A stretch of 64,000 nucleotides of DNA from the NCBI RefSeq assembly GCF_002139875.1, contig NZ_CP018793.1, positions 248,001 through 312,000 on the forward strand, given 5' to 3'. This DNA is from Campylobacter vicugnae (GTDB taxonomy: Bacteria > Campylobacterota > Campylobacteria > Campylobacterales > Campylobacteraceae). The notes beneath the pieces are model-generated. The model was given only the letters and a program-made list of their open reading frames with translations, was not told the origin of the DNA and did no database searches. The translations under genes and the position numbers were made by a program. The stretch's first letter is position 1, and every line of letters starts with the position of its first letter. Below, piece after piece: positions 1 through 64,000 of the stretch.

Positions 1-59
1 AAAGCAAGCAGACCAGCAGCTTCAAATCCATCATCATTTGTTATAAGTATCTCTTTCAC
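1..59 (-). CDS. surE: 5'-nucleotidase SurE, N-terminal fragment
   Basis: Only the first 19 codons lie in the window; the gene runs off the left edge. The peptide begins VKEILITNDDGFEAAGLLA, which carries the SurE signature ITNDDG, whose aspartates bind the metal in this nucleoside monophosphate phosphatase family. The start is GTG at 59, chosen because an AAGGA ribosome site lies just upstream and the peptide then begins like other SurE proteins (an overlapping ATG is followed at once by a stop). It is divergent from lpxB. The identification rests on a short but highly characteristic N-terminus. Confidence 0.8.
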   Translation of the reverse strand, partial: MKEILITNDDGFEAAGLLA

Positions 60-87
60 ATTTTTCCTTTTTTGATTAAATTTTACC

Positions 88-114
88 TATAATTTTTAAA
101 TTGTTGGCTATAAT
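88..114 (+). promoter_or_regulatory. Probable sigma-70 promoter region for lpxB
   Basis: Two TATAAT hexamers (88-93 and 109-114) lie in the surE-lpxB divergent spacer. The second is 25 nt upstream of the lpxB ATG at 140 and is the likelier -10 element. Upstream T-rich sequence is typical of Campylobacter vegetative promoters, which often lack a clear -35. Seen by eye only; no start site is known. Confidence 0.45.
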
Positions 115-139
115 TTAGGCTAAATTTAAAAGGGAAATT

Positions 140-1165
140 ATGAAAATTTTAGTTTCATCGCTAGAAGCATCGGCAAATTTGCATTTAAAAGAGATATTAA
201 CTCATCTTAATAATGTGCAAATTTGTGGCATATTTGATAAAAGATTTGGAGATGCGCTATATGATAGTAAGGAGTTTAGCGCTATGGGGTTTGTTGAAAT
301 TTTGCCACTGATTTTTAAGGCTAAAAAAGCATTAAAGCAGATGGTAGAACTAGCTCGTGATTGCGATAGAGTTTTGCTTATTGATAGTCCAGCTTTTAAT
401 ATCTCATTAGCTAAAGCCATTAAAGAAGCAGGGCTAAAGTGTGAAATAATCTATTATATCTTGCCACAAGTGTGGGCATGGAAGAAAAAGCGAGTAGCAA
501 AGGTGGAGAGATATTGTGATAGGCTTGCATCTATTTTGCCATTTGATGAGAAATTTTATAATAAAAGCGAGTATGTAGGGCATCCACTTTTAGATGAGAT
601 AAATGTGCAAAAAACCACCCATACAAAAAATTCAATTATAGCTTTTATGCCAGGTTCAAGGCGTAGCGAGATTAGTCGCCTTATGCCTTTATATAAAGAA
701 GTAGCTAAAAATATTGAGGCTAAAAAGCTCTTAGTTATACCCCCATTTTTGGCTAAAAATATAGATGAATATTATGGCGATGTGAGTGAATTTGAGATTG
801 TATATGATGCTAAAGACGCCTTAATGGCTAGTGAGTTTGCCTTTATCTGTTCTGGTACTGCAACGCTAGAAGCAGCACTTATAGGTACTCCGTTTGTGCT
901 TTGCTATAAGGCTAAAGCAATTGATATTTTTATAGCTAGAAGATTAGTAAAGCTAAAATACGCAGGATTAGCAAATATAATATTTGATTTTATGGGTAAA
1001 GAGCCACTTCATACAGAGTTAATACAAGAGAGTGCTACAGTACAAAATCTATTAAAATCTTATGAGCATTACGATGCGAATAAATTTTTAAAATCATGCA
1101 ATGAACTAAGAGAGTATTTAAAACATGGAAGCGCAAAGAGTGTTGCTGAGATGATTTTAAGATAA
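140..1165 (+). CDS. lpxB: Lipid-A-disaccharide synthase LpxB
   Basis: Glycosyltransferase family 19 enzyme that joins UDP-2,3-diacylglucosamine and lipid X into the lipid A disaccharide at the inner membrane. The 341 aa protein has the PGSRRSEI loop (about residues 171-178) and the SGTATLEAAL motif (from about residue 238) typical of LpxB; it is shorter than the roughly 380 aa E. coli enzyme, as is usual in Campylobacterota. An AGGGAAATT ribosome site precedes the ATG. Its probable pathway partner, an LpxH-type hydrolase, lies three genes downstream, although greA and argC intervene. Confidence 0.93.
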   Translation: MKILVSSLEASANLHLKEILTHLNNVQICGIFDKRFGDALYDSKEFSAMGFVEILPLIFKAKKALKQMVELARDCDRVLLIDSPAFNISLAKAIKEAGLKCEIIYYILPQVWAWKKKRVAKVERYCDRLASILPFDEKFYNKSEYVGHPLLDEINVQKTTHTKNSIIAFMPGSRRSEISRLMPLYKEVAKNIEAKKLLVIPPFLAKNIDEYYGDVSEFEIVYDAKDALMASEFAFICSGTATLEAALIGTPFVLCYKAKAIDIFIARRLVKLKYAGLANIIFDFMGKEPLHTELIQESATVQNLLKSYEHYDANKFLKSCNELREYLKHGSAKSVAEMILR

Positions 1166-1207
1166 AATAGGATAGAATCGCAAATTTAAATATATGAAGG
1201 AAAAGTT

Positions 1208-1693
1208 ATGACAGAGCCGATGACAATGTATGGTTATGAAAAAATTACTGCTGAGTTAAAAGATTTAAAAACAGTCCAAAGACCAGCAATTGTTCAAGAG
1301 ATCGATATAGCAAGAAGCCATGGAGATTTAAAAGAAAATGCCGAGTATCACGCTGCTAGAGAGAAGCAAGCCTTTATAGAAAATAGAATTGCTGAATTAA
1401 GCGATATTGTAAGTAGAGCCAAAGTAATTGACCCAAGTGAGTATGAACATGATAAGGTTAAATTTGGCTCTACTGTTACAATAATGGATGTAGATACTGA
1501 GATGGAGACTACATATACAATAGTTGGAGTTACAGAGAGCAATCTTGAGCGAGGATTAATCTCGATTTCAACACCAATTGCCAAGCAGCTAATAGGCAAA
1601 AAAGAGGGCGATGATGTGGTTTTAACCTTGCCAAATGGTAGGGTTGAGATTGAGATTGTAGAGGTTAAATATCAAGATATAGTTTTTGAATAA
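1208..1693 (+). CDS. greA: Transcription elongation factor GreA
   Basis: GreA rescues backtracked RNA polymerase by stimulating transcript cleavage through its secondary channel. The 161 aa length is normal. The N-terminal coiled coil carries the tip motif [11 protein letters not shown] (residues 40-50) with the acidic residues that act at the polymerase active site; the C-terminal half is the FKBP-like GreA/GreB domain. The start at 1208 follows GAAGGAAAAG. A later Met in the N-terminus is possible, but the upstream site has the better ribosome site. It lies 42 nt after lpxB and 18 nt before argC, consistent with one transcript. Confidence 0.95.
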
Positions 1694-1711
1694 TTTAGTT
1701 AGGATATAGCT

Positions 1712-2719
1712 ATGATAAGAGTAGGAATAGTCGGAATTAGCGGATATACCGGCTTAGAATTAGTAAAGATGATAGTAGCTCATCCATATTTTGAGTTAAG
1801 CTACGCTGGGGCTAGTAGTAGCGGAGTTTTATCTGAGAATTTTAGCAGTTTAAAAGGTGTTATTGATATAGAAATCAAAAAAGCAGATGCTGATGAGATA
1901 AAATCTAAATGTGATTTAGTATTTTTAGCTTTACCGCATACTGAAGGAATGAAATTAGCAAGTATGCTTAGAGGTAGTGGTGTAAAAATTGTAGATTTAT
2001 CGGCTGATTATAGGGTAAGTCAAGCTAATTATGAGAAAAACTACTGCCCACATCTAGATCCAAAAGGGTTAGAAGATGCTGTTTATGGATTAGTAGAGAT
2101 AAATCGCAATAAGATAAAAAATGCAAATTTAATTGCAAATCCAGGCTGTTATCCTACTTGTAGCTTGCTAGGGCTTTTGCCATTTGCTAATATGCTCAAA
2201 AGCGATGTGATGATTGATGCAAAAAGTGGATTAAGTGGAGCTGGAAAAGGGCTAAAATCAAGTAGCCATTTTATTAGTGTAAATGAGAATATGAATGCTT
2301 ACTCGCCTCTAACGCACAGACATAGTGATGAGATTAGTGAGCATTTAAATTTAAATCTTAGTCAAAAGATTGATGTGATGTTTGTCCCGCATTTGATCCC
2401 ACTTAGCCGTGGAATGTTAGTTAGTAGCTATGGATTTTTAAATGATGAATTTAAAGATATTGATCCGCTTGAAATATTAAAAGAGTTTTATAAAGATGAG
2501 AGATTTATACGAATAAGACGCGAACCTGTAAGCATTAAAGATGTAGCTGGAACGCACTTTTGTGATATTTATGCTATGAATCATAATGGTAAAATTTGGA
2601 TAAATTCAAGCATAGATAATCTACTTCGTGGCGCCTCATCTCAAGCAATAGCAAACGCAAATTTAATTATGGGAATAGATGAGAGTACTGCTTTGCCTAT
2701 TATAGGAAACTCTATATGA
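1712..2719 (+). CDS. argC: N-acetyl-gamma-glutamyl-phosphate reductase ArgC
   Basis: Third step of arginine biosynthesis: NADPH-dependent reduction of N-acetylglutamyl phosphate to the semialdehyde. The 335 aa protein has the N-terminal Rossmann start GIVGISGYTG (residues 5-14) and the catalytic cysteine in ANPGCYPT (Cys146). HLIPLSRGM further on is also family-typical. The stop codon overlaps the next ATG (ATGA), so translation of the LpxH-like gene is probably coupled to argC. No other arginine gene is nearby. Confidence 0.95.
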   Translation: MIRVGIVGISGYTGLELVKMIVAHPYFELSYAGASSSGVLSENFSSLKGVIDIEIKKADADEIKSKCDLVFLALPHTEGMKLASMLRGSGVKIVDLSADYRVSQANYEKNYCPHLDPKGLEDAVYGLVEINRNKIKNANLIANPGCYPTCSLLGLLPFANMLKSDVMIDAKSGLSGAGKGLKSSSHFISVNENMNAYSPLTHRHSDEISEHLNLNLSQKIDVMFVPHLIPLSRGMLVSSYGFLNDEFKDIDPLEILKEFYKDERFIRIRREPVSIKDVAGTHFCDIYAMNHNGKIWINSSIDNLLRGASSQAIANANLIMGIDESTALPIIGNSI

Positions 2720-3432
2720 CCATTTTAGATGGGGCGATATTTATAGCTGATGCACATGAAAACAATAAACGGCGTGAATTTTTAAAACTTATTAAAAGTT
2801 TTAATAACGGCATTTTGCCTACTCCACCGCAAATATTTTTAGTAGGAGATATATTTGATTATCTTAGTTGTACAAGTTATAGCCAAATAGTTTATAAAGA
2901 GTGGATTGATGAGCTAAATTTGCTGGCTAAAAAAACTCAAATTTACTATTTTGAAGGTAATCACGATTTTAATCTTAGTTCTATTTTTAATCAAATTAAG
3001 CTATATCCGCTCTCATCTCAACCAGTAATTTTTAATCTAAATAATAAGAAAGTTGCCATAGCGCATGGGGATATATATTTAGGATTTTTTACCCAAACCT
3101 CACTTAAAATGCTTCGTAATTCTACATTTTTAAAAATTATGAATTTCGTTGATTGGATATTTAAATTTAAAATTACGAAAAAGATTTTATCAAGCCAAGA
3201 AAATAAAGAATTATCCTATAAAATATCAAATTTTAAAGAGCTTATAGCTAAAAAAATAGATAATTATAAAAGCGATATGGTGATAGAAGGACACTATCAT
3301 CAGGGGGTTAAATTTCAAATAAATACAAAAGATTATATAAATTTACCTTGTTTTGCGTCTGAGCGTAGTTATTTTATTGTAAAATATGGTACTGAAATTA
3401 AATTTCAACTCACAAGGAGCCCAAATGTTTGA
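2716..3432 (+). CDS. lpxH: UDP-2,3-diacylglucosamine hydrolase-like metallophosphoesterase (LpxH type)
   Basis: Calcineurin-like phosphoesterase of 238 aa. All metal-site motifs are visible in order: DAH (Asp12, His14), GDIFD (residues 44-48), GNHD (81-84), HGD (from His117) and GHYH (His193, His195). This set and the length fit LpxH, which cleaves UDP-2,3-diacylglucosamine to lipid X, the substrate of LpxB encoded nearby. It overlaps argC by 4 nt and cheV by 8 nt. An unrelated UDP-sugar or other phosphoesterase role cannot be excluded from sequence alone. Confidence 0.78.
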   Translation: MTILDGAIFIADAHENNKRREFLKLIKSFNNGILPTPPQIFLVGDIFDYLSCTSYSQIVYKEWIDELNLLAKKTQIYYFEGNHDFNLSSIFNQIKLYPLSSQPVIFNLNNKKVAIAHGDIYLGFFTQTSLKMLRNSTFLKIMNFVDWIFKFKITKKILSSQENKELSYKISNFKELIAKKIDNYKSDMVIEGHYHQGVKFQINTKDYINLPCFASERSYFIVKYGTEIKFQLTRSPNV

Positions 3433-4381
3433 TGATAATATCTTAAAAACGGGTTCGAATGAGATGGAGCTTGTTGATTTTCGTATCTTAAAACAAGGCA
3501 AAGATACTGTATATGAAGGAATATATGGAGTAAATGTCGCTAAGGTAAAAGAGATCATTAAGATGCCAAATCTCACCGAACTACCAGGTGTGCCTGATTA
3601 TATTGAGGGGATTTTTGACTTGCGTGGTGTTGTTATCCCTGTTATTAATCTTGCTAAATGGATGCAGATTGAAGAGCCTAAAGAGGCTATTTTAAAACCT
3701 AGAGTTATTATTGCTGAGTTTAGCAATATATTTATTGGTTTTATAGTTCATGAAGCTAAAAGAATTAGACGCATTAATTGGAAAGATATAGAACCAGCAA
3801 ATTTTGCTGGAAGTGCTGGTACTGGTACTTTAGATAGGTCTAAGATTACAGGTGTAACAAGAATAGAAAATGATGATGTTTTGCTTATTCTTGATCTTGA
3901 AAGCATTGTAGAAGAGTTGGGAATTTATCAGCCAAAAATGGAAGTTGAGGTTGATGATATCCATAAATTTAGTGGCGTAGCTCTTATTTTAGATGATAGT
4001 TTAACTGCTAGAAGACTCGTTAGCGAGGCATTAACTAAGATGGGCTTAAGAGTAGTTGAGGCTAAAGATGGTGTAGAAGGATTAGAGAAATTAAATGATC
4101 TACACTCAATGTATAAAGATGATTTAGATCAAAATCTTAGAGTTATCATCAGCGATGTTGAGATGCCACAAATGGATGGGTTCCACTTTGCAGCAAATGT
4201 AAAAGATGATAAGAGATTTACTAATATTCCTATTATCTTTAATTCATCATTGAGTAATGAATTTAGTGAGCTTCATGGTAAAGATGCAGGCGGAGATGCA
4301 TTCTTGACTAAATTTAACGCCACAGAATTCTATAAAGCAGTTTCAAAAGTAATTGAAGCACGTAAAAAATATATCAGTTAA
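3425..4381 (+). CDS. cheV: Chemotaxis coupling-receiver protein CheV
   Basis: CheV links chemoreceptors to CheA and carries its own phosphorylatable receiver. The start at 3425 is chosen because AAGGAG sits six bases upstream; an upstream in-frame codon would add 13 residues with no ribosome site. A CheW-like domain occupies roughly residues 15-165 (VPDYIEGIFDLRGVVIPVI is its hallmark) and a REC domain roughly 185-318 with phospho-acceptor Asp244 in ISDVEMPQMDG. It is the first gene of a cheV-cheA-cheW block, a Campylobacter/Helicobacter arrangement, and overlaps the end of the LpxH-like gene. Confidence 0.95.
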   Translation: MFDDNILKTGSNEMELVDFRILKQGKDTVYEGIYGVNVAKVKEIIKMPNLTELPGVPDYIEGIFDLRGVVIPVINLAKWMQIEEPKEAILKPRVIIAEFSNIFIGFIVHEAKRIRRINWKDIEPANFAGSAGTGTLDRSKITGVTRIENDDVLLILDLESIVEELGIYQPKMEVEVDDIHKFSGVALILDDSLTARRLVSEALTKMGLRVVEAKDGVEGLEKLNDLHSMYKDDLDQNLRVIISDVEMPQMDGFHFAANVKDDKRFTNIPIIFNSSLSNEFSELHGKDAGGDAFLTKFNATEFYKAVSKVIEARKKYIS

Positions 4382-4391
4382 GAGGTGATTT

Positions 4392-6725
4392 ATGGATGAT
4401 ATGCAAGAAATTCTTGAAGACTTTTTAGTCGAGGCATTTGAACTTATTGAGCAGATTGACCATGATTTAGTTGAATTAGAGTCTAATCCTGAGGATTTAG
4501 AGCTATTAAATCGTATTTTCCGCGTTGCACATACAATCAAAGGTAGCTCATCATTTTTAAATTTTGATGTCTTAACAAAGCTTACACATCATATGGAAGA
4601 TGTGCTTAATAAAGCTCGTCATGGAGAGCTTAAAATCACTCCGGACATTATGGATGTAGTTCTTGAATCAGTTGATATGATGAAGGCACTTCTAAGAAGC
4701 ATTAGAGAGCGTGGCAATGATACTGATGCTGGTGTAAGTATATCTGATATATGTCATAGGCTTACAGCTATTAATGAAGGTAGAGATCCAAATGCTGATG
4801 AAGATAGACAGGCTCAACCGCAAGAAGAGACACAATCTAAACCACAAGAAGATAGCCAGCCAGAACCAGAATCAGCAATGGATCAAGAGCCTGAAGTAGA
4901 TGTAAATAGTCTAAGTGATGCTGAAGTTGAAGCTGAGATAGAAAGACTGTTAAAAGTTCGCAAAGCTGAAGATCAAGCTAGAAAAGATAAACAAAAACAA
5001 AATAGTCAAGAGTCAGCAGCTACACAAGAGCCAACTCCTAAGGTTCAAACTCCTAAAGCCTCAAAAGAACAAACTGCACCGGCTCACTCTAATGCATCAG
5101 CTGTAGAGCAGACTATTAGAGTTGAGGTTAAAAGACTTGATAATTTAATGAATTTAATCGGTGAATTAGTTCTTGGTAAAAATAGACTTCTTAAAATTTA
5201 TGATGATGTAGAAGAGAGATATGAGGGCGAGAAATTCTTAGAAGAGTTAAATCAAGTTGTTAGTCAGCTAAGCTTAGTAACTACTGATATTCAATTAGCT
5301 GTTATGAAGACTAGAATGCTTCCAATTGCTAAGGTATTTAATAAATTCCCAAGAATGGTGCGTGATCTAAGCCGTGAACTAGGCAAACAAATTGATCTAG
5401 AAATTAGCGGTGAAGAGACAGAGCTAGATAAATCTATAGTAGAAGAGATTGGAGATCCGCTAGTTCATATCATTAGAAATTCATGCGATCACGGCGTTGA
5501 AGATCCTAAAGATAGACTAGCAGCTGGCAAACCCGAAAAAGGTATAATTCAACTAAAAGCCTATAATGAAGGTAACCATATCGTTGTTGAAATCGTAGAT
5601 GATGGTAAGGGAATTGACGCTTTAGCTGTGAAGATGAAGGCACTTGAAAGAGGTATCATCACAGAAAGAGAAGTTGATAGTATGAGTGATAAAGAGGCGT
5701 TCTCTTTAATATTCAAACCTGGATTTTCTATGGCAAAACAAGTTACAAATGTTAGTGGCCGTGGTGTTGGAATGGATGTTGTTAAGACAAATATTGAGAA
5801 ATTAAATGGTATAATTGATATAGATAGCGAAGTGGGTAAAGGCACAATAATTAAGCTAAAAATCCCTCTAACTCTAGCTATTATTCAATCTTTATTGGTA
5901 GGTTCTCAAGAGGAATTTTATGCTATTCCACTGGCAAGCGTAAAAGAGACTGTAAGAGTCCCAGTAGATAATATCTATACAATTGAAGGCAAAAATGTCC
6001 TTAGACTTCGTGATGAGGTTCTTAGTCTTGTTAGACTTAGCGATCTATTTGGCGTTAAACAGGTATTTGAAAGTGGTGATCAGACATATGTAGTTGTGAT
6101 TAATGTAGCTGATAGTAAGCTTGGCATTATTGTAGATAACTTGATTGGTCAAGAAGAGATTGTTATTAAATCACTTGGTAACTATCTGCAAAATATCCGC
6201 GGAATTGCTGGCGGTACAATTAGAGGTGATGGTAAGGTAACACTAATTGTAGATGTAGGTATGATTATGGATATGGCAAAAGAGATCAAAATAGATATTA
6301 GAGCTAGTATGGAATCAAGCGCACAAATGGCTAAAAAAGAAAAACCAAGCGATTATAAAGTTCTTATCGTAGATGACTCTAAAATGGATAGAACAATTAT
6401 GCAAAAATCGCTTGAGCCAATCGGCGTAACCGTGATAGAAGCGACTAATGGTATTGAAGCGCTTAATATAATTAAATCAGGCGATCATAGTTTAGATGCG
6501 GTGCTAATAGATATTGAAATGCCAAGAATGGATGGATATACTTTAGCTGGAGAGATTAGAAAATACTCTAAATATCGCAATCTGCCATTAATTGCAGTAA
6601 CAAGTAGAACAAGTAAGAGCGATCGCTTAAGAGGTGTCGAAGCAGGTATGACTGAGTATATTACAAAACCATACTCACCAGAATACCTAGAAAATGTCGT
6701 CAGAAAAAATATAAAGCTAGTGTAA
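4392..6725 (+). CDS. cheA: Chemotaxis histidine kinase CheA with C-terminal receiver (CheAY)
   Basis: Central kinase of chemotaxis signalling. The 777 aa chain reads in order: Hpt domain with phospho-acceptor His47 (RVAHTIKGSS); a Q/E/P-rich linker at about residues 135-240 replacing a clear CheY-binding domain; dimerisation domain; HATPase domain with the N box (IIRNSCDHG) and G boxes (DDGKGID, GRGVGMDVV); a CheW-like regulatory domain; and a REC domain with Asp707 in IDIEMPRMDGY. The fused receiver is typical of Campylobacterota, where it is thought to act as a phosphate sink. Ten bases separate it from cheV and nine from cheW. Confidence 0.96.
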   Translation: MDDMQEILEDFLVEAFELIEQIDHDLVELESNPEDLELLNRIFRVAHTIKGSSSFLNFDVLTKLTHHMEDVLNKARHGELKITPDIMDVVLESVDMMKALLRSIRERGNDTDAGVSISDICHRLTAINEGRDPNADEDRQAQPQEETQSKPQEDSQPEPESAMDQEPEVDVNSLSDAEVEAEIERLLKVRKAEDQARKDKQKQNSQESAATQEPTPKVQTPKASKEQTAPAHSNASAVEQTIRVEVKRLDNLMNLIGELVLGKNRLLKIYDDVEERYEGEKFLEELNQVVSQLSLVTTDIQLAVMKTRMLPIAKVFNKFPRMVRDLSRELGKQIDLEISGEETELDKSIVEEIGDPLVHIIRNSCDHGVEDPKDRLAAGKPEKGIIQLKAYNEGNHIVVEIVDDGKGIDALAVKMKALERGIITEREVDSMSDKEAFSLIFKPGFSMAKQVTNVSGRGVGMDVVKTNIEKLNGIIDIDSEVGKGTIIKLKIPLTLAIIQSLLVGSQEEFYAIPLASVKETVRVPVDNIYTIEGKNVLRLRDEVLSLVRLSDLFGVKQVFESGDQTYVVVINVADSKLGIIVDNLIGQEEIVIKSLGNYLQNIRGIAGGTIRGDGKVTLIVDVGMIMDMAKEIKIDIRASMESSAQMAKKEKPSDYKVLIVDDSKMDRTIMQKSLEPIGVTVIEATNGIEALNIIKSGDHSLDAVLIDIEMPRMDGYTLAGEIRKYSKYRNLPLIAVTSRTSKSDRLRGVEAGMTEYITKPYSPEYLENVVRKNIKLV

Positions 6726-6734
6726 GGAAGTAAA

Positions 6735-7235
6735 ATGAGCGATAAATTAGGTGAAGTTTTACAAAGACAAAAACAGCAAATAAGCGAACCAGAAAATACT
6801 AAAGATAGAGAAGAGATAGAGCAGCTTGTAGGTTTTATCGTTGGAGATGAGGAATTTGCTATTCCGATTTTATATATTAAAGAGATTATTAAACCAATTG
6901 AATATACTAGAGTACCTAGTGTTCCGCCATATGTGCTTGGTGTATTTAATCTTAGAGGTAGCGTAATTCCTTTAATAGATTTAAGGATTAGATTTAATCT
7001 TGAACCTAGCAAAATGACACCAAATACTAGATATATCGTTATGCAAGATAATGATAATATCGCAGGATTTGTTATCGATAGACTTACAGAGGCTATTAGA
7101 ATAAACACTAATAGAATCGATCAGCCGCCTGAAACTCTAGCTAAAGATAAAGGAATGATCCAAGGTATCGGTAAAAGAGATAGCAATATCTTAACGATAT
7201 TAAAGGTTGAATCTTTGTTAAAACGCGATTTTTAA
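6735..7235 (+). CDS. cheW: Chemotaxis coupling protein CheW
   Basis: Adaptor that docks CheA onto chemoreceptor tips. The protein is 166 aa, a single CheW domain beginning after a charged N-terminal stretch of about 30 residues. The conserved block VPSVPPYVLGVFNLRGSVIP resembles the same region of CheV upstream. It is the last gene of the cheV-cheA-cheW set, preceded by an AAGGAAG ribosome site, and is followed 9 nt later by serB, which may ride on the same transcript. Confidence 0.95.
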   Translation: MSDKLGEVLQRQKQQISEPENTKDREEIEQLVGFIVGDEEFAIPILYIKEIIKPIEYTRVPSVPPYVLGVFNLRGSVIPLIDLRIRFNLEPSKMTPNTRYIVMQDNDNIAGFVIDRLTEAIRINTNRIDQPPETLAKDKGMIQGIGKRDSNILTILKVESLLKRDF

Positions 7236-7244
7236 GGCATTTAA

Positions 7245-7868
7245 ATGATTAAACTTTGCGTTTTTGATTTTGATTCTACGCTTATGGATGGTGAGACTAT
7301 CACCATCCTTTCAAGTGCAATGGGCATGGATAAAGAGGTTGGCGATATCACCTCTAGAGCAATGGCAGGTGAGCTTGATTTTTATGAAAGCTTAGTAAAG
7401 CGAGTTAAGCTAATTGAGGGCTTAGAACTTAGCAAAGCCTTAGAGATTACTTCAAATTTACCATTTATAACTGGTGCAAAAGATATCATCTCATATCTAA
7501 AATCTAAAAATATTAAAACGGTTGTATTTAGCGGTGGATTTCATATCGCAACAGATGCTGCACAGCAAAAGCTGGGTTTTGATCTAAATTTTGCTAATGA
7601 GCTACATCATAAAAATGGAATTCTAACTGGAAATGTAGGCGGTGAGATGATGTTTGGCGATTCTAAAGGTAAGATGCTTGCAAGACTTAAGAGCTTTTTA
7701 GGCTTAAGTAGTGATGAAGTAGTTTGTGTAGGTGATGGTGCAAATGATATATCTATGTTTAAAGAGTCTAGCATTGGAATTGCATTTTGTGCTAATAAGA
7801 TATTAAAAGAGGCAGCAACTCATATCATAGATATTAAAGATTTAAATGAGATTAAAAAGATAATATAA
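7245..7868 (+). CDS. serB: Phosphoserine phosphatase SerB
   Basis: HAD-superfamily hydrolase that makes L-serine from phosphoserine in the last step of the phosphorylated pathway. The 207 aa protein opens with the HAD motif I DFDSTLMDGE (Asp8 nucleophile, Asp10), has motif II in VVFSGGF, the basic motif III region around DSKGKMLA, and motif IV GDGANDISMF. The length matches compact SerB proteins without the ACT domain of E. coli SerB. It sits between cheW and tal with short spacers. Confidence 0.92.
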   Translation: MIKLCVFDFDSTLMDGETITILSSAMGMDKEVGDITSRAMAGELDFYESLVKRVKLIEGLELSKALEITSNLPFITGAKDIISYLKSKNIKTVVFSGGFHIATDAAQQKLGFDLNFANELHHKNGILTGNVGGEMMFGDSKGKMLARLKSFLGLSSDEVVCVGDGANDISMFKESSIGIAFCANKILKEAATHIIDIKDLNEIKKII

Positions 7869-7877
7869 AGGTGCAAA

Positions 7878-8858
7878 ATGAAAGAGATTAATTTTTCTCT
7901 TTGGTGTGATTTTTTAGAGCGTGATTTTATAAATTCAGAATTTATAGAGTTAATTCAAAATGGTACAATTAATGGTGCTACAAGCAATCCAAGTATATTT
8001 AAAAACGCTATTTGTAACTCAAAAGCATATAGTGAGCTAAAAGAGAAATTTGGCAAAAAAGATACAAAAAAACTATATGAAATTTTAGCTACAAATGATA
8101 TTAAAATGGCAGCTTCTAAAATGTTAATTAATTATGCTAAAGGCGATGATGGATTTGTAAGTATTGAAGTTGATCCAAATTTAACTTTAGCAAGCGATAT
8201 AATAGAAGAAGGCAAAAGACTATATAATGCAATTAAAATGCCAAATGTAATGATTAAAATTCCAGCCATATCATCTGGATTTGAAGCAATGAGCGAATTG
8301 ATGAAAAAGGGAATTAATGTAAATGCAACGCTAATATTCTCAGATTCACAAGCTAAAAACTGCCTAGAAGCATTCAAAGAAGGTACAAAAAAATATAGCA
8401 AAAGATTTCCGCAAACCACACTTCCTCAAGGTGTAATTAGTGTATTTGTAAGTCGTTTTGATAGAATGCTTGATGAGCAGCTTAATCAAAAGGCTAAGTT
8501 TGGTATTTATAATGCAACTAATATATATAATCAAATTCAAAATGCTAATCAAAGCAATGTAAGAACTCTATTTGCTAGCACTGGAGTTAAGGGATCAAAC
8601 TTGCCGGCTCATTATTATATCAAGGAGCTTTTATATCCAAATTCGATAAATACAGCTCCGCTTGATACTATTAAAGCTTTTATGGCTAGTGGAGATTTTG
8701 CTCCTAAAGCGCTGCCAAGTAGCGATGAAATATCTGCATTTATGCTTAATGCTCAAGAGAGTGGTGTAGATTATAATAGAGTTTGTACTCAGCTTTTAGA
8801 TGAAGGTTTAGAAGCTTTTGTAGTGGCTTTTGATGAAATTTTGACATCGTTATCATAA
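7878..8858 (+). CDS. tal: Transaldolase
   Basis: Pentose phosphate enzyme transferring dihydroxyacetone from sedoheptulose-7-phosphate to glyceraldehyde-3-phosphate. The protein is 326 aa; the N-terminal signature NGATSNPSIF (residues 32-41) and the Schiff-base lysine in NVMIKIPA (Lys127) are both present. An AAGGTG ribosome site lies before the ATG. Campylobacters generally cannot run full hexose glycolysis, so this enzyme mainly serves pentose and erythrose-4-phosphate supply (established for the group, not visible here). Confidence 0.93.
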   Translation: MKEINFSLWCDFLERDFINSEFIELIQNGTINGATSNPSIFKNAICNSKAYSELKEKFGKKDTKKLYEILATNDIKMAASKMLINYAKGDDGFVSIEVDPNLTLASDIIEEGKRLYNAIKMPNVMIKIPAISSGFEAMSELMKKGINVNATLIFSDSQAKNCLEAFKEGTKKYSKRFPQTTLPQGVISVFVSRFDRMLDEQLNQKAKFGIYNATNIYNQIQNANQSNVRTLFASTGVKGSNLPAHYYIKELLYPNSINTAPLDTIKAFMASGDFAPKALPSSDEISAFMLNAQESGVDYNRVCTQLLDEGLEAFVVAFDEILTSLS

Positions 8859-8870
8859 GTTTAAATTTAG

Positions 8871-8886
8871 ATTTTTTGGATATAAT
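8871..8886 (+). promoter_or_regulatory. Promoter -10 region for rplY-pth
   Basis: A T-run followed by GGATATAAT with a perfect TATAAT at 8881-8886 lies 30 nt upstream of the rplY ATG in the 57 nt tal-rplY gap. This T-rich-then-TATAAT layout is the usual Campylobacter vegetative promoter form. Confidence 0.6.
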
Positions 8887-8915
8887 TGCCACTTATTTTA
8901 TTTTAAGGAAATATA

Positions 8916-9452
8916 ATGTTAGAAGGCATTGTTAGAGAGAGTATTGACAAAAGAAGCACAAAAGCTCTTAGGAAAGATGGTTATCTAATCGCTAACATTT
9001 ACGCAAAAGGTATTGAAAATATCAATGCTGCTTTTAAGGTAAATGATTTTATTAAGACTGTAAAGTCTAAAAGCGGTTTGAAATTTGATGTAAGCGTAGG
9101 TGGTAAAACTTACAATGTTGTTGTTGTTGATTATCAAAAACATCCAGTAACAAGTATGCTAAAACATGTTGATTTAAAAGTAGTTTTACCAGATGTAGAG
9201 TCTAAATACCTTGTCCCAGTTGTTCCTGTAGGTACTCCAGCAGGTATTAAAAACAAAGGCGTACTATTACAATCTAAAAAACGCTTAAGCGTTAAATGTA
9301 AAGGTAAAGACCTTCCAGATAGCTTTAAAGTAGATGTAACTCCACTTGATATAGATGATACAGTATTGGTTCGCGATATTGTAGCTCCACAAAATGTTCG
9401 CATTATTGATGCGGGTCGTATAGCAGTTCTAGGTGTAGTAAAAGCTAAATAA
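8916..9452 (+). CDS. rplY: 50S ribosomal protein L25 (general stress protein Ctc)
   Basis: The 178 aa protein is of the long L25/Ctc form: an N-terminal L25 domain (opening [19 protein letters not shown]) that binds 5S rRNA and a C-terminal TL5-like beta domain (about residues 95-178). It starts 30 nt after a clear -10 element with an AAGGAAA ribosome site. Its last base is shared with the pth start codon (TAATG), so the two are translationally coupled. Confidence 0.94.
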
Positions 9453-9997
9453 TGACCTTAGTAGCCGGACTAGGCAACATCGGTAAGGAGTATGAAAATA
9501 CTCGCCATAATGTTGGATTTATGCTTATTGATTCTATGCTACAAGATGGCGGATATATCGATGTAAGTTCGGCTAAATTTCAAGGTGAGCTATATAAAAA
9601 AGGCTCACTTCTTCTTCTTAAACCATCAACATATATGAATGCAAGCGGCAAGTCTTTAAAGGCCGTTAATGATTTTTATAAACCTGATCATATCATTGTA
9701 GTACATGATGAACTTGATATCGCTTTTGGTGCTATAAGATTTAAAAATGGCGGAAGTAGCGGCGGTCATAATGGTATTAAATCAATTGATTCTTTAATAG
9801 GTAATAATTATGACAGAGTTCGCATAGGTATAGGGCGTGGTGATAAAGGCGTGATTAATTATGTTTTGAGTGATTTTGATAGTAATCAAATAAAACAACT
9901 CCCTGATATTTTACTACATGCTAAAAATGCAATTTTTGCTCTAGTTAGCTCAAAAGATATCGCAGCTGTCTCATCTAAATTTGCACTTAAAGCCTAA
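9452..9997 (+). CDS. pth: Peptidyl-tRNA hydrolase
   Basis: Releases tRNA from peptidyl-tRNA that drops off ribosomes. The 181 aa protein has the [17 protein letters not shown] signature (residues 6-22) with catalytic His19, the YMNASGKS motif (Asn63), VVHDELD (Asp86) and [10 protein letters not shown], all residues known to form the Pth active site. It is coupled to rplY by a 1 nt overlap. In C. jejuni an LptG-type permease gene follows pth; here a new promoter and nspC follow instead. Confidence 0.96.
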
Positions 9998-10019
9998 AAT
10001 TATCTTAATTTAAATTTGA

Positions 10020-10025
10020 TATAAT
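10020..10025 (+). promoter_or_regulatory. Promoter -10 element for nspC
   Basis: TATAAT within TTTGATATAATACC, 24 nt before the nspC ATG, in the 52 nt pth-nspC gap. Confidence 0.5.
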
Positions 10026-10049
10026 ACCATAATTAAATTTAGGATCAAT

Positions 10050-11183
10050 ATGAAATTACAAGATATTAAAACCCCAGCTTATGTATGTCAAAAAAGCAAG
10101 CTTGAGTCAAATTTAAATCTACTTCATTATGTTGCTAAAGAGAGTGGAGCAAAGGTTCTTTGTGCGCTTAAAGGTTTTGCATTTTCTCCTGGTATGCCGC
10201 TTGTTTCATCTATTTTAGATGGTGCTACTTGCAGTGGTTTAATTGAGGCTAAATATGCCAAAGAGCATGGTTTTAAAGAAATTCATACTTATTCTCCAGC
10301 TTTTAGCGATGATGATATAGATGAGGTTTTAGCTATTAGTCATCATGTGGTTTTTAATAGTTTTACACAGTGGAAAAGATTTGCTACTAAGGCTAAAAAT
10401 AGTAGCGCTAGCATAGGTTTAAGAGTAAATCCAAATGTCTCAGCTAGTCCAACTGATATGTATAACCCGTGTGCTAAATACTCACGACTTGGAATTACAA
10501 AACAAAATTTTGAATTTGATTTTCTTGATGGTATTGATGGGCTGCATTTTCATGCGCTTTGTGAAGAGAGTGCTTGGAGTCTTAAGATTGTTTTAGAGGC
10601 ATTTGAAGAGCAGTTTGGAGATATTTTACCGCGTATGAAGTGGGTAAATTTTGGTGGTGGGCATCATATTACTAAAAGTGGATATGATGTTGATTTGCTT
10701 ATTTTGCTTATTAAAAACTTTTCGCAAAAATATGGAGTTGAAGTCTATATAGAACCAGGAGAGGCTGTAGGTTGGGAGTGCGGATTTTTAATCGCAAGCG
10801 TGCTTGATATTGTAGATAATGAACAAAAGACTTGCATTATTGATGCTTCAGCTGAGTGCCATATGCCTGATACTATTTTAATGCCATATCGTCCAAAAAT
10901 AAGAGGTGAGAGTCAAAATGGCAAATTTAGCTATAGATTTGGTGGGGCTACTTGTTTGGCTGGAGATATTGTAGGGGCTGAAGCAGGAGATCCGATTTAT
11001 AGTTTTGATAACTCAATAAATATCGGTGATAAGGTAATCTTTGAAGATCAAATTCACTATACAATAGTTAAAAATACTACCTTTAATGGCGTAAAACTTC
11101 CAAGCTTAGCAATGATGGATAATGATGGCAAGGTTACTGTTTGTCGTGAGTTTGGCTATGATGATTATGCCAAGAGAAATTAA
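10050..11183 (+). CDS. nspC: Carboxynorspermidine/carboxyspermidine decarboxylase NspC
   Basis: PLP-dependent fold-III decarboxylase of 377 aa making spermidine or norspermidine from the carboxy form, the route campylobacters use instead of S-adenosylmethionine decarboxylase. The N-terminal barrel has PLP lysine Lys41 in CALKGFAF; the C-terminal part has the substrate and PLP motifs GGGHHIT, YIEPGEAVGWE and the AECHMPD and GDIVG elements that separate NspC from LysA. It has its own probable promoter and lies 7 nt before flhB. Confidence 0.93.
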   Translation: MKLQDIKTPAYVCQKSKLESNLNLLHYVAKESGAKVLCALKGFAFSPGMPLVSSILDGATCSGLIEAKYAKEHGFKEIHTYSPAFSDDDIDEVLAISHHVVFNSFTQWKRFATKAKNSSASIGLRVNPNVSASPTDMYNPCAKYSRLGITKQNFEFDFLDGIDGLHFHALCEESAWSLKIVLEAFEEQFGDILPRMKWVNFGGGHHITKSGYDVDLLILLIKNFSQKYGVEVYIEPGEAVGWECGFLIASVLDIVDNEQKTCIIDASAECHMPDTILMPYRPKIRGESQNGKFSYRFGGATCLAGDIVGAEAGDPIYSFDNSINIGDKVIFEDQIHYTIVKNTTFNGVKLPSLAMMDNDGKVTVCREFGYDDYAKRN

Positions 11184-11190
11184 GTAAGCT

Positions 11191-12267
11191 ATGGCAGACG
11201 ATCAAGAAAAGACAGAAGAAGCCACCCCCAAGAAGATTGAGGATGCTAGAAATAAAGGCAATGTCCCAAAATCGCAAGATTTAAGCGGTTTTGTTACCTT
11301 GCTTGTTGGGTGTGTTGCGCTTATTGCTTTGATGGGTTTTATGGGTGATAGGGTGATGAATTTATATCTATACTATCAAGATATAATTGGCACTCCGCTT
11401 ACTAGAGAGCTATTTTTTAAGATTGTAATTCACTCAATTTTTCAATGTTTGTTTATACTTTTACCTCTACTTATTTGTGTTATGATTGCTGGAATTATTG
11501 CTAATATTATGCAGTTTGGATTTATTTTTACTACTGAGCCGCTTACGCCAAATTTGTCTAAGCTTGATCCGATTAAGGGTCTTGCAAATCTTTTTTCTCT
11601 TAAAAAAGCGGTTGAGACGGTAAAAATTTTAGTTAAGGTTTCAGCTATTTTTGGTTGTGCGTTTTACGTATTTTTACAGTTTATCACTGAGTTGCCTTAT
11701 ACAATGTTTTACACGATGTTTGACCAGCTTGTATGGCTTAGAAATAAGATGTTTATTCTAGCTGGGATTATGCTGCTACTATTTATGCTTATTGCAATTG
11801 CTGATATTTTTATTGTTAGATATCAGTATTTTAAAGGGCTTAGAATGTCTAAGCAAGAAGTTAAAGATGAGTATAAACAGATGGATGGAGATCCACGCGT
11901 GAAGGGACGAATTCGCCAATTGCAGATGCAAGCAGCCAAGAAGCGTATGATGCAAAATATCCCAGCAGCCGATGCGATAATAACCAATCCAACTCACTAT
12001 GCTGTAGCTATCCGCTATGATAAGGATAAAGAGTCTGCTCCTGTTGTCTTAGCCAAAGGTGTTGATCATTTGGCTCTTCGTATTAGACAGATTGGGATTG
12101 AGCATGGGGTGCAGATTGTAGAAAATCCACCTCTTGCTCGTGAGCTGTATCGTCTGTGTGATATAGATGATCAAATCCCAGCTAATCTATTTAAGGCCGT
12201 GGCTGAAGTTTTAACATTTGTTTATTTAGGTAATAAGACTAAATTTGCTAAAAGATTAAATGGTTAG
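11191..12267 (+). CDS. flhB: Flagellar type III export switch protein FlhB
   Basis: Export-gate component that switches substrate class from rod/hook to filament. The 358 aa chain has the characteristic N-terminus EKTEEATPKKIEDARNKGNV, four hydrophobic segments (about residues 33-55, 83-110, 145-165, 188-210), and a cytoplasmic domain with the autocleavage motif NPTH at residues 266-269. FlhB is also needed for RpoN-dependent flagellar gene expression in Campylobacter (established knowledge). It is the last plus-strand gene before a convergent chemoreceptor. Confidence 0.96.
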   Translation: MADDQEKTEEATPKKIEDARNKGNVPKSQDLSGFVTLLVGCVALIALMGFMGDRVMNLYLYYQDIIGTPLTRELFFKIVIHSIFQCLFILLPLLICVMIAGIIANIMQFGFIFTTEPLTPNLSKLDPIKGLANLFSLKKAVETVKILVKVSAIFGCAFYVFLQFITELPYTMFYTMFDQLVWLRNKMFILAGIMLLLFMLIAIADIFIVRYQYFKGLRMSKQEVKDEYKQMDGDPRVKGRIRQLQMQAAKKRMMQNIPAADAIITNPTHYAVAIRYDKDKESAPVVLAKGVDHLALRIRQIGIEHGVQIVENPPLARELYRLCDIDDQIPANLFKAVAEVLTFVYLGNKTKFAKRLNG

Positions 12268-12380
12268 GATTTTTGTGAGTTGTATTATTAAAAATAATAA
12301 TTATCGCAAATAAGTATTTTAATAAATCTTTTTTAACTTATAAAATTTCTATGTATTATTATGCTTTAGTAATTAGATGT

Positions 12381-12415
12381 AATTTTGAATCCAAATTAAA
12401 TTTGGATTCAAAATT
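12381..12415. terminator. Bidirectional hairpin between convergent flhB and the chemoreceptor
   Basis: A perfect 16 bp inverted repeat (12381-12396 and 12400-12415) with a 3 nt TAA loop; both arms are A/T rich at their outer ends, so each strand gives a stem flanked by a short U- or A-rich run. It ends 6 nt before the chemoreceptor stop codon and serves both genes by position. Confidence 0.7.
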
Positions 12416-12421
12416 ATAGAT

Positions 12422-14422
12422 TTAAAACTTAAATTCGCTAATTTTATCTCTTAGATCTTCAGCTTTATGCTCTAAAGTATCAGATACTGAGCTAATCTTA
12501 TCCATAGAATCTGAGATATTTTGTAATCTATCATTTAGAGTTTTGTTGTTGCTTAGTAGATTATTTGTTTTATCATTTAACTCTTGTGAGCTAGCTATTG
12601 TTTGATTAGCTAGGGCGATGATGTGATCAATTCTATTATTTGCTGTTTGAATTGTATTTTGAATATTTTGAGCTTCATCAACAAATGTAGTAAAATCTTT
12701 TGAAGTATGTTGGATTTTATTGCTTACATCATCGATTGATCTAGTTATAGCATTAATTGTTACATCAATCTCATCTAAAGATTTACCAGTTCTTTCAGCT
12801 AGTTGTCTAACCTCATCAGCAACAACTGCAAAGCCTCTGCCATGTTCGCCAGCACGAGCTGCTTCTATAGCAGCATTAAGCGCAAGAAGATTTGTCTGAT
12901 CAGCTATATCAGAGATAGTTGTAAGGATATTTTTTACATTTTGAGCATCGGTATTTAGCATTGAAATATTAGTTAGTAGCTCTTGTTGGCGACTAGCATC
13001 AAGAGTAACAAGCTCAGAGAAATCAGATATTACATTAGAAGTCGAGCTTAATTCTTTTTTAGCTGTTAATATATCATTCATCGTATCATTGCTTTTTTGT
13101 GCGCTATCGCCTAGGCTATCTTCTACGCTATGACCAATTTTTTGTGAGTCGTTTGATAGTTTAAAGCCCTCTTGAGTATCGTTTTGAACTATTTTTGACT
13201 CATTTAATAGGTCATTTGCAATTTGTAGATTTTGTTGAATTTGGGTATCTAATTGACCAAATAGTTGTCGAATAACTCTTAAAAATCCCTCTATTTGCTC
13301 ATAGATTAGCCCGATCTCATCTTTGCCTTTGTTTAGAACATTGTTTGGTCTAATATCTTTTGTTTTTTGGACATATACTAGATAGTTTAGGATTTTAGCA
13401 ATTCTACTATTAATATTATGGATTATAATGTAACTAAATCCAAATGTAGCAATAAACGCAAAGGCTAAAATTCCAATTGAGAAAACAAGCACATCAATAT
13501 TGCTTTGTCTTATCTGGTCTATATCTTTGATCAATCTAGCTGCTAGTCTATCTTCTACCTGTTTTAAAATATCAATCTTTTTAGTTATAGTAGCAAACCA
13601 ATATGTACCACTAGTCTCAAATCCACCAGTAAATGCATTTTTCATCGCCACAGCTCTCATACGCTCGACTTCTTGAAAGTCTTTGTTGCCACTGGTTATA
13701 TTATTGTAATTGACTAATTCCTCAGTTGCTACATATTTTTTAAACTCTTCTATATATAGATTTTGAGCTACAACTAATGCGATAAATTTGTTATAAATTC
13801 CATCGCCGAATTTATCAGCTGAGAATGTATTTGATAAGACTGCTCTTTCTTGACCGGCATTTTCTTTGGCATTTATAAAGCTTACAAATGCAGTTAAAGA
13901 GCGGATTATCTCGTAGTTGTTTGAGATATTAGAGATTACTACTATATTGTTGATTAGCTTTGCGATTGTGCTTGTATAATAGCCTAAGACATCTCCTACT
14001 TTAACGCTAAAATTATCTACGCCACTTCTTATGGATTTGATATTATTTAATGCATTTACAGTATCTTTTATAGAGTCTCTAAGCTCTACTGGATATGCAT
14101 TTAACTCAAATTCAGCTAGATCTTGATTGAGTTTGTTTATCTCTTTATCGCTTAGTTGGCGTTGGTTTAGCAAGATTTTTTTAAAATCTTCACTTTTACT
14201 ACCAAGATATCCTGATGATGAACCTCTTTCTTTTTGTAATTCATGAATTACAAGTGAAATTTGAGATGAGAGCAAAATACCATCTTCAAGCAGCTGAGTT
14301 CGTTTGTAGGTATCATACTCTTTGTTAATTAGATTGCCAGCTATAATCATAGCAACGATTAAAGGGATTACAATTAGAATAAGCATTTTATTCTTAATTT
14401 TAAAATTGTCGAAGATTGACAT
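12422..14422 (-). CDS. Methyl-accepting chemotaxis protein with NIT-type sensor domain
   Basis: Transmembrane chemoreceptor of 666 aa. TM1 is at about residues 13-33, followed by a large periplasmic alpha-helical region with the two hallmarks of the nitrate/nitrite-sensing NIT family: a [14 protein letters not shown] segment and a later [13 protein letters not shown] segment. TM2 is at about 310-335, then a HAMP-like stretch and the conserved signalling hairpin ([17 protein letters not shown] onward, about residues 515-545). No C-terminal CheR/CheB pentapeptide is visible. Nitrate or nitrite as ligand is inferred from family naming only. It is monocistronic, with an AAAAGGATG ribosome site. 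Confidence 0.88.
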
Positions 14423-14583
14423 ATTTCATCCTTTTAAACTTGTGGATTTTATTTACTTGATATTTTACTCTTAATAGATTATTTTTAGATTAAAATTTGG
14501 GTTTTTTATGAAAAAAATTATTTTATAGTTAAATATATTTTTATAAATTTTATTTTAGTATAAAAACATATAGAATTATTATT

Positions 14584-14625
14584 AAATTCAGAGCCACATT
14601 AACTCTTTTTTGCGACTCTAAATTT
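14584..14625 (-). terminator. Probable terminator of the pyrB-pyrC-pseudopilin transcript
   Basis: Read on the minus strand, two 14 nt arms (14625-14612 and 14597-14584) pair fully when G-U wobbles are allowed, around a 14 nt loop. It lies directly after the pseudopilin stop codon. There is no strong U-tract, so efficiency is uncertain. Confidence 0.45.
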
Positions 14626-14632
14626 AAATAGT

Positions 14633-15061
14633 TTATTTAAATATTCCACTACTACTTAGAGTGATATCATTATCTATCCACTCTTTAACAGCTGGGATTT
14701 TAACTAAGGTAGCACATAGTGGCTCATCTTGAATATTAGCATTATTAATCTCAATAGAATCACTTGTAAGAGTGATATTTAGGCACCTTGTCCAAGCTTC
14801 GTTTTTATCTAGTGATTTTTTATATGTTGGGGCAAGTTGCTCTAAATTGCTTTGAGATTTTAATTCACCAGCTGGTAGTTTGCCATTTATAGTATAGTAT
14901 GCAGTAAGCTGAACTATAGTATCTTTAAGCAATGTAGCCGATGTTACTGCACTTGCATCATCTTTAGTTGCAACTAGCCTAGGTACTGCGATACTAGCTA
15001 AAATGCCAAGCACCACAATAACAAATACAAGCTCAATCATAGTAAATGCATTTCTCATCAC
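14633..15061 (-). CDS. Type II secretion / type IV pilin-like pseudopilin
   Basis: The protein is 142 aa with a textbook class III signal: a short basic leader MMRNA, then FTMIELVFVIVVLGILASIA, i.e. prepilin cleavage before Phe with Glu at +5 and a single N-terminal hydrophobic helix. The rest is a small globular domain with two cysteines (in TRCLNIT and EPLCATL) that may form a disulfide, as in minor pilins. It starts inside the pyrC stop codon (ATGA overlap). No other pilus or secretion gene is in the window, so its machine is unknown; competence or secretion pseudopili are the usual settings. Confidence 0.8.
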   Translation of the reverse strand: MMRNAFTMIELVFVIVVLGILASIAVPRLVATKDDASAVTSATLLKDTIVQLTAYYTINGKLPAGELKSQSNLEQLAPTYKKSLDKNEAWTRCLNITLTSDSIEINNANIQDEPLCATLVKIPAVKEWIDNDITLSSSGIFK

Positions 15062-16338
15062 GCCACCACATTTGGAAAATCATATACTAATCTTCCAGAT
15101 TTTATAGTTTTGATTGCAGCACCTTTTAGCTTTTTGCCTAAAAGTGGTGAGTTTTGTGATTTGGATTTATTTAGCTTCTCATCGTAGAGATATTCAAAAT
15201 CAGGATCGACAATTGTAATATCAGCCAAATAACCCTCAGCGATAACTCCTCTATCGTTTAGTTTTAGTAGTTTGGCTGGATTTAGGCTAGTTAGTTCTAC
15301 CATTTTATTTAAATTTATCACCCCATCACGAACTAAATTTAAAGTAAGTGGAATGAGCGTTTGAAGACCTAAAATTCCAAATGGAGCCTTATCAAATTCT
15401 CTTTGTTTTTCATCATTATGATGTGGAGCGTGGTCAGTACAGATGATATCTATAACTCCATTTTTTAGCCCCTCTCTCATCGCTTCTACATCAGCTTTAG
15501 TGCGAAGCGGTGGAGACATTTTGTAATTTGTATCGTAGTTTTCTAGCTCACTCTCATCAAAAGTAAAGTGGTGCGGGCAGACTTCACAAGTGATATTTAT
15601 CCCCTCTTTTTTAGCTGTCTCTATCAGTTTTAAACTCCATGCACTACTAACATGAGCTATATGGATATGGCCACCTGTGAGCTTAGCTAGTAGCATATCA
15701 CGGCTTATCATTATCTCTTCTTGTTCTCTTGGCATACCTTTGATGCCTAGCTTCATAGACATTTGGCCTTCATTCATATGGCCATTTCTACATAGTGAGC
15801 AGTCTTGAGAGTGATTGATAATAAAAGAGCCATGAAATGCCGAGTATTCAAGTGCAGCACGCATTACATCACTAGAACTAACAGGCAATCCATCATCACT
15901 AAATGCTACACATCCAGCCTCGCTCATCTCGCCCATTTCAGTGATACCGCCACCTTTCATACCTTTAGTTATAGCGCCAATTGGCATTAGATCTATTAAG
16001 CCGCGTTTTTTAGCCTTTTCTATCATATCTCTAGTTATTGTAGCATTATCATTTACTGGGTTTGTGTTCGCCATTGGGCAACAAGCAGTTACCCCGCCAG
16101 CTACTGCAGTTTGCGATCCAGTGATAATATCATCTTTATACTCAAATCCTGGATCTCTAAAATGCACATGGATATCAATTAAGCCCGGCATAACTAGTTT
16201 GCCATTAGCATCTATTACTATATCAGCAGATGGCTCATCTGTAGTAATGGTGATAATTTTATCATCTTGCATTAATATATTTGCTTTTTTGCTCTCGTTG
16301 GCATTGATTATTGTTCCATTTTTTATTAAAGTTTTCAT
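15058..16338 (-). CDS. pyrC: Dihydroorotase
   Basis: Third step of pyrimidine synthesis, cyclising carbamoyl aspartate to dihydroorotate. The 426 aa length and the GLIDIHVHFRDPG metal motif place it with class I (long) dihydroorotases. Further family motifs are the NHSQD and HIAHVSS histidines and the late ICTDHAPHH metal/substrate segment. It overlaps pyrB by 1 nt upstream and the pseudopilin by 4 nt downstream. With all active-site motifs present it is probably catalytic, although some long forms are inactive partners of PyrB. Confidence 0.92.
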   Translation of the reverse strand: MKTLIKNGTIINANESKKANILMQDDKIITITTDEPSADIVIDANGKLVMPGLIDIHVHFRDPGFEYKDDIITGSQTAVAGGVTACCPMANTNPVNDNATITRDMIEKAKKRGLIDLMPIGAITKGMKGGGITEMGEMSEAGCVAFSDDGLPVSSSDVMRAALEYSAFHGSFIINHSQDCSLCRNGHMNEGQMSMKLGIKGMPREQEEIMISRDMLLAKLTGGHIHIAHVSSAWSLKLIETAKKEGINITCEVCPHHFTFDESELENYDTNYKMSPPLRTKADVEAMREGLKNGVIDIICTDHAPHHNDEKQREFDKAPFGILGLQTLIPLTLNLVRDGVINLNKMVELTSLNPAKLLKLNDRGVIAEGYLADITIVDPDFEYLYDEKLNKSKSQNSPLLGKKLKGAAIKTIKSGRLVYDFPNVVA

Positions 16339-17270
16339 TATAGCCCTTTTAGATTTTTATAAACTATATCTAATATAGCCATACGCACAGCTACGCCATT
16401 TTCTACTTGTGATAAGATTGTAGATATGCGTGGATCATCAGCTACATCGCTATTTAACTCTACTCCACGATTGATTGGTCCTGGATGGAGGATTATTACA
16501 TTTTCTTTTGCTTTTTGCATTCTAGCTTTGCTTAGTCCAAAATATCTGCAATACTCTCTAATGCTTGGAAATGGAGTCTCATCATCACTTCTTTCTAGCT
16601 GAATTCTAAGCATTATAATAGCATCGCTTCCACTGACTGCCTCATCCATATCTTTGCAAATTTCACAACCAAAAACCTTGGCATATTGCATCATTTGTGG
16701 TGGCCCAAATAGTTTAACTTTTATACCTAATGTTTGCATAGCATAGATATTTGATCTAGCTACTCTAGAGTGAGCTATATCACCAATGATTGAAACTGTA
16801 AGATTATTAAATGAGCCAAATTTTTCATATATTGTAAAGAGATCTAATAACGCTTGAGTAGGATGCTCATTGCAACCATCTCCTGCATTTATCACACAGC
16901 TAGGAGTGCGAGAAGCGACAAATTGCGCTGCACCTGAACTACTATGGCGCATTATAAAGATATCTGTTTGCATAGATTCTATATTTTTGATTGTATCTAT
17001 TAGGGTTTCGCCTTTATTGGTGCTTGAGTTACTAGCAGTGAAATTTATAGCATCACTAGATAGCCTTTTGGCTGCAATTTCAAAGCTTGTGCGAGTTCTA
17101 GTAGAGTTTTCAAAAAATGAATTTACAACCGTTACACCTTTTAGAAGTGGAGACTTTTTCTCATTTTGTAAATTTAAATTTTTGTAATCTTTAGCTAGGT
17201 TTAAAATTTGATATATATCCTCGGTGGTAAGATCTTTTGTAGAGATGAGATCCTTTTTGGAGTATGCCAT
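16338..17270 (-). CDS. pyrB: Aspartate carbamoyltransferase catalytic chain
   Basis: Transfers carbamoyl phosphate to aspartate, the committed pyrimidine step. The 310 aa protein has the carbamoyl-phosphate loop FENSTRTRTSFE (about residues 53-64), HPTQALLDL and HPGPINRGVE near the C-terminus. No pyrI regulatory chain is adjacent. It is the first gene of pyrB-pyrC-pseudopilin and is transcribed away from rho across a 192 nt spacer, with an AAAGGGG ribosome site before the ATG. Confidence 0.95.
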   Translation of the reverse strand: MAYSKKDLISTKDLTTEDIYQILNLAKDYKNLNLQNEKKSPLLKGVTVVNSFFENSTRTRTSFEIAAKRLSSDAINFTASNSSTNKGETLIDTIKNIESMQTDIFIMRHSSSGAAQFVASRTPSCVINAGDGCNEHPTQALLDLFTIYEKFGSFNNLTVSIIGDIAHSRVARSNIYAMQTLGIKVKLFGPPQMMQYAKVFGCEICKDMDEAVSGSDAIIMLRIQLERSDDETPFPSIREYCRYFGLSKARMQKAKENVIILHPGPINRGVELNSDVADDPRISTILSQVENGVAVRMAILDIVYKNLKGL

Positions 17271-17366
17271 TTTTGCCCCTTTTTTTAATACGATATTTTA
17301 TCTAGATTTGGCTTAATGGTAGATTTAATTTTGAAATTTTATTAATTTATTTAAATTCAAATTTTA

Positions 17367-17395
17367 TTGACAATTTAAGAAAATTTGTATAGAAT
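17367..17395 (+). promoter_or_regulatory. Probable sigma-70 promoter for rho
   Basis: TTGACA at 17367-17372, 17 nt spacer, TAGAAT at 17390-17395 preceded by TG (extended -10 form TGTATAGAAT). The rho ATG is 68 nt downstream. Confidence 0.5.
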
Positions 17396-17462
17396 TAGAA
17401 CTTTAAAACTACAATTTTATTCGTTGTAACTGCTTATTTATTCACAATATTAAAGAGGACTA

Positions 17463-18782
17463 ATGGAAAGTAAGGAAACTGCTCAACAGACTAAAAAACA
17501 GCACACACGCACTCATACGCCAGTTGATGGTTATAAAATAGAAGAGCTTAGACTTCAAGATTTAGATAGCTTAGTTGCCATCGCTGAAGAGGTCGGGGTA
17601 CAAAATCCTAGAGAATTTCGTCGTCAAGAGCTTGTATTTGAGATTTTAAAAGCTCAAACTAAGCAAGGCGGGTTTATCTTATTTACTGGAATTTTGGAGA
17701 TTGTAGAGGGTGGTTATGGATTTTTAAGATCCACTGATGCCAACCTAAGCGACTCAGCAAATGATACTTATGTAAGTTTAAGCCAGATTAAAAAATTTGC
17801 TCTAAGAGTTGGTGATATTATCACAGGTCAAGTACGAGAACCAAGGGAGCAAGAGAAGTATTATGCTCTTTTAAAAATAGAGGCAATCAATTATAAATCT
17901 ATAGCCGAAGCAAAAGAAAGACCGCTATTTGATAATTTAACTCCACTATTTCCAAATCAAAAAATTCAACTAGAATATGATCCGATGAAGCTTACTGGTA
18001 GGGTACTTGATCTATTTACTCCAATTGGTAAGGGTCAGCGTGGCTTGATTGTTGCTCCACCTCGCACTGGTAAAACTGAGCTAATGAAAGAGTTAGCTCA
18101 CGGTATTACAAGAAATCATCCAGAAGTTGAGCTAATAGTCTTGTTAATTGATGAGCGTCCCGAAGAGGTTACTGATATGCAGCGCAGCGTACGCGGAGAG
18201 GTATTTAGCTCTACATTTGATCTGCCTGCTTCAAACCATGTAAGGGTAGCTGAGTTAGTTATAGAAAAAGCTAAAAGATTAGTAGAAATGGGTAAAGATG
18301 TTGTTATCTTGCTTGATAGTATTACTCGTCTTGCAAGAGCCTATAATACAGTAACTCCAAGTAGTGGTAAGGTATTAAGTGGTGGCGTTGATGCAAATGC
18401 CTTACATAAGCCAAAGAGATTTTTTGGTGCAGCTAGAAATATAGAAAATGGTGGAAGTTTAACCATAGTAGCTACTGCTCTTATAGATACTGGTTCGCGT
18501 ATGGATGATGTGATATTTGAAGAGTTTAAAGGTACTGGAAATAGCGAGATTATCCTAGATCGTACTATCTCAGATCGTAGAATTTATCCAGCTGTTAATA
18601 TCTTAAAATCAGGCACAAGAAAAGATGAGCTTTTACAAGGCAGTGATGATCTGGGCAAAATTTGGGCGATACGCAATATTATAGCTACAATGGATGATAT
18701 TGAGGCTCTTAAATTCTTATACTCAAAAATGTTAAAAACAAAAAACAATAAAGAGCTTCTAAGTATAATGAACGAGGGCTAA
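17463..18782 (+). CDS. rho: Transcription termination factor Rho
   Basis: RNA-dependent helicase that terminates transcription. The protein is 439 aa: a short polar N-terminal extension, the Rho N-terminal helical domain (about residues 25-60), the cold-shock-like RNA-binding domain (GGYGFLRS and following), then the RecA-type ATPase with Walker [11 protein letters not shown], Walker [17 protein letters not shown] and the Q/R-loop sequences. It is followed by dnaX after 2 nt. Confidence 0.96.
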
Positions 18783-18784
18783 AA

Positions 18785-20374
18785 GTGAAAGCCTTAGCAC
18801 TTAAATATCGCCCAAAGAGTTTTGATGAGCTAATCGGTCAAGAGGTTGTAGCCAATACTCTTACGCATGCTCTTGACTCTAATAGATTGGGTCATGCATA
18901 TCTATTTTCTGGTCTTAGAGGAAGTGGCAAGACTAGTAGTGCTAGGATTTTTGCTAAAGCTCTTTTATGTAGCAAAGGTATTAGTGCGCATCCATGCGAA
19001 GTTTGTGCTAACTGCGTAATGGCTAATGAAAATCGCCATATGGATATTATTGAAATGGACGCAGCAAGCCATAGAAAAATCGATGATATTAGAGAGTTAA
19101 TTGAACAGACTAAATATTCTCCAAGTAGTGCTAGATTTAAAGTATTTATAATAGATGAAGTTCATATGCTTACTAAAGAGGCTTTTAATGCACTTTTAAA
19201 GACGCTTGAAGAGCCGCCTGAATATGTCAAATTTATTCTAGCTACAACTGATCCACTTAAGCTTCCAGCTACTGTTTTATCTCGTACCCAGCACTTTAGA
19301 TTTCACTCTATTGCCAAAGCTAGCGTGGTTAAGCATCTTGAGTTTATATTAAATAAAGAAGGAATTGAATTTGAAGAGCGAGCTTTAGAAGTGCTAGCTA
19401 GAAGCGGTGGAGGAAGCCTTAGAGATACGCTTACTTTACTTGATCAAGCTATAATTTATTCACACCAAAAGCTTACCCATAAAGTTATTGTAGATATGCT
19501 AGGACTCCTTGATCCAGCTAAGGTAGATGAGATATTTGCCGTGATTAACTCAAGGGATAAAAATGAGCTTTTAAAACTTTTGCACGAGTTGCAAAACTAT
19601 GATTCTAGCTCTATTATTGATGAGCTAATAGAGAATTTAAAATATAAATTTATCCATCAAAATGGTGATTTTTCGCTTTTGATTTTTGAGAGATTTTTTA
19701 GAATTTTGAGTGAAGCAAAATCTATGTTAAATAGCTCAGCTGATCCGGAGTTTGTGTTATTTATCACTTTATTTATGATGCTTGAGGCATTTAATCTTAC
19801 AAATATTGATGATGCGATATCATCACTAAAATCACAAAATAGCACCCCTGCAAATCAAGTAGCCCAAATTCAACCACAAGCTATACCAAATCAAACCATA
19901 ATCAAACCACAATCAAAAGATGATTATCAGATTTTTGTAGATGCTTTATATGATAAAAGCTATGAGCTAGGCGTACTTTTTGATGAGTGCGTAAGATTAA
20001 TAGGGTTTGAAAATGGAACTTTAAGCCTTGAATTTGCGATGAGTAATGAGCGGCTAACTTTTGCTAGAAAGTATTATAATGAAGTGATTTTGCCATCTGC
20101 AAAGGGAGTTTATGGGCAAGATATTAAGCTTGTAGTTCAAAAGAGCGAACCAAAAAAAACCACTCTTTTAAGTCGCGCTCCACTTCCTCCAGTAATAGAA
20201 CAAAATCAAAATATAGAAAATGAAGTAAATAAACAAACAAATGAGTTAAACTCAAAAGCAAATAGCCAGGCAAAAGGAGTGCTATCATTAAAATCATCAA
20301 TGAGCCAAGAGGAGATAAATTTAAAAGAGTTAAAACGGCTATTTGGCGAGCCGCAGATTTTATCAAATAGTTAG
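18785..20374 (+). CDS. dnaX: DNA polymerase III subunit gamma/tau
   Basis: Clamp-loader ATPase of 529 aa. The N-terminal AAA+ domain has Walker [12 protein letters not shown], a zinc site with four cysteines (C-x-x-x-x-x-x-x-x-C-x2-C-x2-C around residues 60-80), the DEVHML box and the sensor-1 region. The C-terminal part after about residue 360 is variable and Q/N rich. Start is GTG at 18785, two bases after the rho stop. No obvious ribosomal frameshift site for a separate gamma form was noticed. Confidence 0.93.
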
Positions 20375-20381
20375 GAAAAAT

Positions 20382-22172
20382 ATGAAAAATATTAGAAATT
20401 TTAGCATTATCGCACATATCGACCATGGTAAAAGTACTCTAGCTGATCGCATTATTACTGAGTGTGGAGCTGTAGATGAAAGAGCTATGAGTGCGCAAGT
20501 TATGGATACAATGGATATAGAAAAAGAGCGTGGAATTACCATAAAGGCTCAATCTGTTAGACTTGGCTACACACTTGATGGTGAGCATTATATTTTAAAT
20601 TTAATTGACACTCCAGGACATGTGGATTTTAGTTATGAAGTTAGTAGAAGTTTAGCAAGTTGCGAAGGCGCTTTGCTAGTTGTAGATGCATCTCAAGGCG
20701 TAGAGGCTCAGACTATAGCAAATGTATATATCGCACTTGATAATAATTTAGAAATTATCCCAGTAGTTAATAAAATTGACCTTCCAGCAGCTGATCCTGA
20801 TAGGGTAAAAGATGAGATAGAGCATGTTATCGGTCTTGATTGTAGCGAGGCTTTAGAAGTGAGTGCAAAAAGTGGAGTTGGTATAAAGGAGTTAATAGAG
20901 ACTATAATACGCAAAATCCCACCACCAAAGGCAAATTTAGATCTACCGCTAAAGGCGCTTATTTATGATAGTTGGTTTGATAACTATCTAGGTGCTTTAG
21001 CGCTTGTAAGATTATATGATGGAAGTGTTAAAAAAGGCGATGAAGTCTATGTAATGGGCACTGATAAAAAGCATATGGTATTGGATTTAATGTATCCAAA
21101 CCCAGTCGCACCAATCAAAACAAATGAGCTAAAAGCTGGAGAAGTTGGCATAGTAGTGCTAGGGCTAAAAGATGTAGCAAGTGTAAGCGTAGGCGATACT
21201 ATTACTCTAGCTAAAAATAGAGCCGCAGAACCTATAGGCGGATTTGAAAAGGCTAAGCCGTTTGTATTTGCTGGTTTATATCCGATCGATACAGATAAAT
21301 TTGAAGACTTAAGAGATGCTCTTGATAAATTAAAGCTAAATGATAGCTCTATTAGCTATGAGCCTGAGACATCAGCGGCTCTTGGCTTTGGATTTAGGGT
21401 TGGATTTTTAGGCTTGCTTCATATGGAAGTGGTAAAAGAGAGACTAGAGCGTGAGTTTAATCTAGATCTTATCGCCACAGCTCCAACAGTAACTTATCAA
21501 GTAGTTTGTACTGATGGGGCTATTTTAGATATCCAAAATCCAAGCGAGCTACCGCCAACAAATAAGATAGATCATATAAAAGAGCCATATGTTAAGGCTA
21601 CAATTATAACACCTAGCGAATTTTTAGGCAATATTATTAGCCTTTTAAATTCACGCCGTGCTATTCAAACTAAAATGGATTATATCACCACTTCAAGGGT
21701 GCTTTTGGAATATGATATACCGATGAATGAGATTGTTATGGACTTTTATGATAAATTAAAAAGCGCTACTAAAGGCTATGCAAGCTTTGATTATGAACCA
21801 AGCGAGTATAGAGTAGGAAATCTTGTCAAGCTTGATATTAAAGTAGCTGGTGAAACAGTTGATGCTCTTTCTATCATCGTGCCTGATGAAAAAGCTATGA
21901 GCAAAGGTAGAGACTTTGTAAAAGCTATGAAAGAGATAGTGCCTCGTCAGCTTTTTGAAGTAGCAATCCAAGCTAGTATCGGTAGTAAAATCATCGCCAG
22001 AGAAACGGTAAAATCAATGGGTAAAAATGTAACTGCTAAGTGCTATGGTGGTGATATTACTCGTAAAAGAAAATTACTAGAGAAGCAAAAAGAGGGTAAA
22101 AAGCGTATGAAAGCTATTGGTAAGGTTACGCTACCTAGCGAGGCGTTTTTGAGTGTGCTTAAGATAGATTAG
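20382..22172 (+). CDS. lepA: Elongation factor 4 (LepA)
   Basis: Ribosome-associated GTPase that back-translocates or remodels stalled ribosomes. The chosen start at 20382 gives 596 aa beginning [19 protein letters not shown], as LepA proteins do; an upstream TTG in frame inside dnaX is unlikely. G1 AHIDHGKS, G3 DTPGH and G4 NKID are present, followed by domain II, EF-G-like domains III and V, and the LepA-specific C-terminal domain ([20 protein letters not shown]). Confidence 0.95.
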
Positions 22173-22181
22173 GAAGAGATT

Positions 22182-22553
22182 GTGAAAAGAGTAGTTTTTA
22201 TTATATTTTCATTTATGTTAGTAGGGTGCGGTTCTGATAGTAGCAGCGCTGTAGATATATTAAATCAAGTAAAAGATGGCAATATCAAAGAGGCGATTAA
22301 GGTTGCCTTGCCAGAAGAGATTAAATCTAGCCCAGCAATGGAGTATATAGAAGGCGCTATAAATGCTACAATAGAACAAAATAAAACTACTAATACTAGC
22401 AAAGTAATCAAAGATATAGAGATATTAAGTCAAAATAATAGTGAAAATAATACTCAAATAACTATTAAAATTAAATCTGAAAATAGCCATATAGATGGTG
22501 ATAAAATTCGATTACAAAGAGATAGTAGCGGCAAGTGGCAAATAGTAAAATAG
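22182..22553 (+). CDS. Small lipoprotein, DUF4878-like
   Basis: The protein is 123 aa with a lipoprotein signal ending in LVGC (Cys16). After a Ser-rich linker comes a compact alpha+beta domain ending GKWQIVK, like the NTF2-like/DUF4878 secreted domains, which end in a W-x-V strand. Start is GTG at 22182 after AGGAAG, 9 nt beyond lepA. Function unknown; DUF4878 membership is a by-eye judgement. Confidence 0.7.
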   Translation: MKRVVFIIFSFMLVGCGSDSSSAVDILNQVKDGNIKEAIKVALPEEIKSSPAMEYIEGAINATIEQNKTTNTSKVIKDIEILSQNNSENNTQITIKIKSENSHIDGDKIRLQRDSSGKWQIVK

Positions 22554-22587
22554 TATATAAAATTAACAATGGCACAAAATTTGCTAG

Positions 22588-22593
22588 TATAAT
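22588..22593 (+). promoter_or_regulatory. -10 element with very short leader upstream of the tautomerase gene
   Basis: TATAAT at 22588-22593 is only 14 nt from the ATG at 22608, which would leave a leader of about 8 nt that still contains AAGGAAG. Either the transcript is nearly leaderless or the element is fortuitous. Confidence 0.35.
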
Positions 22594-22607
22594 TTAAAAG
22601 GAAGATT

Positions 22608-22814
22608 ATGCCATATATTAACATTAGAGTAACTAAAGAAAATGGTGAGCCTACAGCTGAGCAAAAAGCACAGCTTATAGAGGGTGTAACAGAGTTAGTA
22701 AGTCGGGTCTTAGGTAGGAATAAATCTAGTACCGTTGTAATCATCGATGAGATAGATATGCAAAATTACGGCCTAGGTGGAGAGAGTATAAAATCTATAA
22801 GGGAGAGAAAATGA
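22608..22814 (+). CDS. 4-oxalocrotonate tautomerase family protein
   Basis: Small tautomerase of 68 aa. After Met removal the N-terminus is the catalytic proline (PYINIRVT), and Arg7 and the basic/hydrophobic pattern fit the DmpI/4-OT fold. True 4-oxalocrotonate is an aromatic-degradation intermediate not expected in this organism, so the physiological substrate is unknown; C. jejuni and H. pylori carry similar DmpI homologues. It overlaps the next lipoprotein start by 4 nt (ATGA). Confidence 0.85.
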   Translation: MPYINIRVTKENGEPTAEQKAQLIEGVTELVSRVLGRNKSSTVVIIDEIDMQNYGLGGESIKSIRERK

Positions 22815-23470
22815 GAGCAATTTTGGTTTTAGTTTTGGCGATGATTTTGGGTGGATGTGCGACAAGTAGTAGCACTACTAAAGTAGCAGCTACAAAGTCT
22901 TATGATACGCTATTTCGTATAAATACAAAGTGCGAACCATGCTCACAAAAGGGTTATGAGACTACTATAGATGGTAGAACATATAGAAGCGATATAGCTC
23001 TAAATTGCTGTGAAAATAGTCGCACAATAGATACATCAGCATCATTAAAAAAGGTATATATCCATAGAGTAATCGACCTAGCAGATTCTCAAAAATCTGT
23101 AAAAGTAAATGGTAAAAGTTTCAAATTTGATAAAAATTTTGCCTCGATATTTTACATGGCTCTTACAACTGAGTTAGAATCTCGTGGAATATATGTAGAA
23201 AATAGCAGTAACTCGCCTTATACATATAGGGTTGATTTTGATTTTACTGATATTAAAAGCGTATATAGTCTAGGTGCAAGCTATTTAAATTCAAAATTAG
23301 TTGGCACACTAAATATCAAAAATATCAATAAAAAAAGAACAATTTTAATCACAACAACTCAAAGTGTAAGCGATCTAAATGCTAGCGATCCAGCTGATTT
23401 TGATCTATTTATGAATTTGCTTATTAAGCAATCAGCCAATAAAGTAGCTCAAGAGATTTCAAAACTATAA
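22811..23470 (+). CDS. Predicted outer-membrane-type lipoprotein, unknown function
   Basis: The protein is 219 aa with a signal peptide and lipobox LGGC (Cys16). The mature part contains two cysteine clusters (CEPC at about residue 38 and NCCE near 63), a feature of small secreted proteins with disulfides. The region after residue 80 resembles the general fold of secreted lipoproteins that bind in the envelope, but no family was recognised. It is coupled to the tautomerase gene and followed 9 nt later by a second lipoprotein, with which it probably works. Confidence 0.75.
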   Translation: MRAILVLVLAMILGGCATSSSTTKVAATKSYDTLFRINTKCEPCSQKGYETTIDGRTYRSDIALNCCENSRTIDTSASLKKVYIHRVIDLADSQKSVKVNGKSFKFDKNFASIFYMALTTELESRGIYVENSSNSPYTYRVDFDFTDIKSVYSLGASYLNSKLVGTLNIKNINKKRTILITTTQSVSDLNASDPADFDLFMNLLIKQSANKVAQEISKL

Positions 23471-23479
23471 GGTGTGGAT

Positions 23480-24016
23480 ATGAGAGTAGCTATTATTGCG
23501 ATTTGTATGTTTGTTTTGGCTGGTTGCTTTGGATCTAGCTCTGTGCTAATGCTAAAAGAGTATAATCCTACTACGCAGATCTCTAGCCATAAATCAGTTT
23601 TAATAAATAGCATATCTGATACTAGAGTAAATCAAAGCATAGTAGCTACTATTACTGATTCTAAAGGTAGTGTAGAACATAGTATAATGCTAGGTGCAAG
23701 CTTAAAAGATATCTTTGCTAAAGCACTTAAAGAGCAGTTAAGAGCAAGTGGTGTTGTAAACGGTAGAGATATTATTGTAGATATAGAGATAGCTGAATTT
23801 AGTGCTAATTTAAGTGGTTATAGTGGTGAGAATTTAAAAGGCAAAAGTAAGGTTATAATAAAAATTAAAAAAGGCGATACCACTATCACCAAGACAATAT
23901 CTCAACCTCAAAGCAAATATGTCTTACTACCTAGAGTAGCTGAATTTGAGCCATTTATAACTGATATGCTAAATGATATGGTGCTTTCTAGCGCCAAGGC
24001 TATCTTGGCTAATTAA
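23480..24016 (+). CDS. Lipoprotein, YajG-like
   Basis: The start at 23480 (178 aa) is preferred over a GTG two codons earlier because AAGG lies 7 nt before it. The signal peptide ends in LAGC. The mature domain (VLINSISDTR, then a conserved strand-helix pattern LKDIFAKALKEQL, VDIEIAEF) resembles YajG-type envelope lipoproteins. It shares its last base with the next start codon. Function unknown. Confidence 0.7.
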   Translation: MRVAIIAICMFVLAGCFGSSSVLMLKEYNPTTQISSHKSVLINSISDTRVNQSIVATITDSKGSVEHSIMLGASLKDIFAKALKEQLRASGVVNGRDIIVDIEIAEFSANLSGYSGENLKGKSKVIIKIKKGDTTITKTISQPQSKYVLLPRVAEFEPFITDMLNDMVLSSAKAILAN

Positions 24017-24585
24017 TGCGATGTGTCAAATGCGCTAAGATATCACTTAAGATAATATGTAAAGATTGTCAGCGTGTGCTTAGTGAGTATGAGCAAGGGT
24101 GTAGATTAGTAGATGGGTTTAAGGTATATTATTTTTATAAATATAGCGATATTAAGGAGATATTAGCCACTAAACATCATCTACATGGTAGCTTTGCTAT
24201 TTGGCATTTATGCCGCATTAGTTTGGCTAAATTTGCTAAGGAATTTAGCTTTGGTAGCAAGGTTGCGGTGGTGCCACTTGATGATAATATAAAAAGTGGT
24301 TACTCTCACACTGCTATTTTAGCTAGGTCTTTATTAAATTTAGAACTATTTCCTATTTATAGGGCTTTGCGTGCTACTAATGATATTAAATATGCTGGTA
24401 AATCCTTAGAGTTTCGCCGTAAAAATCCACGCGGATTTAAGCTTTTAAAAGAGATTAAAACACCAGTAATCTTAGTAGATGATATCATAACTACTGGTAC
24501 TAGTATGCTAGAGGCTAAAAAGATATTAGCCAAAGCTGGAGTAAATGTGCTTTTTGGTTTAGTTTTAGCCGATGCTAGGGAGTAG
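24016..24585 (+). CDS. ComF-family phosphoribosyltransferase-like protein
   Basis: ComFC/GntX-type protein of 189 aa. The N-terminus has a four-cysteine zinc ribbon (CVKC at residues 3-6 and CKDC at about 15-18) and the C-terminal PRTase domain has the PRPP loop VILVDDIITTGTSM. ComFC is required for natural transformation in Helicobacter and Campylobacter relatives, where it may bind ssDNA or PRPP. It is the last gene before the glycan-modification cluster; a fresh promoter follows. Confidence 0.85.
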   Translation: MRCVKCAKISLKIICKDCQRVLSEYEQGCRLVDGFKVYYFYKYSDIKEILATKHHLHGSFAIWHLCRISLAKFAKEFSFGSKVAVVPLDDNIKSGYSHTAILARSLLNLELFPIYRALRATNDIKYAGKSLEFRRKNPRGFKLLKEIKTPVILVDDIITTGTSMLEAKKILAKAGVNVLFGLVLADARE

Positions 24586-24641
24586 ATTAGAATAAATTAA
24601 CTCATTTAAACACTCTTTAAAAGCTATTTAAATGATTTTTT

Positions 24642-24649
24642 GATAGAAT
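24642..24649 (+). promoter_or_regulatory. -10 region of the glycan-modification operon
   Basis: A T6 run followed by GATAGAAT (24642-24649) in the 115 nt gap after the ComF gene. The predicted start near 24656 would place the A9G9 double tract inside the 5' leader. Confidence 0.5.
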
Positions 24650-24676
24650 CTTGGATTTAAATTTAATAAAATAATT

Positions 24677-24694
24677 AAAAAAAAAGGGGGGGGG
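24677..24694. repeat. A9G9 double homopolymer tract in the 5' leader
   Basis: Nine A (24677-24685) directly followed by nine G (24686-24694), ending 6 nt before the ATG at 24701. The G-run occupies the place of the ribosome-binding site. Runs of this length slip readily in Campylobacter, so tract length probably varies in a population and may tune translation of the downstream gene. Confidence 0.9.
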
Positions 24695-24700
24695 TTGAGC

Positions 24701-26000
24701 ATGGAACAAAATAGAATGTATAAGCTAATCTCTAAACTTTACAAAATTCCACGCAGTATCACAGGAGATGGCTTTAGAGATAGTCTTGATATAATCGATG
24801 AAGCTATTGGGGGGGGTAGAGCGATTTAGTATCCCAAGCGGTACGCAGGTTTATGATTGGAGAGTTCCACCTGAGTGGGTAATCCGTGATGGGTATATAA
24901 TTACACCAAATGGCAAAAAAATTTGCCAATTTAAAGAACACAATCTACATATACTTAACTACTCAGCACCTATTGATAAAAAATTAAGCTTAGATGAGTT
25001 AAAAGAGCATATATACACTATACCAGAACTACCAAACGCTATTGCTTATGTTACTAGTTATTATGAGCGTAGATGGGGATTTTGCATATCTTATAATGAG
25101 CTAAAAGAGTTACCAGATGGAGAGTATCACGCTTTTATAGATAGTGAGTTTAAAGATGATGGCGAGCTAAATTACGCTCATATCATTATCCCATCTACTA
25201 CTGGCAATACCAAAGAGATTTTAATCTCATCATATCTATGCCACCCTCAAATGGCAAATAATGAACTTAGTGGCCCAACAGTATGGAGTGAGCTTATTAG
25301 ATGGGTTAGAAGTTTAAAACATAGAGAATATACATATAGATTTGTAATAGTTCCTGAGACGATAGGCTCAATTTGCTATATTAATCGTAATTTTAAAACG
25401 CTTAAAGAGAATGTAGTAGCTGGATTTGTGCTTAGCTGTATTGGCGATGATGGAGACTATAGTGTCGTTTTAAGCCCTGATGAAAATAGCCTAAGCGATA
25501 TAGCTACTCTTCACACTATCAAGCATATAACCAAAGAGCCAAAAATATACAAATTTTTAGATCGTGGAAGTGATGAGAGACAGTACAATACGCCAAATTT
25601 AAATCTTGGTGTTACGACAATTTGTAGAAGTTTATTTGGTCATTTTGATGAGTATCATACTAGTTTAGATGATTTGGATTTTGTTACTCCTTCTGGACTT
25701 GAAGGTGGATTTAATTATGCTAGAAATTTGATTGAAAATTTAGAAATCAATAAAAAATATATACTTACTACAATTTGTGAGCCAAATTTAGGTTCGCGTG
25801 GACTTATTGGCACTCTTAGTATTAAAGGTTCATATAACGTTGAGTATAAAAAACTTCGCACATTTTTAGCCTATTGTAATGGCAAAAGAAGCGTTATAGA
25901 GATAGCTGATATTTTAGGTGTAGAAGCTAGAAGTCTAAAGCCTATAATAGACAAATTGCTTGAATTTGAATTAATAAAAGAGATAAATACAAAAGATTAA
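24701..26000 (+). pseudogene. Phase-variable Cj1295-like flagellin-glycan modification protein (DUF2172/DUF4910), OFF by frameshift
   Basis: From ATG 24701 the frame reads 42 codons (MEQNRMYKLISKLYKIPRSI then TGDGF...) and hits TAG at 24827-24829 just after a G8 run. The rest of the protein, from GVERFSIPSGTQVYDW on, lies in another frame to 26000. Removing one G (G7) or adding two (G10) joins them into 432 aa. The restored protein has the DUF2172/DUF4910 aminopeptidase-like domain (metal-site candidates SSYLCHPQ, ELSGP, VPETIGS, and FDEYHTSLDD) and a winged-helix C-terminus (about the last 75 residues). Cj1295 of C. jejuni, also controlled by a poly-G tract, is required for a di-O-methylglyceric acid modification of pseudaminic acid on flagellin. 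This is a switchable gene, not a dead one. An internal ATG at 24798 lacks a good ribosome site. Confidence 0.88.
24809..24816. repeat. G8 phase-variation tract inside the Cj1295-like gene
   Basis: Eight G at codons 37-39 of the gene. At G8 the reading frame ends three codons later; at G7 or G10 it stays open to 26000. This is direct evidence for an ON/OFF contingency locus, in the OFF state here. Confidence 0.93.
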
Positions 26001-26010
26001 GGAACTTTTT

Positions 26011-26052
26011 ATGGCTATTGACAAAAAGTTAATGGGAGAGGGAGATGATTAG
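26011..26052 (+). CDS. Possible 13-residue leader ORF overlapping the ligase start
   Basis: ATG at 26011 has AAGGA seven bases upstream and encodes MAIDKKLMGEGDD, ending TAG at 26050-26052. The next gene's ATG (26045) lies inside it, out of frame. It could couple translation of the ligase to upstream ribosomes or be chance. No product is known. Confidence 0.3.
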   Translation: MAIDKKLMGEGDD

Positions 26053-28264
26053 CAATATTTATGAGTTTTTAGATAAGAGTGTAAATTTATATCCCGATAA
26101 AAAATTATTTGTAAGCAATAAAAAAAGTATTAGCTATTTGGAATTTGACCAACAAGCCAAGTCTTTAGCTAGTAAGATTTTAGAATTTAAATTAAATAAA
26201 AAGCCAGTTTTGATAATCCTACCAAAGTCTATTGAAGCACTTATAGCGATGTTTGGCGTAGCTAAAAGTGGAAATTTTTATAGTATTATAGATGAGAAAA
26301 TGCCAAAGGCTAAGGTAGAAAAGATAGTAAAAATCCTAAATCCAGTTTTGATTATTAGCTCAAAATCTATAGAGTGCGATTATGGTATAAAAACTATATA
26401 TGATGATGAATTTGATAGTTTTAAGCCAAATTTAGCCTTGCTTAATAGTGTCGAAATTATTGATACAGACTTGCTTTATGTATTATTTACAAGTGGTAGT
26501 ACTGGAGAGCCAAAGGGTGTAAGCATTAGCCATAAAAGCGTGATTGATTATACATTTTGGGTTAGTAAAACCTTTGATGTTGGAAGTGATGAGATATTGG
26601 TAAATCAAGCACCATTTTATTTTGATAATTCTATTTTAGATATTTTTACTACTATTAAGTGTGGTGCTACATTACATCTTTTAGATACTTTTGAATTTGC
26701 TTTTCCTAGTAGGGTGCTTGATTATTTAGAGGCAAATGGCGTTACTATGATATTTTGGGTGCCTAGTGTATTGATATATTTTGCAAATACTATGGCATTA
26801 GAAGGGAGAGAGTTAGCCACTCTTAAAAAGATTTTATTTTGTGGGGAGATAATGCCAAATCGTCAGCTAAATATATGGCGTAAGGCTTTACCTGGTAGAG
26901 TATTTGCTAATTTATATGGTCCTACTGAAATTACTGATGTGTGCTGCTATTATATATGCGATAGAGAGTTTGGCGATGATGAGCTTCTTCCTATTGGCAA
27001 AGCGTGCAAAAATACTCAAATTTTACTATTTGATGAGAATTTAAATTTGATAACTCAGCCATTTATAAAAGGTGAATTATGTGTGCGAGGTAGCTCACTT
27101 AGTTTAGGATATTATGCTGATTTATCTAAAACCTCTAATGCCTTTATCCAAAATCCTTTGCATAATAACTACTACGACCCGATATATAAAACAGGTGATA
27201 TTGCAGCGTATAATGAGTATGGTGAGTTAATCTGTTATGGTAGATTAGATTCTCAAATAAAGTTAAATGGCCATCGCATAGAACTAGGCGAGATAGAAGC
27301 AGCGCTAAACTCTCATCTATTTATAGATCGTTGTGCGTGTAAATTTAATGGCAAAGAGATAGTAGCATTTTATGAATCTAGTGATGAGATAGCAGATATT
27401 AAGGAATTTCTAGCCTTAAAAATACAAGGATATATGATTCCAAAAAGCTTTATAAGAGTAGATAAATTCGCTCTAAATGCTAATGGCAAGATAGATAGAA
27501 AGGCTCTAAATTGTTATTATCTAAAATTAGAAGGGACAAAGATAAGATATGATAGTGCTGTTGTAATTGGTAAAGGCAAAATTGCCAATGAATGCGTAAA
27601 AATGCTAAAAGAGCGTAATATACCAGTTGAGCTTGTTAATTATAATGATATAAATTTAGATAGCTATTTTAACTCTTTAAAAAATAAGTTCATAATAAGT
27701 GCCAATAATTTTTATATATTTAAATCAAAATGTATAGAAAATAACATCATAATAAACTACCATAATGCTTTAATATCTAAACATAGAGGAGTTAATGCTC
27801 ATATCTGGGCTATATGGGATGATGATGAATATAGTGGAATCGTATGGCATAGAGTTGATAATGGAATTGATACTGGAGAGATCTTAATACAAAAATATAT
27901 AAAAATTGATAATATGAGCGCTAAAGAGCTTTTATTAGCTCAACATAGAGCAGCTATTGAGAGTTTTAAAGAGCTTATAGATGTGGAATTTGAAGTAAAG
28001 CAGTTAATCACAAATGATAAAAATGGCAAACTTCACAAAAAGAAAGAGTTGCCAAATAATGGGATTTTGGATTTATCTTGGGAGCAAAAAAAGATAAATA
28101 GATTTTTAAGATCTTTTGATGTGGGTGTATTTTGCGATATAGAGTATCCTAAGGTTGAAGTCAATGGAGTATTTTTAGAGATTGAGAGCTATGAAATAAA
28201 TAGCGATGTGATAACTCTTAATTTTACAAATGGTGAAAGATTAAATTTAAAAGGATTAAAATGA
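26045..28264 (+). CDS. DltA-like amino-acid adenylation domain fused to a formyltransferase domain
   Basis: Two-domain protein of 739 aa. Residues 1-490 are an adenylate-forming ligase: A3 LFTSGSTGEPKGVS (147-160), A4 QAPFYFDNSILDIF with Asp194 at the position that binds the substrate amino group, A5 NLYGPTE (289-295), A7 YKTGD, A8 GRLDSQIKLNGHRIELGEIE (399-418) and A10 lysine Lys482. The A4 region is most like D-alanine ligase DltA and C. jejuni Cj1307. Residues about 505-739 look like a 10-formyltetrahydrofolate-dependent formyltransferase: Asn571 and His573 (NYH) and Asp609 (GIDTG) match the Asn-x-His and Asp of methionyl-tRNA formyltransferase, with the same 38-residue Asn-to-Asp spacing as E. 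coli Fmt Asn106/Asp144. Expected role: activate a small amino acid for the carrier protein encoded next and formylate it or a sugar amine. Confidence 0.85.
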   Translation: MISNIYEFLDKSVNLYPDKKLFVSNKKSISYLEFDQQAKSLASKILEFKLNKKPVLIILPKSIEALIAMFGVAKSGNFYSIIDEKMPKAKVEKIVKILNPVLIISSKSIECDYGIKTIYDDEFDSFKPNLALLNSVEIIDTDLLYVLFTSGSTGEPKGVSISHKSVIDYTFWVSKTFDVGSDEILVNQAPFYFDNSILDIFTTIKCGATLHLLDTFEFAFPSRVLDYLEANGVTMIFWVPSVLIYFANTMALEGRELATLKKILFCGEIMPNRQLNIWRKALPGRVFANLYGPTEITDVCCYYICDREFGDDELLPIGKACKNTQILLFDENLNLITQPFIKGELCVRGSSLSLGYYADLSKTSNAFIQNPLHNNYYDPIYKTGDIAAYNEYGELICYGRLDSQIKLNGHRIELGEIEAALNSHLFIDRCACKFNGKEIVAFYESSDEIADIKEFLALKIQGYMIPKSFIRVDKFALNANGKIDRKALNCYYLKLEGTKIRYDSAVVIGKGKIANECVKMLKERNIPVELVNYNDINLDSYFNSLKNKFIISANNFYIFKSKCIENNIIINYHNALISKHRGVNAHIWAIWDDDEYSGIVWHRVDNGIDTGEILIQKYIKIDNMSAKELLLAQHRAAIESFKELIDVEFEVKQLITNDKNGKLHKKKELPNNGILDLSWEQKKINRFLRSFDVGVFCDIEYPKVEVNGVFLEIESYEINSDVITLNFTNGERLNLKGLK

Positions 28265-28485
28265 AAGAGATAAAAGAGCTTTTTAATAAAATTGGTAAAA
28301 GTGATATAGATGAGAGTATGACAAATTTGCTAAGCGATGGAATTATTGATAGTATGGATATAATGGCATTAGTAGTTGAGATAGAAAAATTATATAAAAA
28401 ACCTTTAAAATCAAAATTTATTATTAATGAAAATTTTGAGAGTTTTGAATCGATTTGTAAGATGTTAGATGAGGCAATGCAATGA
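28261..28485 (+). CDS. Acyl/aminoacyl carrier protein
   Basis: Carrier protein of 74 aa with the phosphopantetheine attachment motif GIIDSMD (Ser31), close in length and motif (D-S-M rather than the D-S-L of fatty-acid ACP) to DltC and C. jejuni Cj1308. It overlaps the ligase gene (ATGA) and the acyltransferase gene (ATGA), so the three are made together. It probably holds the aminoacyl or formyl-aminoacyl group as a thioester. A phosphopantetheinyl transferase must come from elsewhere. Confidence 0.9.
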   Translation: MKEIKELFNKIGKSDIDESMTNLLSDGIIDSMDIMALVVEIEKLYKKPLKSKFIINENFESFESICKMLDEAMQ

Positions 28486-29267
28486 ACTCTATTGCATTAA
28501 TAGAGGCTAATGGTAGGATTTATAATTATAATGATTTAATAAATTGCTTACATCAAATAGGAATAGGCAAGGGCGATATACTTTGCGTGCATACTGAATT
28601 AATCGCTCTTGGCAGACCACTTGTGAGCAAAAATGAGTTTTTAGATTCTATTATTAGGGCGTTTTATGAGGTTATAGGTAGGGCTGGGACGCTGATTATG
28701 CCGACATTTACATATAGCTTTTGTAATAATCAAATTTATGATAAATGCAATTCTAGAAGCACAATGGGGCTATTAACTGAGTATTATCGTCATTGCGATG
28801 GCGTGGTGCGAACTGATGATCCGATATTCTCTTTTGCTATTGGTGGAGCAAATGCAAGCGAGTATCTAATCCGCACACCAACATGCTTTAGCAAGGGTTG
28901 TGTATATGATAAGTTAAGACAAAATGGTGGCAAGATAGTGCTGTTTGGCCTAACTCATCTAGGATATACATTTACTCACTATATTGAAGAGCAAATTGGC
29001 GTAAGTTATAGGTATTTTAAGCGTTTTAGCGGTTTAATGATAGATGAGAGTGGCAATGAGAGTAAGCAAAGTATAGAGTATTATGTCAGAAAGCTCGATA
29101 AAAACTCTGAAATATCAATACCAAAGCAAATAGAGATATTAAAACGCTCTAATAATTTTAATCTTGTGCCATTTGGTAATGCTATGATAGTAGCTATAGA
29201 CGCTCAAAAATATTACAAAGAGACCTATAAAGCTATAATACAAAATGAAAATAATATATTGCAGTAA
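28482..29267 (+). CDS. AAC(3)-family N-acyltransferase (Cj1296/Cj1297-like)
   Basis: Protein of 261 aa in the aminoglycoside 3-N-acetyltransferase fold family, with the hallmarks CVHTELIALG near the N-terminus, LIMPTFTYSF, a DDPIFSFAIGG segment and FGLTHLGYTFTHYIEE. Family members in Campylobacter flagellar loci transfer acyl groups to sugars rather than inactivating drugs. Coupling to the carrier protein suggests it takes the acyl group from that protein and moves it to a nonulosonate amine or hydroxyl. A resistance role is unlikely from context. Confidence 0.85.
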   Translation: MNSIALIEANGRIYNYNDLINCLHQIGIGKGDILCVHTELIALGRPLVSKNEFLDSIIRAFYEVIGRAGTLIMPTFTYSFCNNQIYDKCNSRSTMGLLTEYYRHCDGVVRTDDPIFSFAIGGANASEYLIRTPTCFSKGCVYDKLRQNGGKIVLFGLTHLGYTFTHYIEEQIGVSYRYFKRFSGLMIDESGNESKQSIEYYVRKLDKNSEISIPKQIEILKRSNNFNLVPFGNAMIVAIDAQKYYKETYKAIIQNENNILQ

Positions 29268-29285
29268 CTCTTAAGCTACTGCAAT
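29258..29285. terminator. Bidirectional hairpin between the acyltransferase gene and pseC
   Basis: A perfect 9 bp inverted repeat (29258-29266 and 29277-29285) with a 10 nt loop spans the acyltransferase stop codon and ends 3 nt before the pseC stop. Position between convergent genes supports termination; no long U-tract is seen. Confidence 0.55.
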
Positions 29286-29288
29286 GAG

Positions 29289-30416
29289 TTAGCTACATAT
29301 TGTAGCAAGAGCATATTTATCTAGTAATTCATTTAAATTTGATATAATAAACCTAACATCATCATCGCTCATCATCTGGTGGCATGGCAGACTAAGTTCT
29401 GCTCTATAAAAATCTTCTGCTCCAGATAAGAACTGCTCACCATAAAGCTTTTTGTAAAAACTAAATTGATATGTAGGTTTATAATGTACTTGCACGCCAA
29501 TGCCTCTAGAGTGAAGCTCATTAAATATATCCTCTTTAGCACACCATAAATTTGAGTTTAAAAGTACTGGATATAGATGTCTGGCGCTGCGTATATGGCT
29601 TGGAATTTTAATTGTTTTTAGATGTTTTGAGTCGCTAAATGCATCTTCATAAATTGCTGCTATCTCATCACGCCTAGAGATAAACTCATCAAGTCTTTTA
29701 AGCTGAGATAGCCCAAGAGCGCACGCCACATCGCTTAAGCGATAGTTATATCCCATACTTATCATATCCATATTCCACGCCTGTTTTTTTACCATACCAT
29801 GAGAGCGTGTAAGTCTAGCTGATTTGGCGATATCTTCATCATTAGTTAGTAGTGCGCCGCCTTCAAATGTAGTAATAGGCTTAATAGCGTGAAAGCTAAA
29901 GATAGTTATATCAGCTAAATTTCCTATCATTTTGCCATTTATACTGCTACCTAATGCATGGCTAGCATCATCGATAATCTTTATACCGTGTTCTTTGCTT
30001 ATATTTTTTATCTCATCCATATTTACAGGTAGTCCGCCAAAATCTACTGCAGTAATAACTTTTGTTTGTTTATTTATTAGATTTTTTATGGAGTTTGGAT
30101 CTATATTGCCATTTGATAAAACATCAGCAAATTTGACATTTACTCCACACATTATAGCTGCATTTGCTGTGGCTGCAAAGGTGATTGGTGTAGTGATTAT
30201 CTCATCGTTTTTGCATACACCAAGAGCTATATATGCAGCGTGTAGAGCAGATGTGGCTGAATTCATAGCTACGGCAAATTTTGCTCCAGTAAGCTTACAA
30301 AGTGCTTCTTCAAACTCTACTACACGCTCTCCACAAGTAAGCATATCGCTTTTTAGTGCTTCTACTACTGCATCTATATCGCTATTATCAATCTTTTGTC
30401 TGCTATATACTATCAT
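29289..30416 (-). CDS. pseC: UDP-4-amino-4,6-dideoxy-N-acetyl-beta-L-altrosamine transaminase PseC
   Basis: DegT/DnrJ/EryC1 aminotransferase of 375 aa, second step of pseudaminic acid synthesis. It closely follows the PseC pattern throughout: opening YSRQKIDNSDIDAVVEALK, TTPITFAATANAA, DDASHALGS, the PLP-lysine segment FHAIKPITTFEGGA, LTRSHGMVKK, MGYNYRLSDVACALG and GVQVHYKPTYQFSFYKKL. It lies convergent to the Cj1295-like cassette and just downstream of dcd. Its partners PseB, PseH, PseG and PseF are not in the window; PseI is at about 60 kb. Confidence 0.93.
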   Translation of the reverse strand: MIVYSRQKIDNSDIDAVVEALKSDMLTCGERVVEFEEALCKLTGAKFAVAMNSATSALHAAYIALGVCKNDEIITTPITFAATANAAIMCGVNVKFADVLSNGNIDPNSIKNLINKQTKVITAVDFGGLPVNMDEIKNISKEHGIKIIDDASHALGSSINGKMIGNLADITIFSFHAIKPITTFEGGALLTNDEDIAKSARLTRSHGMVKKQAWNMDMISMGYNYRLSDVACALGLSQLKRLDEFISRRDEIAAIYEDAFSDSKHLKTIKIPSHIRSARHLYPVLLNSNLWCAKEDIFNELHSRGIGVQVHYKPTYQFSFYKKLYGEQFLSGAEDFYRAELSLPCHQMMSDDDVRFIISNLNELLDKYALATICS

Positions 30417-30428
30417 TTTAAACTTCTT

Positions 30429-30989
30429 TTATTGCAAAATTCTTGGTAGAGTGATTCCGGTTTGAGATTGATATTTGCCATTTTTATCAGCATAACTTGT
30501 CTCGCAAATCTCATCACCTTGTAAAAATAGAACCTGCGCTATCCCTTCATTGGCGTAAATTTTGGCTGGAAGTGGAGTTGTGTTTGAGATTTCTATTGTT
30601 ATATGGCCTTTAAATCCTGGTTCAAATGGAGTTACATTGACAATTATTCCACATCTTGCATATGTGCTTTTGCCAAGACATATAGCTAATGTATCACGTG
30701 GCATCTCAAAATACTCTACAGTTCTAGCTAATGCAAATGAATTTGGTGGGACAATACATACATCACCTATAAAATCTACAACATTTTTTTCATCAAAATT
30801 TTTAGGATCAACAACTGTGCCGCCTACATTAGTAAAAATCTTAAATTCATTCCCAACTCTAATATCATATCCGTAGCTTGAAAGCCCGTAGCTAACAACT
30901 CCACGACCTATATTTTCTTCACAAAATGGGCTTATCATTTTGTGTTCTAGGCTCATTTTTCTTATCCATTTATCGCTTTTTAGACCCAT
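30429..30989 (-). CDS. dcd: dCTP deaminase
   Basis: The protein is 186 aa. It converts dCTP to dUTP for dTTP synthesis. The conserved [14 protein letters not shown] segment, the [10 protein letters not shown] motif with the RNA-like nucleotide-binding serine/arginine, and the catalytic glutamate region [19 protein letters not shown] are present, as is the C-terminal [13 protein letters not shown] tail that closes over the active site. It is divergent from accB and followed by pseC after 12 nt. Confidence 0.95.
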
Positions 30990-31113
30990 AATTTTCCTTT
31001 TAAATTTAAGTTTGTAAATTATAGCGATTTTTACTTTAAACTAAAGTTTAGCTTATTATTTAGATAATTTAGATAGAATTATGCAATTTTACTTAAATCT
31101 AAGGAGAATTTTT

Positions 31114-31566
31114 ATGACAAGAGATGAGATTAAAGAGCTTATGAGCTTTTTTGATGAGACTAACATCAATAAGATAAAGATTAAAAATGGCGATTTTGCT
31201 ATAGAATTAGAAAAATATGAGCCGTGCGAGCAATCATCAGCTCCAGCATTAGCATGCCCACCAATTCCAGCTCCAGCACCAATTAATGTAGTAGTAAATG
31301 AAAAAACAGTTACAACATCATCAGCAACTGATACACTAAATGCACCAATGGTAGGTACATTTTATATAGCACCAAGTCCAGGCGCAGCTAGCTTTGTTAA
31401 AGTAGGTCAAACAGTAAGAAAAGGTGATACAATCGGTATTATTGAAGCTATGAAAATTATGAATGAGATTGAAGCTGAATTTGATTGTAGAATTATTAAG
31501 GCTATAGTAGCAGATGGCCAACCAGTTGAGTTTGGTATGGCTCTATTTGAGGTTGAAAAGATATGA
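31114..31566 (+). CDS. accB: Biotin carboxyl carrier protein of acetyl-CoA carboxylase
   Basis: The protein is 150 aa from the ATG at 31114, chosen for the AAGGAG ribosome site; an ATG 33 nt upstream lacks one. After an N-terminal segment and an Ala/Pro-rich linker (about residues 38-62), the biotinyl domain carries the target lysine in EAMKIMNEIE (Lys114). It overlaps accC by 4 nt. The carboxyltransferase subunits AccA and AccD are not in the window. Confidence 0.95.
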   Translation: MTRDEIKELMSFFDETNINKIKIKNGDFAIELEKYEPCEQSSAPALACPPIPAPAPINVVVNEKTVTTSSATDTLNAPMVGTFYIAPSPGAASFVKVGQTVRKGDTIGIIEAMKIMNEIEAEFDCRIIKAIVADGQPVEFGMALFEVEKI

Positions 31567-32900
31567 GAGAGATCAAAAGAATCCTAATAGCAAATCGTGG
31601 CGAGATCGCACTTAGAGCTCTTCGTACTATCCAAGAGATGGGTAAAGAAGCAGTAGTAGTGCACTCTACAGCTGATAAGGATGCTCTATATGTCAAATAT
31701 GCTGATGCTGCTATATGTATAGGTGAGCCTAGAAGTAGCGAAAGCTATTTAAATATCCCAGCTATTATCACAGCATGCGAAATTAGCGAGGCTGATGCGA
31801 TATTTCCTGGATATGGATTTTTGAGCGAGAGCCAAAATTTTGTTGAAATTTGTGCTAAACATAATATCAAATTTATCGGCCCAAGCGTAGAAGCTATGGC
31901 TTTAATGAGTGATAAAAGCAAGGCTAAACAAGTAATGATGAGAGCTGGAATCCCAGTTGTTCCAGGTAGTGATGGAGCTATAAAAGATATAGAAATGGCT
32001 AAAAAATTAGCTAGTGAAATTGGCTATCCTGTTATCATTAAAGCAGCTGCTGGCGGCGGCGGCCGTGGTATGAGAGTGGTAGAAAAAGAAGAAGATTTAG
32101 AAAAAAACTTCTGGTCGGCTGAGAGCGAAGCTATGAGTGCCTTTGGCGATGGTACAATGTATATGGAAAAATATATCTCAAATCCACGCCATATAGAGGT
32201 TCAAGTCCTAGGAGATGAGCACGGCAATGTAGTGCATGTAGGTGAGAGAGATTGCTCAATGCAACGCCGCCATCAAAAACTAATTGAAGAGAGTCCAGCT
32301 GTAATCTTAGATGATGCTACAAGAGCAAATCTACATGAGACAGCTGTAAGAGCTGCTAAGGCTATTGGGTATGCTGGTGCTGGTACTTTTGAGTTCTTAT
32401 ACGATCAAAAAGATAATAAATTCTACTTCATTGAGATGAATACTAGACTTCAAGTTGAACATTGCGTAAGTGAGATGTGTAGTGGATTAGACTTGATAGA
32501 GTGGATGATTCGCATAGCTCAAGGTGAGAAGTTGCTAGACCAAAGCCAAATCAAGCTAGAAGGCCACGCCATAGAGTGTAGAATCACAGCTGAAGATCCA
32601 AAGAGCTTTACTCCAAATCCTGGTAAAATTACAAAATATGTCGCTCCAGGTGGTAGAAATGTAAGAATGGATAGCCATGTATATGAAGGCTATAGCGTTC
32701 CACCATACTATGATAGCATGATAGGAAAGCTTATCGTGCATGATACTGATAGAAATAAAGCTATTGCCAAGATGAAAGTAGCCCTTGATCAATTAATTAT
32801 CCAAGGAATTAAAACAACAAAAGATTTTCATATAGGTATGATGAATAATGACGATTTTATCAACAATCTATATGATACAAACTATCTAGCTAAACATTAA
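31563..32900 (+). CDS. accC: Biotin carboxylase subunit of acetyl-CoA carboxylase
   Basis: ATP-grasp enzyme of 445 aa that carboxylates biotin on AccB. Visible motifs: N-terminal ILIANRGEIALRALR, the glycine-rich ATP loop KAAAGGGGRGMRVV, GERDCSMQRRHQKLIEESP, and the metal and bicarbonate site FIEMNTRLQVEHCVSE. The accB-accC overlap is standard. A hairpin follows shortly after the stop. Confidence 0.96.
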   Translation: MREIKRILIANRGEIALRALRTIQEMGKEAVVVHSTADKDALYVKYADAAICIGEPRSSESYLNIPAIITACEISEADAIFPGYGFLSESQNFVEICAKHNIKFIGPSVEAMALMSDKSKAKQVMMRAGIPVVPGSDGAIKDIEMAKKLASEIGYPVIIKAAAGGGGRGMRVVEKEEDLEKNFWSAESEAMSAFGDGTMYMEKYISNPRHIEVQVLGDEHGNVVHVGERDCSMQRRHQKLIEESPAVILDDATRANLHETAVRAAKAIGYAGAGTFEFLYDQKDNKFYFIEMNTRLQVEHCVSEMCSGLDLIEWMIRIAQGEKLLDQSQIKLEGHAIECRITAEDPKSFTPNPGKITKYVAPGGRNVRMDSHVYEGYSVPPYYDSMIGKLIVHDTDRNKAIAKMKVALDQLIIQGIKTTKDFHIGMMNNDDFINNLYDTNYLAKH

Positions 32901-32918
32901 TAGCTATATAAATTTAAT

Positions 32919-32951
32919 TAGCAAATTTGGGTATAAGACTCAAATTTGCTA
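32919..32951 (+). terminator. Probable terminator after accC
   Basis: An 11 bp perfect inverted repeat (32919-32929 and 32941-32951) with an 11 nt loop, 18 nt after the accC stop. There is no strong U-tract, so it may instead be an RNA-stabilising hairpin. Confidence 0.5.
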
Positions 32952-33137
32952 TATTAATGATTATTACAAATGCAATCTAGGTTAAAGAGTTAATTTAAAT
33001 TTAGATTGTATCGCTAAATTTATTTAATATCTTATGATTTATACAAATATAGTTAAATTTCTATATTAATTGCAAATGATATAAGCTTATTTATAGGAAT
33101 TTAATTAATGATAGTTATTATAAATCAAAATAATATA

Positions 33138-33167
33138 TTGACAAATATTTAACTTTTTAGCTAATCT
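33138..33167 (+). promoter_or_regulatory. Candidate gyrA promoter
   Basis: TTGACA at 33138-33143 with TAATCT 18 nt later (33162-33167). A second possible -10, TAAAAT at 33183-33188, lies closer to the gene. The choice cannot be made by eye. Confidence 0.35.
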
Positions 33168-33214
33168 TTATCAAATTTGGGATAAAATATTAGCCAGATT
33201 TTTCAAGGAAAAAG

Positions 33215-35914
33215 ATGGAAGACAATATTTTTAACTCAAATCAAGATGTAGCAACCATAGATGTAGAAGATTCTATAAAAGCTAGCTACTTAGACTACTC
33301 TATGAGTGTTATCATAGGTAGAGCTTTGCCTGATGCTAGAGATGGTCTAAAGCCAGTACATAGGAGAATCCTATATGCTATGAATGACTTAGGCGTAGGT
33401 AGTCGCAGCCCGTATAAAAAGTCTGCTCGTATAGTAGGTGATGTAATAGGTAAATATCATCCGCATGGCGATACAGCTGTATATGACGCACTTGTGCGTA
33501 TGGCTCAGAGTTTTTCTATGAGAGTGCCAGCTGTCGATGGACAAGGAAACTTTGGTTCTGTAGATGGTGATAATGCTGCTGCAATGCGTTATACTGAAGC
33601 TAGAATGACAGTATTAGCTGAAGAGTTGCTAAAAGACTTAGATAAAGATACAGTTGATTTTATCCCAAATTATGATGATAGTATGGTAGAACCAGATGTA
33701 TTACCGGCTAGGGTGCCAAATTTGCTACTAAATGGCTCAAGCGGTATTGCAGTAGGTATGGCGACAAATATTCCGCCACATAGCTTAGATGAGCTAGTAG
33801 ATGGTCTTTTAGTCTTATTAGATGATAAAAATGCTACTTTAGATGATATAATGGCTCATATTAAAGGTCCAGATTTTCCAACTGGTGGTATAATCTTTGG
33901 TAAAAAAGGGATAATAGAAGCTTATCGCACCGGTAGAGGTAGGATTAAGCTGCGAGCCAAAACCCATATAGAAAAAAAGCAAAATAAAGATGTAATAGTA
34001 GTAGATGAACTACCATATCAAGTAAATAAAAGCAAACTACACTCTGATATTGCTGAATTAGTAAAAGAGAAGCAAATAGAAGGCATTAGTGAAGTTCGCG
34101 ATGAGAGCGATAGAGATGGAATTCGTCTTGTTATTGAGCTTAAGCGTGATGCTATGAGTGATATTGTCTTAAATAATCTATTTAAATCAACTCAAATGGA
34201 AGTAACATTTGGGGTGATTATGCTAGCTATAAATAATAAAGAACCAAAAATATTCTCACTAATTGAACTTTTAAGACTATTTTTAAATCATAGAAAAACA
34301 GTAATTATTAGAAGAACTATTTTTGATTTACAAAAAGCAAAAGCTAGAGCCCATATCCTTGAAGGGCTTAAAATCGCTCTAGATAATATAGATGATGTAA
34401 TAGCTCTAATCAAAACAAGCGCCGATACAACAAGTGCTAGAGATGGATTAATGAGTAAATTTGGCTTAAGCGAATTGCAAAGTAATGCAATTTTGGATAT
34501 GAGATTAAGCAAATTAACAGGTCTTGAGCGTGAGAAGCTAGAAGCAGAGCTAAAAGAGATTTTAGAGTTAATCGATAGATTAGATGCAATTTTAAAAAGT
34601 GAAGAGCTAATAGAAAGCATTATAAGAGATGAACTTTTAGAGATTAAATCTAAATTTAAATGTCCAAGAATTACTGAAATTATCGATGATTATGATGATA
34701 TTGATGTTGAAGATCTAATCCCTAATGAAAATATGGTAGTAACTATCACTCATAGGGGCTATATCAAGCGTGTGCCAAGTAAAAGTTATGAAAAACAAAA
34801 ACGCGGTGGCAAAGGCAAGGTTGCAGTAACTACATATGATGATGATTTTATAGAGAGTTTCTTTACTTGTATGAGTCATGATACGCTGATGTTTGTAACT
34901 GATCGCGGACAGTTATACTGGTTAAAAGTTTATAAAATTCCAGAAGGTAGTCGTATAGCCAAAGGCAAGGCAGTAGTAAATCTTATCAATCTTCAACCAG
35001 ATGAGAAGATTAAAGCAATAATACCAACTACAGATTTTTCACAAAATAAATCTTTGGCATTTTTTACCAAAAAAGGTCTTGTAAAAAGGACAAATTTAAG
35101 CGAATATCAAAACATTAGAAGTATTGGTGTAAAAGCTATAAATTTAGATGAAAATGATGAGTTAGTAACTGTAGTTATTGCTACAGGCGAAGGCTATGAA
35201 AAAACTAATATAGTAGATGATCCAAATATAGTAGTAGAAAATGAGCTTGAAGAGAGCGGATTTGATGCACTTGAAGAGGTGATAGATAGTGATATGGAAG
35301 CTATCTCTGAACTTAAAGAGAGCGAGATAGAACATATCCTTGAAAGCATTGATGAACTACCTGAATCAAGCGATGATAAGATGCTATTTGTCGTAACCAA
35401 AAAAGGTATGTGTATTAAATTCCCTCTAAGCAAAGTAAGACAAATAGGTCGTGTAGCTCGTGGTGTAACAGCTATAAGGTTTAAAGAAGAGGGTGATGAA
35501 GTAGTAGGTGCTGTCGTAATAGAAAATGACTCTCAAGAGATCCTAAGTGTAAGCCAAAAAGGTATAGGTAAACGCACTACCGCAGATGAATACAGACTCC
35601 AAAGCCGTGGCGGTAAAGGCGTGATCTGTATGAAGCTAACATCAAAAACAAAAGACCTAGTAGGCGTAGTTATGGTAGATGAGAGTATGGATTTGATGGC
35701 TCTTACAAGTAGCGGTAAGATGATTAGAGTAGATATGCAAACTATTAGAAAAGCTGGCCGAAATACAAGTGGCGTAATTGTAGTAAATGTAGGCAATGAT
35801 GATGTAGTTAGCATAGCAAGATGCCCAAAAGAGGAGAGCGATGATCAAGATATGGATGTTATAGATGATGATTTTATCGCTGAACAAATGGCTAAAATTA
35901 GCGAAGTGGAATAA
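33215..35914 (+). CDS. gyrA: DNA gyrase subunit A
   Basis: Type II topoisomerase subunit of 899 aa that introduces negative supercoils with GyrB. Catalytic tyrosine is in [10 protein letters not shown]; the quinolone-determining region reads [12 protein letters not shown] with Thr87 and Asp91 (equivalent to C. jejuni Thr86 and Asp90), both wild type. The GyrA box QKRGGKG is intact in the C-terminal pinwheel. The protein is longer than the roughly 860 aa C. jejuni subunit, mainly through an acidic stretch at about residues 660-730 inside the C-terminal domain. Monocistronic by layout. Confidence 0.96.
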
Positions 35915-35961
35915 GTTTTGCTTTTATAGATTTTAGAATTCAATTTAAAAGGTTGTAAGGT

Positions 35962-36453
35962 ATGAAAAGAGTTTTATGTGCATTGGTTGCAAGTTTGGCA
36001 TTAACAGGTTGTGTAAATGCTGTATCTAGTTTTAATCAACAACCATCTGAAGTTGTGGTTCAAAAAGTAGATAAAGATGACATTAGAGATATTATCAAAA
36101 ATGATAAGATGATTCCAACTATGGAACTAGATAGCGAAGCTGTATTTACTGCTGTAGGAGAGGGTATTCCACCTATGGATACAGTTAGTCCAGCTCAAGC
36201 TCGTGCATTAGCTAAACGCTCTGCTATTACAGATGGTTATAGACAATTAGCTGGCAAGCTTTATGGCGTAAAAGTTAATGCTAAAGATACAGTAAAAGAT
36301 GCTATGCTACAAAGCTCAGTTATAGAAGCTAGAGTTCTAGGCCTTATAAAAAATGCTTCAGTAATCAACCAAGACTTTAAAGATGGTCTATATAGAGTTG
36401 AAATGGAGCTTAAAATAGATCAAGAAAAGTGGCAAGAGCTTTTTGCTTATTAA
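35962..36453 (+). CDS. flgP: Flagellar-motility outer membrane lipoprotein FlgP
   Basis: LPP20-family lipoprotein of 163 aa with lipobox LTGC (Cys17) and the FlgP domain (ARALAKRSAITDGYRQLAGKL). In C. jejuni FlgP forms the large basal disk of the flagellar motor and is needed for motility but not filament assembly. It is followed by flgQ, overlapping by 25 nt, and by flgR, the same order as in C. jejuni. Confidence 0.92.
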   Translation: MKRVLCALVASLALTGCVNAVSSFNQQPSEVVVQKVDKDDIRDIIKNDKMIPTMELDSEAVFTAVGEGIPPMDTVSPAQARALAKRSAITDGYRQLAGKLYGVKVNAKDTVKDAMLQSSVIEARVLGLIKNASVINQDFKDGLYRVEMELKIDQEKWQELFAY

Positions 36454-36824
36454 TACTAACTCTAAATACTTTATTTAGTGGTGATGAGTTTATCTTTTGG
36501 GCTAAGCTTATCACCGCTAATGGGGTAATTAGTAGTGATAATATAACAATCTCAAGCTCTATGGTAAAAGAGAGCTATGAGAAAAAGCAAGTACTTTGTA
36601 CTATTTTGGCTGCCAAGCCAACATATTTAAGCTCATTAGAGTATTTAAATTTGCATAAAGATGAGCTATTTGACTGCTTTATTAAAGAACAGGTTAAAAT
36701 TTTAGAAAACTCAACAACTAATCTAAATTCAGCAAACTATATTACAGAATTAACTATTATCCCTCTTCGTTTTATAGTGGAATTTAAGCCCCAAGGTGCT
36801 ACAATAAGCAAAATTATAAGGTAA
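36429..36824 (+). CDS. flgQ: Flagellar-motility protein FlgQ
   Basis: Envelope protein of 131 aa. The GTG start at 36429 lies inside flgP, giving a hydrophobic leader ARAFCLLILTLNTLFSG typical of a signal peptide; later starts would destroy it. The rest is unremarkable and identified by position between flgP and flgR and by length. In C. jejuni FlgQ is required for FlgP stability and motility. Its stop codon is 3 nt from the flgR start. Confidence 0.82.
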   Translation: MARAFCLLILTLNTLFSGDEFIFWAKLITANGVISSDNITISSSMVKESYEKKQVLCTILAAKPTYLSSLEYLNLHKDELFDCFIKEQVKILENSTTNLNSANYITELTIIPLRFIVEFKPQGATISKIIR

Positions 36825-36827
36825 ATC

Positions 36828-37976
36828 ATGAATGTTGTAATTGTAGAAGATGATATAAATATGCGTAAATCCCTTGAGATTGCTTTAGGTGATTATGAGG
36901 AGTTTAGTGTCAAATCTTATAAGAGTGCTACTGAAGCACTTAAGAAATTAAGTAGCGATACAGATGTAATAGTAACTGATATAAATATGCCTGGAATGGA
37001 TGGATTAGAGTTTATCAAAGAGCTTGATGGCAAATACGATGTAATTATTATGACAGGAAATGCTACATTAAATAGGGCTATTGAGAGTGTTCGTCTAGGA
37101 GTGAAGGATTTTTTAACCAAGCCATTTGATATTGATACTTTGGCTACGGCGATTAAACGAACTAGCGTAATAACTCAAAAAACTAAAACTAAAAAACCAG
37201 ATACCACCACAGAGATAAAAAGTAGTAATTTTTTAGCCGCTTCTGCAAATTTAGACAAAACTCTAAATATTGCTAAAAAGGCAGCCCAAACCGATGTAAG
37301 TGTGATGATAATGGGAGAGAGTGGCGTAGGTAAAGAGCTTTTTAGCAGATATATCCATGAAAACTCAAAGCGAAAAGATTCAGCATTAATGGCTATTAAT
37401 ATGGCTGCAATACCTGAAAATCTACTCGAGAGCGAGTTATATGGATATGAAAAGGGTGCTTTTACTGACGCTACAACGACTAAAAAAGGACTTTTTGAAC
37501 TAGCAAATGGTGGAACTCTATTTTTAGATGAGATTGGAGAGATGCCACTAAATTTACAACCTAAGCTTTTGCGTGCGATTCAAGAGCGTGAAATCGTGCG
37601 TGTAGGAGCTAGCAAACCAATTAAAATAGATGTAAGAATCGTAAGCGCAACCAATGCAAATTTAGAACAAAAAGTTGCAAATGGTGAGTTTAGAGAGGAT
37701 CTATTTTATCGTTTAAATACTGTTCCGCTTAAAATCCCACCACTTAGAGAACGCAAAGATGAGATTGTAGATATTGCAAATGCTACACTAAAGCGAGTTT
37801 GTGTTGAGTATGAATTAGGTCAAAAAGAGTTTAGTCAAGAGGCTATTGATGAGCTTTTAAGTTATGATTATCCAGGTAATATTAGGGAGCTTATTAGTAT
37901 TGTTGAGCGTGCTGCTATACTAAGTGAAGGTAGTAGTATTAGTAAAGAGGATCTATTTATCTACGCTAAAAAGTAA
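36828..37976 (+). CDS. flgR: Sigma-54-dependent flagellar response regulator FlgR
   Basis: NtrC-family activator of RpoN-dependent rod/hook genes, partner of the histidine kinase FlgS. The 382 aa chain has a receiver domain (Asp51 region VIVTDINMPGMDG) and an AAA+ domain (Walker A GESGVGKE, the sigma-54 contact loop GAFTDA, Walker B LFLDEIGEM, arginine fingers). It stops about 25 residues after the PGNIREL helix, with no Fis-type DNA-binding domain. C. jejuni FlgR carries an extra C-terminal domain, whereas H. pylori FlgR (about 381 aa) does not. Confidence 0.92.
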   Translation: MNVVIVEDDINMRKSLEIALGDYEEFSVKSYKSATEALKKLSSDTDVIVTDINMPGMDGLEFIKELDGKYDVIIMTGNATLNRAIESVRLGVKDFLTKPFDIDTLATAIKRTSVITQKTKTKKPDTTTEIKSSNFLAASANLDKTLNIAKKAAQTDVSVMIMGESGVGKELFSRYIHENSKRKDSALMAINMAAIPENLLESELYGYEKGAFTDATTTKKGLFELANGGTLFLDEIGEMPLNLQPKLLRAIQEREIVRVGASKPIKIDVRIVSATNANLEQKVANGEFREDLFYRLNTVPLKIPPLRERKDEIVDIANATLKRVCVEYELGQKEFSQEAIDELLSYDYPGNIRELISIVERAAILSEGSSISKEDLFIYAKK

Positions 37977-38051
37977 TTTAAATTCGAATTTGACTTATAT
38001 TAAGCTAAATTTAGATAAAATATTGACCTAAATTTAAATCTAAGGCGTAGT

Positions 38052-39086
38052 ATGAGAAAGTATAGTATAGCAGTAGTTGGAGCTACTGGAGCTGTGGGCG
38101 AAGAGATTTTTCGTGTTTTAGAAGAGATGGATTTTCCAGTTAGTGATGTGTTGCCGCTTGCAAGTGCAAAGAGTGTTGGGAAAGAGATTGAATTTAAAGG
38201 CAAAAATTATCCAATTGTAGAGCTTACTGATACTGTATTTGACGAGCATGAAGTAGATATTGCATTTTTTAGTGCTGGTGGTAGCATATCGGCTCATTTT
38301 GCACCATTTGCAGCAGCAAGCGGAGCAATAGTCATAGATAATACTAGCCATTTTAGAATGGATCCAGAAGTGCCATTAGTAGTGCCTGAGTGCAATCCAG
38401 GAGACATTGCTCAATGGCAAAATAAAGGCATAATAGCAAATCCAAACTGCTCTACAATCCAAATGGTGCAAGTGTTAAAACCTCTTGATGATGCTTTTGG
38501 TATCCAAAGAGTAGATGTAAGCACATATCAAGCTACAAGTGGTGCTGGTAAAAAAGGAATGGAAGAGTTGGTTATACAGATGCAAAAATTCTTTGAATTT
38601 AAGCTTGATGAGTGTGAGCCAAGTGCATTTAAACACCAAATAGCACTAAATGTAATTCCGCATATTGATGTGTTCTTAGATAATGATTACACAAAAGAAG
38701 AGATGAAAATGGTTAAAGAGACCCAAAAAATCCTTCACAAAGATATACAAGTGAGTGCAACTTGTGTTCGTGTGCCAGTTCTTAGAAGTCATAGCGAGAG
38801 CATAACTATTAAATTTAAAACTCCAATTGATGCACAAAAAGCAACTCAAATTCTAAAAAATGCTCCAAGCGTTGTAGTTCAAGATAGTCCAAAAGATAAT
38901 CTTTATCCAATGCCAATTCACGCAAGTGATACAAATGAGACATATGTAGGCAGAATCAGAAAAGATAATTATGATGATAGCATACTACATTTATGGTGTG
39001 TGGCTGATCAGATTAGAGTTGGTGCAGCGACAAATGCGGTTAGAATCGCACAAAAATGGATAGAGATGCAAGAGCAGAATGGATAA
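38052..39086 (+). CDS. asd: Aspartate-semialdehyde dehydrogenase
   Basis: NADPH-dependent reduction of aspartyl phosphate, the branch point to lysine/diaminopimelate, threonine and methionine. The 344 aa protein has the Rossmann start VVGATGAVGEE and the catalytic cysteine in NPNCSTIQM, plus the substrate motif GAGKKGMEEL. It has an AAGGCG ribosome site and overlaps the next gene by 8 nt. Confidence 0.96.
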   Translation: MRKYSIAVVGATGAVGEEIFRVLEEMDFPVSDVLPLASAKSVGKEIEFKGKNYPIVELTDTVFDEHEVDIAFFSAGGSISAHFAPFAAASGAIVIDNTSHFRMDPEVPLVVPECNPGDIAQWQNKGIIANPNCSTIQMVQVLKPLDDAFGIQRVDVSTYQATSGAGKKGMEELVIQMQKFFEFKLDECEPSAFKHQIALNVIPHIDVFLDNDYTKEEMKMVKETQKILHKDIQVSATCVRVPVLRSHSESITIKFKTPIDAQKATQILKNAPSVVVQDSPKDNLYPMPIHASDTNETYVGRIRKDNYDDSILHLWCVADQIRVGAATNAVRIAQKWIEMQEQNG

Positions 39087-39606
39087 TATTAAAAACAAGA
39101 TAGAAAAGCTATTTGAAGGGCTTTTGTGGAAGTCTAGAATGGTAACCTTGCTTCCAGTGATCTTTGGATTGCTAGGAGCTTTTGTGATGTTTATTGTTGC
39201 TAGTTATGATATTGTTAAGGTAATAGTTTATGCATGGAATTACCTAATTTTAGGCGACCATAGTATAGATCTGCATAGTGATGGCGTAGCTCTTATTATT
39301 GGGGCTATAGATCTGTATTTGATGGCATTAGTATTTTTTATCTTTAGTTTTGGAATTTATGAGCTTTTTATTAGTGAGATTGATACAATTAAGAGTTCTA
39401 GACAGGCTAGAGTGCTTGAAGTGCATAGTTTAGACCAGCTAAAAGATAAGATAGGTAAAGTCATTGTGATGGTTTTAGTGGTTAATTTCTTTCAGCGTGT
39501 TTTGCATGCTAAATTTACTACACCTCTTGAGATGGTCTATCTAGCGTTATCTATTTTGGCTCTTTGTTTGGGTTTATACTTTTTGCATAAGAGTTCACAT
39601 CATTAG
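39079..39606 (+). CDS. UPF0114 (YqhA-like) membrane protein
   Basis: The protein is 175 aa with four hydrophobic segments (about residues 20-43, 70-95, 123-140, 148-166) and the conserved family stretch LYLMALVFFIFSFGIYELF. It is a predicted inner-membrane protein of unknown function, coupled to asd by overlap; this pairing also occurs in relatives. Confidence 0.85.
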   Translation: MDNIKNKIEKLFEGLLWKSRMVTLLPVIFGLLGAFVMFIVASYDIVKVIVYAWNYLILGDHSIDLHSDGVALIIGAIDLYLMALVFFIFSFGIYELFISEIDTIKSSRQARVLEVHSLDQLKDKIGKVIVMVLVVNFFQRVLHAKFTTPLEMVYLALSILALCLGLYFLHKSSHH

Positions 39607-39621
39607 GATTAAAGGATATTT

Positions 39622-40653
39622 ATGATTTTTATAGATGCATGTTTAGGCAAAAAAACTCCTTATACTCCAGTTTGGATGATGCGTCAAGCTGGTAGATATC
39701 TACCTGAGTATATGAGAGTTAGAGCTGAGGCTGGGGATTTTTTATCACTTTGTAAGGATTATGAAAAAGCTAGTGAGGTTACACTTCAACCAGTTGATAT
39801 TTTAGGCGTAGATGCAGCAATTTTATTTAGCGATATATTAGTAGTACCTATGGAGATGGGTATGGATCTTAAATTTGTAAAAGGTGAAGGTCCAGTATTT
39901 CCTAAGCCAATTGCTACAATGGAGGACTTAGATAGACTAAGTAGCGATAAAGCAGTTAAAAATCTAAGCTATGTCTATGATACAATTAAATTAACTAGAG
40001 ATAAGCTAGCTAAAGATAAAGCCTTAATAGGATTTTGTGGTGCTCCATGGACGATTGCTACATATATGATAGAAGGTGGAAGTACAAAAACATATAATAT
40101 CTGTAAAAAGATGGTATATGATAATCCTCAATTCCTTCATGCTATTCTTCGCAAGGTAACAAATGCTCTTAAATTATATCTAGCTGAGCAGATAAAATCT
40201 GGAGTAAATGCTGTTCAGATTTTTGATAGTTGGGCTGGAGCATTAGAAAAAAGTGCTTATATGGAATTTGGATTTAGCTATATTAATGAGATTGTTGATT
40301 ATCTGAAAGCAAACTTCCCAGATACTCCTATAATAGTATTCCCTAAAGGAATTAGCGGATTTTTAGATGATATTAGTGGTAATTTTGATGTATTTGGTGT
40401 GGATTGGAGTACCCCGCTTGCTAATGCTAAAAAATCTTTAGGTGCTAAATATATTTTACAAGGCAATATGGAGCCTACAAGATTGTATAACAAAGATGCG
40501 ATTGATGAGGGCGTAGATGAAATTCTATCTATAATGGGCGGAAAAAGGCATATATTTAATCTTGGTCATGGTATTTTGCCAGATATTCCAGTTGAACACG
40601 CTAAATATTTTATCAAATCTGTCCAAGAAAAATCTGCAAAATATGCAAAATAA
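39622..40653 (+). CDS. hemE: Uroporphyrinogen decarboxylase
   Basis: The protein is 343 aa. It decarboxylates uroporphyrinogen III to coproporphyrinogen III in heme synthesis. Signature [15 protein letters not shown] (residues 18-32) and [12 protein letters not shown] are present, as is [15 protein letters not shown] near the C-terminus. The AAAGGATAT ribosome site is good; it shares its last base with the following radical SAM gene. Confidence 0.96.
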
Positions 40654-41561
40654 TGGCATATAAATTTATATTTGGTCCAGTGAGTAGCCGCCGCTTTGGC
40701 AGCTCTCTTGGAATAGATTTAAGCCCAGATCAAAAAAGCTGTAATTTTGATTGCTTATATTGTGAGTTAAAAAAAGCCAAAACTCTTAGAGCTATAAAAA
40801 ATGAGCCAAATTCCAAAGTTATAATAAATGAGCTTAAAAATGCTCTTAATGAGTTTAAAGATATCGATGTTATAACTCTTACAGCTAATGGTGAGCCAAG
40901 TTTATATAGTGATTTATTAAATTTAATTACTCAGATAAATACTCTTAAAACTACGCAAAAATCACTAATTCTTAGCAATGGTAGCGCTGTTTTAAATCCC
41001 AATGCTATTGAGGCTCTTTTAAATCTTGATATTGTGAAGTTTAGTCTTGATAGTGCAATTCAAAAGACATTTCGCAAAATTGATAGAAGTATTGATAATA
41101 TAGATGTAGATAAATTAGTAGAGCTTATGTCGCAATTTAGATCTAAATTTAAAGGCGAGCTTATTATGGAGATTTTGGTTGTAGCTGGATATAATGATAG
41201 CGATGATGAGTTTATAGCTTTAAATAGAGCTTTTAAAAAGATTTTACCTAATAGAATAGATATCAGCACTATAGATCGCCCACCAGCTCATAATGTTAGA
41301 GGCGTTAGTAGTGAAACATTGCACTATTTAGCAACTTTTATAGATGCTGCACCAGTTAGCATAGCTTCTAGAACCCCTTTAAAATCTAAATTTGATTATA
41401 GTAAAGATGAGCTTGAAAAGCTTTTAAAGCTTCGTCCGCAAAGTTTATATGATATAGAAAATAACTTTACTACAAATGCAAAGATAAATTTAGAAACGCT
41501 AATAAATGAAGATAAGGTTATAGAATGTGACTTAGCTGGGATGAAATTTTATAGAATTTGA
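40653..41561 (+). CDS. Radical SAM protein (COG0731-like)
   Basis: The protein is 302 aa and the N-terminal SAM barrel has the 4Fe-4S motif CNFDCLYC (C-x3-C-x2-C at about residues 31-38) and the preceding FGPVSSRRFGSSLGID block typical of this family. Close relatives of the barrel include tRNA-wybutosine-type enzymes, but in bacteria the substrate is unknown. The C-terminal region of about 70 residues may be a small winged helix (LETLINEDKVIEC). Coupled to hemE. Confidence 0.85.
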   Translation: MAYKFIFGPVSSRRFGSSLGIDLSPDQKSCNFDCLYCELKKAKTLRAIKNEPNSKVIINELKNALNEFKDIDVITLTANGEPSLYSDLLNLITQINTLKTTQKSLILSNGSAVLNPNAIEALLNLDIVKFSLDSAIQKTFRKIDRSIDNIDVDKLVELMSQFRSKFKGELIMEILVVAGYNDSDDEFIALNRAFKKILPNRIDISTIDRPPAHNVRGVSSETLHYLATFIDAAPVSIASRTPLKSKFDYSKDELEKLLKLRPQSLYDIENNFTTNAKINLETLINEDKVIECDLAGMKFYRI

Positions 41562-41590
41562 AAAAAATTTCTAATTTAAGCTAAATTTAA

Positions 41591-41619
41591 TTGACAAATA
41601 GCTAATTATTGGCTATAAT
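41591..41619 (+). promoter_or_regulatory. Sigma-70 promoter of tRNA-Asn
   Basis: TTGACA (41591-41596), 17 nt spacer, TATAAT (41614-41619): a full consensus promoter ending 21 nt before the tRNA. It is the clearest -35/-10 pair in the window. Confidence 0.85.
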
Positions 41620-41640
41620 TCCAACTCATTTATACGATAT

Positions 41641-41715
41641 TCCGGATTAGCTCAGCGGTAGAGTAGTCGGCTGTTAACCGATTGGTCGCTGGTTCGAATC
41701 CAGCATCCGGAGCCA
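41641..41715 (+). tRNA. tRNA-Asn (anticodon GTT) with encoded CCA
   Basis: Acceptor arms TCCGGAT and ATCCGGA pair fully; the D-loop (AGCTCAGCGGTAGAGTA), the anticodon loop CTGTTAA with GTT at about 41672-41674, and the T-arm (GGTTCGAATCC) are normal. Discriminator G at 41712 and templated CCA at 41713-41715. A run of T follows within a few bases as probable terminator. Confidence 0.97.
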
Positions 41716-42030
41716 CTTTTTTAAATCACCTTTTTTATAATCTTAAGTATTTTTCCAACTTTATTTTTTTAATTCTTTTACAGATAATATTATGGTTATT
41801 TGATTCTAAATTTTTCTTTTTAAACTTAAGAAATAAAAATTACCCAATATATTGCTATCTTAAATTTTATTTTATTGTAAATTGTTTGCATTGTAAAAGT
41901 AATCTATAAAATCAAATATTATTTTAATAATATACTATATCAATATATTATAAATATTTTTCTCTAGCTTGTTTTATTATATTTAGAATTATTTTGTATA
42001 ATTAATAAAAATAGCGATAAAAGGATAATT
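41716..42030. other. tRNA-Asn to mnmA intergenic region
   Basis: 315 nt, very A/T rich. T-runs directly after the tRNA (41718-41723, 41731-41736) probably end its transcript. Otherwise nothing is recognisable until the mnmA -10 element near 41997. Confidence 0.65.
41997..42002 (+). promoter_or_regulatory. -10 element for mnmA
   Basis: TATAAT preceded by TTTTG, 28 nt upstream of the mnmA ATG; AAAGGATAATT follows as ribosome site. Confidence 0.5.
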
Positions 42031-43047
42031 ATGAAAGTATTAATGGCATTGAGCGGTGGAGTAGATAGCTCAATGAGTGCCAAATATTTACAAGATCAAG
42101 GTTATAGTGTAGTAGGTTGCTATATGATGTTGCACGGAAGAGAAGAGTATCACAAAAAAAATATAGAAAATGTTAATAAAGTTTGTGAATTTCTAGGTAT
42201 TCAATCACATGTGCTAGATCTTCAAGATGTATTTAAAAAAGAAGTTTATGATCTATTTGTAAATTCATATAAACAAGGAATTACTCCAAATCCATGCGCT
42301 CATTGTAATCGCTTAATTAAATTTGGGGCGCTTTGGGAGTTTGCTAAGAGCTTAGGATGTCAAAAGATTGCTACTGGTCATTATGCTAGAATAGAAGATG
42401 GCTTGATCAAATCAGCTATAGATGATACTAAGGATCAAAGCTATTTTTTAGCTAATCTTGATCCGCAAATATTGCCTCATATTATCTTTCCGCTTGGAGA
42501 TAAACTCAAGGTAGATATAAAGGCTCAAGCTGCACAAATACCACAAATCGCATCTTTAGCCTCACAAAAAGAAAGTAGTGAAATTTGCTTTGTTGATACG
42601 ACTTATATTGATGTTTTAAAAAGACATTATAATACCAATCTTCCAGGCATAGTACGCAATGCAAAAGGCGATGCTATCGGCACTCATGAAGGTTATATGC
42701 ATTATACTATTGGCAAACGAAAGGGCTTTAATATCAAAGGTGCTCATGATCCGCACTATGTTACTGCGATTAATGCTAAGGCAAATGAGATTATAGTGGG
42801 TAAAAAAGATGAATTAGAGTGTTATGGATTTAAAACTCGCAATTTTAATAATTTTACAGCTCAAAATGAATTTGAAGCATTTGTAAAGATACGATATAGA
42901 TCAAAGCCAATTTTATGCACAGTATGCATATGCGATGGTGTTGCAAATGTAAAATTACAAAGCAACGCCGGAGCAGTTGCTAGTGGCCAATTAGCAGTGT
43001 TTTATGATGATAATCAAAGGGTTTTAGCAAGTGGATTTATAGCTTGA
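42031..43047 (+). CDS. mnmA: tRNA-specific 2-thiouridylase MnmA
   Basis: Thiolates U34 of tRNA for Lys, Glu and Gln. The 338 aa protein has the PP-loop ATP site ALSGGVDSSMSA (residues 7-18), the first catalytic cysteine in NPCAHCN and the second in SSEICFVD, giving the persulfide/disulfide relay. The C-terminal beta-barrel domains are present. It has its own promoter and ends 223 nt from a convergent MOSC gene. Confidence 0.96.
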   Translation: MKVLMALSGGVDSSMSAKYLQDQGYSVVGCYMMLHGREEYHKKNIENVNKVCEFLGIQSHVLDLQDVFKKEVYDLFVNSYKQGITPNPCAHCNRLIKFGALWEFAKSLGCQKIATGHYARIEDGLIKSAIDDTKDQSYFLANLDPQILPHIIFPLGDKLKVDIKAQAAQIPQIASLASQKESSEICFVDTTYIDVLKRHYNTNLPGIVRNAKGDAIGTHEGYMHYTIGKRKGFNIKGAHDPHYVTAINAKANEIIVGKKDELECYGFKTRNFNNFTAQNEFEAFVKIRYRSKPILCTVCICDGVANVKLQSNAGAVASGQLAVFYDDNQRVLASGFIA

Positions 43048-43147
43048 TTTATATTAAATTTAATTGGTAATTTAGGCTATTAGCTCTTAATTATTATAAG
43101 CCTTTTTAGTGTTAATTTATCTATGTTAGCCTTTAAATTTGGATTTC

Positions 43148-43234
43148 AAAAGCCTTAGAATTTGCTACTTTACTGCTATTTTATTAAGGCTTTTATAATG
43201 TGATTATCGCAGTTACTTGCTTTTAACTGCGATA
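43148..43234. terminator. Two hairpins between convergent mnmA and the MOSC gene
   Basis: A 10 bp perfect inverted repeat with 27 nt loop (43148-43157 and 43185-43194), the second arm ending in T4, suits termination of mnmA. A second 10 bp perfect repeat (43205-43214 and 43225-43234, 10 nt loop) lies closer to the MOSC stop and suits either direction. Confidence 0.55.
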
Positions 43235-43270
43235 TACTAAAGAGTTATTACAAGCTATTATTTGATAAGA

Positions 43271-43918
43271 TTAAAGTTGATACATATATGAATTATCATA
43301 AATACCTTTTATTCTAGCATTTATGCTCTCTTTCCACTCATCTCTTATATTTAAAGTTTGAAGCTTTGGAATCAAATGCAGATTTTGCTTTGGAGCAAAA
43401 AATAGCATATTTAGCTCCATTACACTTAGCTGGTTTTCATCGGTTTTAACTACTTCTATTATATCTTTGCAGTTTATTTGGCCAGGTTCTAAAACCTCAT
43501 AATACCACCCACTAAGTCCATTTTCAAATATAAATTTAGTCATACCTTCAGCTATTATTTTGCTTAATTTTGCACACGGTTTTCTAGGTTCGCTAACTCT
43601 TAAAAGTGTAGATCCTACACGGTGAATATCGCCTATACATACGCTATTTTCATCAAGACCAGATATGCTTAAGTTCTCTCCCATTTGTCCTAGCTCTAAT
43701 TTTTTAGACGCAAATTTGCTAAAGGCTAAATAGTTACTTACTGCATTGGCAAAAAGTGCTTTATATTTGCCTCCGTGATGAATAGTATCGCTAAGCTTAT
43801 CTCCCTTAATTCCATTAAAATCACAAAATCCACTATCTATAGCACTTTTGTGCATAGCGCTACTAAATTTGCCATAGTTTTTTATAGCACCGATGTTTAA
43901 AGATTCTACCACTGCCAT
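43271..43918 (-). CDS. MOSC domain protein (YiiM-like)
   Basis: The protein is 215 aa, almost entirely a MOSC domain with the conserved GQMGENLSISG segment, RVGSTLLRVSEPRKPCAKL and its invariant cysteine. Stand-alone MOSC proteins bind or transfer the molybdenum cofactor and reduce hydroxylated or N-oxygenated substrates in some bacteria. Substrate not inferable here. It overlaps sppA by 13 nt at the end of an mqnF-sppA-MOSC run. Confidence 0.83.
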   Translation of the reverse strand: MAVVESLNIGAIKNYGKFSSAMHKSAIDSGFCDFNGIKGDKLSDTIHHGGKYKALFANAVSNYLAFSKFASKKLELGQMGENLSISGLDENSVCIGDIHRVGSTLLRVSEPRKPCAKLSKIIAEGMTKFIFENGLSGWYYEVLEPGQINCKDIIEVVKTDENQLSVMELNMLFFAPKQNLHLIPKLQTLNIRDEWKESINARIKGIYDNSYMYQL

Positions 43919-44775
43919 AAAATACTCTTTTGATTTAGTGTAGAGATTAATAAATTTATGCTCTGTTTTGATATATTATTTATAAATTTTTGTACTGCTG
44001 GAGTCTCATACCAGATAGAAACAGCAACATTGCTTAGATTTTCTAGCTCTTTTTTAGCTTCGTGATAGCTCATAATCCCATCAATTAGCCCTAGTTCTAA
44101 GGCCTTATTTGCTAAAAATACCCTTGCATTTGCCCACTCTTGGCTGCTATTTAGATCTAGATTTCTAGCCTTAGCAACATCGGTGATAAATAGATTGTAG
44201 CTATCATTTACTAAGGATTGAAGGGCAGCTTTTTCATCGCTATTCCAGCTACGAGTAAAGGTGCCAGCCTCTTTAAACTCTCCAGCTTTGACTACTTGGG
44301 CTGTGATTCCAAGCTTTTTAGATAGCTCTTCTAAATTTGGCGTTTGAATAATTACGCCAATAGATCCAATAAAACTAGCACGATTAGCATAAATTTTATC
44401 AGCATTAATTGCTGCATAGTAACTTCCACTTGCCATAGTGCCACTAGCGTAAGCTATTACTGGTTTATGGCTTTTAAGAGAAGTTATAGCATCACTAATA
44501 GCCACACTAGAGCTCATATCTCCGCCTGGACTATTGATGTTGATTAATACACCTTTAATAGATGGATCTTTGGCTAGTTCTATTTGAGCTAACATCTCTG
44601 TATCATCGATTATTGCTCCATTTAGATTAATCTCCATTAGATTAGCTCCAGATTTATCAGAGCTATTTGCTACAATAATTAAAAGTATCAATATAAAAAT
44701 CATACTTTTAAAATACTCATTTATAAATTTAAAAATCCCTTTAATAGGGGCGAATATACTTTTTAATAGTTGCAT
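43906..44775 (-). CDS. sppA: Signal peptide peptidase SppA (short form)
   Basis: Inner-membrane serine protease of 289 aa that degrades cleaved signal peptides. One TM segment (about residues 20-37) is followed by a single S49 domain with INSPGGD and the nucleophile serine in ASGTMASGSYYAA; the lysine partner is in the ARNLDLNSSQEWANARVF region or nearby. The short single-domain form is usual outside enterobacteria. It overlaps mqnF by 13 nt. Confidence 0.92.
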   Translation of the reverse strand: MQLLKSIFAPIKGIFKFINEYFKSMIFILILLIIVANSSDKSGANLMEINLNGAIIDDTEMLAQIELAKDPSIKGVLININSPGGDMSSSVAISDAITSLKSHKPVIAYASGTMASGSYYAAINADKIYANRASFIGSIGVIIQTPNLEELSKKLGITAQVVKAGEFKEAGTFTRSWNSDEKAALQSLVNDSYNLFITDVAKARNLDLNSSQEWANARVFLANKALELGLIDGIMSYHEAKKELENLSNVAVSIWYETPAVQKFINNISKQSINLLISTLNQKSILWQW

Positions 44776-45983
44776 TTTTCTCCTTTGATATATAGGGCTT
44801 TAGCCTCTTTGGTGTGAAGTATTAATTCTATACAGAGCTGATCTATATCGCTTACATCAAAACCATTAAAAATAGCTATATCAGCGATATTGCCAGCTTT
44901 TAACTCGCCTAAATTTAAATTTAGCGCTTTGGCTGGATTGGTAGTTACTGATTTTATAGCAAATTTAGCAAATTTAGTTAAATTTATATCGCTATGAGTC
45001 ATCATAGCAGCCCTTAGCTCATCCCATATATTTAGGCTAATATTAGAACTTAGACCATCAGTAGCTAAGGATACATTTATATTATTATCAAGAGCGTTTG
45101 ATAGATCAAATTTAGCACTTAATAAGCGGTTTGAAACAGGGCAACTAGCTATTGAATGAAGATTTTTATCTAGTAGATGTAAGTAGTTTTTAGCAAAAAC
45201 AGAGTGAATAAATAGAGTTCTAACATCTTTAAAGAGTTCTATAAATGAACTAGGAGTGTAAAAAGGTTTGGCATTTTTATTAAACTCTTTAAAAAACTCG
45301 CTAAAACCACTATCACTGCTCTCTAGCCATCTTTTTTCATCTAGGCTCTCCATAAAGTGTGTAGCTATCATCATATCATTTTCTTTGGCTAAATTTATAG
45401 CTTTTTTGGCTAGTTCTATGTGAGTAGAGTATGGAGAATGCACGCTAATAGCTGGGATAAATAGATCGCTTTTTAGTTCATTTGAGGTTTTAAAGCGTTG
45501 TAAAAATCCATTCCATTGCTGCTCTATCATTGCTATGTTTGATCCTAAGATTTCATTAAAATACACCGTTCTAATAGGCGAATTAATACAATGTAAAGCA
45601 CTCAAACCAAAGCTTGAAATCTCGCCAATAGTGCTTACTCCAGCCTTTAATTGTGTAGATATTGCTTGTTTGATAGTGTTATCTTTATTACTATTTGCAA
45701 GGGTTTGCCCATTTGCTATAATGCTTTTTAACCAGCTTACAAAATCGCCATAATCAAGATTGGTTTTATTAGCACTATATTCAAGATGAATATGTGAGTT
45801 AATAAGTGCTGGCATAGCAATATCATTGCTAAAATCAATTACTTTAGCATCTTTATACTCATTGATAAGTTCATCAAATTTGGCTATTTTTTCAATTTTA
45901 TCACTAAAGGCTATGGCAGAGTTTTGCAACACTTCAAAGCTTTCATTGCATAAAATTATAAATTTGGCTTTTAATATTTTCAT
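44763..45983 (-). CDS. mqnF: Aminofutalosine deaminase MqnF (amidohydrolase family)
   Basis: Metal-dependent amidohydrolase of 406 aa with NSHIHLE (first metal histidines), SVHSPYS, THFMES, IHSVF and the SLATDGLSSN aspartate motif. In Campylobacter and Helicobacter this protein deaminates 6-amino-6-deoxyfutalosine in the futalosine menaquinone pathway. Other members of the family deaminate S-adenosylhomocysteine or other adenosines, so the name depends on lineage. It is the first gene of a minus-strand run and divergent from aroQ. Confidence 0.82.
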   Translation of the reverse strand: MKILKAKFIILCNESFEVLQNSAIAFSDKIEKIAKFDELINEYKDAKVIDFSNDIAMPALINSHIHLEYSANKTNLDYGDFVSWLKSIIANGQTLANSNKDNTIKQAISTQLKAGVSTIGEISSFGLSALHCINSPIRTVYFNEILGSNIAMIEQQWNGFLQRFKTSNELKSDLFIPAISVHSPYSTHIELAKKAINLAKENDMMIATHFMESLDEKRWLESSDSGFSEFFKEFNKNAKPFYTPSSFIELFKDVRTLFIHSVFAKNYLHLLDKNLHSIASCPVSNRLLSAKFDLSNALDNNINVSLATDGLSSNISLNIWDELRAAMMTHSDINLTKFAKFAIKSVTTNPAKALNLNLGELKAGNIADIAIFNGFDVSDIDQLCIELILHTKEAKALYIKGEKCNY

Positions 45984-46072
45984 AATTTTTCCTTAAAAAG
46001 CATACATTATAGCCAAAATTTAGCCAATATTTTGTAAAATAATTGTTATGCAATTTTTTATCGGAGAAAAAT

Positions 46073-46540
46073 ATGAAAATAATGGTAATCCAAGGACCAA
46101 ATATTAATATGCTTGGAAAGAGAGAGCGTAAAGTTTATGGCGTGATGACAATGGATGATATTCATGAACAGATGAAGGCTGTAGCTGAACAAGCTGGGGT
46201 TGGAATTGAGTTTTTTCAAAGTAATTTTGAGGGTGAAATCGTAGATAAAATTCAAGAATGCCTAGGAGAATTTGATGGTATTATCATCAATCCAGCGGCC
46301 TATACTCATACATCAATTGCTATTAGAGATGCGTTATCATCTGTAAATTTACCAGCTATTGAGGTGCATATTAGCAATATTTATCAAAGAGAAGAGTTCC
46401 GTCATAAAAGTTTAATAGCGCCAGTTTGTGCTGGACATATTGCTGGATTTGGGCCGATTGGCTATCATTTAGCAATGATTGGAATGCTTCAAATATTTGA
46501 ACAAATCAAACGCATGGAAGCAGATTCTAAAGATGCATAA
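46073..46540 (+). CDS. aroQ: Type II 3-dehydroquinate dehydratase
   Basis: Third step of the shikimate pathway, dodecameric type II form. The start at 46073 (155 aa) is chosen for its GGAG ribosome site and the canonical opening [17 protein letters not shown]. Catalytic tyrosine is in KVYGVMT and the histidine in [21 protein letters not shown] is also typical. It overlaps the M24 peptidase gene by 8 nt. Confidence 0.95.
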
Positions 46541-47546
46541 CTATATCTTAAAAGATGAAAATGCTGTATATTTTGAGTGTGGTTATAGCTGTGATAATGA
46601 GATATTTATAAAATTTGGTGATAAGAGATTTTTTATCACCGATTCTAGATATGCCATTGAAGCTAGAGCCAGAATTGAAAATAGCGAGGTAATTGAATCA
46701 AAAGATATAATAAAAAGCGCTAGAGTTTTACTAAGAAGTCTTGGAGTGCGTGATATGGTTTTTAATCCAAGTGATTTTAGCCATTTTGAATTTGCAAATT
46801 TAAGTCGTGATTTACATCTAAACTTCAAGCCTAAAAATGAATTCTCAAAGCTAAAACGCCAGGTAAAAAGTAGCTTAGAGATTGAGATTTTGCGTCATGC
46901 TGCACAGCTAGGGGCTAGTAAATTTGATGAGCTATCAAAGATTATAAAAGAAGGTATGAGTGAAAAATTGATAAATTTTAATGCTGAGAATATATTAAGA
47001 GATAGTGGAAATTTAGCTCTTAGTTTTGATCCTATTACTGCGATAAATACAAATGCAGCAAAGGCTCATGCTCTACCTCTTGATGAGCGTATAAAAAATG
47101 GTGATTTATTATTAGTAGATGCTGGGGTAAAATATCAAAGATACTGCTCAGATCGTACTAGAACGGTGGAGTTTGGGGATAAATTTGAGTTTAGCAAGGA
47201 GCAAAAATTTACAAACTCCAAACAAAATGAGATCTATCACATAGTAAAAGAGGCTCAAAGCCTAGCTATAAAAGCAGCCAAACCAGGTGTAAAAGCCTGT
47301 GATATAGATGCTGCAGCAAGAAATTTTATAGCTAAAAATGGATATGGTGATTGCTTTTTTCACTCTACTGGTCATGGAGTAGGGCTTGATATTCATGAAT
47401 TTCCTATAATTAGCCCACGAAGTAGTACTATAATTGAGCCTGGAATGGTTTTTAGTATTGAACCTGGAATTTATATTGAGGGTGAGTTTGGCGTGCGTAT
47501 AGAAGATGTTGTAGTTATAACTAATGATGGATGTGAAGTGCTTTGA
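46533..47546 (+). CDS. M24-family Xaa-Pro-type aminopeptidase
   Basis: Protein of 337 aa from the ATG at 46533; an upstream TTG frame inside aroQ is unlikely. N-terminal creatinase-like domain then the pita-bread fold with the metal ligands in [19 protein letters not shown] (two Asp), [13 protein letters not shown] (His), [13 protein letters not shown] (Glu) and the last Glu in GVRIEDVV. All five ligands are present. Probably PepQ/PepP-like proline peptidase in the cytoplasm. Shares a base with folK. Confidence 0.9.
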
Positions 47547-48031
47547 TGGAAAAAATATGCATAGATGGAGCTAAAATGCTACTTAGAAGTAGATATTTTC
47601 CTTGTGAATTTAAAACCTTTGCTTCGCATAAATATACTGCTATCATCGGTCTTGGAGGTAATATTGGTAATACTGCAAGAATATTTGATAGATTTTTAAA
47701 TTTGATTTTAAAAGATAGGCGTTTTGCTATTATGCAAAGTTCGCCAATGCTAGTCAATAAAGCATTTGGCTATGCTAGCAGAGATTATATAAATGCAGTT
47801 ATAATCCTTAAAACTTCCTTATATGCTAAGGAAATTTTAAGGATTATGCACTGTTTTGAAGCTAGATTTAAGCGTACAAGAGAGTTTAAAAACTCGCCTA
47901 GAACATTAGATTTAGATATATTATATTTTAGTGCTAAGAGTTATAATAATAATATTTTGACCCTACCTCATCCAGGGGCTAGTAGCAGACCAAGCGTATT
48001 TATCCCGCTAGGTCTTATGAAAGGAGTATAA
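47546..48031 (+). CDS. folK: Hydroxymethyldihydropterin pyrophosphokinase
   Basis: Folate synthesis enzyme of 161 aa. It transfers pyrophosphate to 6-hydroxymethyl-7,8-dihydropterin. Motif IIGLGGNIGNT near residue 33 (a few residues later than in E. coli because of an N-terminal extension), RTLDLDILYF with the magnesium aspartates, and LPHPGASSRPSVFIPL near the C-terminus are diagnostic. It lies between the peptidase gene and flhF with single-base overlaps on each side, as in other campylobacters. Confidence 0.93.
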   Translation: MEKICIDGAKMLLRSRYFPCEFKTFASHKYTAIIGLGGNIGNTARIFDRFLNLILKDRRFAIMQSSPMLVNKAFGYASRDYINAVIILKTSLYAKEILRIMHCFEARFKRTREFKNSPRTLDLDILYFSAKSYNNNILTLPHPGASSRPSVFIPLGLMKGV

Positions 48032-49374
48032 TGGCTACAGTTTTAAAGACTTTTACAGGAGAGAGTGCAATAGAAGCACTTAAAAAAGCCAAAGAGGAGT
48101 GTGGTGAGAGCGCAATGCTAGTAACCACTAAGCAAATTCAGCCAAAAACTCTAAACAAAAAGCCTCTATATGAGATTTTAGTAAGCGTAGAAGAAAAAGC
48201 ACCCTCACAAACTGCTGCACAAAAAAACAAACAAGCCCAAATAACTCAAATTCAAAAACAGATTGAAGCATATACATTAGGTTCAACCCAAAGCCCACGA
48301 CCAGCATCAAAGATTGATAACCCATATACAAATAATAACTCAAATATAGAACAAGAAAATAGCGATATACTACTAAATATTTCCCAAGCTGCAAAAGAGA
48401 TTAGTAAGGTAGCTGGAGTAAGCAACGAACTAAATGAGTATAAATCTGCAGAGTATGATAAAAAAATTGATGAAGTAGCCAAAGAGGTAAATAAACTCAA
48501 TCAAAAAATCTCCATGATAGCTGATATGATTTGGGATGATAAGTCTCAAAATCGTGATGATATTATTATTCCACCAGAGTTTTCTACTATATATAAATTA
48601 GCCAAACAAAGTGGTATGAAAAGTGAACATCTAAAAGGTATAATGCAAGCTACAATTGAAAATATGCCATCATCTATGAAAAGCAATCCATCTACTGTAA
48701 AACGCTATTTTTACTCACTATTACGCAATATGCTACCTTGTAGAAGTGAGAGCTTTGAGAGTAAAAAACAAAGAATTATGATGCTTGTAGGTCCAACTGG
48801 AGTTGGTAAAACTACAACACTTTCAAAATTAGCTTATAAATTTGCTCATGGTGATGAGGTTAGATACAAAACTGGAATTATAACTCTTGATACATATAGA
48901 CTTGGAGCCGTTGAACAATTATTTCAATATGCTAAGATAATGAATATACCAATACTTGATGCAATTGAACCTGATGATTTTCGCTCTGCTATTAAGAGCT
49001 TATCAAACTGCGATTTGATTTTAGTTGATACTATGGGAAGCAGTCAATATGATAGAGAAAAGTTATCTCGTCTTCATGCATTTTTAAAAGAGTGCGGAAG
49101 TAAGGTTGATGTAAGTTTAGTTGTATCGGCTGGTTCAAAAATTGATGATTTACTAGAAATTTATAATAATTTTGCAACTTTAGATATTGATACATTGATA
49201 ATTACCAAATTTGATGAAACAAAGATATTTGGTAATATTTTTTCGCTGATTTATGAGACTGGCGTGCCGGTAAGCTTTTTTTCTACTGGACAAAATGTCC
49301 CTGATGATATTATGGAGGCTAAAAGCGAATTTTTAGTAAGTTGTGTTTTAGATGGATTTAAAGGAGATGAGTGA
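48031..49374 (+). CDS. flhF: Flagellar SRP-like GTPase FlhF
   Basis: Sets the polar position of the flagellum and is needed for RpoN-dependent flagellar genes in Campylobacter. The 447 aa protein has a B domain with a Gln-rich stretch, an N domain, and the G domain: GPTGVGKTTTLSKLA (G1), DTYRLGAVEQL, DTMGSSQYD (G3) and TKFDE (G4). It starts on the folK stop and is followed by flhG with 1 nt overlap. Confidence 0.95.
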   Translation: MATVLKTFTGESAIEALKKAKEECGESAMLVTTKQIQPKTLNKKPLYEILVSVEEKAPSQTAAQKNKQAQITQIQKQIEAYTLGSTQSPRPASKIDNPYTNNNSNIEQENSDILLNISQAAKEISKVAGVSNELNEYKSAEYDKKIDEVAKEVNKLNQKISMIADMIWDDKSQNRDDIIIPPEFSTIYKLAKQSGMKSEHLKGIMQATIENMPSSMKSNPSTVKRYFYSLLRNMLPCRSESFESKKQRIMMLVGPTGVGKTTTLSKLAYKFAHGDEVRYKTGIITLDTYRLGAVEQLFQYAKIMNIPILDAIEPDDFRSAIKSLSNCDLILVDTMGSSQYDREKLSRLHAFLKECGSKVDVSLVVSAGSKIDDLLEIYNNFATLDIDTLIITKFDETKIFGNIFSLIYETGVPVSFFSTGQNVPDDIMEAKSEFLVSCVLDGFKGDE

Positions 49375-50237
49375 TGGATCAAGCAGATAAATTAAGAGAG
49401 TTAATGATAGCTCAAAAGATTAAAAAATCAACCCACTTCATCGCAATCACCAGCGGCAAAGGCGGAGTAGGTAAATCTACAATAAGTGCAAATTTAGCCA
49501 ATCTTTTAGCATCTAGTGGATATAAAGTTGTATTATTTGATGCTGATATAGGTCTTGCTAATTTAGATGTTTTATTAAATGTTAAAATTACCAAAAATAT
49601 GCTAGATGTATTAAAAGGCGAGTGTCCACTTGAAGATATATTGATTAAAGTTAAGCCAAATTTAACTCTAATACCAGGCGAGAGTGGAGATGAAATTTTT
49701 AAATTTAATGATCAATTTTTATATGAGAAATTTTTAAATCAAGCCTCAGTTTTAAAAAATGTAGATTTTGTTATTATCGATACTGGTGCTGGGATCGGAT
49801 CTAGTACGCAGGTATTTTTAGAAGCGTGTGATGAGATAATTGTAGTTACAGTGCCAGACCCAGCAGCTATCACTGATGCATATGCTACTATTAAAGTGAT
49901 ATCTAAGATGAAAAGTGATGTCTTTATGCTTATTAATCAAACTAGAAATTCAGATGAGGCACAAAAGATATTCCAAACAATTAAAACCGTAGCTGATAAA
50001 AATATTACTCATAGATTAAATTTAAGTCTTTTAGGTTGGGTTCCAAGCGATAAAGTAGTATCAAAAAGTATTAAACAAAGAAGTCTATTTAGCAGTGATG
50101 CTCCTCACTCTATTGCGACAATACAGCTCAAAAGGGCCGCAAATACTCTTCTTGAAAAATTGGAACGAAAAGTGCTTGATACTAGTGAAGATAGAAGTTT
50201 TGCTGGCTTTTTCAAGCGTTTAGTAGAGCAGTTTTAA
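49374..50237 (+). CDS. flhG: MinD-like flagellar number regulator FlhG
   Basis: ParA/MinD ATPase of 287 aa that restricts flagellar number with FlhF and in Campylobacter also affects cell division. Start at ATG 49374 follows AAGGAG. The deviant Walker A ITSGKGGVGKSTIS (residues 26-39), LFDADIGLANLD, and VIIDTGAGIGSS are present. No internal MinD-type amphipathic tail was checked. Confidence 0.95.
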   Translation: MDQADKLRELMIAQKIKKSTHFIAITSGKGGVGKSTISANLANLLASSGYKVVLFDADIGLANLDVLLNVKITKNMLDVLKGECPLEDILIKVKPNLTLIPGESGDEIFKFNDQFLYEKFLNQASVLKNVDFVIIDTGAGIGSSTQVFLEACDEIIVVTVPDPAAITDAYATIKVISKMKSDVFMLINQTRNSDEAQKIFQTIKTVADKNITHRLNLSLLGWVPSDKVVSKSIKQRSLFSSDAPHSIATIQLKRAANTLLEKLERKVLDTSEDRSFAGFFKRLVEQF

Positions 50238-50246
50238 AGGAATATT

Positions 50247-50591
50247 GTGAGAGCAGATAATTATATAGCATTTTTTACAGTGTGTGGATTTTTTATAGGT
50301 TTGATATTTGTAGTTATTAAAATTGAAGAGCCTGTAGAGATTGTTATATATACTTTGCTTATCACATTTTTCTTTTATATTGTTATCCATATTGTTATTA
50401 TGAACTATATAGATACCAAAAAGATCGGTCTAAGGATATTTAATAAAGAGCATCATGAAGAGATAAATGATTATCTTCTTACTGAGCTTGCTATTAGAGA
50501 ACGCAAACTTGAGAGTATTATTCACCATTTAGACCAAAAGCTCAAAAAATCGAGTAAAAAGCATGAATCACGCAAAGCAAAAGCAGCTTGA
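50247..50591 (+). CDS. Small inner-membrane protein in the flhG-fliA interval (Cj0062c-like)
   Basis: The protein is 114 aa with two hydrophobic segments (about residues 8-25 and 32-54), then a charged, coiled-coil-like tail ending in lysines. Start is GTG at 50247 after AAGGAATATT. A protein of similar size sits at this place between flhG and fliA in C. jejuni. Function unknown; flagellar role is suggested only by location. It overlaps fliA by 29 nt. Confidence 0.8.
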   Translation: MRADNYIAFFTVCGFFIGLIFVVIKIEEPVEIVIYTLLITFFFYIVIHIVIMNYIDTKKIGLRIFNKEHHEEINDYLLTELAIRERKLESIIHHLDQKLKKSSKKHESRKAKAA

Positions 50592-51267
50592 GGCCTATCA
50601 AACTCAGATAAAAAAAGAGCAAGATGAGCTAGTAATTGCCTATATGCCAGCTCTAAAAGCTATGGCTTATAGACTTAGGTCTCGCCTACCAAGTTCTGTA
50701 GAAGTAAATGATCTAATTAGTATCGGTACTGAAGCGATGGTAAAACTAAGCCATAGCTATGATAAAACTCAAAATGATAATTTTTGGGGATATGTCAAGC
50801 AAAGAGTGTATGGCTCAATGCTTGATTATCTTCGCAGTCTAGATACTATAAGTAGAAATAGTCGCAAACTAGTCAAAGATATAGATCATTTAATAGATGA
50901 ATATTATAATAAACATCAGTGCGAACCAAGCGATGAGTATCTAGCAAAAGAGTTAAATGAAGATGTAGGCAAGATTAAAGAAGCTAGAAATTTAAGTGAT
51001 ATAGCCTCAGTTTTAAGATTAGATGATCAATATGAGATATTAAGCGAATATAGCACCGAAGCACAGATAGAAAAAGATGACTTAATAGAGCATATTAAGC
51101 AGATTTTAGCTGAGTTTAGCCAACGAGATCAGATGATAATTCAGCTTTATTATTATGAAGAGTTAAATTTAAAAGAGATAAGTGAAATTTTAAATATAAC
51201 AGAATCTAGAATTAGTCAAATTCACAAAAGACTTATAATAAAAATTAGAGAAAGGCTAGGCTTTTAA
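50563..51267 (+). CDS. fliA: Flagellar sigma factor FliA (sigma-28)
   Basis: Sigma factor of 234 aa for late flagellar genes. Region 2 (EVNDLISIGTEAMVKLSHSYD, FWGYVKQRVYGSMLDYLRSLD), region 3 and region 4 (FSQRDQMIIQLYYYEELNLKEISEIL, then the TESRISQIHKR helix) are clear. The start at 50563 lies inside the previous gene. Shares its last base with fliM. Confidence 0.95.
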   Translation: MNHAKQKQLEAYQTQIKKEQDELVIAYMPALKAMAYRLRSRLPSSVEVNDLISIGTEAMVKLSHSYDKTQNDNFWGYVKQRVYGSMLDYLRSLDTISRNSRKLVKDIDHLIDEYYNKHQCEPSDEYLAKELNEDVGKIKEARNLSDIASVLRLDDQYEILSEYSTEAQIEKDDLIEHIKQILAEFSQRDQMIIQLYYYEELNLKEISEILNITESRISQIHKRLIIKIRERLGF

Positions 51268-52364
51268 TGGCAGATATTTTAAGTCAAGAAGAGATAGATG
51301 CGCTTTTACAAGTTGTAGATGATGATGGAGATGGGCAGGTTACTGATATTCCAGAGCGTATAGAAGAGCCAAAACAGGTTGTAATATATGACTTTAAACG
51401 CCCAAATAGGGTTAGTAAAGAGCAGTTAAGGGCAGTTAAGGGTATTCATGATAAATTAGCAAGAAACCTCGCATCTCAAATTTCAAGTATTATGCGTAGC
51501 ATCGTTGAGATTAGACTTCATTCAGTTGATCAGATGACTTATGGTGAGTTTTTGATGAGTTTGCCAAGCCCAACTAGCTTTAATGTATTTTCTATTAAGC
51601 CGCTTGATGGCAACTGCGTTTTAGAGATAAATCCTAGTATCGCATTTCCTATGATTGATAGACTTCTTGGTGGTAATGGAGATGGGTTTGAGAGTAATAA
51701 TAGAGAGCTAACTGATATTGAGATTAATCTTTTAGATGCTATTTTGCGTATTATTATGCAGCGTCTTAAAGAGTCGTGGTCTATGATTACAGATATGTAT
51801 CCAAATGTTGAAGCTAAAGAGTCTAGCCCAAATGTTGTCCAAATCGTTAGCCAAAATGAGATTGTTATTATGGTTGTTATGGAGATTATTATTGGCAACT
51901 CAAGCGGTATGATAAACCTATGTTATCCAGTTATATATCTTGAGCCGATTCTAAGCCGTCTGGCTAATCGTGATATTATGCTAGGCGAAACAAGTGCTAA
52001 AAAGAGCCGTAATAAAGAGTTAAAAACACTTATTGGCCGTGCTGAGGTATTATATGAAGCGATTTTAGGAAAGACAGTAATTAGTGTAAATGAGTTTTTA
52101 AATTTAGAAGTTGGTGATATATTAAGACTTGATCGTAATGCAGATGATAAGGCTATAGTATGCATAGATAAAAAAGAGGTATTCTTAGCTCAGATTGGAA
52201 TTCATCGCTTTAGCAAATCTATTAAACTAGAAGAGCTTATCAAAACTGACCGAGATGAGATAAAAGCGATCCTAGAACAATATGAAGAAGAGAGAAAAGC
52301 TAAACTAATGGCATATAAAGAACCAGAAGAAGATAATGAAGATGAGGATGAATACGATGACTAG
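51267..52364 (+). CDS. fliM: Flagellar motor switch protein FliM
   Basis: C-ring component that binds CheY-phosphate and contacts FliG. The 365 aa protein opens with the CheY-binding peptide ADILSQEEIDALL (residues 2-14), has the central FliM/CheC-like domain (GGNGDGF loop) and the C-terminal SPOA domain. The C-terminus is unusually acidic, ending in EPEEDNEDEDEYDD. It overlaps fliY. Confidence 0.95.
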   Translation: MADILSQEEIDALLQVVDDDGDGQVTDIPERIEEPKQVVIYDFKRPNRVSKEQLRAVKGIHDKLARNLASQISSIMRSIVEIRLHSVDQMTYGEFLMSLPSPTSFNVFSIKPLDGNCVLEINPSIAFPMIDRLLGGNGDGFESNNRELTDIEINLLDAILRIIMQRLKESWSMITDMYPNVEAKESSPNVVQIVSQNEIVIMVVMEIIIGNSSGMINLCYPVIYLEPILSRLANRDIMLGETSAKKSRNKELKTLIGRAEVLYEAILGKTVISVNEFLNLEVGDILRLDRNADDKAIVCIDKKEVFLAQIGIHRFSKSIKLEELIKTDRDEIKAILEQYEEERKAKLMAYKEPEEDNEDEDEYDD

Positions 52365-53184
52365 ATTTTTTGAAATTTTTAAAAACGAGCTAAGTGCTAC
52401 AATAGAAGGACTAACTGGTGCTACGCCAGTAATATCAGAGTATGCTGAGTATGACGCTCCAACTCAAAATGGTATTAAAACCCCAGTTGTGATCGCTAGT
52501 ATTACATTAAGTGGAGATATTAATGGCAAGATGAATCTTGTAGCTAGTCCGCTTTTGCTTACTGCGATTAATGATCTAATGCTAGGCGAAGAAGAACCAA
52601 GCGGCAATACAACAATTGGCGATGATGAATTAGATGCAAGCAAGGAGATATTTTCAAATTTGCTAAGTGCGATTACGACAAGTCTTGGTGCAGCTAAGGA
52701 TATGCCAAAGATTAATTTTGCAATCAATGCTGTAAAATATATTGATGAAAATCAAATTTTAGATCTTAGTTCGTTTGAAAAGTTATTTTTATATCCTGTT
52801 AATATCTCAAATTTAAATGAAATATTAGGAATTTGTATTGATTTTCCATTTTATAAATATTTTAACAAAACTACAGATAGTAGCTCTAAGAATTTTGATG
52901 ATAAACAAGATATAGGTGATGAGATTAAAAATATTGGGCTAATTATGGATGTGCGTCTGCCAATTCGTGTGCGTATTGGCTCAAAAAAGATGCTATTAAA
53001 AGATGTTTTATCTATGGATATTGGTTCAGTTATAGAGTTAAATCAGCTAGCTAATGACCCATTAGAGGTTTTAATAGGCGATAAGCCAGTGGCTCTTGGT
53101 GAGGTGGTGATTGTAGATGGTAACTTTGGTGTGCAAATCACTGAAATAGGAACTAAAAAAGAGCGTTTAGAACAGCTTAAATAG
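52357..53184 (+). CDS. fliY: Flagellar motor switch protein FliY (FliN-type)
   Basis: C-ring protein of about 275 aa with an N-terminal CheC/FliM-like region and a C-terminal FliN SPOA domain (DVRLPIRVRIGSKKMLLKDVL to the end). The ATG at 52357 has GAGG upstream; ATGs at 52336 and 52348 in the same frame are alternatives. It ends the flhF-flhG-fliA-fliM-fliY series and is followed by a strong hairpin. Confidence 0.9.
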   Translation: MTRFFEIFKNELSATIEGLTGATPVISEYAEYDAPTQNGIKTPVVIASITLSGDINGKMNLVASPLLLTAINDLMLGEEEPSGNTTIGDDELDASKEIFSNLLSAITTSLGAAKDMPKINFAINAVKYIDENQILDLSSFEKLFLYPVNISNLNEILGICIDFPFYKYFNKTTDSSSKNFDDKQDIGDEIKNIGLIMDVRLPIRVRIGSKKMLLKDVLSMDIGSVIELNQLANDPLEVLIGDKPVALGEVVIVDGNFGVQITEIGTKKERLEQLK

Positions 53185-53186
53185 AC

Positions 53187-53220
53187 TAAATTTGGCACTA
53201 CAAAAGCAGTGCCAAATTTA
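53187..53220. terminator. Strong bidirectional terminator between fliY and the methyltransferase
   Basis: A perfect 13 bp inverted repeat (53187-53199 and 53208-53220, 8 nt loop) with A/T-rich ends, directly after fliY and 22 nt before the convergent methyltransferase stop. Confidence 0.75.
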
Positions 53221-53242
53221 AATATACACTTTATAATATCTC

Positions 53243-53932
53243 TTATTTTCTTCCAATAAATATAAAATGCCTTGAGCTGCCTTCAAAGTTATATAGATTA
53301 ATTGGTGTATAATCTCCCCAGTAAAGCGGCTCAAATAGACTAAAATCAGATTTAAGCTCTTCAATACTATGCGTAAATCTAATATATGAGTTTTCGCTCA
53401 TTCTATTTGTTGGTGTGCCTTGGATATGAATTAAGCCATTTGGTAAAGGCTTGGATTTTTCATAAAGATCGTAGCACTCGTTAGCCATCATAGTAGCAAA
53501 TATTATAGCACCATCATTGCAGAGGTTATATAGCTCTTTTATGGTTGAATTAAAGTTTTGATTATTTAGATAGTATAGACTTTGATTGGCAAATATAAAG
53601 TCCATCTTCTCATCAAAAAGGTGAGAAAATGATGAATTTGGTTCAATAATATGAAAGTCTTTTTCACAAATTAGCTCATCATTACGCCAAATTTGCTCTA
53701 AGCTTGGCACTATATCTATACCAAAAGGCCTAATCCCCCCCCCCGAACGCTTAGCAAAATATTTAGAGTGAACTCCATTGCCACAGCCAAAATCTAGTAA
53801 ATTCCCGCTAGTTTTATTAAGAGCGAAATTTAAAATTCTCTCATAAAACCGAATCACATGGCCATCTGGAAACTCCAAACCATAACCTTGCGTATCATAC
53901 TTTGTAACATATGCTAATAGTGAATTATCCAT
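53243..53932 (-). CDS. Phase-variable class I SAM methyltransferase (Cj1325/Cj1326-like)
   Basis: The protein is 229 aa with motif I LLDFGCGNG (residues 45-53) and a following acidic end of beta-2 (PFGIDI). A G10 run encodes Ser-Gly-Gly-Gly at residues 63-66, between motif I and beta-2; at G10 the frame is open to the end (ON), at G9 or G11 it would be cut. C. jejuni has a poly-G methyltransferase (Cj1325/Cj1326) at the matching edge of the legionaminic locus, so O- or N-methylation of a nonulosonate is the likely role (inference). It follows ptmA after 29 nt with an AAGGAT ribosome site. Confidence 0.87.
   Translation of the reverse strand: MDNSLLAYVTKYDTQGYGLEFPDGHVIRFYERILNFALNKTSGNLLDFGCGNGVHSKYFAKRSGGGIRPFGIDIVPSLEQIWRNDELICEKDFHIIEPNSSFSHLFDEKMDFIFANQSLYYLNNQNFNSTIKELYNLCNDGAIIFATMMANECYDLYEKSKPLPNGLIHIQGTPTNRMSENSYIRFTHSIEELKSDFSLFEPLYWGDYTPINLYNFEGSSRHFIFIGRK
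53735..53744. repeat. G10 (minus strand) phase-variation tract in the methyltransferase
   Basis: Ten consecutive C on the plus strand, coding G10 on the transcribed strand. In frame here, so the gene is ON. Confidence 0.93.
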
Positions 53933-53961
53933 TTTTATCCTTTTAAATTTGATTTATTGAT

Positions 53962-54696
53962 TTATAAGCAAAATCCATCATCTACGATTATATTTTGTCC
54001 ATTAATAAACTTGCTATAATCACTAAGTAAAAATATTAAAGCCCCGCAGATATCATCTGGGTCTAACATACCTTTATTTAGACAGACATCTTTGTATTGA
54101 CTTAGAAATATCTCATTTTGATTATCTAGTATTCCACCTGGACTTATGCAATTGACTCTAATATTATCCCCTTTTAGATATTTAGCTAGGTAGCGACTTA
54201 GATGAATAACTCCAGATTTAATAGCGCTATAAGCTACTGGAGAACTCATCTGTGTATTTTTATAGGTTTGAAATTTAGGTGCTACTACGCCTTGAATAGA
54301 TGAGAGTGTGATTATATTGCCATATCCTTGTGATTTAAAAAATTTAGCAAATCTTTGCATAACCAAAAACGCTCCACCAAGTTGAAGATTGGTATTAACG
54401 CAAAAATCCTCATACTCTACATCAAAAAAGTGGTTAGAAAAGCTTTTTGTTCTTGGATAGGCTGAATTTACCACAGCATCTATTTTGCCATATTTTTGAC
54501 TGATTAATTCTATTAGATTATCAAGTGAGCTTTTATTGGTTATATCAGTATGGATAAACTCACAATCTAGTTTTGTGTTTGGCTGATTTATATCTGCGTT
54601 GATTACTGTAGCGTGATTTTGTATAGCTGATTTTACAAAAGCTTTGCCGATTAATCCTGAACCGCCAATTATTATAACTACTTTATCTTTAAGCAT
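53962..54696 (-). CDS. ptmA: Short-chain dehydrogenase PtmA
   Basis: Oxidoreductase of 244 aa with the NAD site GGSGLIGKAFV near the N-terminus and the catalytic YSAIKSG motif (Tyr-x3-Lys). In C. jejuni PtmA belongs to the flagellin glycosylation locus and to early steps supplying the GDP-hexosamine precursor of legionaminic acid, together with PtmF. It overlaps ptmB by 8 nt and has AAGGAG upstream. Confidence 0.88.
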   Translation of the reverse strand: MLKDKVVIIIGGSGLIGKAFVKSAIQNHATVINADINQPNTKLDCEFIHTDITNKSSLDNLIELISQKYGKIDAVVNSAYPRTKSFSNHFFDVEYEDFCVNTNLQLGGAFLVMQRFAKFFKSQGYGNIITLSSIQGVVAPKFQTYKNTQMSSPVAYSAIKSGVIHLSRYLAKYLKGDNIRVNCISPGGILDNQNEIFLSQYKDVCLNKGMLDPDDICGALIFLLSDYSKFINGQNIIVDDGFCL

Positions 54697-55387
54697 TTTT
54701 ACTCCTTAAAATATGCTCTACTATCATAAAATCAAGCTCATCATCTATATCAATGCTGCGATTTGCAGGCATTACATATAGTCCAGTTTTAGGCAAAAAC
54801 AAGGTATCGTTATTTAATAAAACTAAAGATTTCCATATATAAATTGAAGCGTTCATATCATATGTAGCCGGAGCATCTTGACGGCGTAAAATTTGATTTG
54901 GTAGAGTTTTGCTAAGATTTATCTTGCCATCTATTTTTTCTATTAGATTAAAGTATGGACTTCTACGACTTGGCGTAGCAGTAATAAGAATATCATTATC
55001 ATCACGCATAAACTGCTCAAAAGCCATATTAATATCGCTAGATAGACGCAAAGGAGATGTGGCATCAAGGTCTATAATATAATCAAATTTATGTTTATAA
55101 TACTCTTGGCTTTTTAGCAAGGCATCACGGATTACAGCTAGTTTGCCAGCAGTATCACTAGCTAAAGCACTATCTCGTTTAAAAAAGACCTCTGCTCCAT
55201 ATTTTTGCGCTGTAGAGGCTATCTCATCGCTATCAGTACTAATTACAATATGCTTAAATAAACCGCACTCTTTGGCTTGATTTATAGTGTGAGCAATGAG
55301 TGGAAGACCAGCAATTGGGCGGATATTTTTATTTTTCACACCTTTGCTACCGCCTCTAGCACAGATGGTACATAGTATATTGCTCAT
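54689..55387 (-). CDS. ptmB: CMP-legionaminic acid synthetase PtmB/LegF
   Basis: Cytidylyltransferase that activates legionaminic acid for transfer to flagellin. The start at 55387 gives 232 aa beginning MSNILCTICARGGSKGVKNK, the canonical ARGGSKG nucleotide-binding start, with AAGGAAAA before it; a longer frame would overlap ptmF. DLDATSPLR is also typical of CMP-sialate synthetases. ATGA overlap with ptmF. Confidence 0.9.
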   Translation of the reverse strand: MSNILCTICARGGSKGVKNKNIRPIAGLPLIAHTINQAKECGLFKHIVISTDSDEIASTAQKYGAEVFFKRDSALASDTAGKLAVIRDALLKSQEYYKHKFDYIIDLDATSPLRLSSDINMAFEQFMRDDNDILITATPSRRSPYFNLIEKIDGKINLSKTLPNQILRRQDAPATYDMNASIYIWKSLVLLNNDTLFLPKTGLYVMPANRSIDIDDELDFMIVEHILRSKNA

Positions 55388-56277
55388 ATATTTTCCTTTT
55401 GAATTTGATCTATTAGTCGCATTGTATCCATAGCTTGAGAAAATGTACATATATGATTTTGCATATTTAAAGCATCCATATGCATTGCTTTAAATGTATC
55501 GTTTCTTTGTAAATTTGGTTTTTGTATTTGAGTGATTTTTCCATCTTGATCTACTATTTTAAGTCTATTTGTGATGAGGTCAAGATGATAGCTATTATTA
55601 TTTGTTTCAATTAAAATTTGACGATATGGTGTTTTGCTTAGATAATTTAGGCTGATATTTATTAAAGTCTTATTGCATTTGGCTAAAATCATACAAATAT
55701 CATCGCTAGTGATATTTAAATTTGAGACTTTAGCTTGGCAAGATTTAATCAATTCTAATTTAGAATCGCATAAAAAGCTAAGATAATCAATCTCATGGCT
55801 AAGATCGAGTAAAACCCCGCCACCAAGCTCCTTTTTAGCGCTATAAGAGCTAGTATATTTTCGTTTTCTCCATGATGGCAAATATTGACCGCAGCGTGCT
55901 TCAATAGTTAAAATTTCGCTTGGATTTAGCATATTTTTTAGCTCTAGAATTAGTGGATGAAAACGCAGATTATACCCAATAAAAATCTTATTATTTGGAT
56001 TAAAATCTCTAAATTTATCAAATAAAGGCTTTTCGCAAAGTATGATTTTGCCGCTTACATTTGTATCTATATAGCTAAGATGTTCATAGTGTAAATGCGT
56101 TGGTGATGCAATGATAAAGTAATCAAATTTATCCAAATTTACACTTTTTAAATCATTAAAACACTCTAGTGATCTTATAATTTGTGAAGTGATAGCACTT
56201 ACTTCTATTCCCATAGAAGTTAAAACCTCTGCGTGTCTAGTGCCGATTGAGCCCATAGAGATAATTAATGCTTTCAC
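55384..56277 (-). CDS. ptmF: Gfo/Idh/MocA-family oxidoreductase PtmF
   Basis: The protein is 297 aa. The N-terminal Rossmann fold (ALIISMGSIGTRHAEVL) is followed by the EKPL motif (ILCEKPLF) and the GYNLRFHP segment of the family. PtmF is proposed in C. jejuni to act with PtmA in supplying the amino-sugar precursor of the GDP-linked legionaminic pathway. It overlaps ptmE and ptmB by 4 nt each. Confidence 0.87.
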   Translation of the reverse strand: MKALIISMGSIGTRHAEVLTSMGIEVSAITSQIIRSLECFNDLKSVNLDKFDYFIIASPTHLHYEHLSYIDTNVSGKIILCEKPLFDKFRDFNPNNKIFIGYNLRFHPLILELKNMLNPSEILTIEARCGQYLPSWRKRKYTSSYSAKKELGGGVLLDLSHEIDYLSFLCDSKLELIKSCQAKVSNLNITSDDICMILAKCNKTLINISLNYLSKTPYRQILIETNNNSYHLDLITNRLKIVDQDGKITQIQKPNLQRNDTFKAMHMDALNMQNHICTFSQAMDTMRLIDQIQKENI

Positions 56278-57311
56278 AAGAAAAACTCGCTATAAATTTC
56301 ATTTGCCATATTATACTCTTCTATTCTTCCTATATCTAGCCATTTTTCATTGATTGGATAGGCTTTTGGGTTTTGTTGGTTTGTAGCTAGAGTGTTAAAT
56401 AGATCTGGCATATCTAGATACTCATTTTTTGGTATTAAATCTAGAATTTGTGGATTTAGCATATATATTCCAGCACTTACATGAAATTTATGTCTAGGCT
56501 TTTCAGTAATTGATTTAATGGTATTATCATCTAAATTTACAACTCCATATGGGACTTGCATCTCATACTCTCTTACGCACATTGTAGCTATAGATTTATT
56601 GATTTTGTGATAGTGATGAAGTTTGCTAAAATCGGCATTAGTAAGCAGATCTGCATTCATTACAAAAAACTCATCTTCTATCTTATCTATCAAGCTTAAA
56701 GCCCCAGCCGTACCTAAAGGTTTGCTCTCTTGAATATAGCTAATATTTACGCCAAATTTATCCCCATCACCAAAGTAATCACAGATAATTTCAGATTTGT
56801 AATTAACACATATTGTAAAATTAATATATCCGTAGGCTGTAAAGCTTTCAATTATTGTTTGAAGGATTGGCTTTGGCCCTACATGTAGCATAGGTTTTGG
56901 GATTTTGCTAGTAAGGGGTCTAAGTCTCATACCAAGACCTCCAGCCATTAATATTACTTTGTTTGGTTTTGGAGTATTTGGTTCGTAGATATTTTTGATA
57001 GCTATTGCTACACCATTTTGATCTACAATTGGTATATAGCGTATATTTTTTGCCTTAGCTTTAGCGATTATAGAAGCTGGTATTGTAGGTGAGTTAGATA
57101 TAATTGGAGTACGATAATATAGTGGTTCTATGCTATAACTAAGCTCCATAGAGTTTAGTAAGCCACGTCTGATATCTCCATCGCTTATAGTGCCAAGCAA
57201 AACTCCATTATCATCAACGACTAAAGCCATTTGCAAAGCACCATTATCTATGATTTTTAAAGCCTCTTTTATGGTGCTAGTTGGGCTTATTTTGATGGAG
57301 TTTATATCCAT
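56274..57311 (-). CDS. ptmE: Glucosamine-1-phosphate guanylyltransferase PtmE (CBS + nucleotidyltransferase)
   Basis: Makes the GDP-amino-sugar that starts the Campylobacter legionaminic route. From the ATG at 57311 (345 aa) the order is two CBS motifs (about residues 1-115) then a nucleotidyltransferase with KVILMAGGLGMRLRPLT and the metal aspartate in VMNADLL. The start at 57311 has AAGGA at good spacing and begins the CBS domain directly. An in-frame ATG at 57362 overlaps the legG stop and would add 17 residues encoded across a G9 run; which start is used may depend on that run. Confidence 0.88.
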   Translation of the reverse strand: MDINSIKISPTSTIKEALKIIDNGALQMALVVDDNGVLLGTISDGDIRRGLLNSMELSYSIEPLYYRTPIISNSPTIPASIIAKAKAKNIRYIPIVDQNGVAIAIKNIYEPNTPKPNKVILMAGGLGMRLRPLTSKIPKPMLHVGPKPILQTIIESFTAYGYINFTICVNYKSEIICDYFGDGDKFGVNISYIQESKPLGTAGALSLIDKIEDEFFVMNADLLTNADFSKLHHYHKINKSIATMCVREYEMQVPYGVVNLDDNTIKSITEKPRHKFHVSAGIYMLNPQILDLIPKNEYLDMPDLFNTLATNQQNPKAYPINEKWLDIGRIEEYNMANEIYSEFFL

Positions 57312-57334
57312 ATTATATCCTTCATAGCGTTCAA

Positions 57335-57343
57335 CCCCCCCCC
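57335..57343. repeat. G9 (minus strand) tract between legG and ptmE starts
   Basis: Nine consecutive C on the plus strand. The tract lies within the 48 nt between the legG stop and the preferred ptmE ATG at 57311, and is in frame with an upstream ATG at 57362. G10 would create GGT TGA, ending that frame at once; G8 would shift it past the downstream ATG to a TAA. Confidence 0.9.
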
Positions 57344-57358
57344 AACTCAATCTACTGC

Positions 57359-58507
57359 TCATACTATATCCTTAAATCTTTTGATGGTGATACCTTTTAA
57401 ATTTATATTTTTTAATATTTTAATTATAGCCTTACTTGGCTTTGCATTACCATATGGATTTTGCTTTTTTTGGACTATTTTTTGAAATTTTGGAGTATAG
57501 GCTAGTTTTATTGCTTTTAGAATTTGAGATTTTATAGGTTTTACATCAATTACACTTAAAGCCTTTAGCCTACCATCTTGTCTTGAACCGACATTTATAG
57601 TAGCAACACCCATACTTGGAGCTTCTAAAAGTCCGCTTGAGCTATTGCCTAAAATGATATCTACATGTTTTAAAGCACTTAGATATCTTAGACTACCTAA
57701 AGAGGCAAATGCAATGGAGTTTGGATTAGTCTTTACATACTCATCTATCATTTTATTTATCGCTATTCCACCAGCATCGCTATTGGCTTTAGTAAAGATG
57801 ATGTTGGTATCTTTTAGCTCATTTATAGCTTTTAAAATCTCTTTAAATTCATTTTGATTATCTTTTTGTGTGGTAACTGGATGATAGGTAACTAAGATAT
57901 TTTTTTTATTTAGTTTAAAATTGATCGAGCTTTGGAATTTGCTTTTATTTAGCAGCTTTAATCTTTTGATATTTTCTATTCCCATTCCGCCAACATTAAA
58001 TATAAACTTAGGATCTTCGCCTAGTTGAGCTACTCTTTTGGCATACTCTTTGGTTGCAGTAAAGTGAATGTGAGACATCTTAGTAATGCTATGTCTAAAG
58101 GCCTCATCAATAGCTCCAGCACTTAACTCTCCGCCATGTATATGAGCAATAGGAATGCCTAGCACAAGTGCAGCACAAGCAGCACAAAATATCTCATATC
58201 TATCACCTAAAACAACTACAATATCTGGTTTTAAATCATTTAGAGCTTTGCTAATTTGAGCCATAGCTTCTGCCATAGATTTACACACGCCAAGAGCATC
58301 ATTGGAAAAATTTAATATATCTATCTTTTTGTCAATATTAAATTCATTTTGAATTTGTAAATATGTATTGCCATATTCACTTCTTAAATGGCTACCAGTT
58401 ACTATTAATTGAAGTTGCAAGCTCTTACTCATATTAAGCTCTTTAATAAGCCAATATAGTAGCCCATACTCAGCTCTAGAACCTGTAATTACGCAAATTT
58501 TTCTCAT
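57359..58507 (-). CDS. legG: Hydrolysing NDP-sugar 2-epimerase LegG (NeuC2)
   Basis: The protein is 382 aa, of the UDP-GlcNAc 2-epimerase fold: N-terminal VITGSRAEYGLLYWLI, VVLGDRYE, HIHGGE and the C-terminal GNSSSGLLEAPSMG nucleotide loop. In C. jejuni LegG hydrolyses the GDP-linked diacetamido sugar with inversion at C2, giving the free hexose for LegI. It overlaps legI by 4 nt. Confidence 0.93.
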   Translation of the reverse strand: MRKICVITGSRAEYGLLYWLIKELNMSKSLQLQLIVTGSHLRSEYGNTYLQIQNEFNIDKKIDILNFSNDALGVCKSMAEAMAQISKALNDLKPDIVVVLGDRYEIFCAACAALVLGIPIAHIHGGELSAGAIDEAFRHSITKMSHIHFTATKEYAKRVAQLGEDPKFIFNVGGMGIENIKRLKLLNKSKFQSSINFKLNKKNILVTYHPVTTQKDNQNEFKEILKAINELKDTNIIFTKANSDAGGIAINKMIDEYVKTNPNSIAFASLGSLRYLSALKHVDIILGNSSSGLLEAPSMGVATINVGSRQDGRLKALSVIDVKPIKSQILKAIKLAYTPKFQKIVQKKQNPYGNAKPSKAIIKILKNINLKGITIKRFKDIV

Positions 58508-59502
58508 ATTATCTCATCTTCTTTATAATCTTTTTGTGCTATTGTTCCTATTATCTCATCCCATCGCATTGGGTTAATTCCTGGTGGAGTTGTCCTTTTA
58601 GTAGTGATATTTTGTTCGGTAAAAATTTCCCCCTTTGCAATATCGCATTTTGCTACGATGGATTTTCTAGCTATGTTTATATTTTTGATCTCGCTTGGGC
58701 TTGGACGTTTAATACCATCGCCAAGGGCTAGTTCTATGGCTCTAATTCCTTCTACCATGGCCTTTAGCTCATCTGGTTCTAAGCTAGCCTTGTGATCTGG
58801 GCCAGGCTGATTCTTATCTAGGGTAAAGTGTTTTTCTATCATAGTTGCACCAAGGGCAACTGCTGCAATAGGCACAGCAATACCAAGAGTATGATCGCTA
58901 TAACCAAATTTAACTCTAAATTCTTTAGCGATACTATTCATAGCTAGTAGATTAACATCACAAAATGGGGTAGGATACTCAGTATTGGCGTGCAAGATGG
59001 TTATATCTTCGAGTTTTATATAATCTTTAAAAACCCTCATAGCAGCTGCTATCTCATCCATTGTCGCCATACCTGTAGATAGGATTATTGGTTTTTGAAA
59101 TTTAGCTATGGTGCGTAATAAAGGGAGATTTGTTATCTCTCCACTTGGAATTTTAAAAGCTTTAAGATTAAGGCTAAAGAGTTCATTAGCCGAATCTATA
59201 TCAAATGCAGTAGATAAAAAATCAATACCAAGACTCTTAGCATGTGATATTAATTGTATATGATCGTTATAGCTTAATTCAAGCTGTTTTAGCATCTGGT
59301 ATTGATTTTGATTTGCGTTTGTAGTTTGCTTTTGATAGGCGGCTTTTTGGGCTGTTTTACTAGCTAAGTTTTTAGCCTTAAAGGTTTGAAATTTAACCGC
59401 ATCGGCCCCAGCCTTATAAGCCTCATCAATTAAAGCCTTAGCAGTATCTAAATTGCCATTATGATTGACTCCAGCCTCTGCTATTATATATACCTTTTTC
59501 AT
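58504..59502 (-). CDS. legI: Legionaminic acid synthase LegI (NeuB2)
   Basis: NeuB-family aldolase of 332 aa that condenses the sugar from LegG with phosphoenolpyruvate. It has the N-terminal AEAGVNHNG and KFQTF motifs, STGMA, EKHFTLDKNQPGPDH and a C-terminal antifreeze-like domain (SIVAKCDIAKGE onward). The EAGVNHNG form and position next to legG favour LegI over sialic acid synthase. It lies 3 nt after pseI. Confidence 0.92.
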   Translation of the reverse strand: MKKVYIIAEAGVNHNGNLDTAKALIDEAYKAGADAVKFQTFKAKNLASKTAQKAAYQKQTTNANQNQYQMLKQLELSYNDHIQLISHAKSLGIDFLSTAFDIDSANELFSLNLKAFKIPSGEITNLPLLRTIAKFQKPIILSTGMATMDEIAAAMRVFKDYIKLEDITILHANTEYPTPFCDVNLLAMNSIAKEFRVKFGYSDHTLGIAVPIAAVALGATMIEKHFTLDKNQPGPDHKASLEPDELKAMVEGIRAIELALGDGIKRPSPSEIKNINIARKSIVAKCDIAKGEIFTEQNITTKRTTPPGINPMRWDEIIGTIAQKDYKEDEII

Positions 59503-59505
59503 AGC

Positions 59506-60513
59506 TTACTCAAAATCATCAAGCTCTAATGGCTTAGCAAATTTAAGATCTTTAGTAGCCTTTTTGCCTATAACATCATCATAGTAGCGTGGATGAAGAC
59601 CTTGAGCTGGACGAATAGAGCGGATATTTTCAGGGGTTAGAATTTGGCCTTTTTTAATATCTTGTGTTACAAAAAGCGATCTAGCGTATTTGCGATTTTG
59701 CTCATTAAAGCTATAATCAACCTTGCCAAGAGCTTTATAAGCATTTTTAACTGCTTTTGTCATCATGCTAAATTCATCTTGATTTAAAGAAAATCCACTA
59801 TCTTCTCCGCCTAAAGCTCTATCAAGAGTAAAGTGTTTTTCTATCACGCTTGCACCTAAAGCAACAGCGCAGATTGGAACTTCTAAGCTCATTGAGTGAT
59901 CGCTTAGCCCAACCTTTACACCAAGTGGAGCAAATCTAGATATCATATCAGATATTGTTGCAATATTCATATCTTCTATTTGGGCTGGATAGTTGGAGGT
60001 GCATTTAAGGATCGTTATATCGTGATTGCCAACACTTTTACAAGCTTCTATAGCTTCATAAATTTCATCAATTGTAGATACTCCAGTAGAGATTATCATC
60101 GGTTTTTTATGTTTTGCAGCATATCGAATTAGTGGATAATCCATAGCTTCAAAAGAGGCAATTTTATACCTACTAACATTAATACTTTCTAAAAAATCTA
60201 CTGCACTAAAATCAAACGGTGTGCTAAAAAACTCAATCCCAATCTCATCAGCATAAGTTTTAAGATCAGCCTGCCACTGCCATGGCGTATAGGCTTTTTG
60301 ATATAGTTCATATAGACTTTGACCAGCCCACAAGCCATCATCTCTAGTCATAAATATCTCATCGCGACAATCAATAGTAATAGTATCAGCGGTATATGTT
60401 TGAATCTTAATAGCATCTGCGCCAGAGTCTTTGGCAGCTTTGATAATTTTAAATGCTAAATCCTTATCCCCGCAGTGATTAGCCGACATCTCAGCTATAA
60501 CAAATGGACTCAT
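59506..60513 (-). CDS. pseI: Pseudaminic acid synthase PseI (NeuB3)
   Basis: NeuB-family aldolase of 335 aa. The EMSANHCGD start (PseI type, where LegI has EAGVNHNG), IKIQTYTADTI, LKCTSNYPAQIEDMN and EKHFTLDRALGGEDSGFSLN all agree with C. jejuni PseI. The first gene of the eight-gene minus-strand operon, with GGAGTTACT before the ATG. It links this operon with pseC at 30 kb; the other Pse enzymes are outside the window. Confidence 0.93.
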   Translation of the reverse strand: MSPFVIAEMSANHCGDKDLAFKIIKAAKDSGADAIKIQTYTADTITIDCRDEIFMTRDDGLWAGQSLYELYQKAYTPWQWQADLKTYADEIGIEFFSTPFDFSAVDFLESINVSRYKIASFEAMDYPLIRYAAKHKKPMIISTGVSTIDEIYEAIEACKSVGNHDITILKCTSNYPAQIEDMNIATISDMISRFAPLGVKVGLSDHSMSLEVPICAVALGASVIEKHFTLDRALGGEDSGFSLNQDEFSMMTKAVKNAYKALGKVDYSFNEQNRKYARSLFVTQDIKKGQILTPENIRSIRPAQGLHPRYYDDVIGKKATKDLKFAKPLELDDFE

Positions 60514-60538
60514 AGTAACTCCAAATTTAGTTTTGTAA

Positions 60539-60544
60539 ATTGTA
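60539..60544 (-). promoter_or_regulatory. Possible -10 element of the pse/leg operon
   Basis: On the minus strand, a T6 run then AGATACAATT: TACAAT is 25 nt upstream of the pseI ATG. Weak evidence; no RpoN or FliA consensus was seen in this 112 nt spacer. Confidence 0.35.
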
Positions 60545-60595
60545 TCTAAAAAATATCAAAATATAGCTATAAAATCGGAATATAATATAAATTCT

Positions 60596-60627
60596 AAACT
60601 ACCTTAATGTGTATTATAAGGTAGTTT
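60596..60627 (-). terminator. Terminator of exbB-exbD-tonB
   Basis: A perfect 11 bp inverted repeat (60596-60606 and 60617-60627, 10 nt loop) that overlaps the tonB stop codon and separates the iron-uptake operon from pseI. Confidence 0.6.
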
Positions 60628-61252
60628 AATTAATTTTATAAACTAGAGGAATTTGAATTTGCATTGTTTTATCATGTTTTGGAAAGCTTTTAGCAGCAGC
60701 TGTGATAGTAGCTATAGCAGCATCATTTAAAGCTTTATGTTTGGAAGCTTTTAGTATTTTTAACCCTTTTAACTCCATATCTTTTGTCCAAATAAACTCT
60801 ACTAAAACCTCTCCTTGTTGTTTTAATCTTTTAGCAGCGCGTGGATAGATATGGTTTTTATTTATAGCTGATTTTATTGCAGCTAACACAGGGTGATTTG
60901 TAGCGCTAGATATATTAAAACTCTCTATCTGTTGTGTTTGCTGTGCTGGAGCTGGCTGAGAGTTTATAGGTGTAGTTTTTGCTGGTTTTGCCTTTGTTGG
61001 AACTGGCTTTGCTGGGATTGGTTTTGGTGTTGGTTTAGGCTTTATAATTTCTTTTGGCTTTTGGATTGGTTCTATTTTTTCAATTGGCTTTGGTGCTGGA
61101 ATTTGGATTATTTGATTTAGGCTAATGCTTTGAGTACTAATAGATGGAACAATAGGCTTTAAAATATTTAATCCAAACCAAATAAAAGGGATAAATAACA
61201 TACTTGTTAGGCAAAATGACTGTATTTTGCTTGATTCTAAAACTCGTGTCAT
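60626..61252 (-). CDS. tonB: Energy-transducing protein TonB
   Basis: The protein is 208 aa with one N-terminal membrane helix (about residues 12-31), a long Pro/Lys-rich spacer (about 48-105, repeated KP and PKP units) that spans the periplasm, and a C-terminal TonB domain with the YPRAAKRLKQQGEVLVEF motif (about 138-155). It transmits proton-motive force to outer-membrane receptors. ATGA overlap with exbD; no receptor gene is in the window. Confidence 0.93.
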   Translation of the reverse strand: MTRVLESSKIQSFCLTSMLFIPFIWFGLNILKPIVPSISTQSISLNQIIQIPAPKPIEKIEPIQKPKEIIKPKPTPKPIPAKPVPTKAKPAKTTPINSQPAPAQQTQQIESFNISSATNHPVLAAIKSAINKNHIYPRAAKRLKQQGEVLVEFIWTKDMELKGLKILKASKHKALNDAAIATITAAAKSFPKHDKTMQIQIPLVYKIN

Positions 61253-61635
61253 CGTGTTTTCTCCGTTATGATCGAGAAGTTTTCATGATTATTTGTTTTT
61301 AATATATCTATGATTTTAACAAAGCTATCAAATTTAGCACCTTTATCGCTTTTTAACTCTACTACAGTCTCTTTTGGCGTGGTTACAATTTTAGCATTTA
61401 GCTCATCAATTGCTATAATAGTATCATTTAAATAGAAGTTATCATCTTGATCGATTATTATGGTGAGCTTCTCTTTAGACTCAAGTGGTTGAGCTGAGCT
61501 AGCACTTGGCAAATCAACCTTAATCTGCCCGCTAGCAATAAATGTAGAGATACTCAATACCATTGCAAGCACCACTAGCATAATATCTATAAATGGGATT
61601 ATATTTAACCCTTCGTTTTTAGGCAGTTTTATCAA
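61249..61635 (-). CDS. exbD: Biopolymer transport protein ExbD
   Basis: The protein is 128 aa: a short cytoplasmic N-terminus (LPKNEGLNIIPFID), one membrane helix with the proton-path aspartate in FIDIMLVVLAMVL, and a periplasmic domain. It is the proton-motor partner of ExbB, driving TonB. Nine bases after exbB. Confidence 0.93.
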   Translation of the reverse strand: MIKLPKNEGLNIIPFIDIMLVVLAMVLSISTFIASGQIKVDLPSASSAQPLESKEKLTIIIDQDDNFYLNDTIIAIDELNAKIVTTPKETVVELKSDKGAKFDSFVKIIDILKTNNHENFSIITEKTR

Positions 61636-61644
61636 GATTATATC

Positions 61645-62058
61645 CTATTTTTCATATCTGCTTGATATTAGATTTACAGCACGAAATAGATAGTTGTAAG
61701 CTATTAGGCTTGGTATTGCTACAAGTAGCCCAAGAGCCGTTGCTTTTAGTGCTAAAGATAGACCAAGAACTACGCTTTTTACATCTATAGTAGCTGAAAT
61801 ACTCATATCATAAAAGCTAATCATAATACCAATAACAGTTCCTAAAAGCCCTACATATGGAGCGTTTGAGTAGATTATATATAGTGTTGTAAGATTATAG
61901 CTTAGAGCATTATCAAGCTCGGTTTGGCTAGTGTAGCTGTTTATATCCACTTTGCGTAAGAACAACACTCTTTCTATCACACACCAACAAGCCACAAATG
62001 CCATAACTCCTAAGGTGGCAAATATAATATAATCTATATATTCTTTTAAAAATTCCAT
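61645..62058 (-). CDS. exbB: Biopolymer transport protein ExbB
   Basis: MotA/TolQ/ExbB family protein, 137 aa from the ATG at 62058 (GGAG upstream; a TTG four codons earlier is less likely). Three membrane helices with the conserved SNAPYVGLLGTVIGIMISF and ALKATALGLLVAIPSLIAYN. It is the first gene of exbB-exbD-tonB. Confidence 0.92.
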   Translation of the reverse strand: MEFLKEYIDYIIFATLGVMAFVACWCVIERVLFLRKVDINSYTSQTELDNALSYNLTTLYIIYSNAPYVGLLGTVIGIMISFYDMSISATIDVKSVVLGLSLALKATALGLLVAIPSLIAYNYLFRAVNLISSRYEK

Positions 62059-62180
62059 ATAATTCTCCAAATCTTTTTGATAATTATACTCAATTCTACT
62101 TTAAACTAAGATTATAAAAATAGCATAAATTTAGAGATAAATTTGATATAAATTATTAAATATCTTTTGATTTCATAATC

Positions 62181-62200
62181 TTAAGAATTATTATCATAGT
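62181..62200 (-). promoter_or_regulatory. Candidate Fur box upstream of exbB
   Basis: The 20 nt at 62181-62200, read on the minus strand, contain ATGATAATAATT, similar to the A/T-rich NAT repeats of the Fur consensus. It lies about 125 nt upstream of exbB, rather far, in very A/T-rich DNA, so chance is possible. Iron control of exbB-exbD-tonB would be expected. Confidence 0.3.
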
Positions 62201-62298
62201 TAAAAGAGAACTATTATTAAATAAAATCATATTTATTATTCTTATTTATTTTGCTATAATTGCAATTTTATTGTCTATTTATAAAAAAGAGGAAAAAT

Positions 62299-63249
62299 AT
62301 GATTATTAATGGTGTTAAATATAAAATTCTTGATGTTATGGAAAATATAACTATAGCTGATAGCTTTATTAAAGGTGGCAATAAGATAGGTTTAGGACAT
62401 GGGGAGTCAAAATTATATGTTGGTCAAGTAACTGACAATAAGACAATTCCATTTTTTAATCTAACCGATGAGAATAATATTATTAATTGCTTTATTTTAA
62501 AATCTGATTTATTGCAATATTTAAATGATACAATGGTTGAATATAAAAAACCTAGTCAAAAATATCAAAATATAGATTTGCTTCCAAATTTATGGAACAT
62601 TAGATTAAATAATATCCAATCTAAAGATGAGCTTTTGTATTTTAATTTAAAATATTTAAACAAATTAAAACCACCTCGAATATATCTAAATTCAATCGAT
62701 GGAAATGAAAATTACTCTATTATTAGAGAAATTGCGTTGCCAAATTTGAGTTATCTATCTTGTTTAAAGTTAAAAAATTTAAGTAATAATAAAATTATTT
62801 TTTATTTTAAAATTTTTGCAAATTTAGACTTTTTATATAATAACATATCATTAGAGCAAGATGAGAATATTGAGACTAAAAAAGCAAGAAGCGGACAAAA
62901 TGTATATAGAACGGCTCTATTAAAAGAGTGTCCATTTTGCCCTATAACTATGGTTAATTACGATAGGTTATTGATTGCTAGTCATATAAAGCCCTTTGTG
63001 AAATGTACAGATGATGAAAAATACGATCCAAAGAATGGATTAATGCTAACTCCTACAATTGATAAGCTATTTGATAAAGGCTTTATCACTTTTAATGAGG
63101 ATAAGAAAATTTTGCTTAGCCCTTGGCTCTCAACTCATACTTTTAATTGTTTGAATTTAAAATCAGGGACTAAGTATAATGCTTTGCCTTTTGATGAACA
63201 ACGATTATTGTATATGAAATATCATAATGATTATATTTTTAAGGCGTGA
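62299..63249 (+). CDS. HNH endonuclease (probable restriction enzyme)
   Basis: The protein is 316 aa from the ATG at 62299 with GAGGAAAAAT before it. The N-terminal 200 residues are unfamiliar. The C-terminal HNH_2-type domain has CPFC (Cys211, Cys214), ASHIKP (His229), the NGLML asparagine (Asn246) and TPTIDKLFDKGFITF. Placement tail-to-tail with a C5-cytosine methyltransferase, overlapping by 19 nt, points to a type II restriction enzyme. Base composition is very A/T rich, consistent with transfer. Confidence 0.82.
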   Translation: MIINGVKYKILDVMENITIADSFIKGGNKIGLGHGESKLYVGQVTDNKTIPFFNLTDENNIINCFILKSDLLQYLNDTMVEYKKPSQKYQNIDLLPNLWNIRLNNIQSKDELLYFNLKYLNKLKPPRIYLNSIDGNENYSIIREIALPNLSYLSCLKLKNLSNNKIIFYFKIFANLDFLYNNISLEQDENIETKKARSGQNVYRTALLKECPFCPITMVNYDRLLIASHIKPFVKCTDDEKYDPKNGLMLTPTIDKLFDKGFITFNEDKKILLSPWLSTHTFNCLNLKSGTKYNALPFDEQRLLYMKYHNDYIFKA

Positions 63250-64000
63250 AAAATCTCTTTTAAAATTTCAGATAATACATTGACAACTATGGAATTTCCA
63301 GCTTGTTTATACATTTGAGTATCACTAACTACAATTTTAAAAGTGTCATCAAATCCCATTAATCTTAAGCACTCTCTAGGAGTTAGTTTTCTAATTCTTC
63401 CAGTATGGGTTACATAGTTATCAATGCCTGCACGGTGCATTTTATGCATAGTATTTAGTAAGGGGCGTGCAATTTCGAGATCTGTTTTAGTACTAGTTTT
63501 AAAATTTTTTGTTCCTTGGGCTAAAACATAATTTTTTACTTTATCACTAAGATAATATTTTTCTTCTACTGTTCTGACATCAAAAAGAAATTCATCTGGT
63601 TCTAGTGAAGTTTCAAATATAAAATCACCGTGCCAATTGTATTGTTGGTTAGCCTTTTGACAAAGTGCTATTTCGCCATTGATTTGAGTATATCGTTTTA
63701 ATCTATTTTTTGAGCTTGTGACAAATTTAACCCCTTTTTCTTTTAGGTAATATTTACTATCGGTATAATCTTGTAAAAAATCTTGCATGGTGCTATTTAA
63801 TTTGATTTTTTTAGGAAAATTAAATGCAATATTATCTTTAAAACCTATTACAAATATTCTTTCTCTATTTTGCGGGATACCGTAGTCTTTAGAATTTAAA
63901 ACTTCTGTGTAAATTTTATATCCTAAATCTCTAAATGTATTTTGTACTATCTCCCAAGTTTGCCCATTATCATGCGTTGTAAGACCCTTTACATTTTCAT
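63231..64000 (-). CDS. DNA C5-cytosine methyltransferase, 5' end beyond the window
   Basis: The frame is open from the window edge to the stop at 63231-63233 (256 codons visible). It has motif IV ENVKGL at the edge, motif VIII QNRERIFVIGF, a target-recognition region, motif IX RKLTPRECLRLMGF and motif X QAGNSIVVNVLSEI, all in order. The catalytic Pro-Cys would be just outside. Methylates cytosine C5 in a recognition site shared with the HNH nuclease. Confidence 0.9.
   Translation of the reverse strand, partial: ENVKGLTTHDNGQTWEIVQNTFRDLGYKIYTEVLNSKDYGIPQNRERIFVIGFKDNIAFNFPKKIKLNSTMQDFLQDYTDSKYYLKEKGVKFVTSSKNRLKRYTQINGEIALCQKANQQYNWHGDFIFETSLEPDEFLFDVRTVEEKYYLSDKVKNYVLAQGTKNFKTSTKTDLEIARPLLNTMHKMHRAGIDNYVTHTGRIRKLTPRECLRLMGFDDTFKIVVSDTQMYKQAGNSIVVNVLSEILKEIFHALKI

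Follow-up and report, generated by a model that had tools for sequence, protein, structure and literature searches.

Amino-acid adducts such as N-acetylglutamine on the pseudaminic acid of Campylobacter jejuni have been reported, and their genes were described as uncharacterised (PMC3068675, 2010). Cj1295 of C. jejuni is tract-controlled and required for the di-O-methylglyceroyl form of flagellin pseudaminic acid, and the same authors suggested that Cj1295 removes the N5 acetyl group (PMC3068675). The flagellin glycosylation region of Cj1295, Cj1297, Cj1307 and Cj1308 is the closest described counterpart of the locus studied here. The two have in common DUF4910, an AAC(3)-like transferase, a DltA-like adenylation (A) domain and a free carrier, as well as poly-G tracts and a neighbourhood of pse genes; identity in relatives is approximately 50–65%. 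We take Cj1307 and Cj1308 to be the names of the A domain and the carrier of C. jejuni. Formyltransferase (F) domains are known both from the initiation module of LgrA (F-A-PCP) and from WbkC, FdtF, QdtF, WlaRD and PseJ, and PseJ (PDB 6ci2 and 6ci4) is a formyltransferase of a pseudaminic-acid pathway.

We analysed a stretch of 64,000 nucleotides of Campylobacter vicugnae, referred to below as the window. It contains an operon in which a DUF4910 gene of the Cj1295 family, an A–F fusion gene, a carrier gene and an AAC(3)-like acyltransferase gene follow one another. Unlike the C. jejuni region, the window has a formyltransferase fused to the A domain and no adjoining FkbH/methyltransferase glycerate branch. 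A preliminary description of the locus had likened it to the F-A-T start of linear gramicidin synthetase. This holds as an analogy, since LgrA also has F and an amino-acid A domain in one protein working with a carrier and the F domains are homologous (4e-15), but in the window the order is A then F, the carrier (on its own gene) and the acyltransferase are separate proteins, there is no condensation domain, and the predicted F fold is nearer to the sugar formyltransferase WbkC (Z 19.1) than to LgrA F (Z 13.3). DltA–DltC resembles the window in having an A domain with a discrete small carrier, whereas the window A domain reaches 279 bits against a DltA equivalog cut-off of 560, has a different pocket code and carries an F domain, and no DltB or DltD was seen alongside it. 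WbkC, FdtF, QdtF, WlaRD and PseJ share the fold over approximately 220 residues (Z 17–19; PseJ by profile only) and the catalytic Asn-His-Asp, but the window F domain is linked and fused to an enzyme that would load an aminoacyl carrier.

Results

The fusion gene (26045–28264, + strand) is one open frame of 739 aa. The frame, the Pfam matches and the residues Asp194, Lys482, Asn571, His573 and Asp609 bear out the earlier account of an A domain joined to a formyltransferase. The A domain (26045–27511, +) comprises residues 1–489, with AMP-binding at residues 10–357 (PF00501, E 2.2e-61) and AMP-binding_C at residues 416–482 (21.7 bits, slightly below the cut-off of 24.5). The F domain (27527–28264, +; residues ~495–739) continues in the A-domain reading frame, and Formyl_trans_N covers residues 541–631 (PF00551, 53.1 bits, cut-off 26.1, E 4.2e-14). 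The frame contains no ATG, GTG or TTG from residue 486 to residue 519, so the F domain can be made only within the fusion. In the nearest relatives, whose A domains are 82% identical, the A gene ends at a stop codon, and F is a distinct gene that overlaps it in another frame. The junction differs from these separate genes by approximately 29 bases and is therefore not a one-base sequencing slip; an origin of the fusion in a sequencing or assembly error was rejected on the basis of this difference and the lack of an internal start, as seen in one strain of the species. C. troglodytis looked fused at first, but its A frame has a stop approximately 33 bases before the F start. The F gene occurs in 26 of 153 genomes of the family, and the window copy alone lies within a frame longer than 277 residues. 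The fusion is genuine and rare, confined to this genome among the 153, and it is an exception within a system whose other members keep A and F as separate genes.

By fold, catalytic residues and profile, the F domain is predicted to be a folate-dependent formyltransferase of the PF00551 superfamily. The AlphaFold2 model (21 homologues) has a mean pLDDT of 87.9 and a pTM of 0.85. Its top solved structure among the matches listed is WbkC (Z 19.1, 223 residues, rmsd 3.1), followed by FdtF, QdtF, WlaRD and others (Z 17–18), ArnA and Fmt (Z 16–17) and LgrA F (Z 13.3). Profile matches follow a similar order, with WbkC at 4e-26, FdtF at 3e-19, LgrA F at 4e-15 and PseJ at 4e-13. The nearest kin of the F domain in sequence and modelled fold appear to be sugar N-formyltransferases. 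The preliminary assignment of the C-terminus to the formyltransferases was thus upheld by the profile (53.1 bits) as well as by the folded model. None of the 23 F homologues differs at Asn571, His573 or Asp609, and the 36 residues from His573 to Asp609 agree with the spacing claimed earlier for Escherichia coli Fmt. Directly after the catalytic loop the window copy has Ile577-Ser578 where 22 of the 23 have Leu-Pro. Against the nearest relatives dN/dS is 0.20 for the F domain and 0.11 for the A domain, with no clear relaxation of F compared with separate F copies; this purifying selection argues for a working F domain. Identity to the nearest relative (L032) is only 57% for the window F, as against 81–82% for A and AAC(3), and because of this gap F may have been swapped through recombination at about the time when the fusion arose.

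The A domain has the core motifs of amino-acid-activating adenylation domains, including Asp194 (the equivalent of Asp235) and the catalytic Lys482 (the equivalent of Lys517). It scores 305.4 bits against TIGR01733, slightly below the cut-off of 317.4, and 279.4 bits (E 5e-83) against the DltA equivalog TIGR01734, whose cut-off is 559.85. Pocket positions (235–331) were numbered on GrsA and gave the code D-N-L-F-L-C-L-D-V. This code is nearly constant among cassette A domains over 55–82% identity, with F present or absent; a few have D-N-L-F-L-A-L-V-D. We know of no specificity that matches the main code, and naming the amino acid from it was abandoned; a small amino acid is a plausible substrate. 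Asp235, which binds the alpha-amine, is kept in all F-linked A domains examined. F thus pairs with more than one pocket type, and its presence leaves the main code unaltered, as expected if F caps the amine. Tandem A domains with different pocket codes stand beside F in three Helicobacteraceae loci (L162:3401-6461, L165:7910-11114 and L163:10253-13511), and these look as if two amino acids were loaded.

Upstream of the fusion gene lies the DUF4910/DUF2172/HTH_47 gene (24701–26000, +), which is aminopeptidase-like (PF16254 1.2e-72, PF09940 1.7e-36, PF16221 1.6e-14; PDB 3k9t 7.9e-81). Downstream are the carrier gene (28261–28485, +, 74 aa), which scores 13.9 bits with PF00550, below the cut-off of 20.8, and is DltC-like at 1.1e-4, and the AAC(3)/FrbF-like acyltransferase gene (28482–29267, +, 261 aa), which matches PF02522 at 6.5e-31 and FrbF and AAC(3) structures at 4e-8 to 1e-5. 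The carrier gene overlaps the fusion gene by four bases, as the acyltransferase gene does the carrier gene. Ser31 of the carrier, the predicted phosphopantetheine site in a D-S motif, is invariant in 49 of 49 copies. pseC, for UDP-4-amino-4,6-dideoxy-N-acetyl-beta-L-altrosamine transaminase, converges on the operon (29289–30416, −; TIGR03588 488 bits, cut-off 423.5). The carrier and the acyltransferase had been recognised before, but the Cj1295-like gene directly upstream and pseC directly downstream had been missed. A nonulosonate cluster (53962–60513, −) encodes PtmA-like, CMP-NulO synthetase-like, GFO/IDH/MocA oxidoreductase, nucleotidyltransferase with CBS, NeuC-like epimerase and NeuB-type synthase proteins and PseI, the last 25–30 kb from the operon. 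As in a Cj1295-type tailoring cassette, the genes for DUF4910, A, the carrier and the AAC(3)-like enzyme thus stand together beside pse genes. This conserved gene set probably decorates a flagellar sugar with a formylated amino acid. PseH is encoded above cut-off elsewhere in the genome, which leaves no need for F to replace PseH, although not every sugar role of F is thereby removed.

Cassette gene content and order were mapped at approximately 40 loci. The recurring set, which is common in relatives, consists of DUF4910, A, an optional GNAT (~245 residues, RimI-like core), an optional F, the carrier and the AAC(3)-like gene, and it often follows pseB–pseC. GNAT and F were considered as strict alternatives, and this was rejected as many cassettes carry both. 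An A gene is present in 24 of 26 family genomes with F and in 33 of 127 without it (p 2e-10, with kinship ignored and independence therefore overstated); in the other two genomes with F, the F gene is at a contig end. The A gene lies within 5 kb of F in 38 of 41 F loci. F adjoins the carrier gene in 21 of the 25 genomes examined from the family, and the same arrangement occurs at four Helicobacteraceae loci. At one distant F locus (L155) there is no A gene nearby. The Helicobacteraceae order is a fused A–DUF4910 (981 and 1005 aa; L156:4107-7052, with the set spanning L156:4107-9001, and L153:8329-11346), then F, carrier and AAC(3)-like. On plasmid pAtCFBP5507a of Agrobacterium salinitolerans, A, carrier and F are consecutive genes in a polysaccharide-like cluster (L167:4062-6810). 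The Agrobacterium A domain and the Helicobacteraceae fusion have nearly the same pocket code (D-L-H-F-L-C-L-I-S/A). This triad has three functions in common with the window, but its F is only 28% identical and unfused, and no DUF4910 or AAC(3) gene is present in the annotated stretch. The recurring linkage, together with the different fusions, suggests that A, F, DUF4910, carrier and transferase act as a single functional unit, in which different pairs of parts have become fused.

G/C runs of at least 7 occur at only four places in the window. An A9G9 tract (24677–24694) stands directly before the DUF4910 start at 24701, and a G8 tract (24809–24816) splits this gene, so that its frame is broken in the assembly and a downstream frame runs from 24798 to 26000. 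The run at 53735 is inside a methyltransferase-like gene (53243–53932), and that at 57335 is on the 3' side of the NeuC-like gene. Their positions, all in or beside nonulosonate-related genes, suggest that these runs are contingency loci. With the DUF4910 frame broken, the last steps of the pathway may be off in the sequenced clone. In relatives, a G/C run of at least 9 is found in the F gene at 9 of 12 loci with GNAT and at 3 of 16 without it (p 0.004, with kinship ignored and the pattern found post hoc), and the F frames of the other three GNAT-bearing loci are broken. Where GNAT and F are both encoded, the formyl cap could be subject to switching. In the window, F lacks a tract and is fixed by the fusion.

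Discussion

Our data favour, with some reserve, a route in which the amino acid is formylated while bound to the carrier. The A domain would use ATP to activate one amino acid, plausibly a small one, and attach it to the phosphopantetheine arm of the carrier encoded next to it. The F domain would then formylate the alpha-amine of this carrier-bound amino acid, with N10-formyl-tetrahydrofolate as the donor, and the AAC(3)-like enzyme would pass the N-formyl-aminoacyl group from the carrier to a sugar amine. The Cj1295-like protein may free this amine beforehand by removing an acetyl group. The target sugar would be a nonulosonic acid, for which the pseudaminic acid of flagellin is the likeliest candidate. 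Each chemical step, like the amino acid and the sugar position, is something we infer, set beside the domains, residues, fold, selection, operon and linkage conserved across the family and order that were observed.

The preliminary description had proposed the same order of loading, formylation and transfer. It stands as the best-supported reading, in that F tracks A, adjoins the carrier and goes with a conserved Asp, but its small-amino-acid step is only plausible, the pocket code having no known match. Formylation on the carrier is favoured because A and F share one frame without an internal start, because F genes follow A genes and usually adjoin the carrier gene, and because two different fusions (A–F and A–DUF4910) join members of one set. 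The retained Asp235 in F-linked A domains, a code that is near-constant with or without F, and the neighbouring A, carrier and F genes of the Agrobacterium plasmid point the same way, as do the presence of PseH in the genome and the purifying selection on F (dN/dS 0.20). In addition, Cj1295, the homologue of the DUF4910 protein, is needed for acyl-modified pseudaminic acid (PMC3068675). Against formylation on the carrier, gene linkage does not reveal the substrate, the L155 F gene has no A gene nearby, the division of labour is ambiguous in the many cassettes with both F and GNAT, and the DUF4910 frame is broken in the assembly.

The kinship of F with sugar N-formyltransferases also counts against it, and makes direct formylation of a sugar the main and a serious rival, although on balance we consider it unlikely. 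The preliminary description had already named it as an ArnA-like alternative. F would in that case act on the amine of a nonulosonate or a UDP-sugar precursor, as PseJ, WbkC and ArnA do, while A and the carrier supply an aminoacyl group for another position and the fusion serves only to express together two enzymes that tailor one sugar. The top fold and profile matches of F, the pseC gene adjoining the operon, pseI within the window and the example of PseJ in a pseudaminic-acid pathway all agree with this. What it leaves unexplained is that F is linked to A and carrier genes and not to sugar enzymes alone, that F is fused to A in a genome with its own PseH, and that A, carrier and F form a triad on the Agrobacterium plasmid. 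A fold like that of sugar formyltransferases would also suit formylation after transfer, where the AAC(3)-like enzyme first attaches the amino acid to the sugar in free form and F then formylates the aminoacyl-sugar, with gene set and final product unchanged; as F lies beside the carrier gene and shares its chain with the loading enzyme rather than with the transferase, we regard this as quite improbable. Loss of F catalysis after the fusion, leaving F as a docking or structural part, could be suspected from Ile577 and Ser578 in the window copy. The kept Asn, His and Asp, the confident fold, and a dN/dS of 0.20 with no clear relaxation make this explanation highly improbable.

If F formylates the carrier-bound amino acid, the locus offers a testable donor pathway for the aminoacyl decorations of flagellar nonulosonates and a second route to a formyltransferase acting with an amino-acid loading domain, outside the classical NRPS assembly lines. 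Hosts sense formyl peptides, and formylated amino acids on a surface organelle would for this reason interest immunologists. More tentatively, a poly-G switch in the F gene of relatives could toggle the cap between N-acetyl (by GNAT) and N-formyl. A dissociated NRPS-like pathway would then cap flagellar sialic-acid-like sugars with a formyl-amino acid and display a phase-variable formyl-peptide-like group, a sugar-type formyltransferase having come to act on carrier-bound amino acids separately from the gramicidin line; we hold this wider scheme to be doubtful. Each part is already known, and the gene set as a whole is a variation on flagellin-glycan tailoring genes that have been described. 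As far as our tools show, what is new is that a single chain runs from A to F, that this chain belongs to a cassette for flagellar sugars, that A and F are constantly linked with the carrier across the family and beyond, and that the tracts follow the pattern given above. None of the papers searched mentions Cj1307 with Cj1308, PseJ with formyltransferase, or N-formylalanyl sugars.

In a sister species (L110, G007), a broken A gene (81% identical) is the sole remnant of the cassette, which appears to be in the course of loss there, as only this broken gene is kept. A second, unfused A domain lies beside rpoD in the window genome (L100:10123-12542, G000 C1:1062123-1064542). It is 56% identical, has a different pocket code (D-L-F-I-I-C-L-L-A), and is accompanied by genes for a separate carrier, for a cysteine-cluster protein (CxxCxxCC) and for a protein like CDP-alcohol phosphatidyltransferases; it is conserved in sister species.
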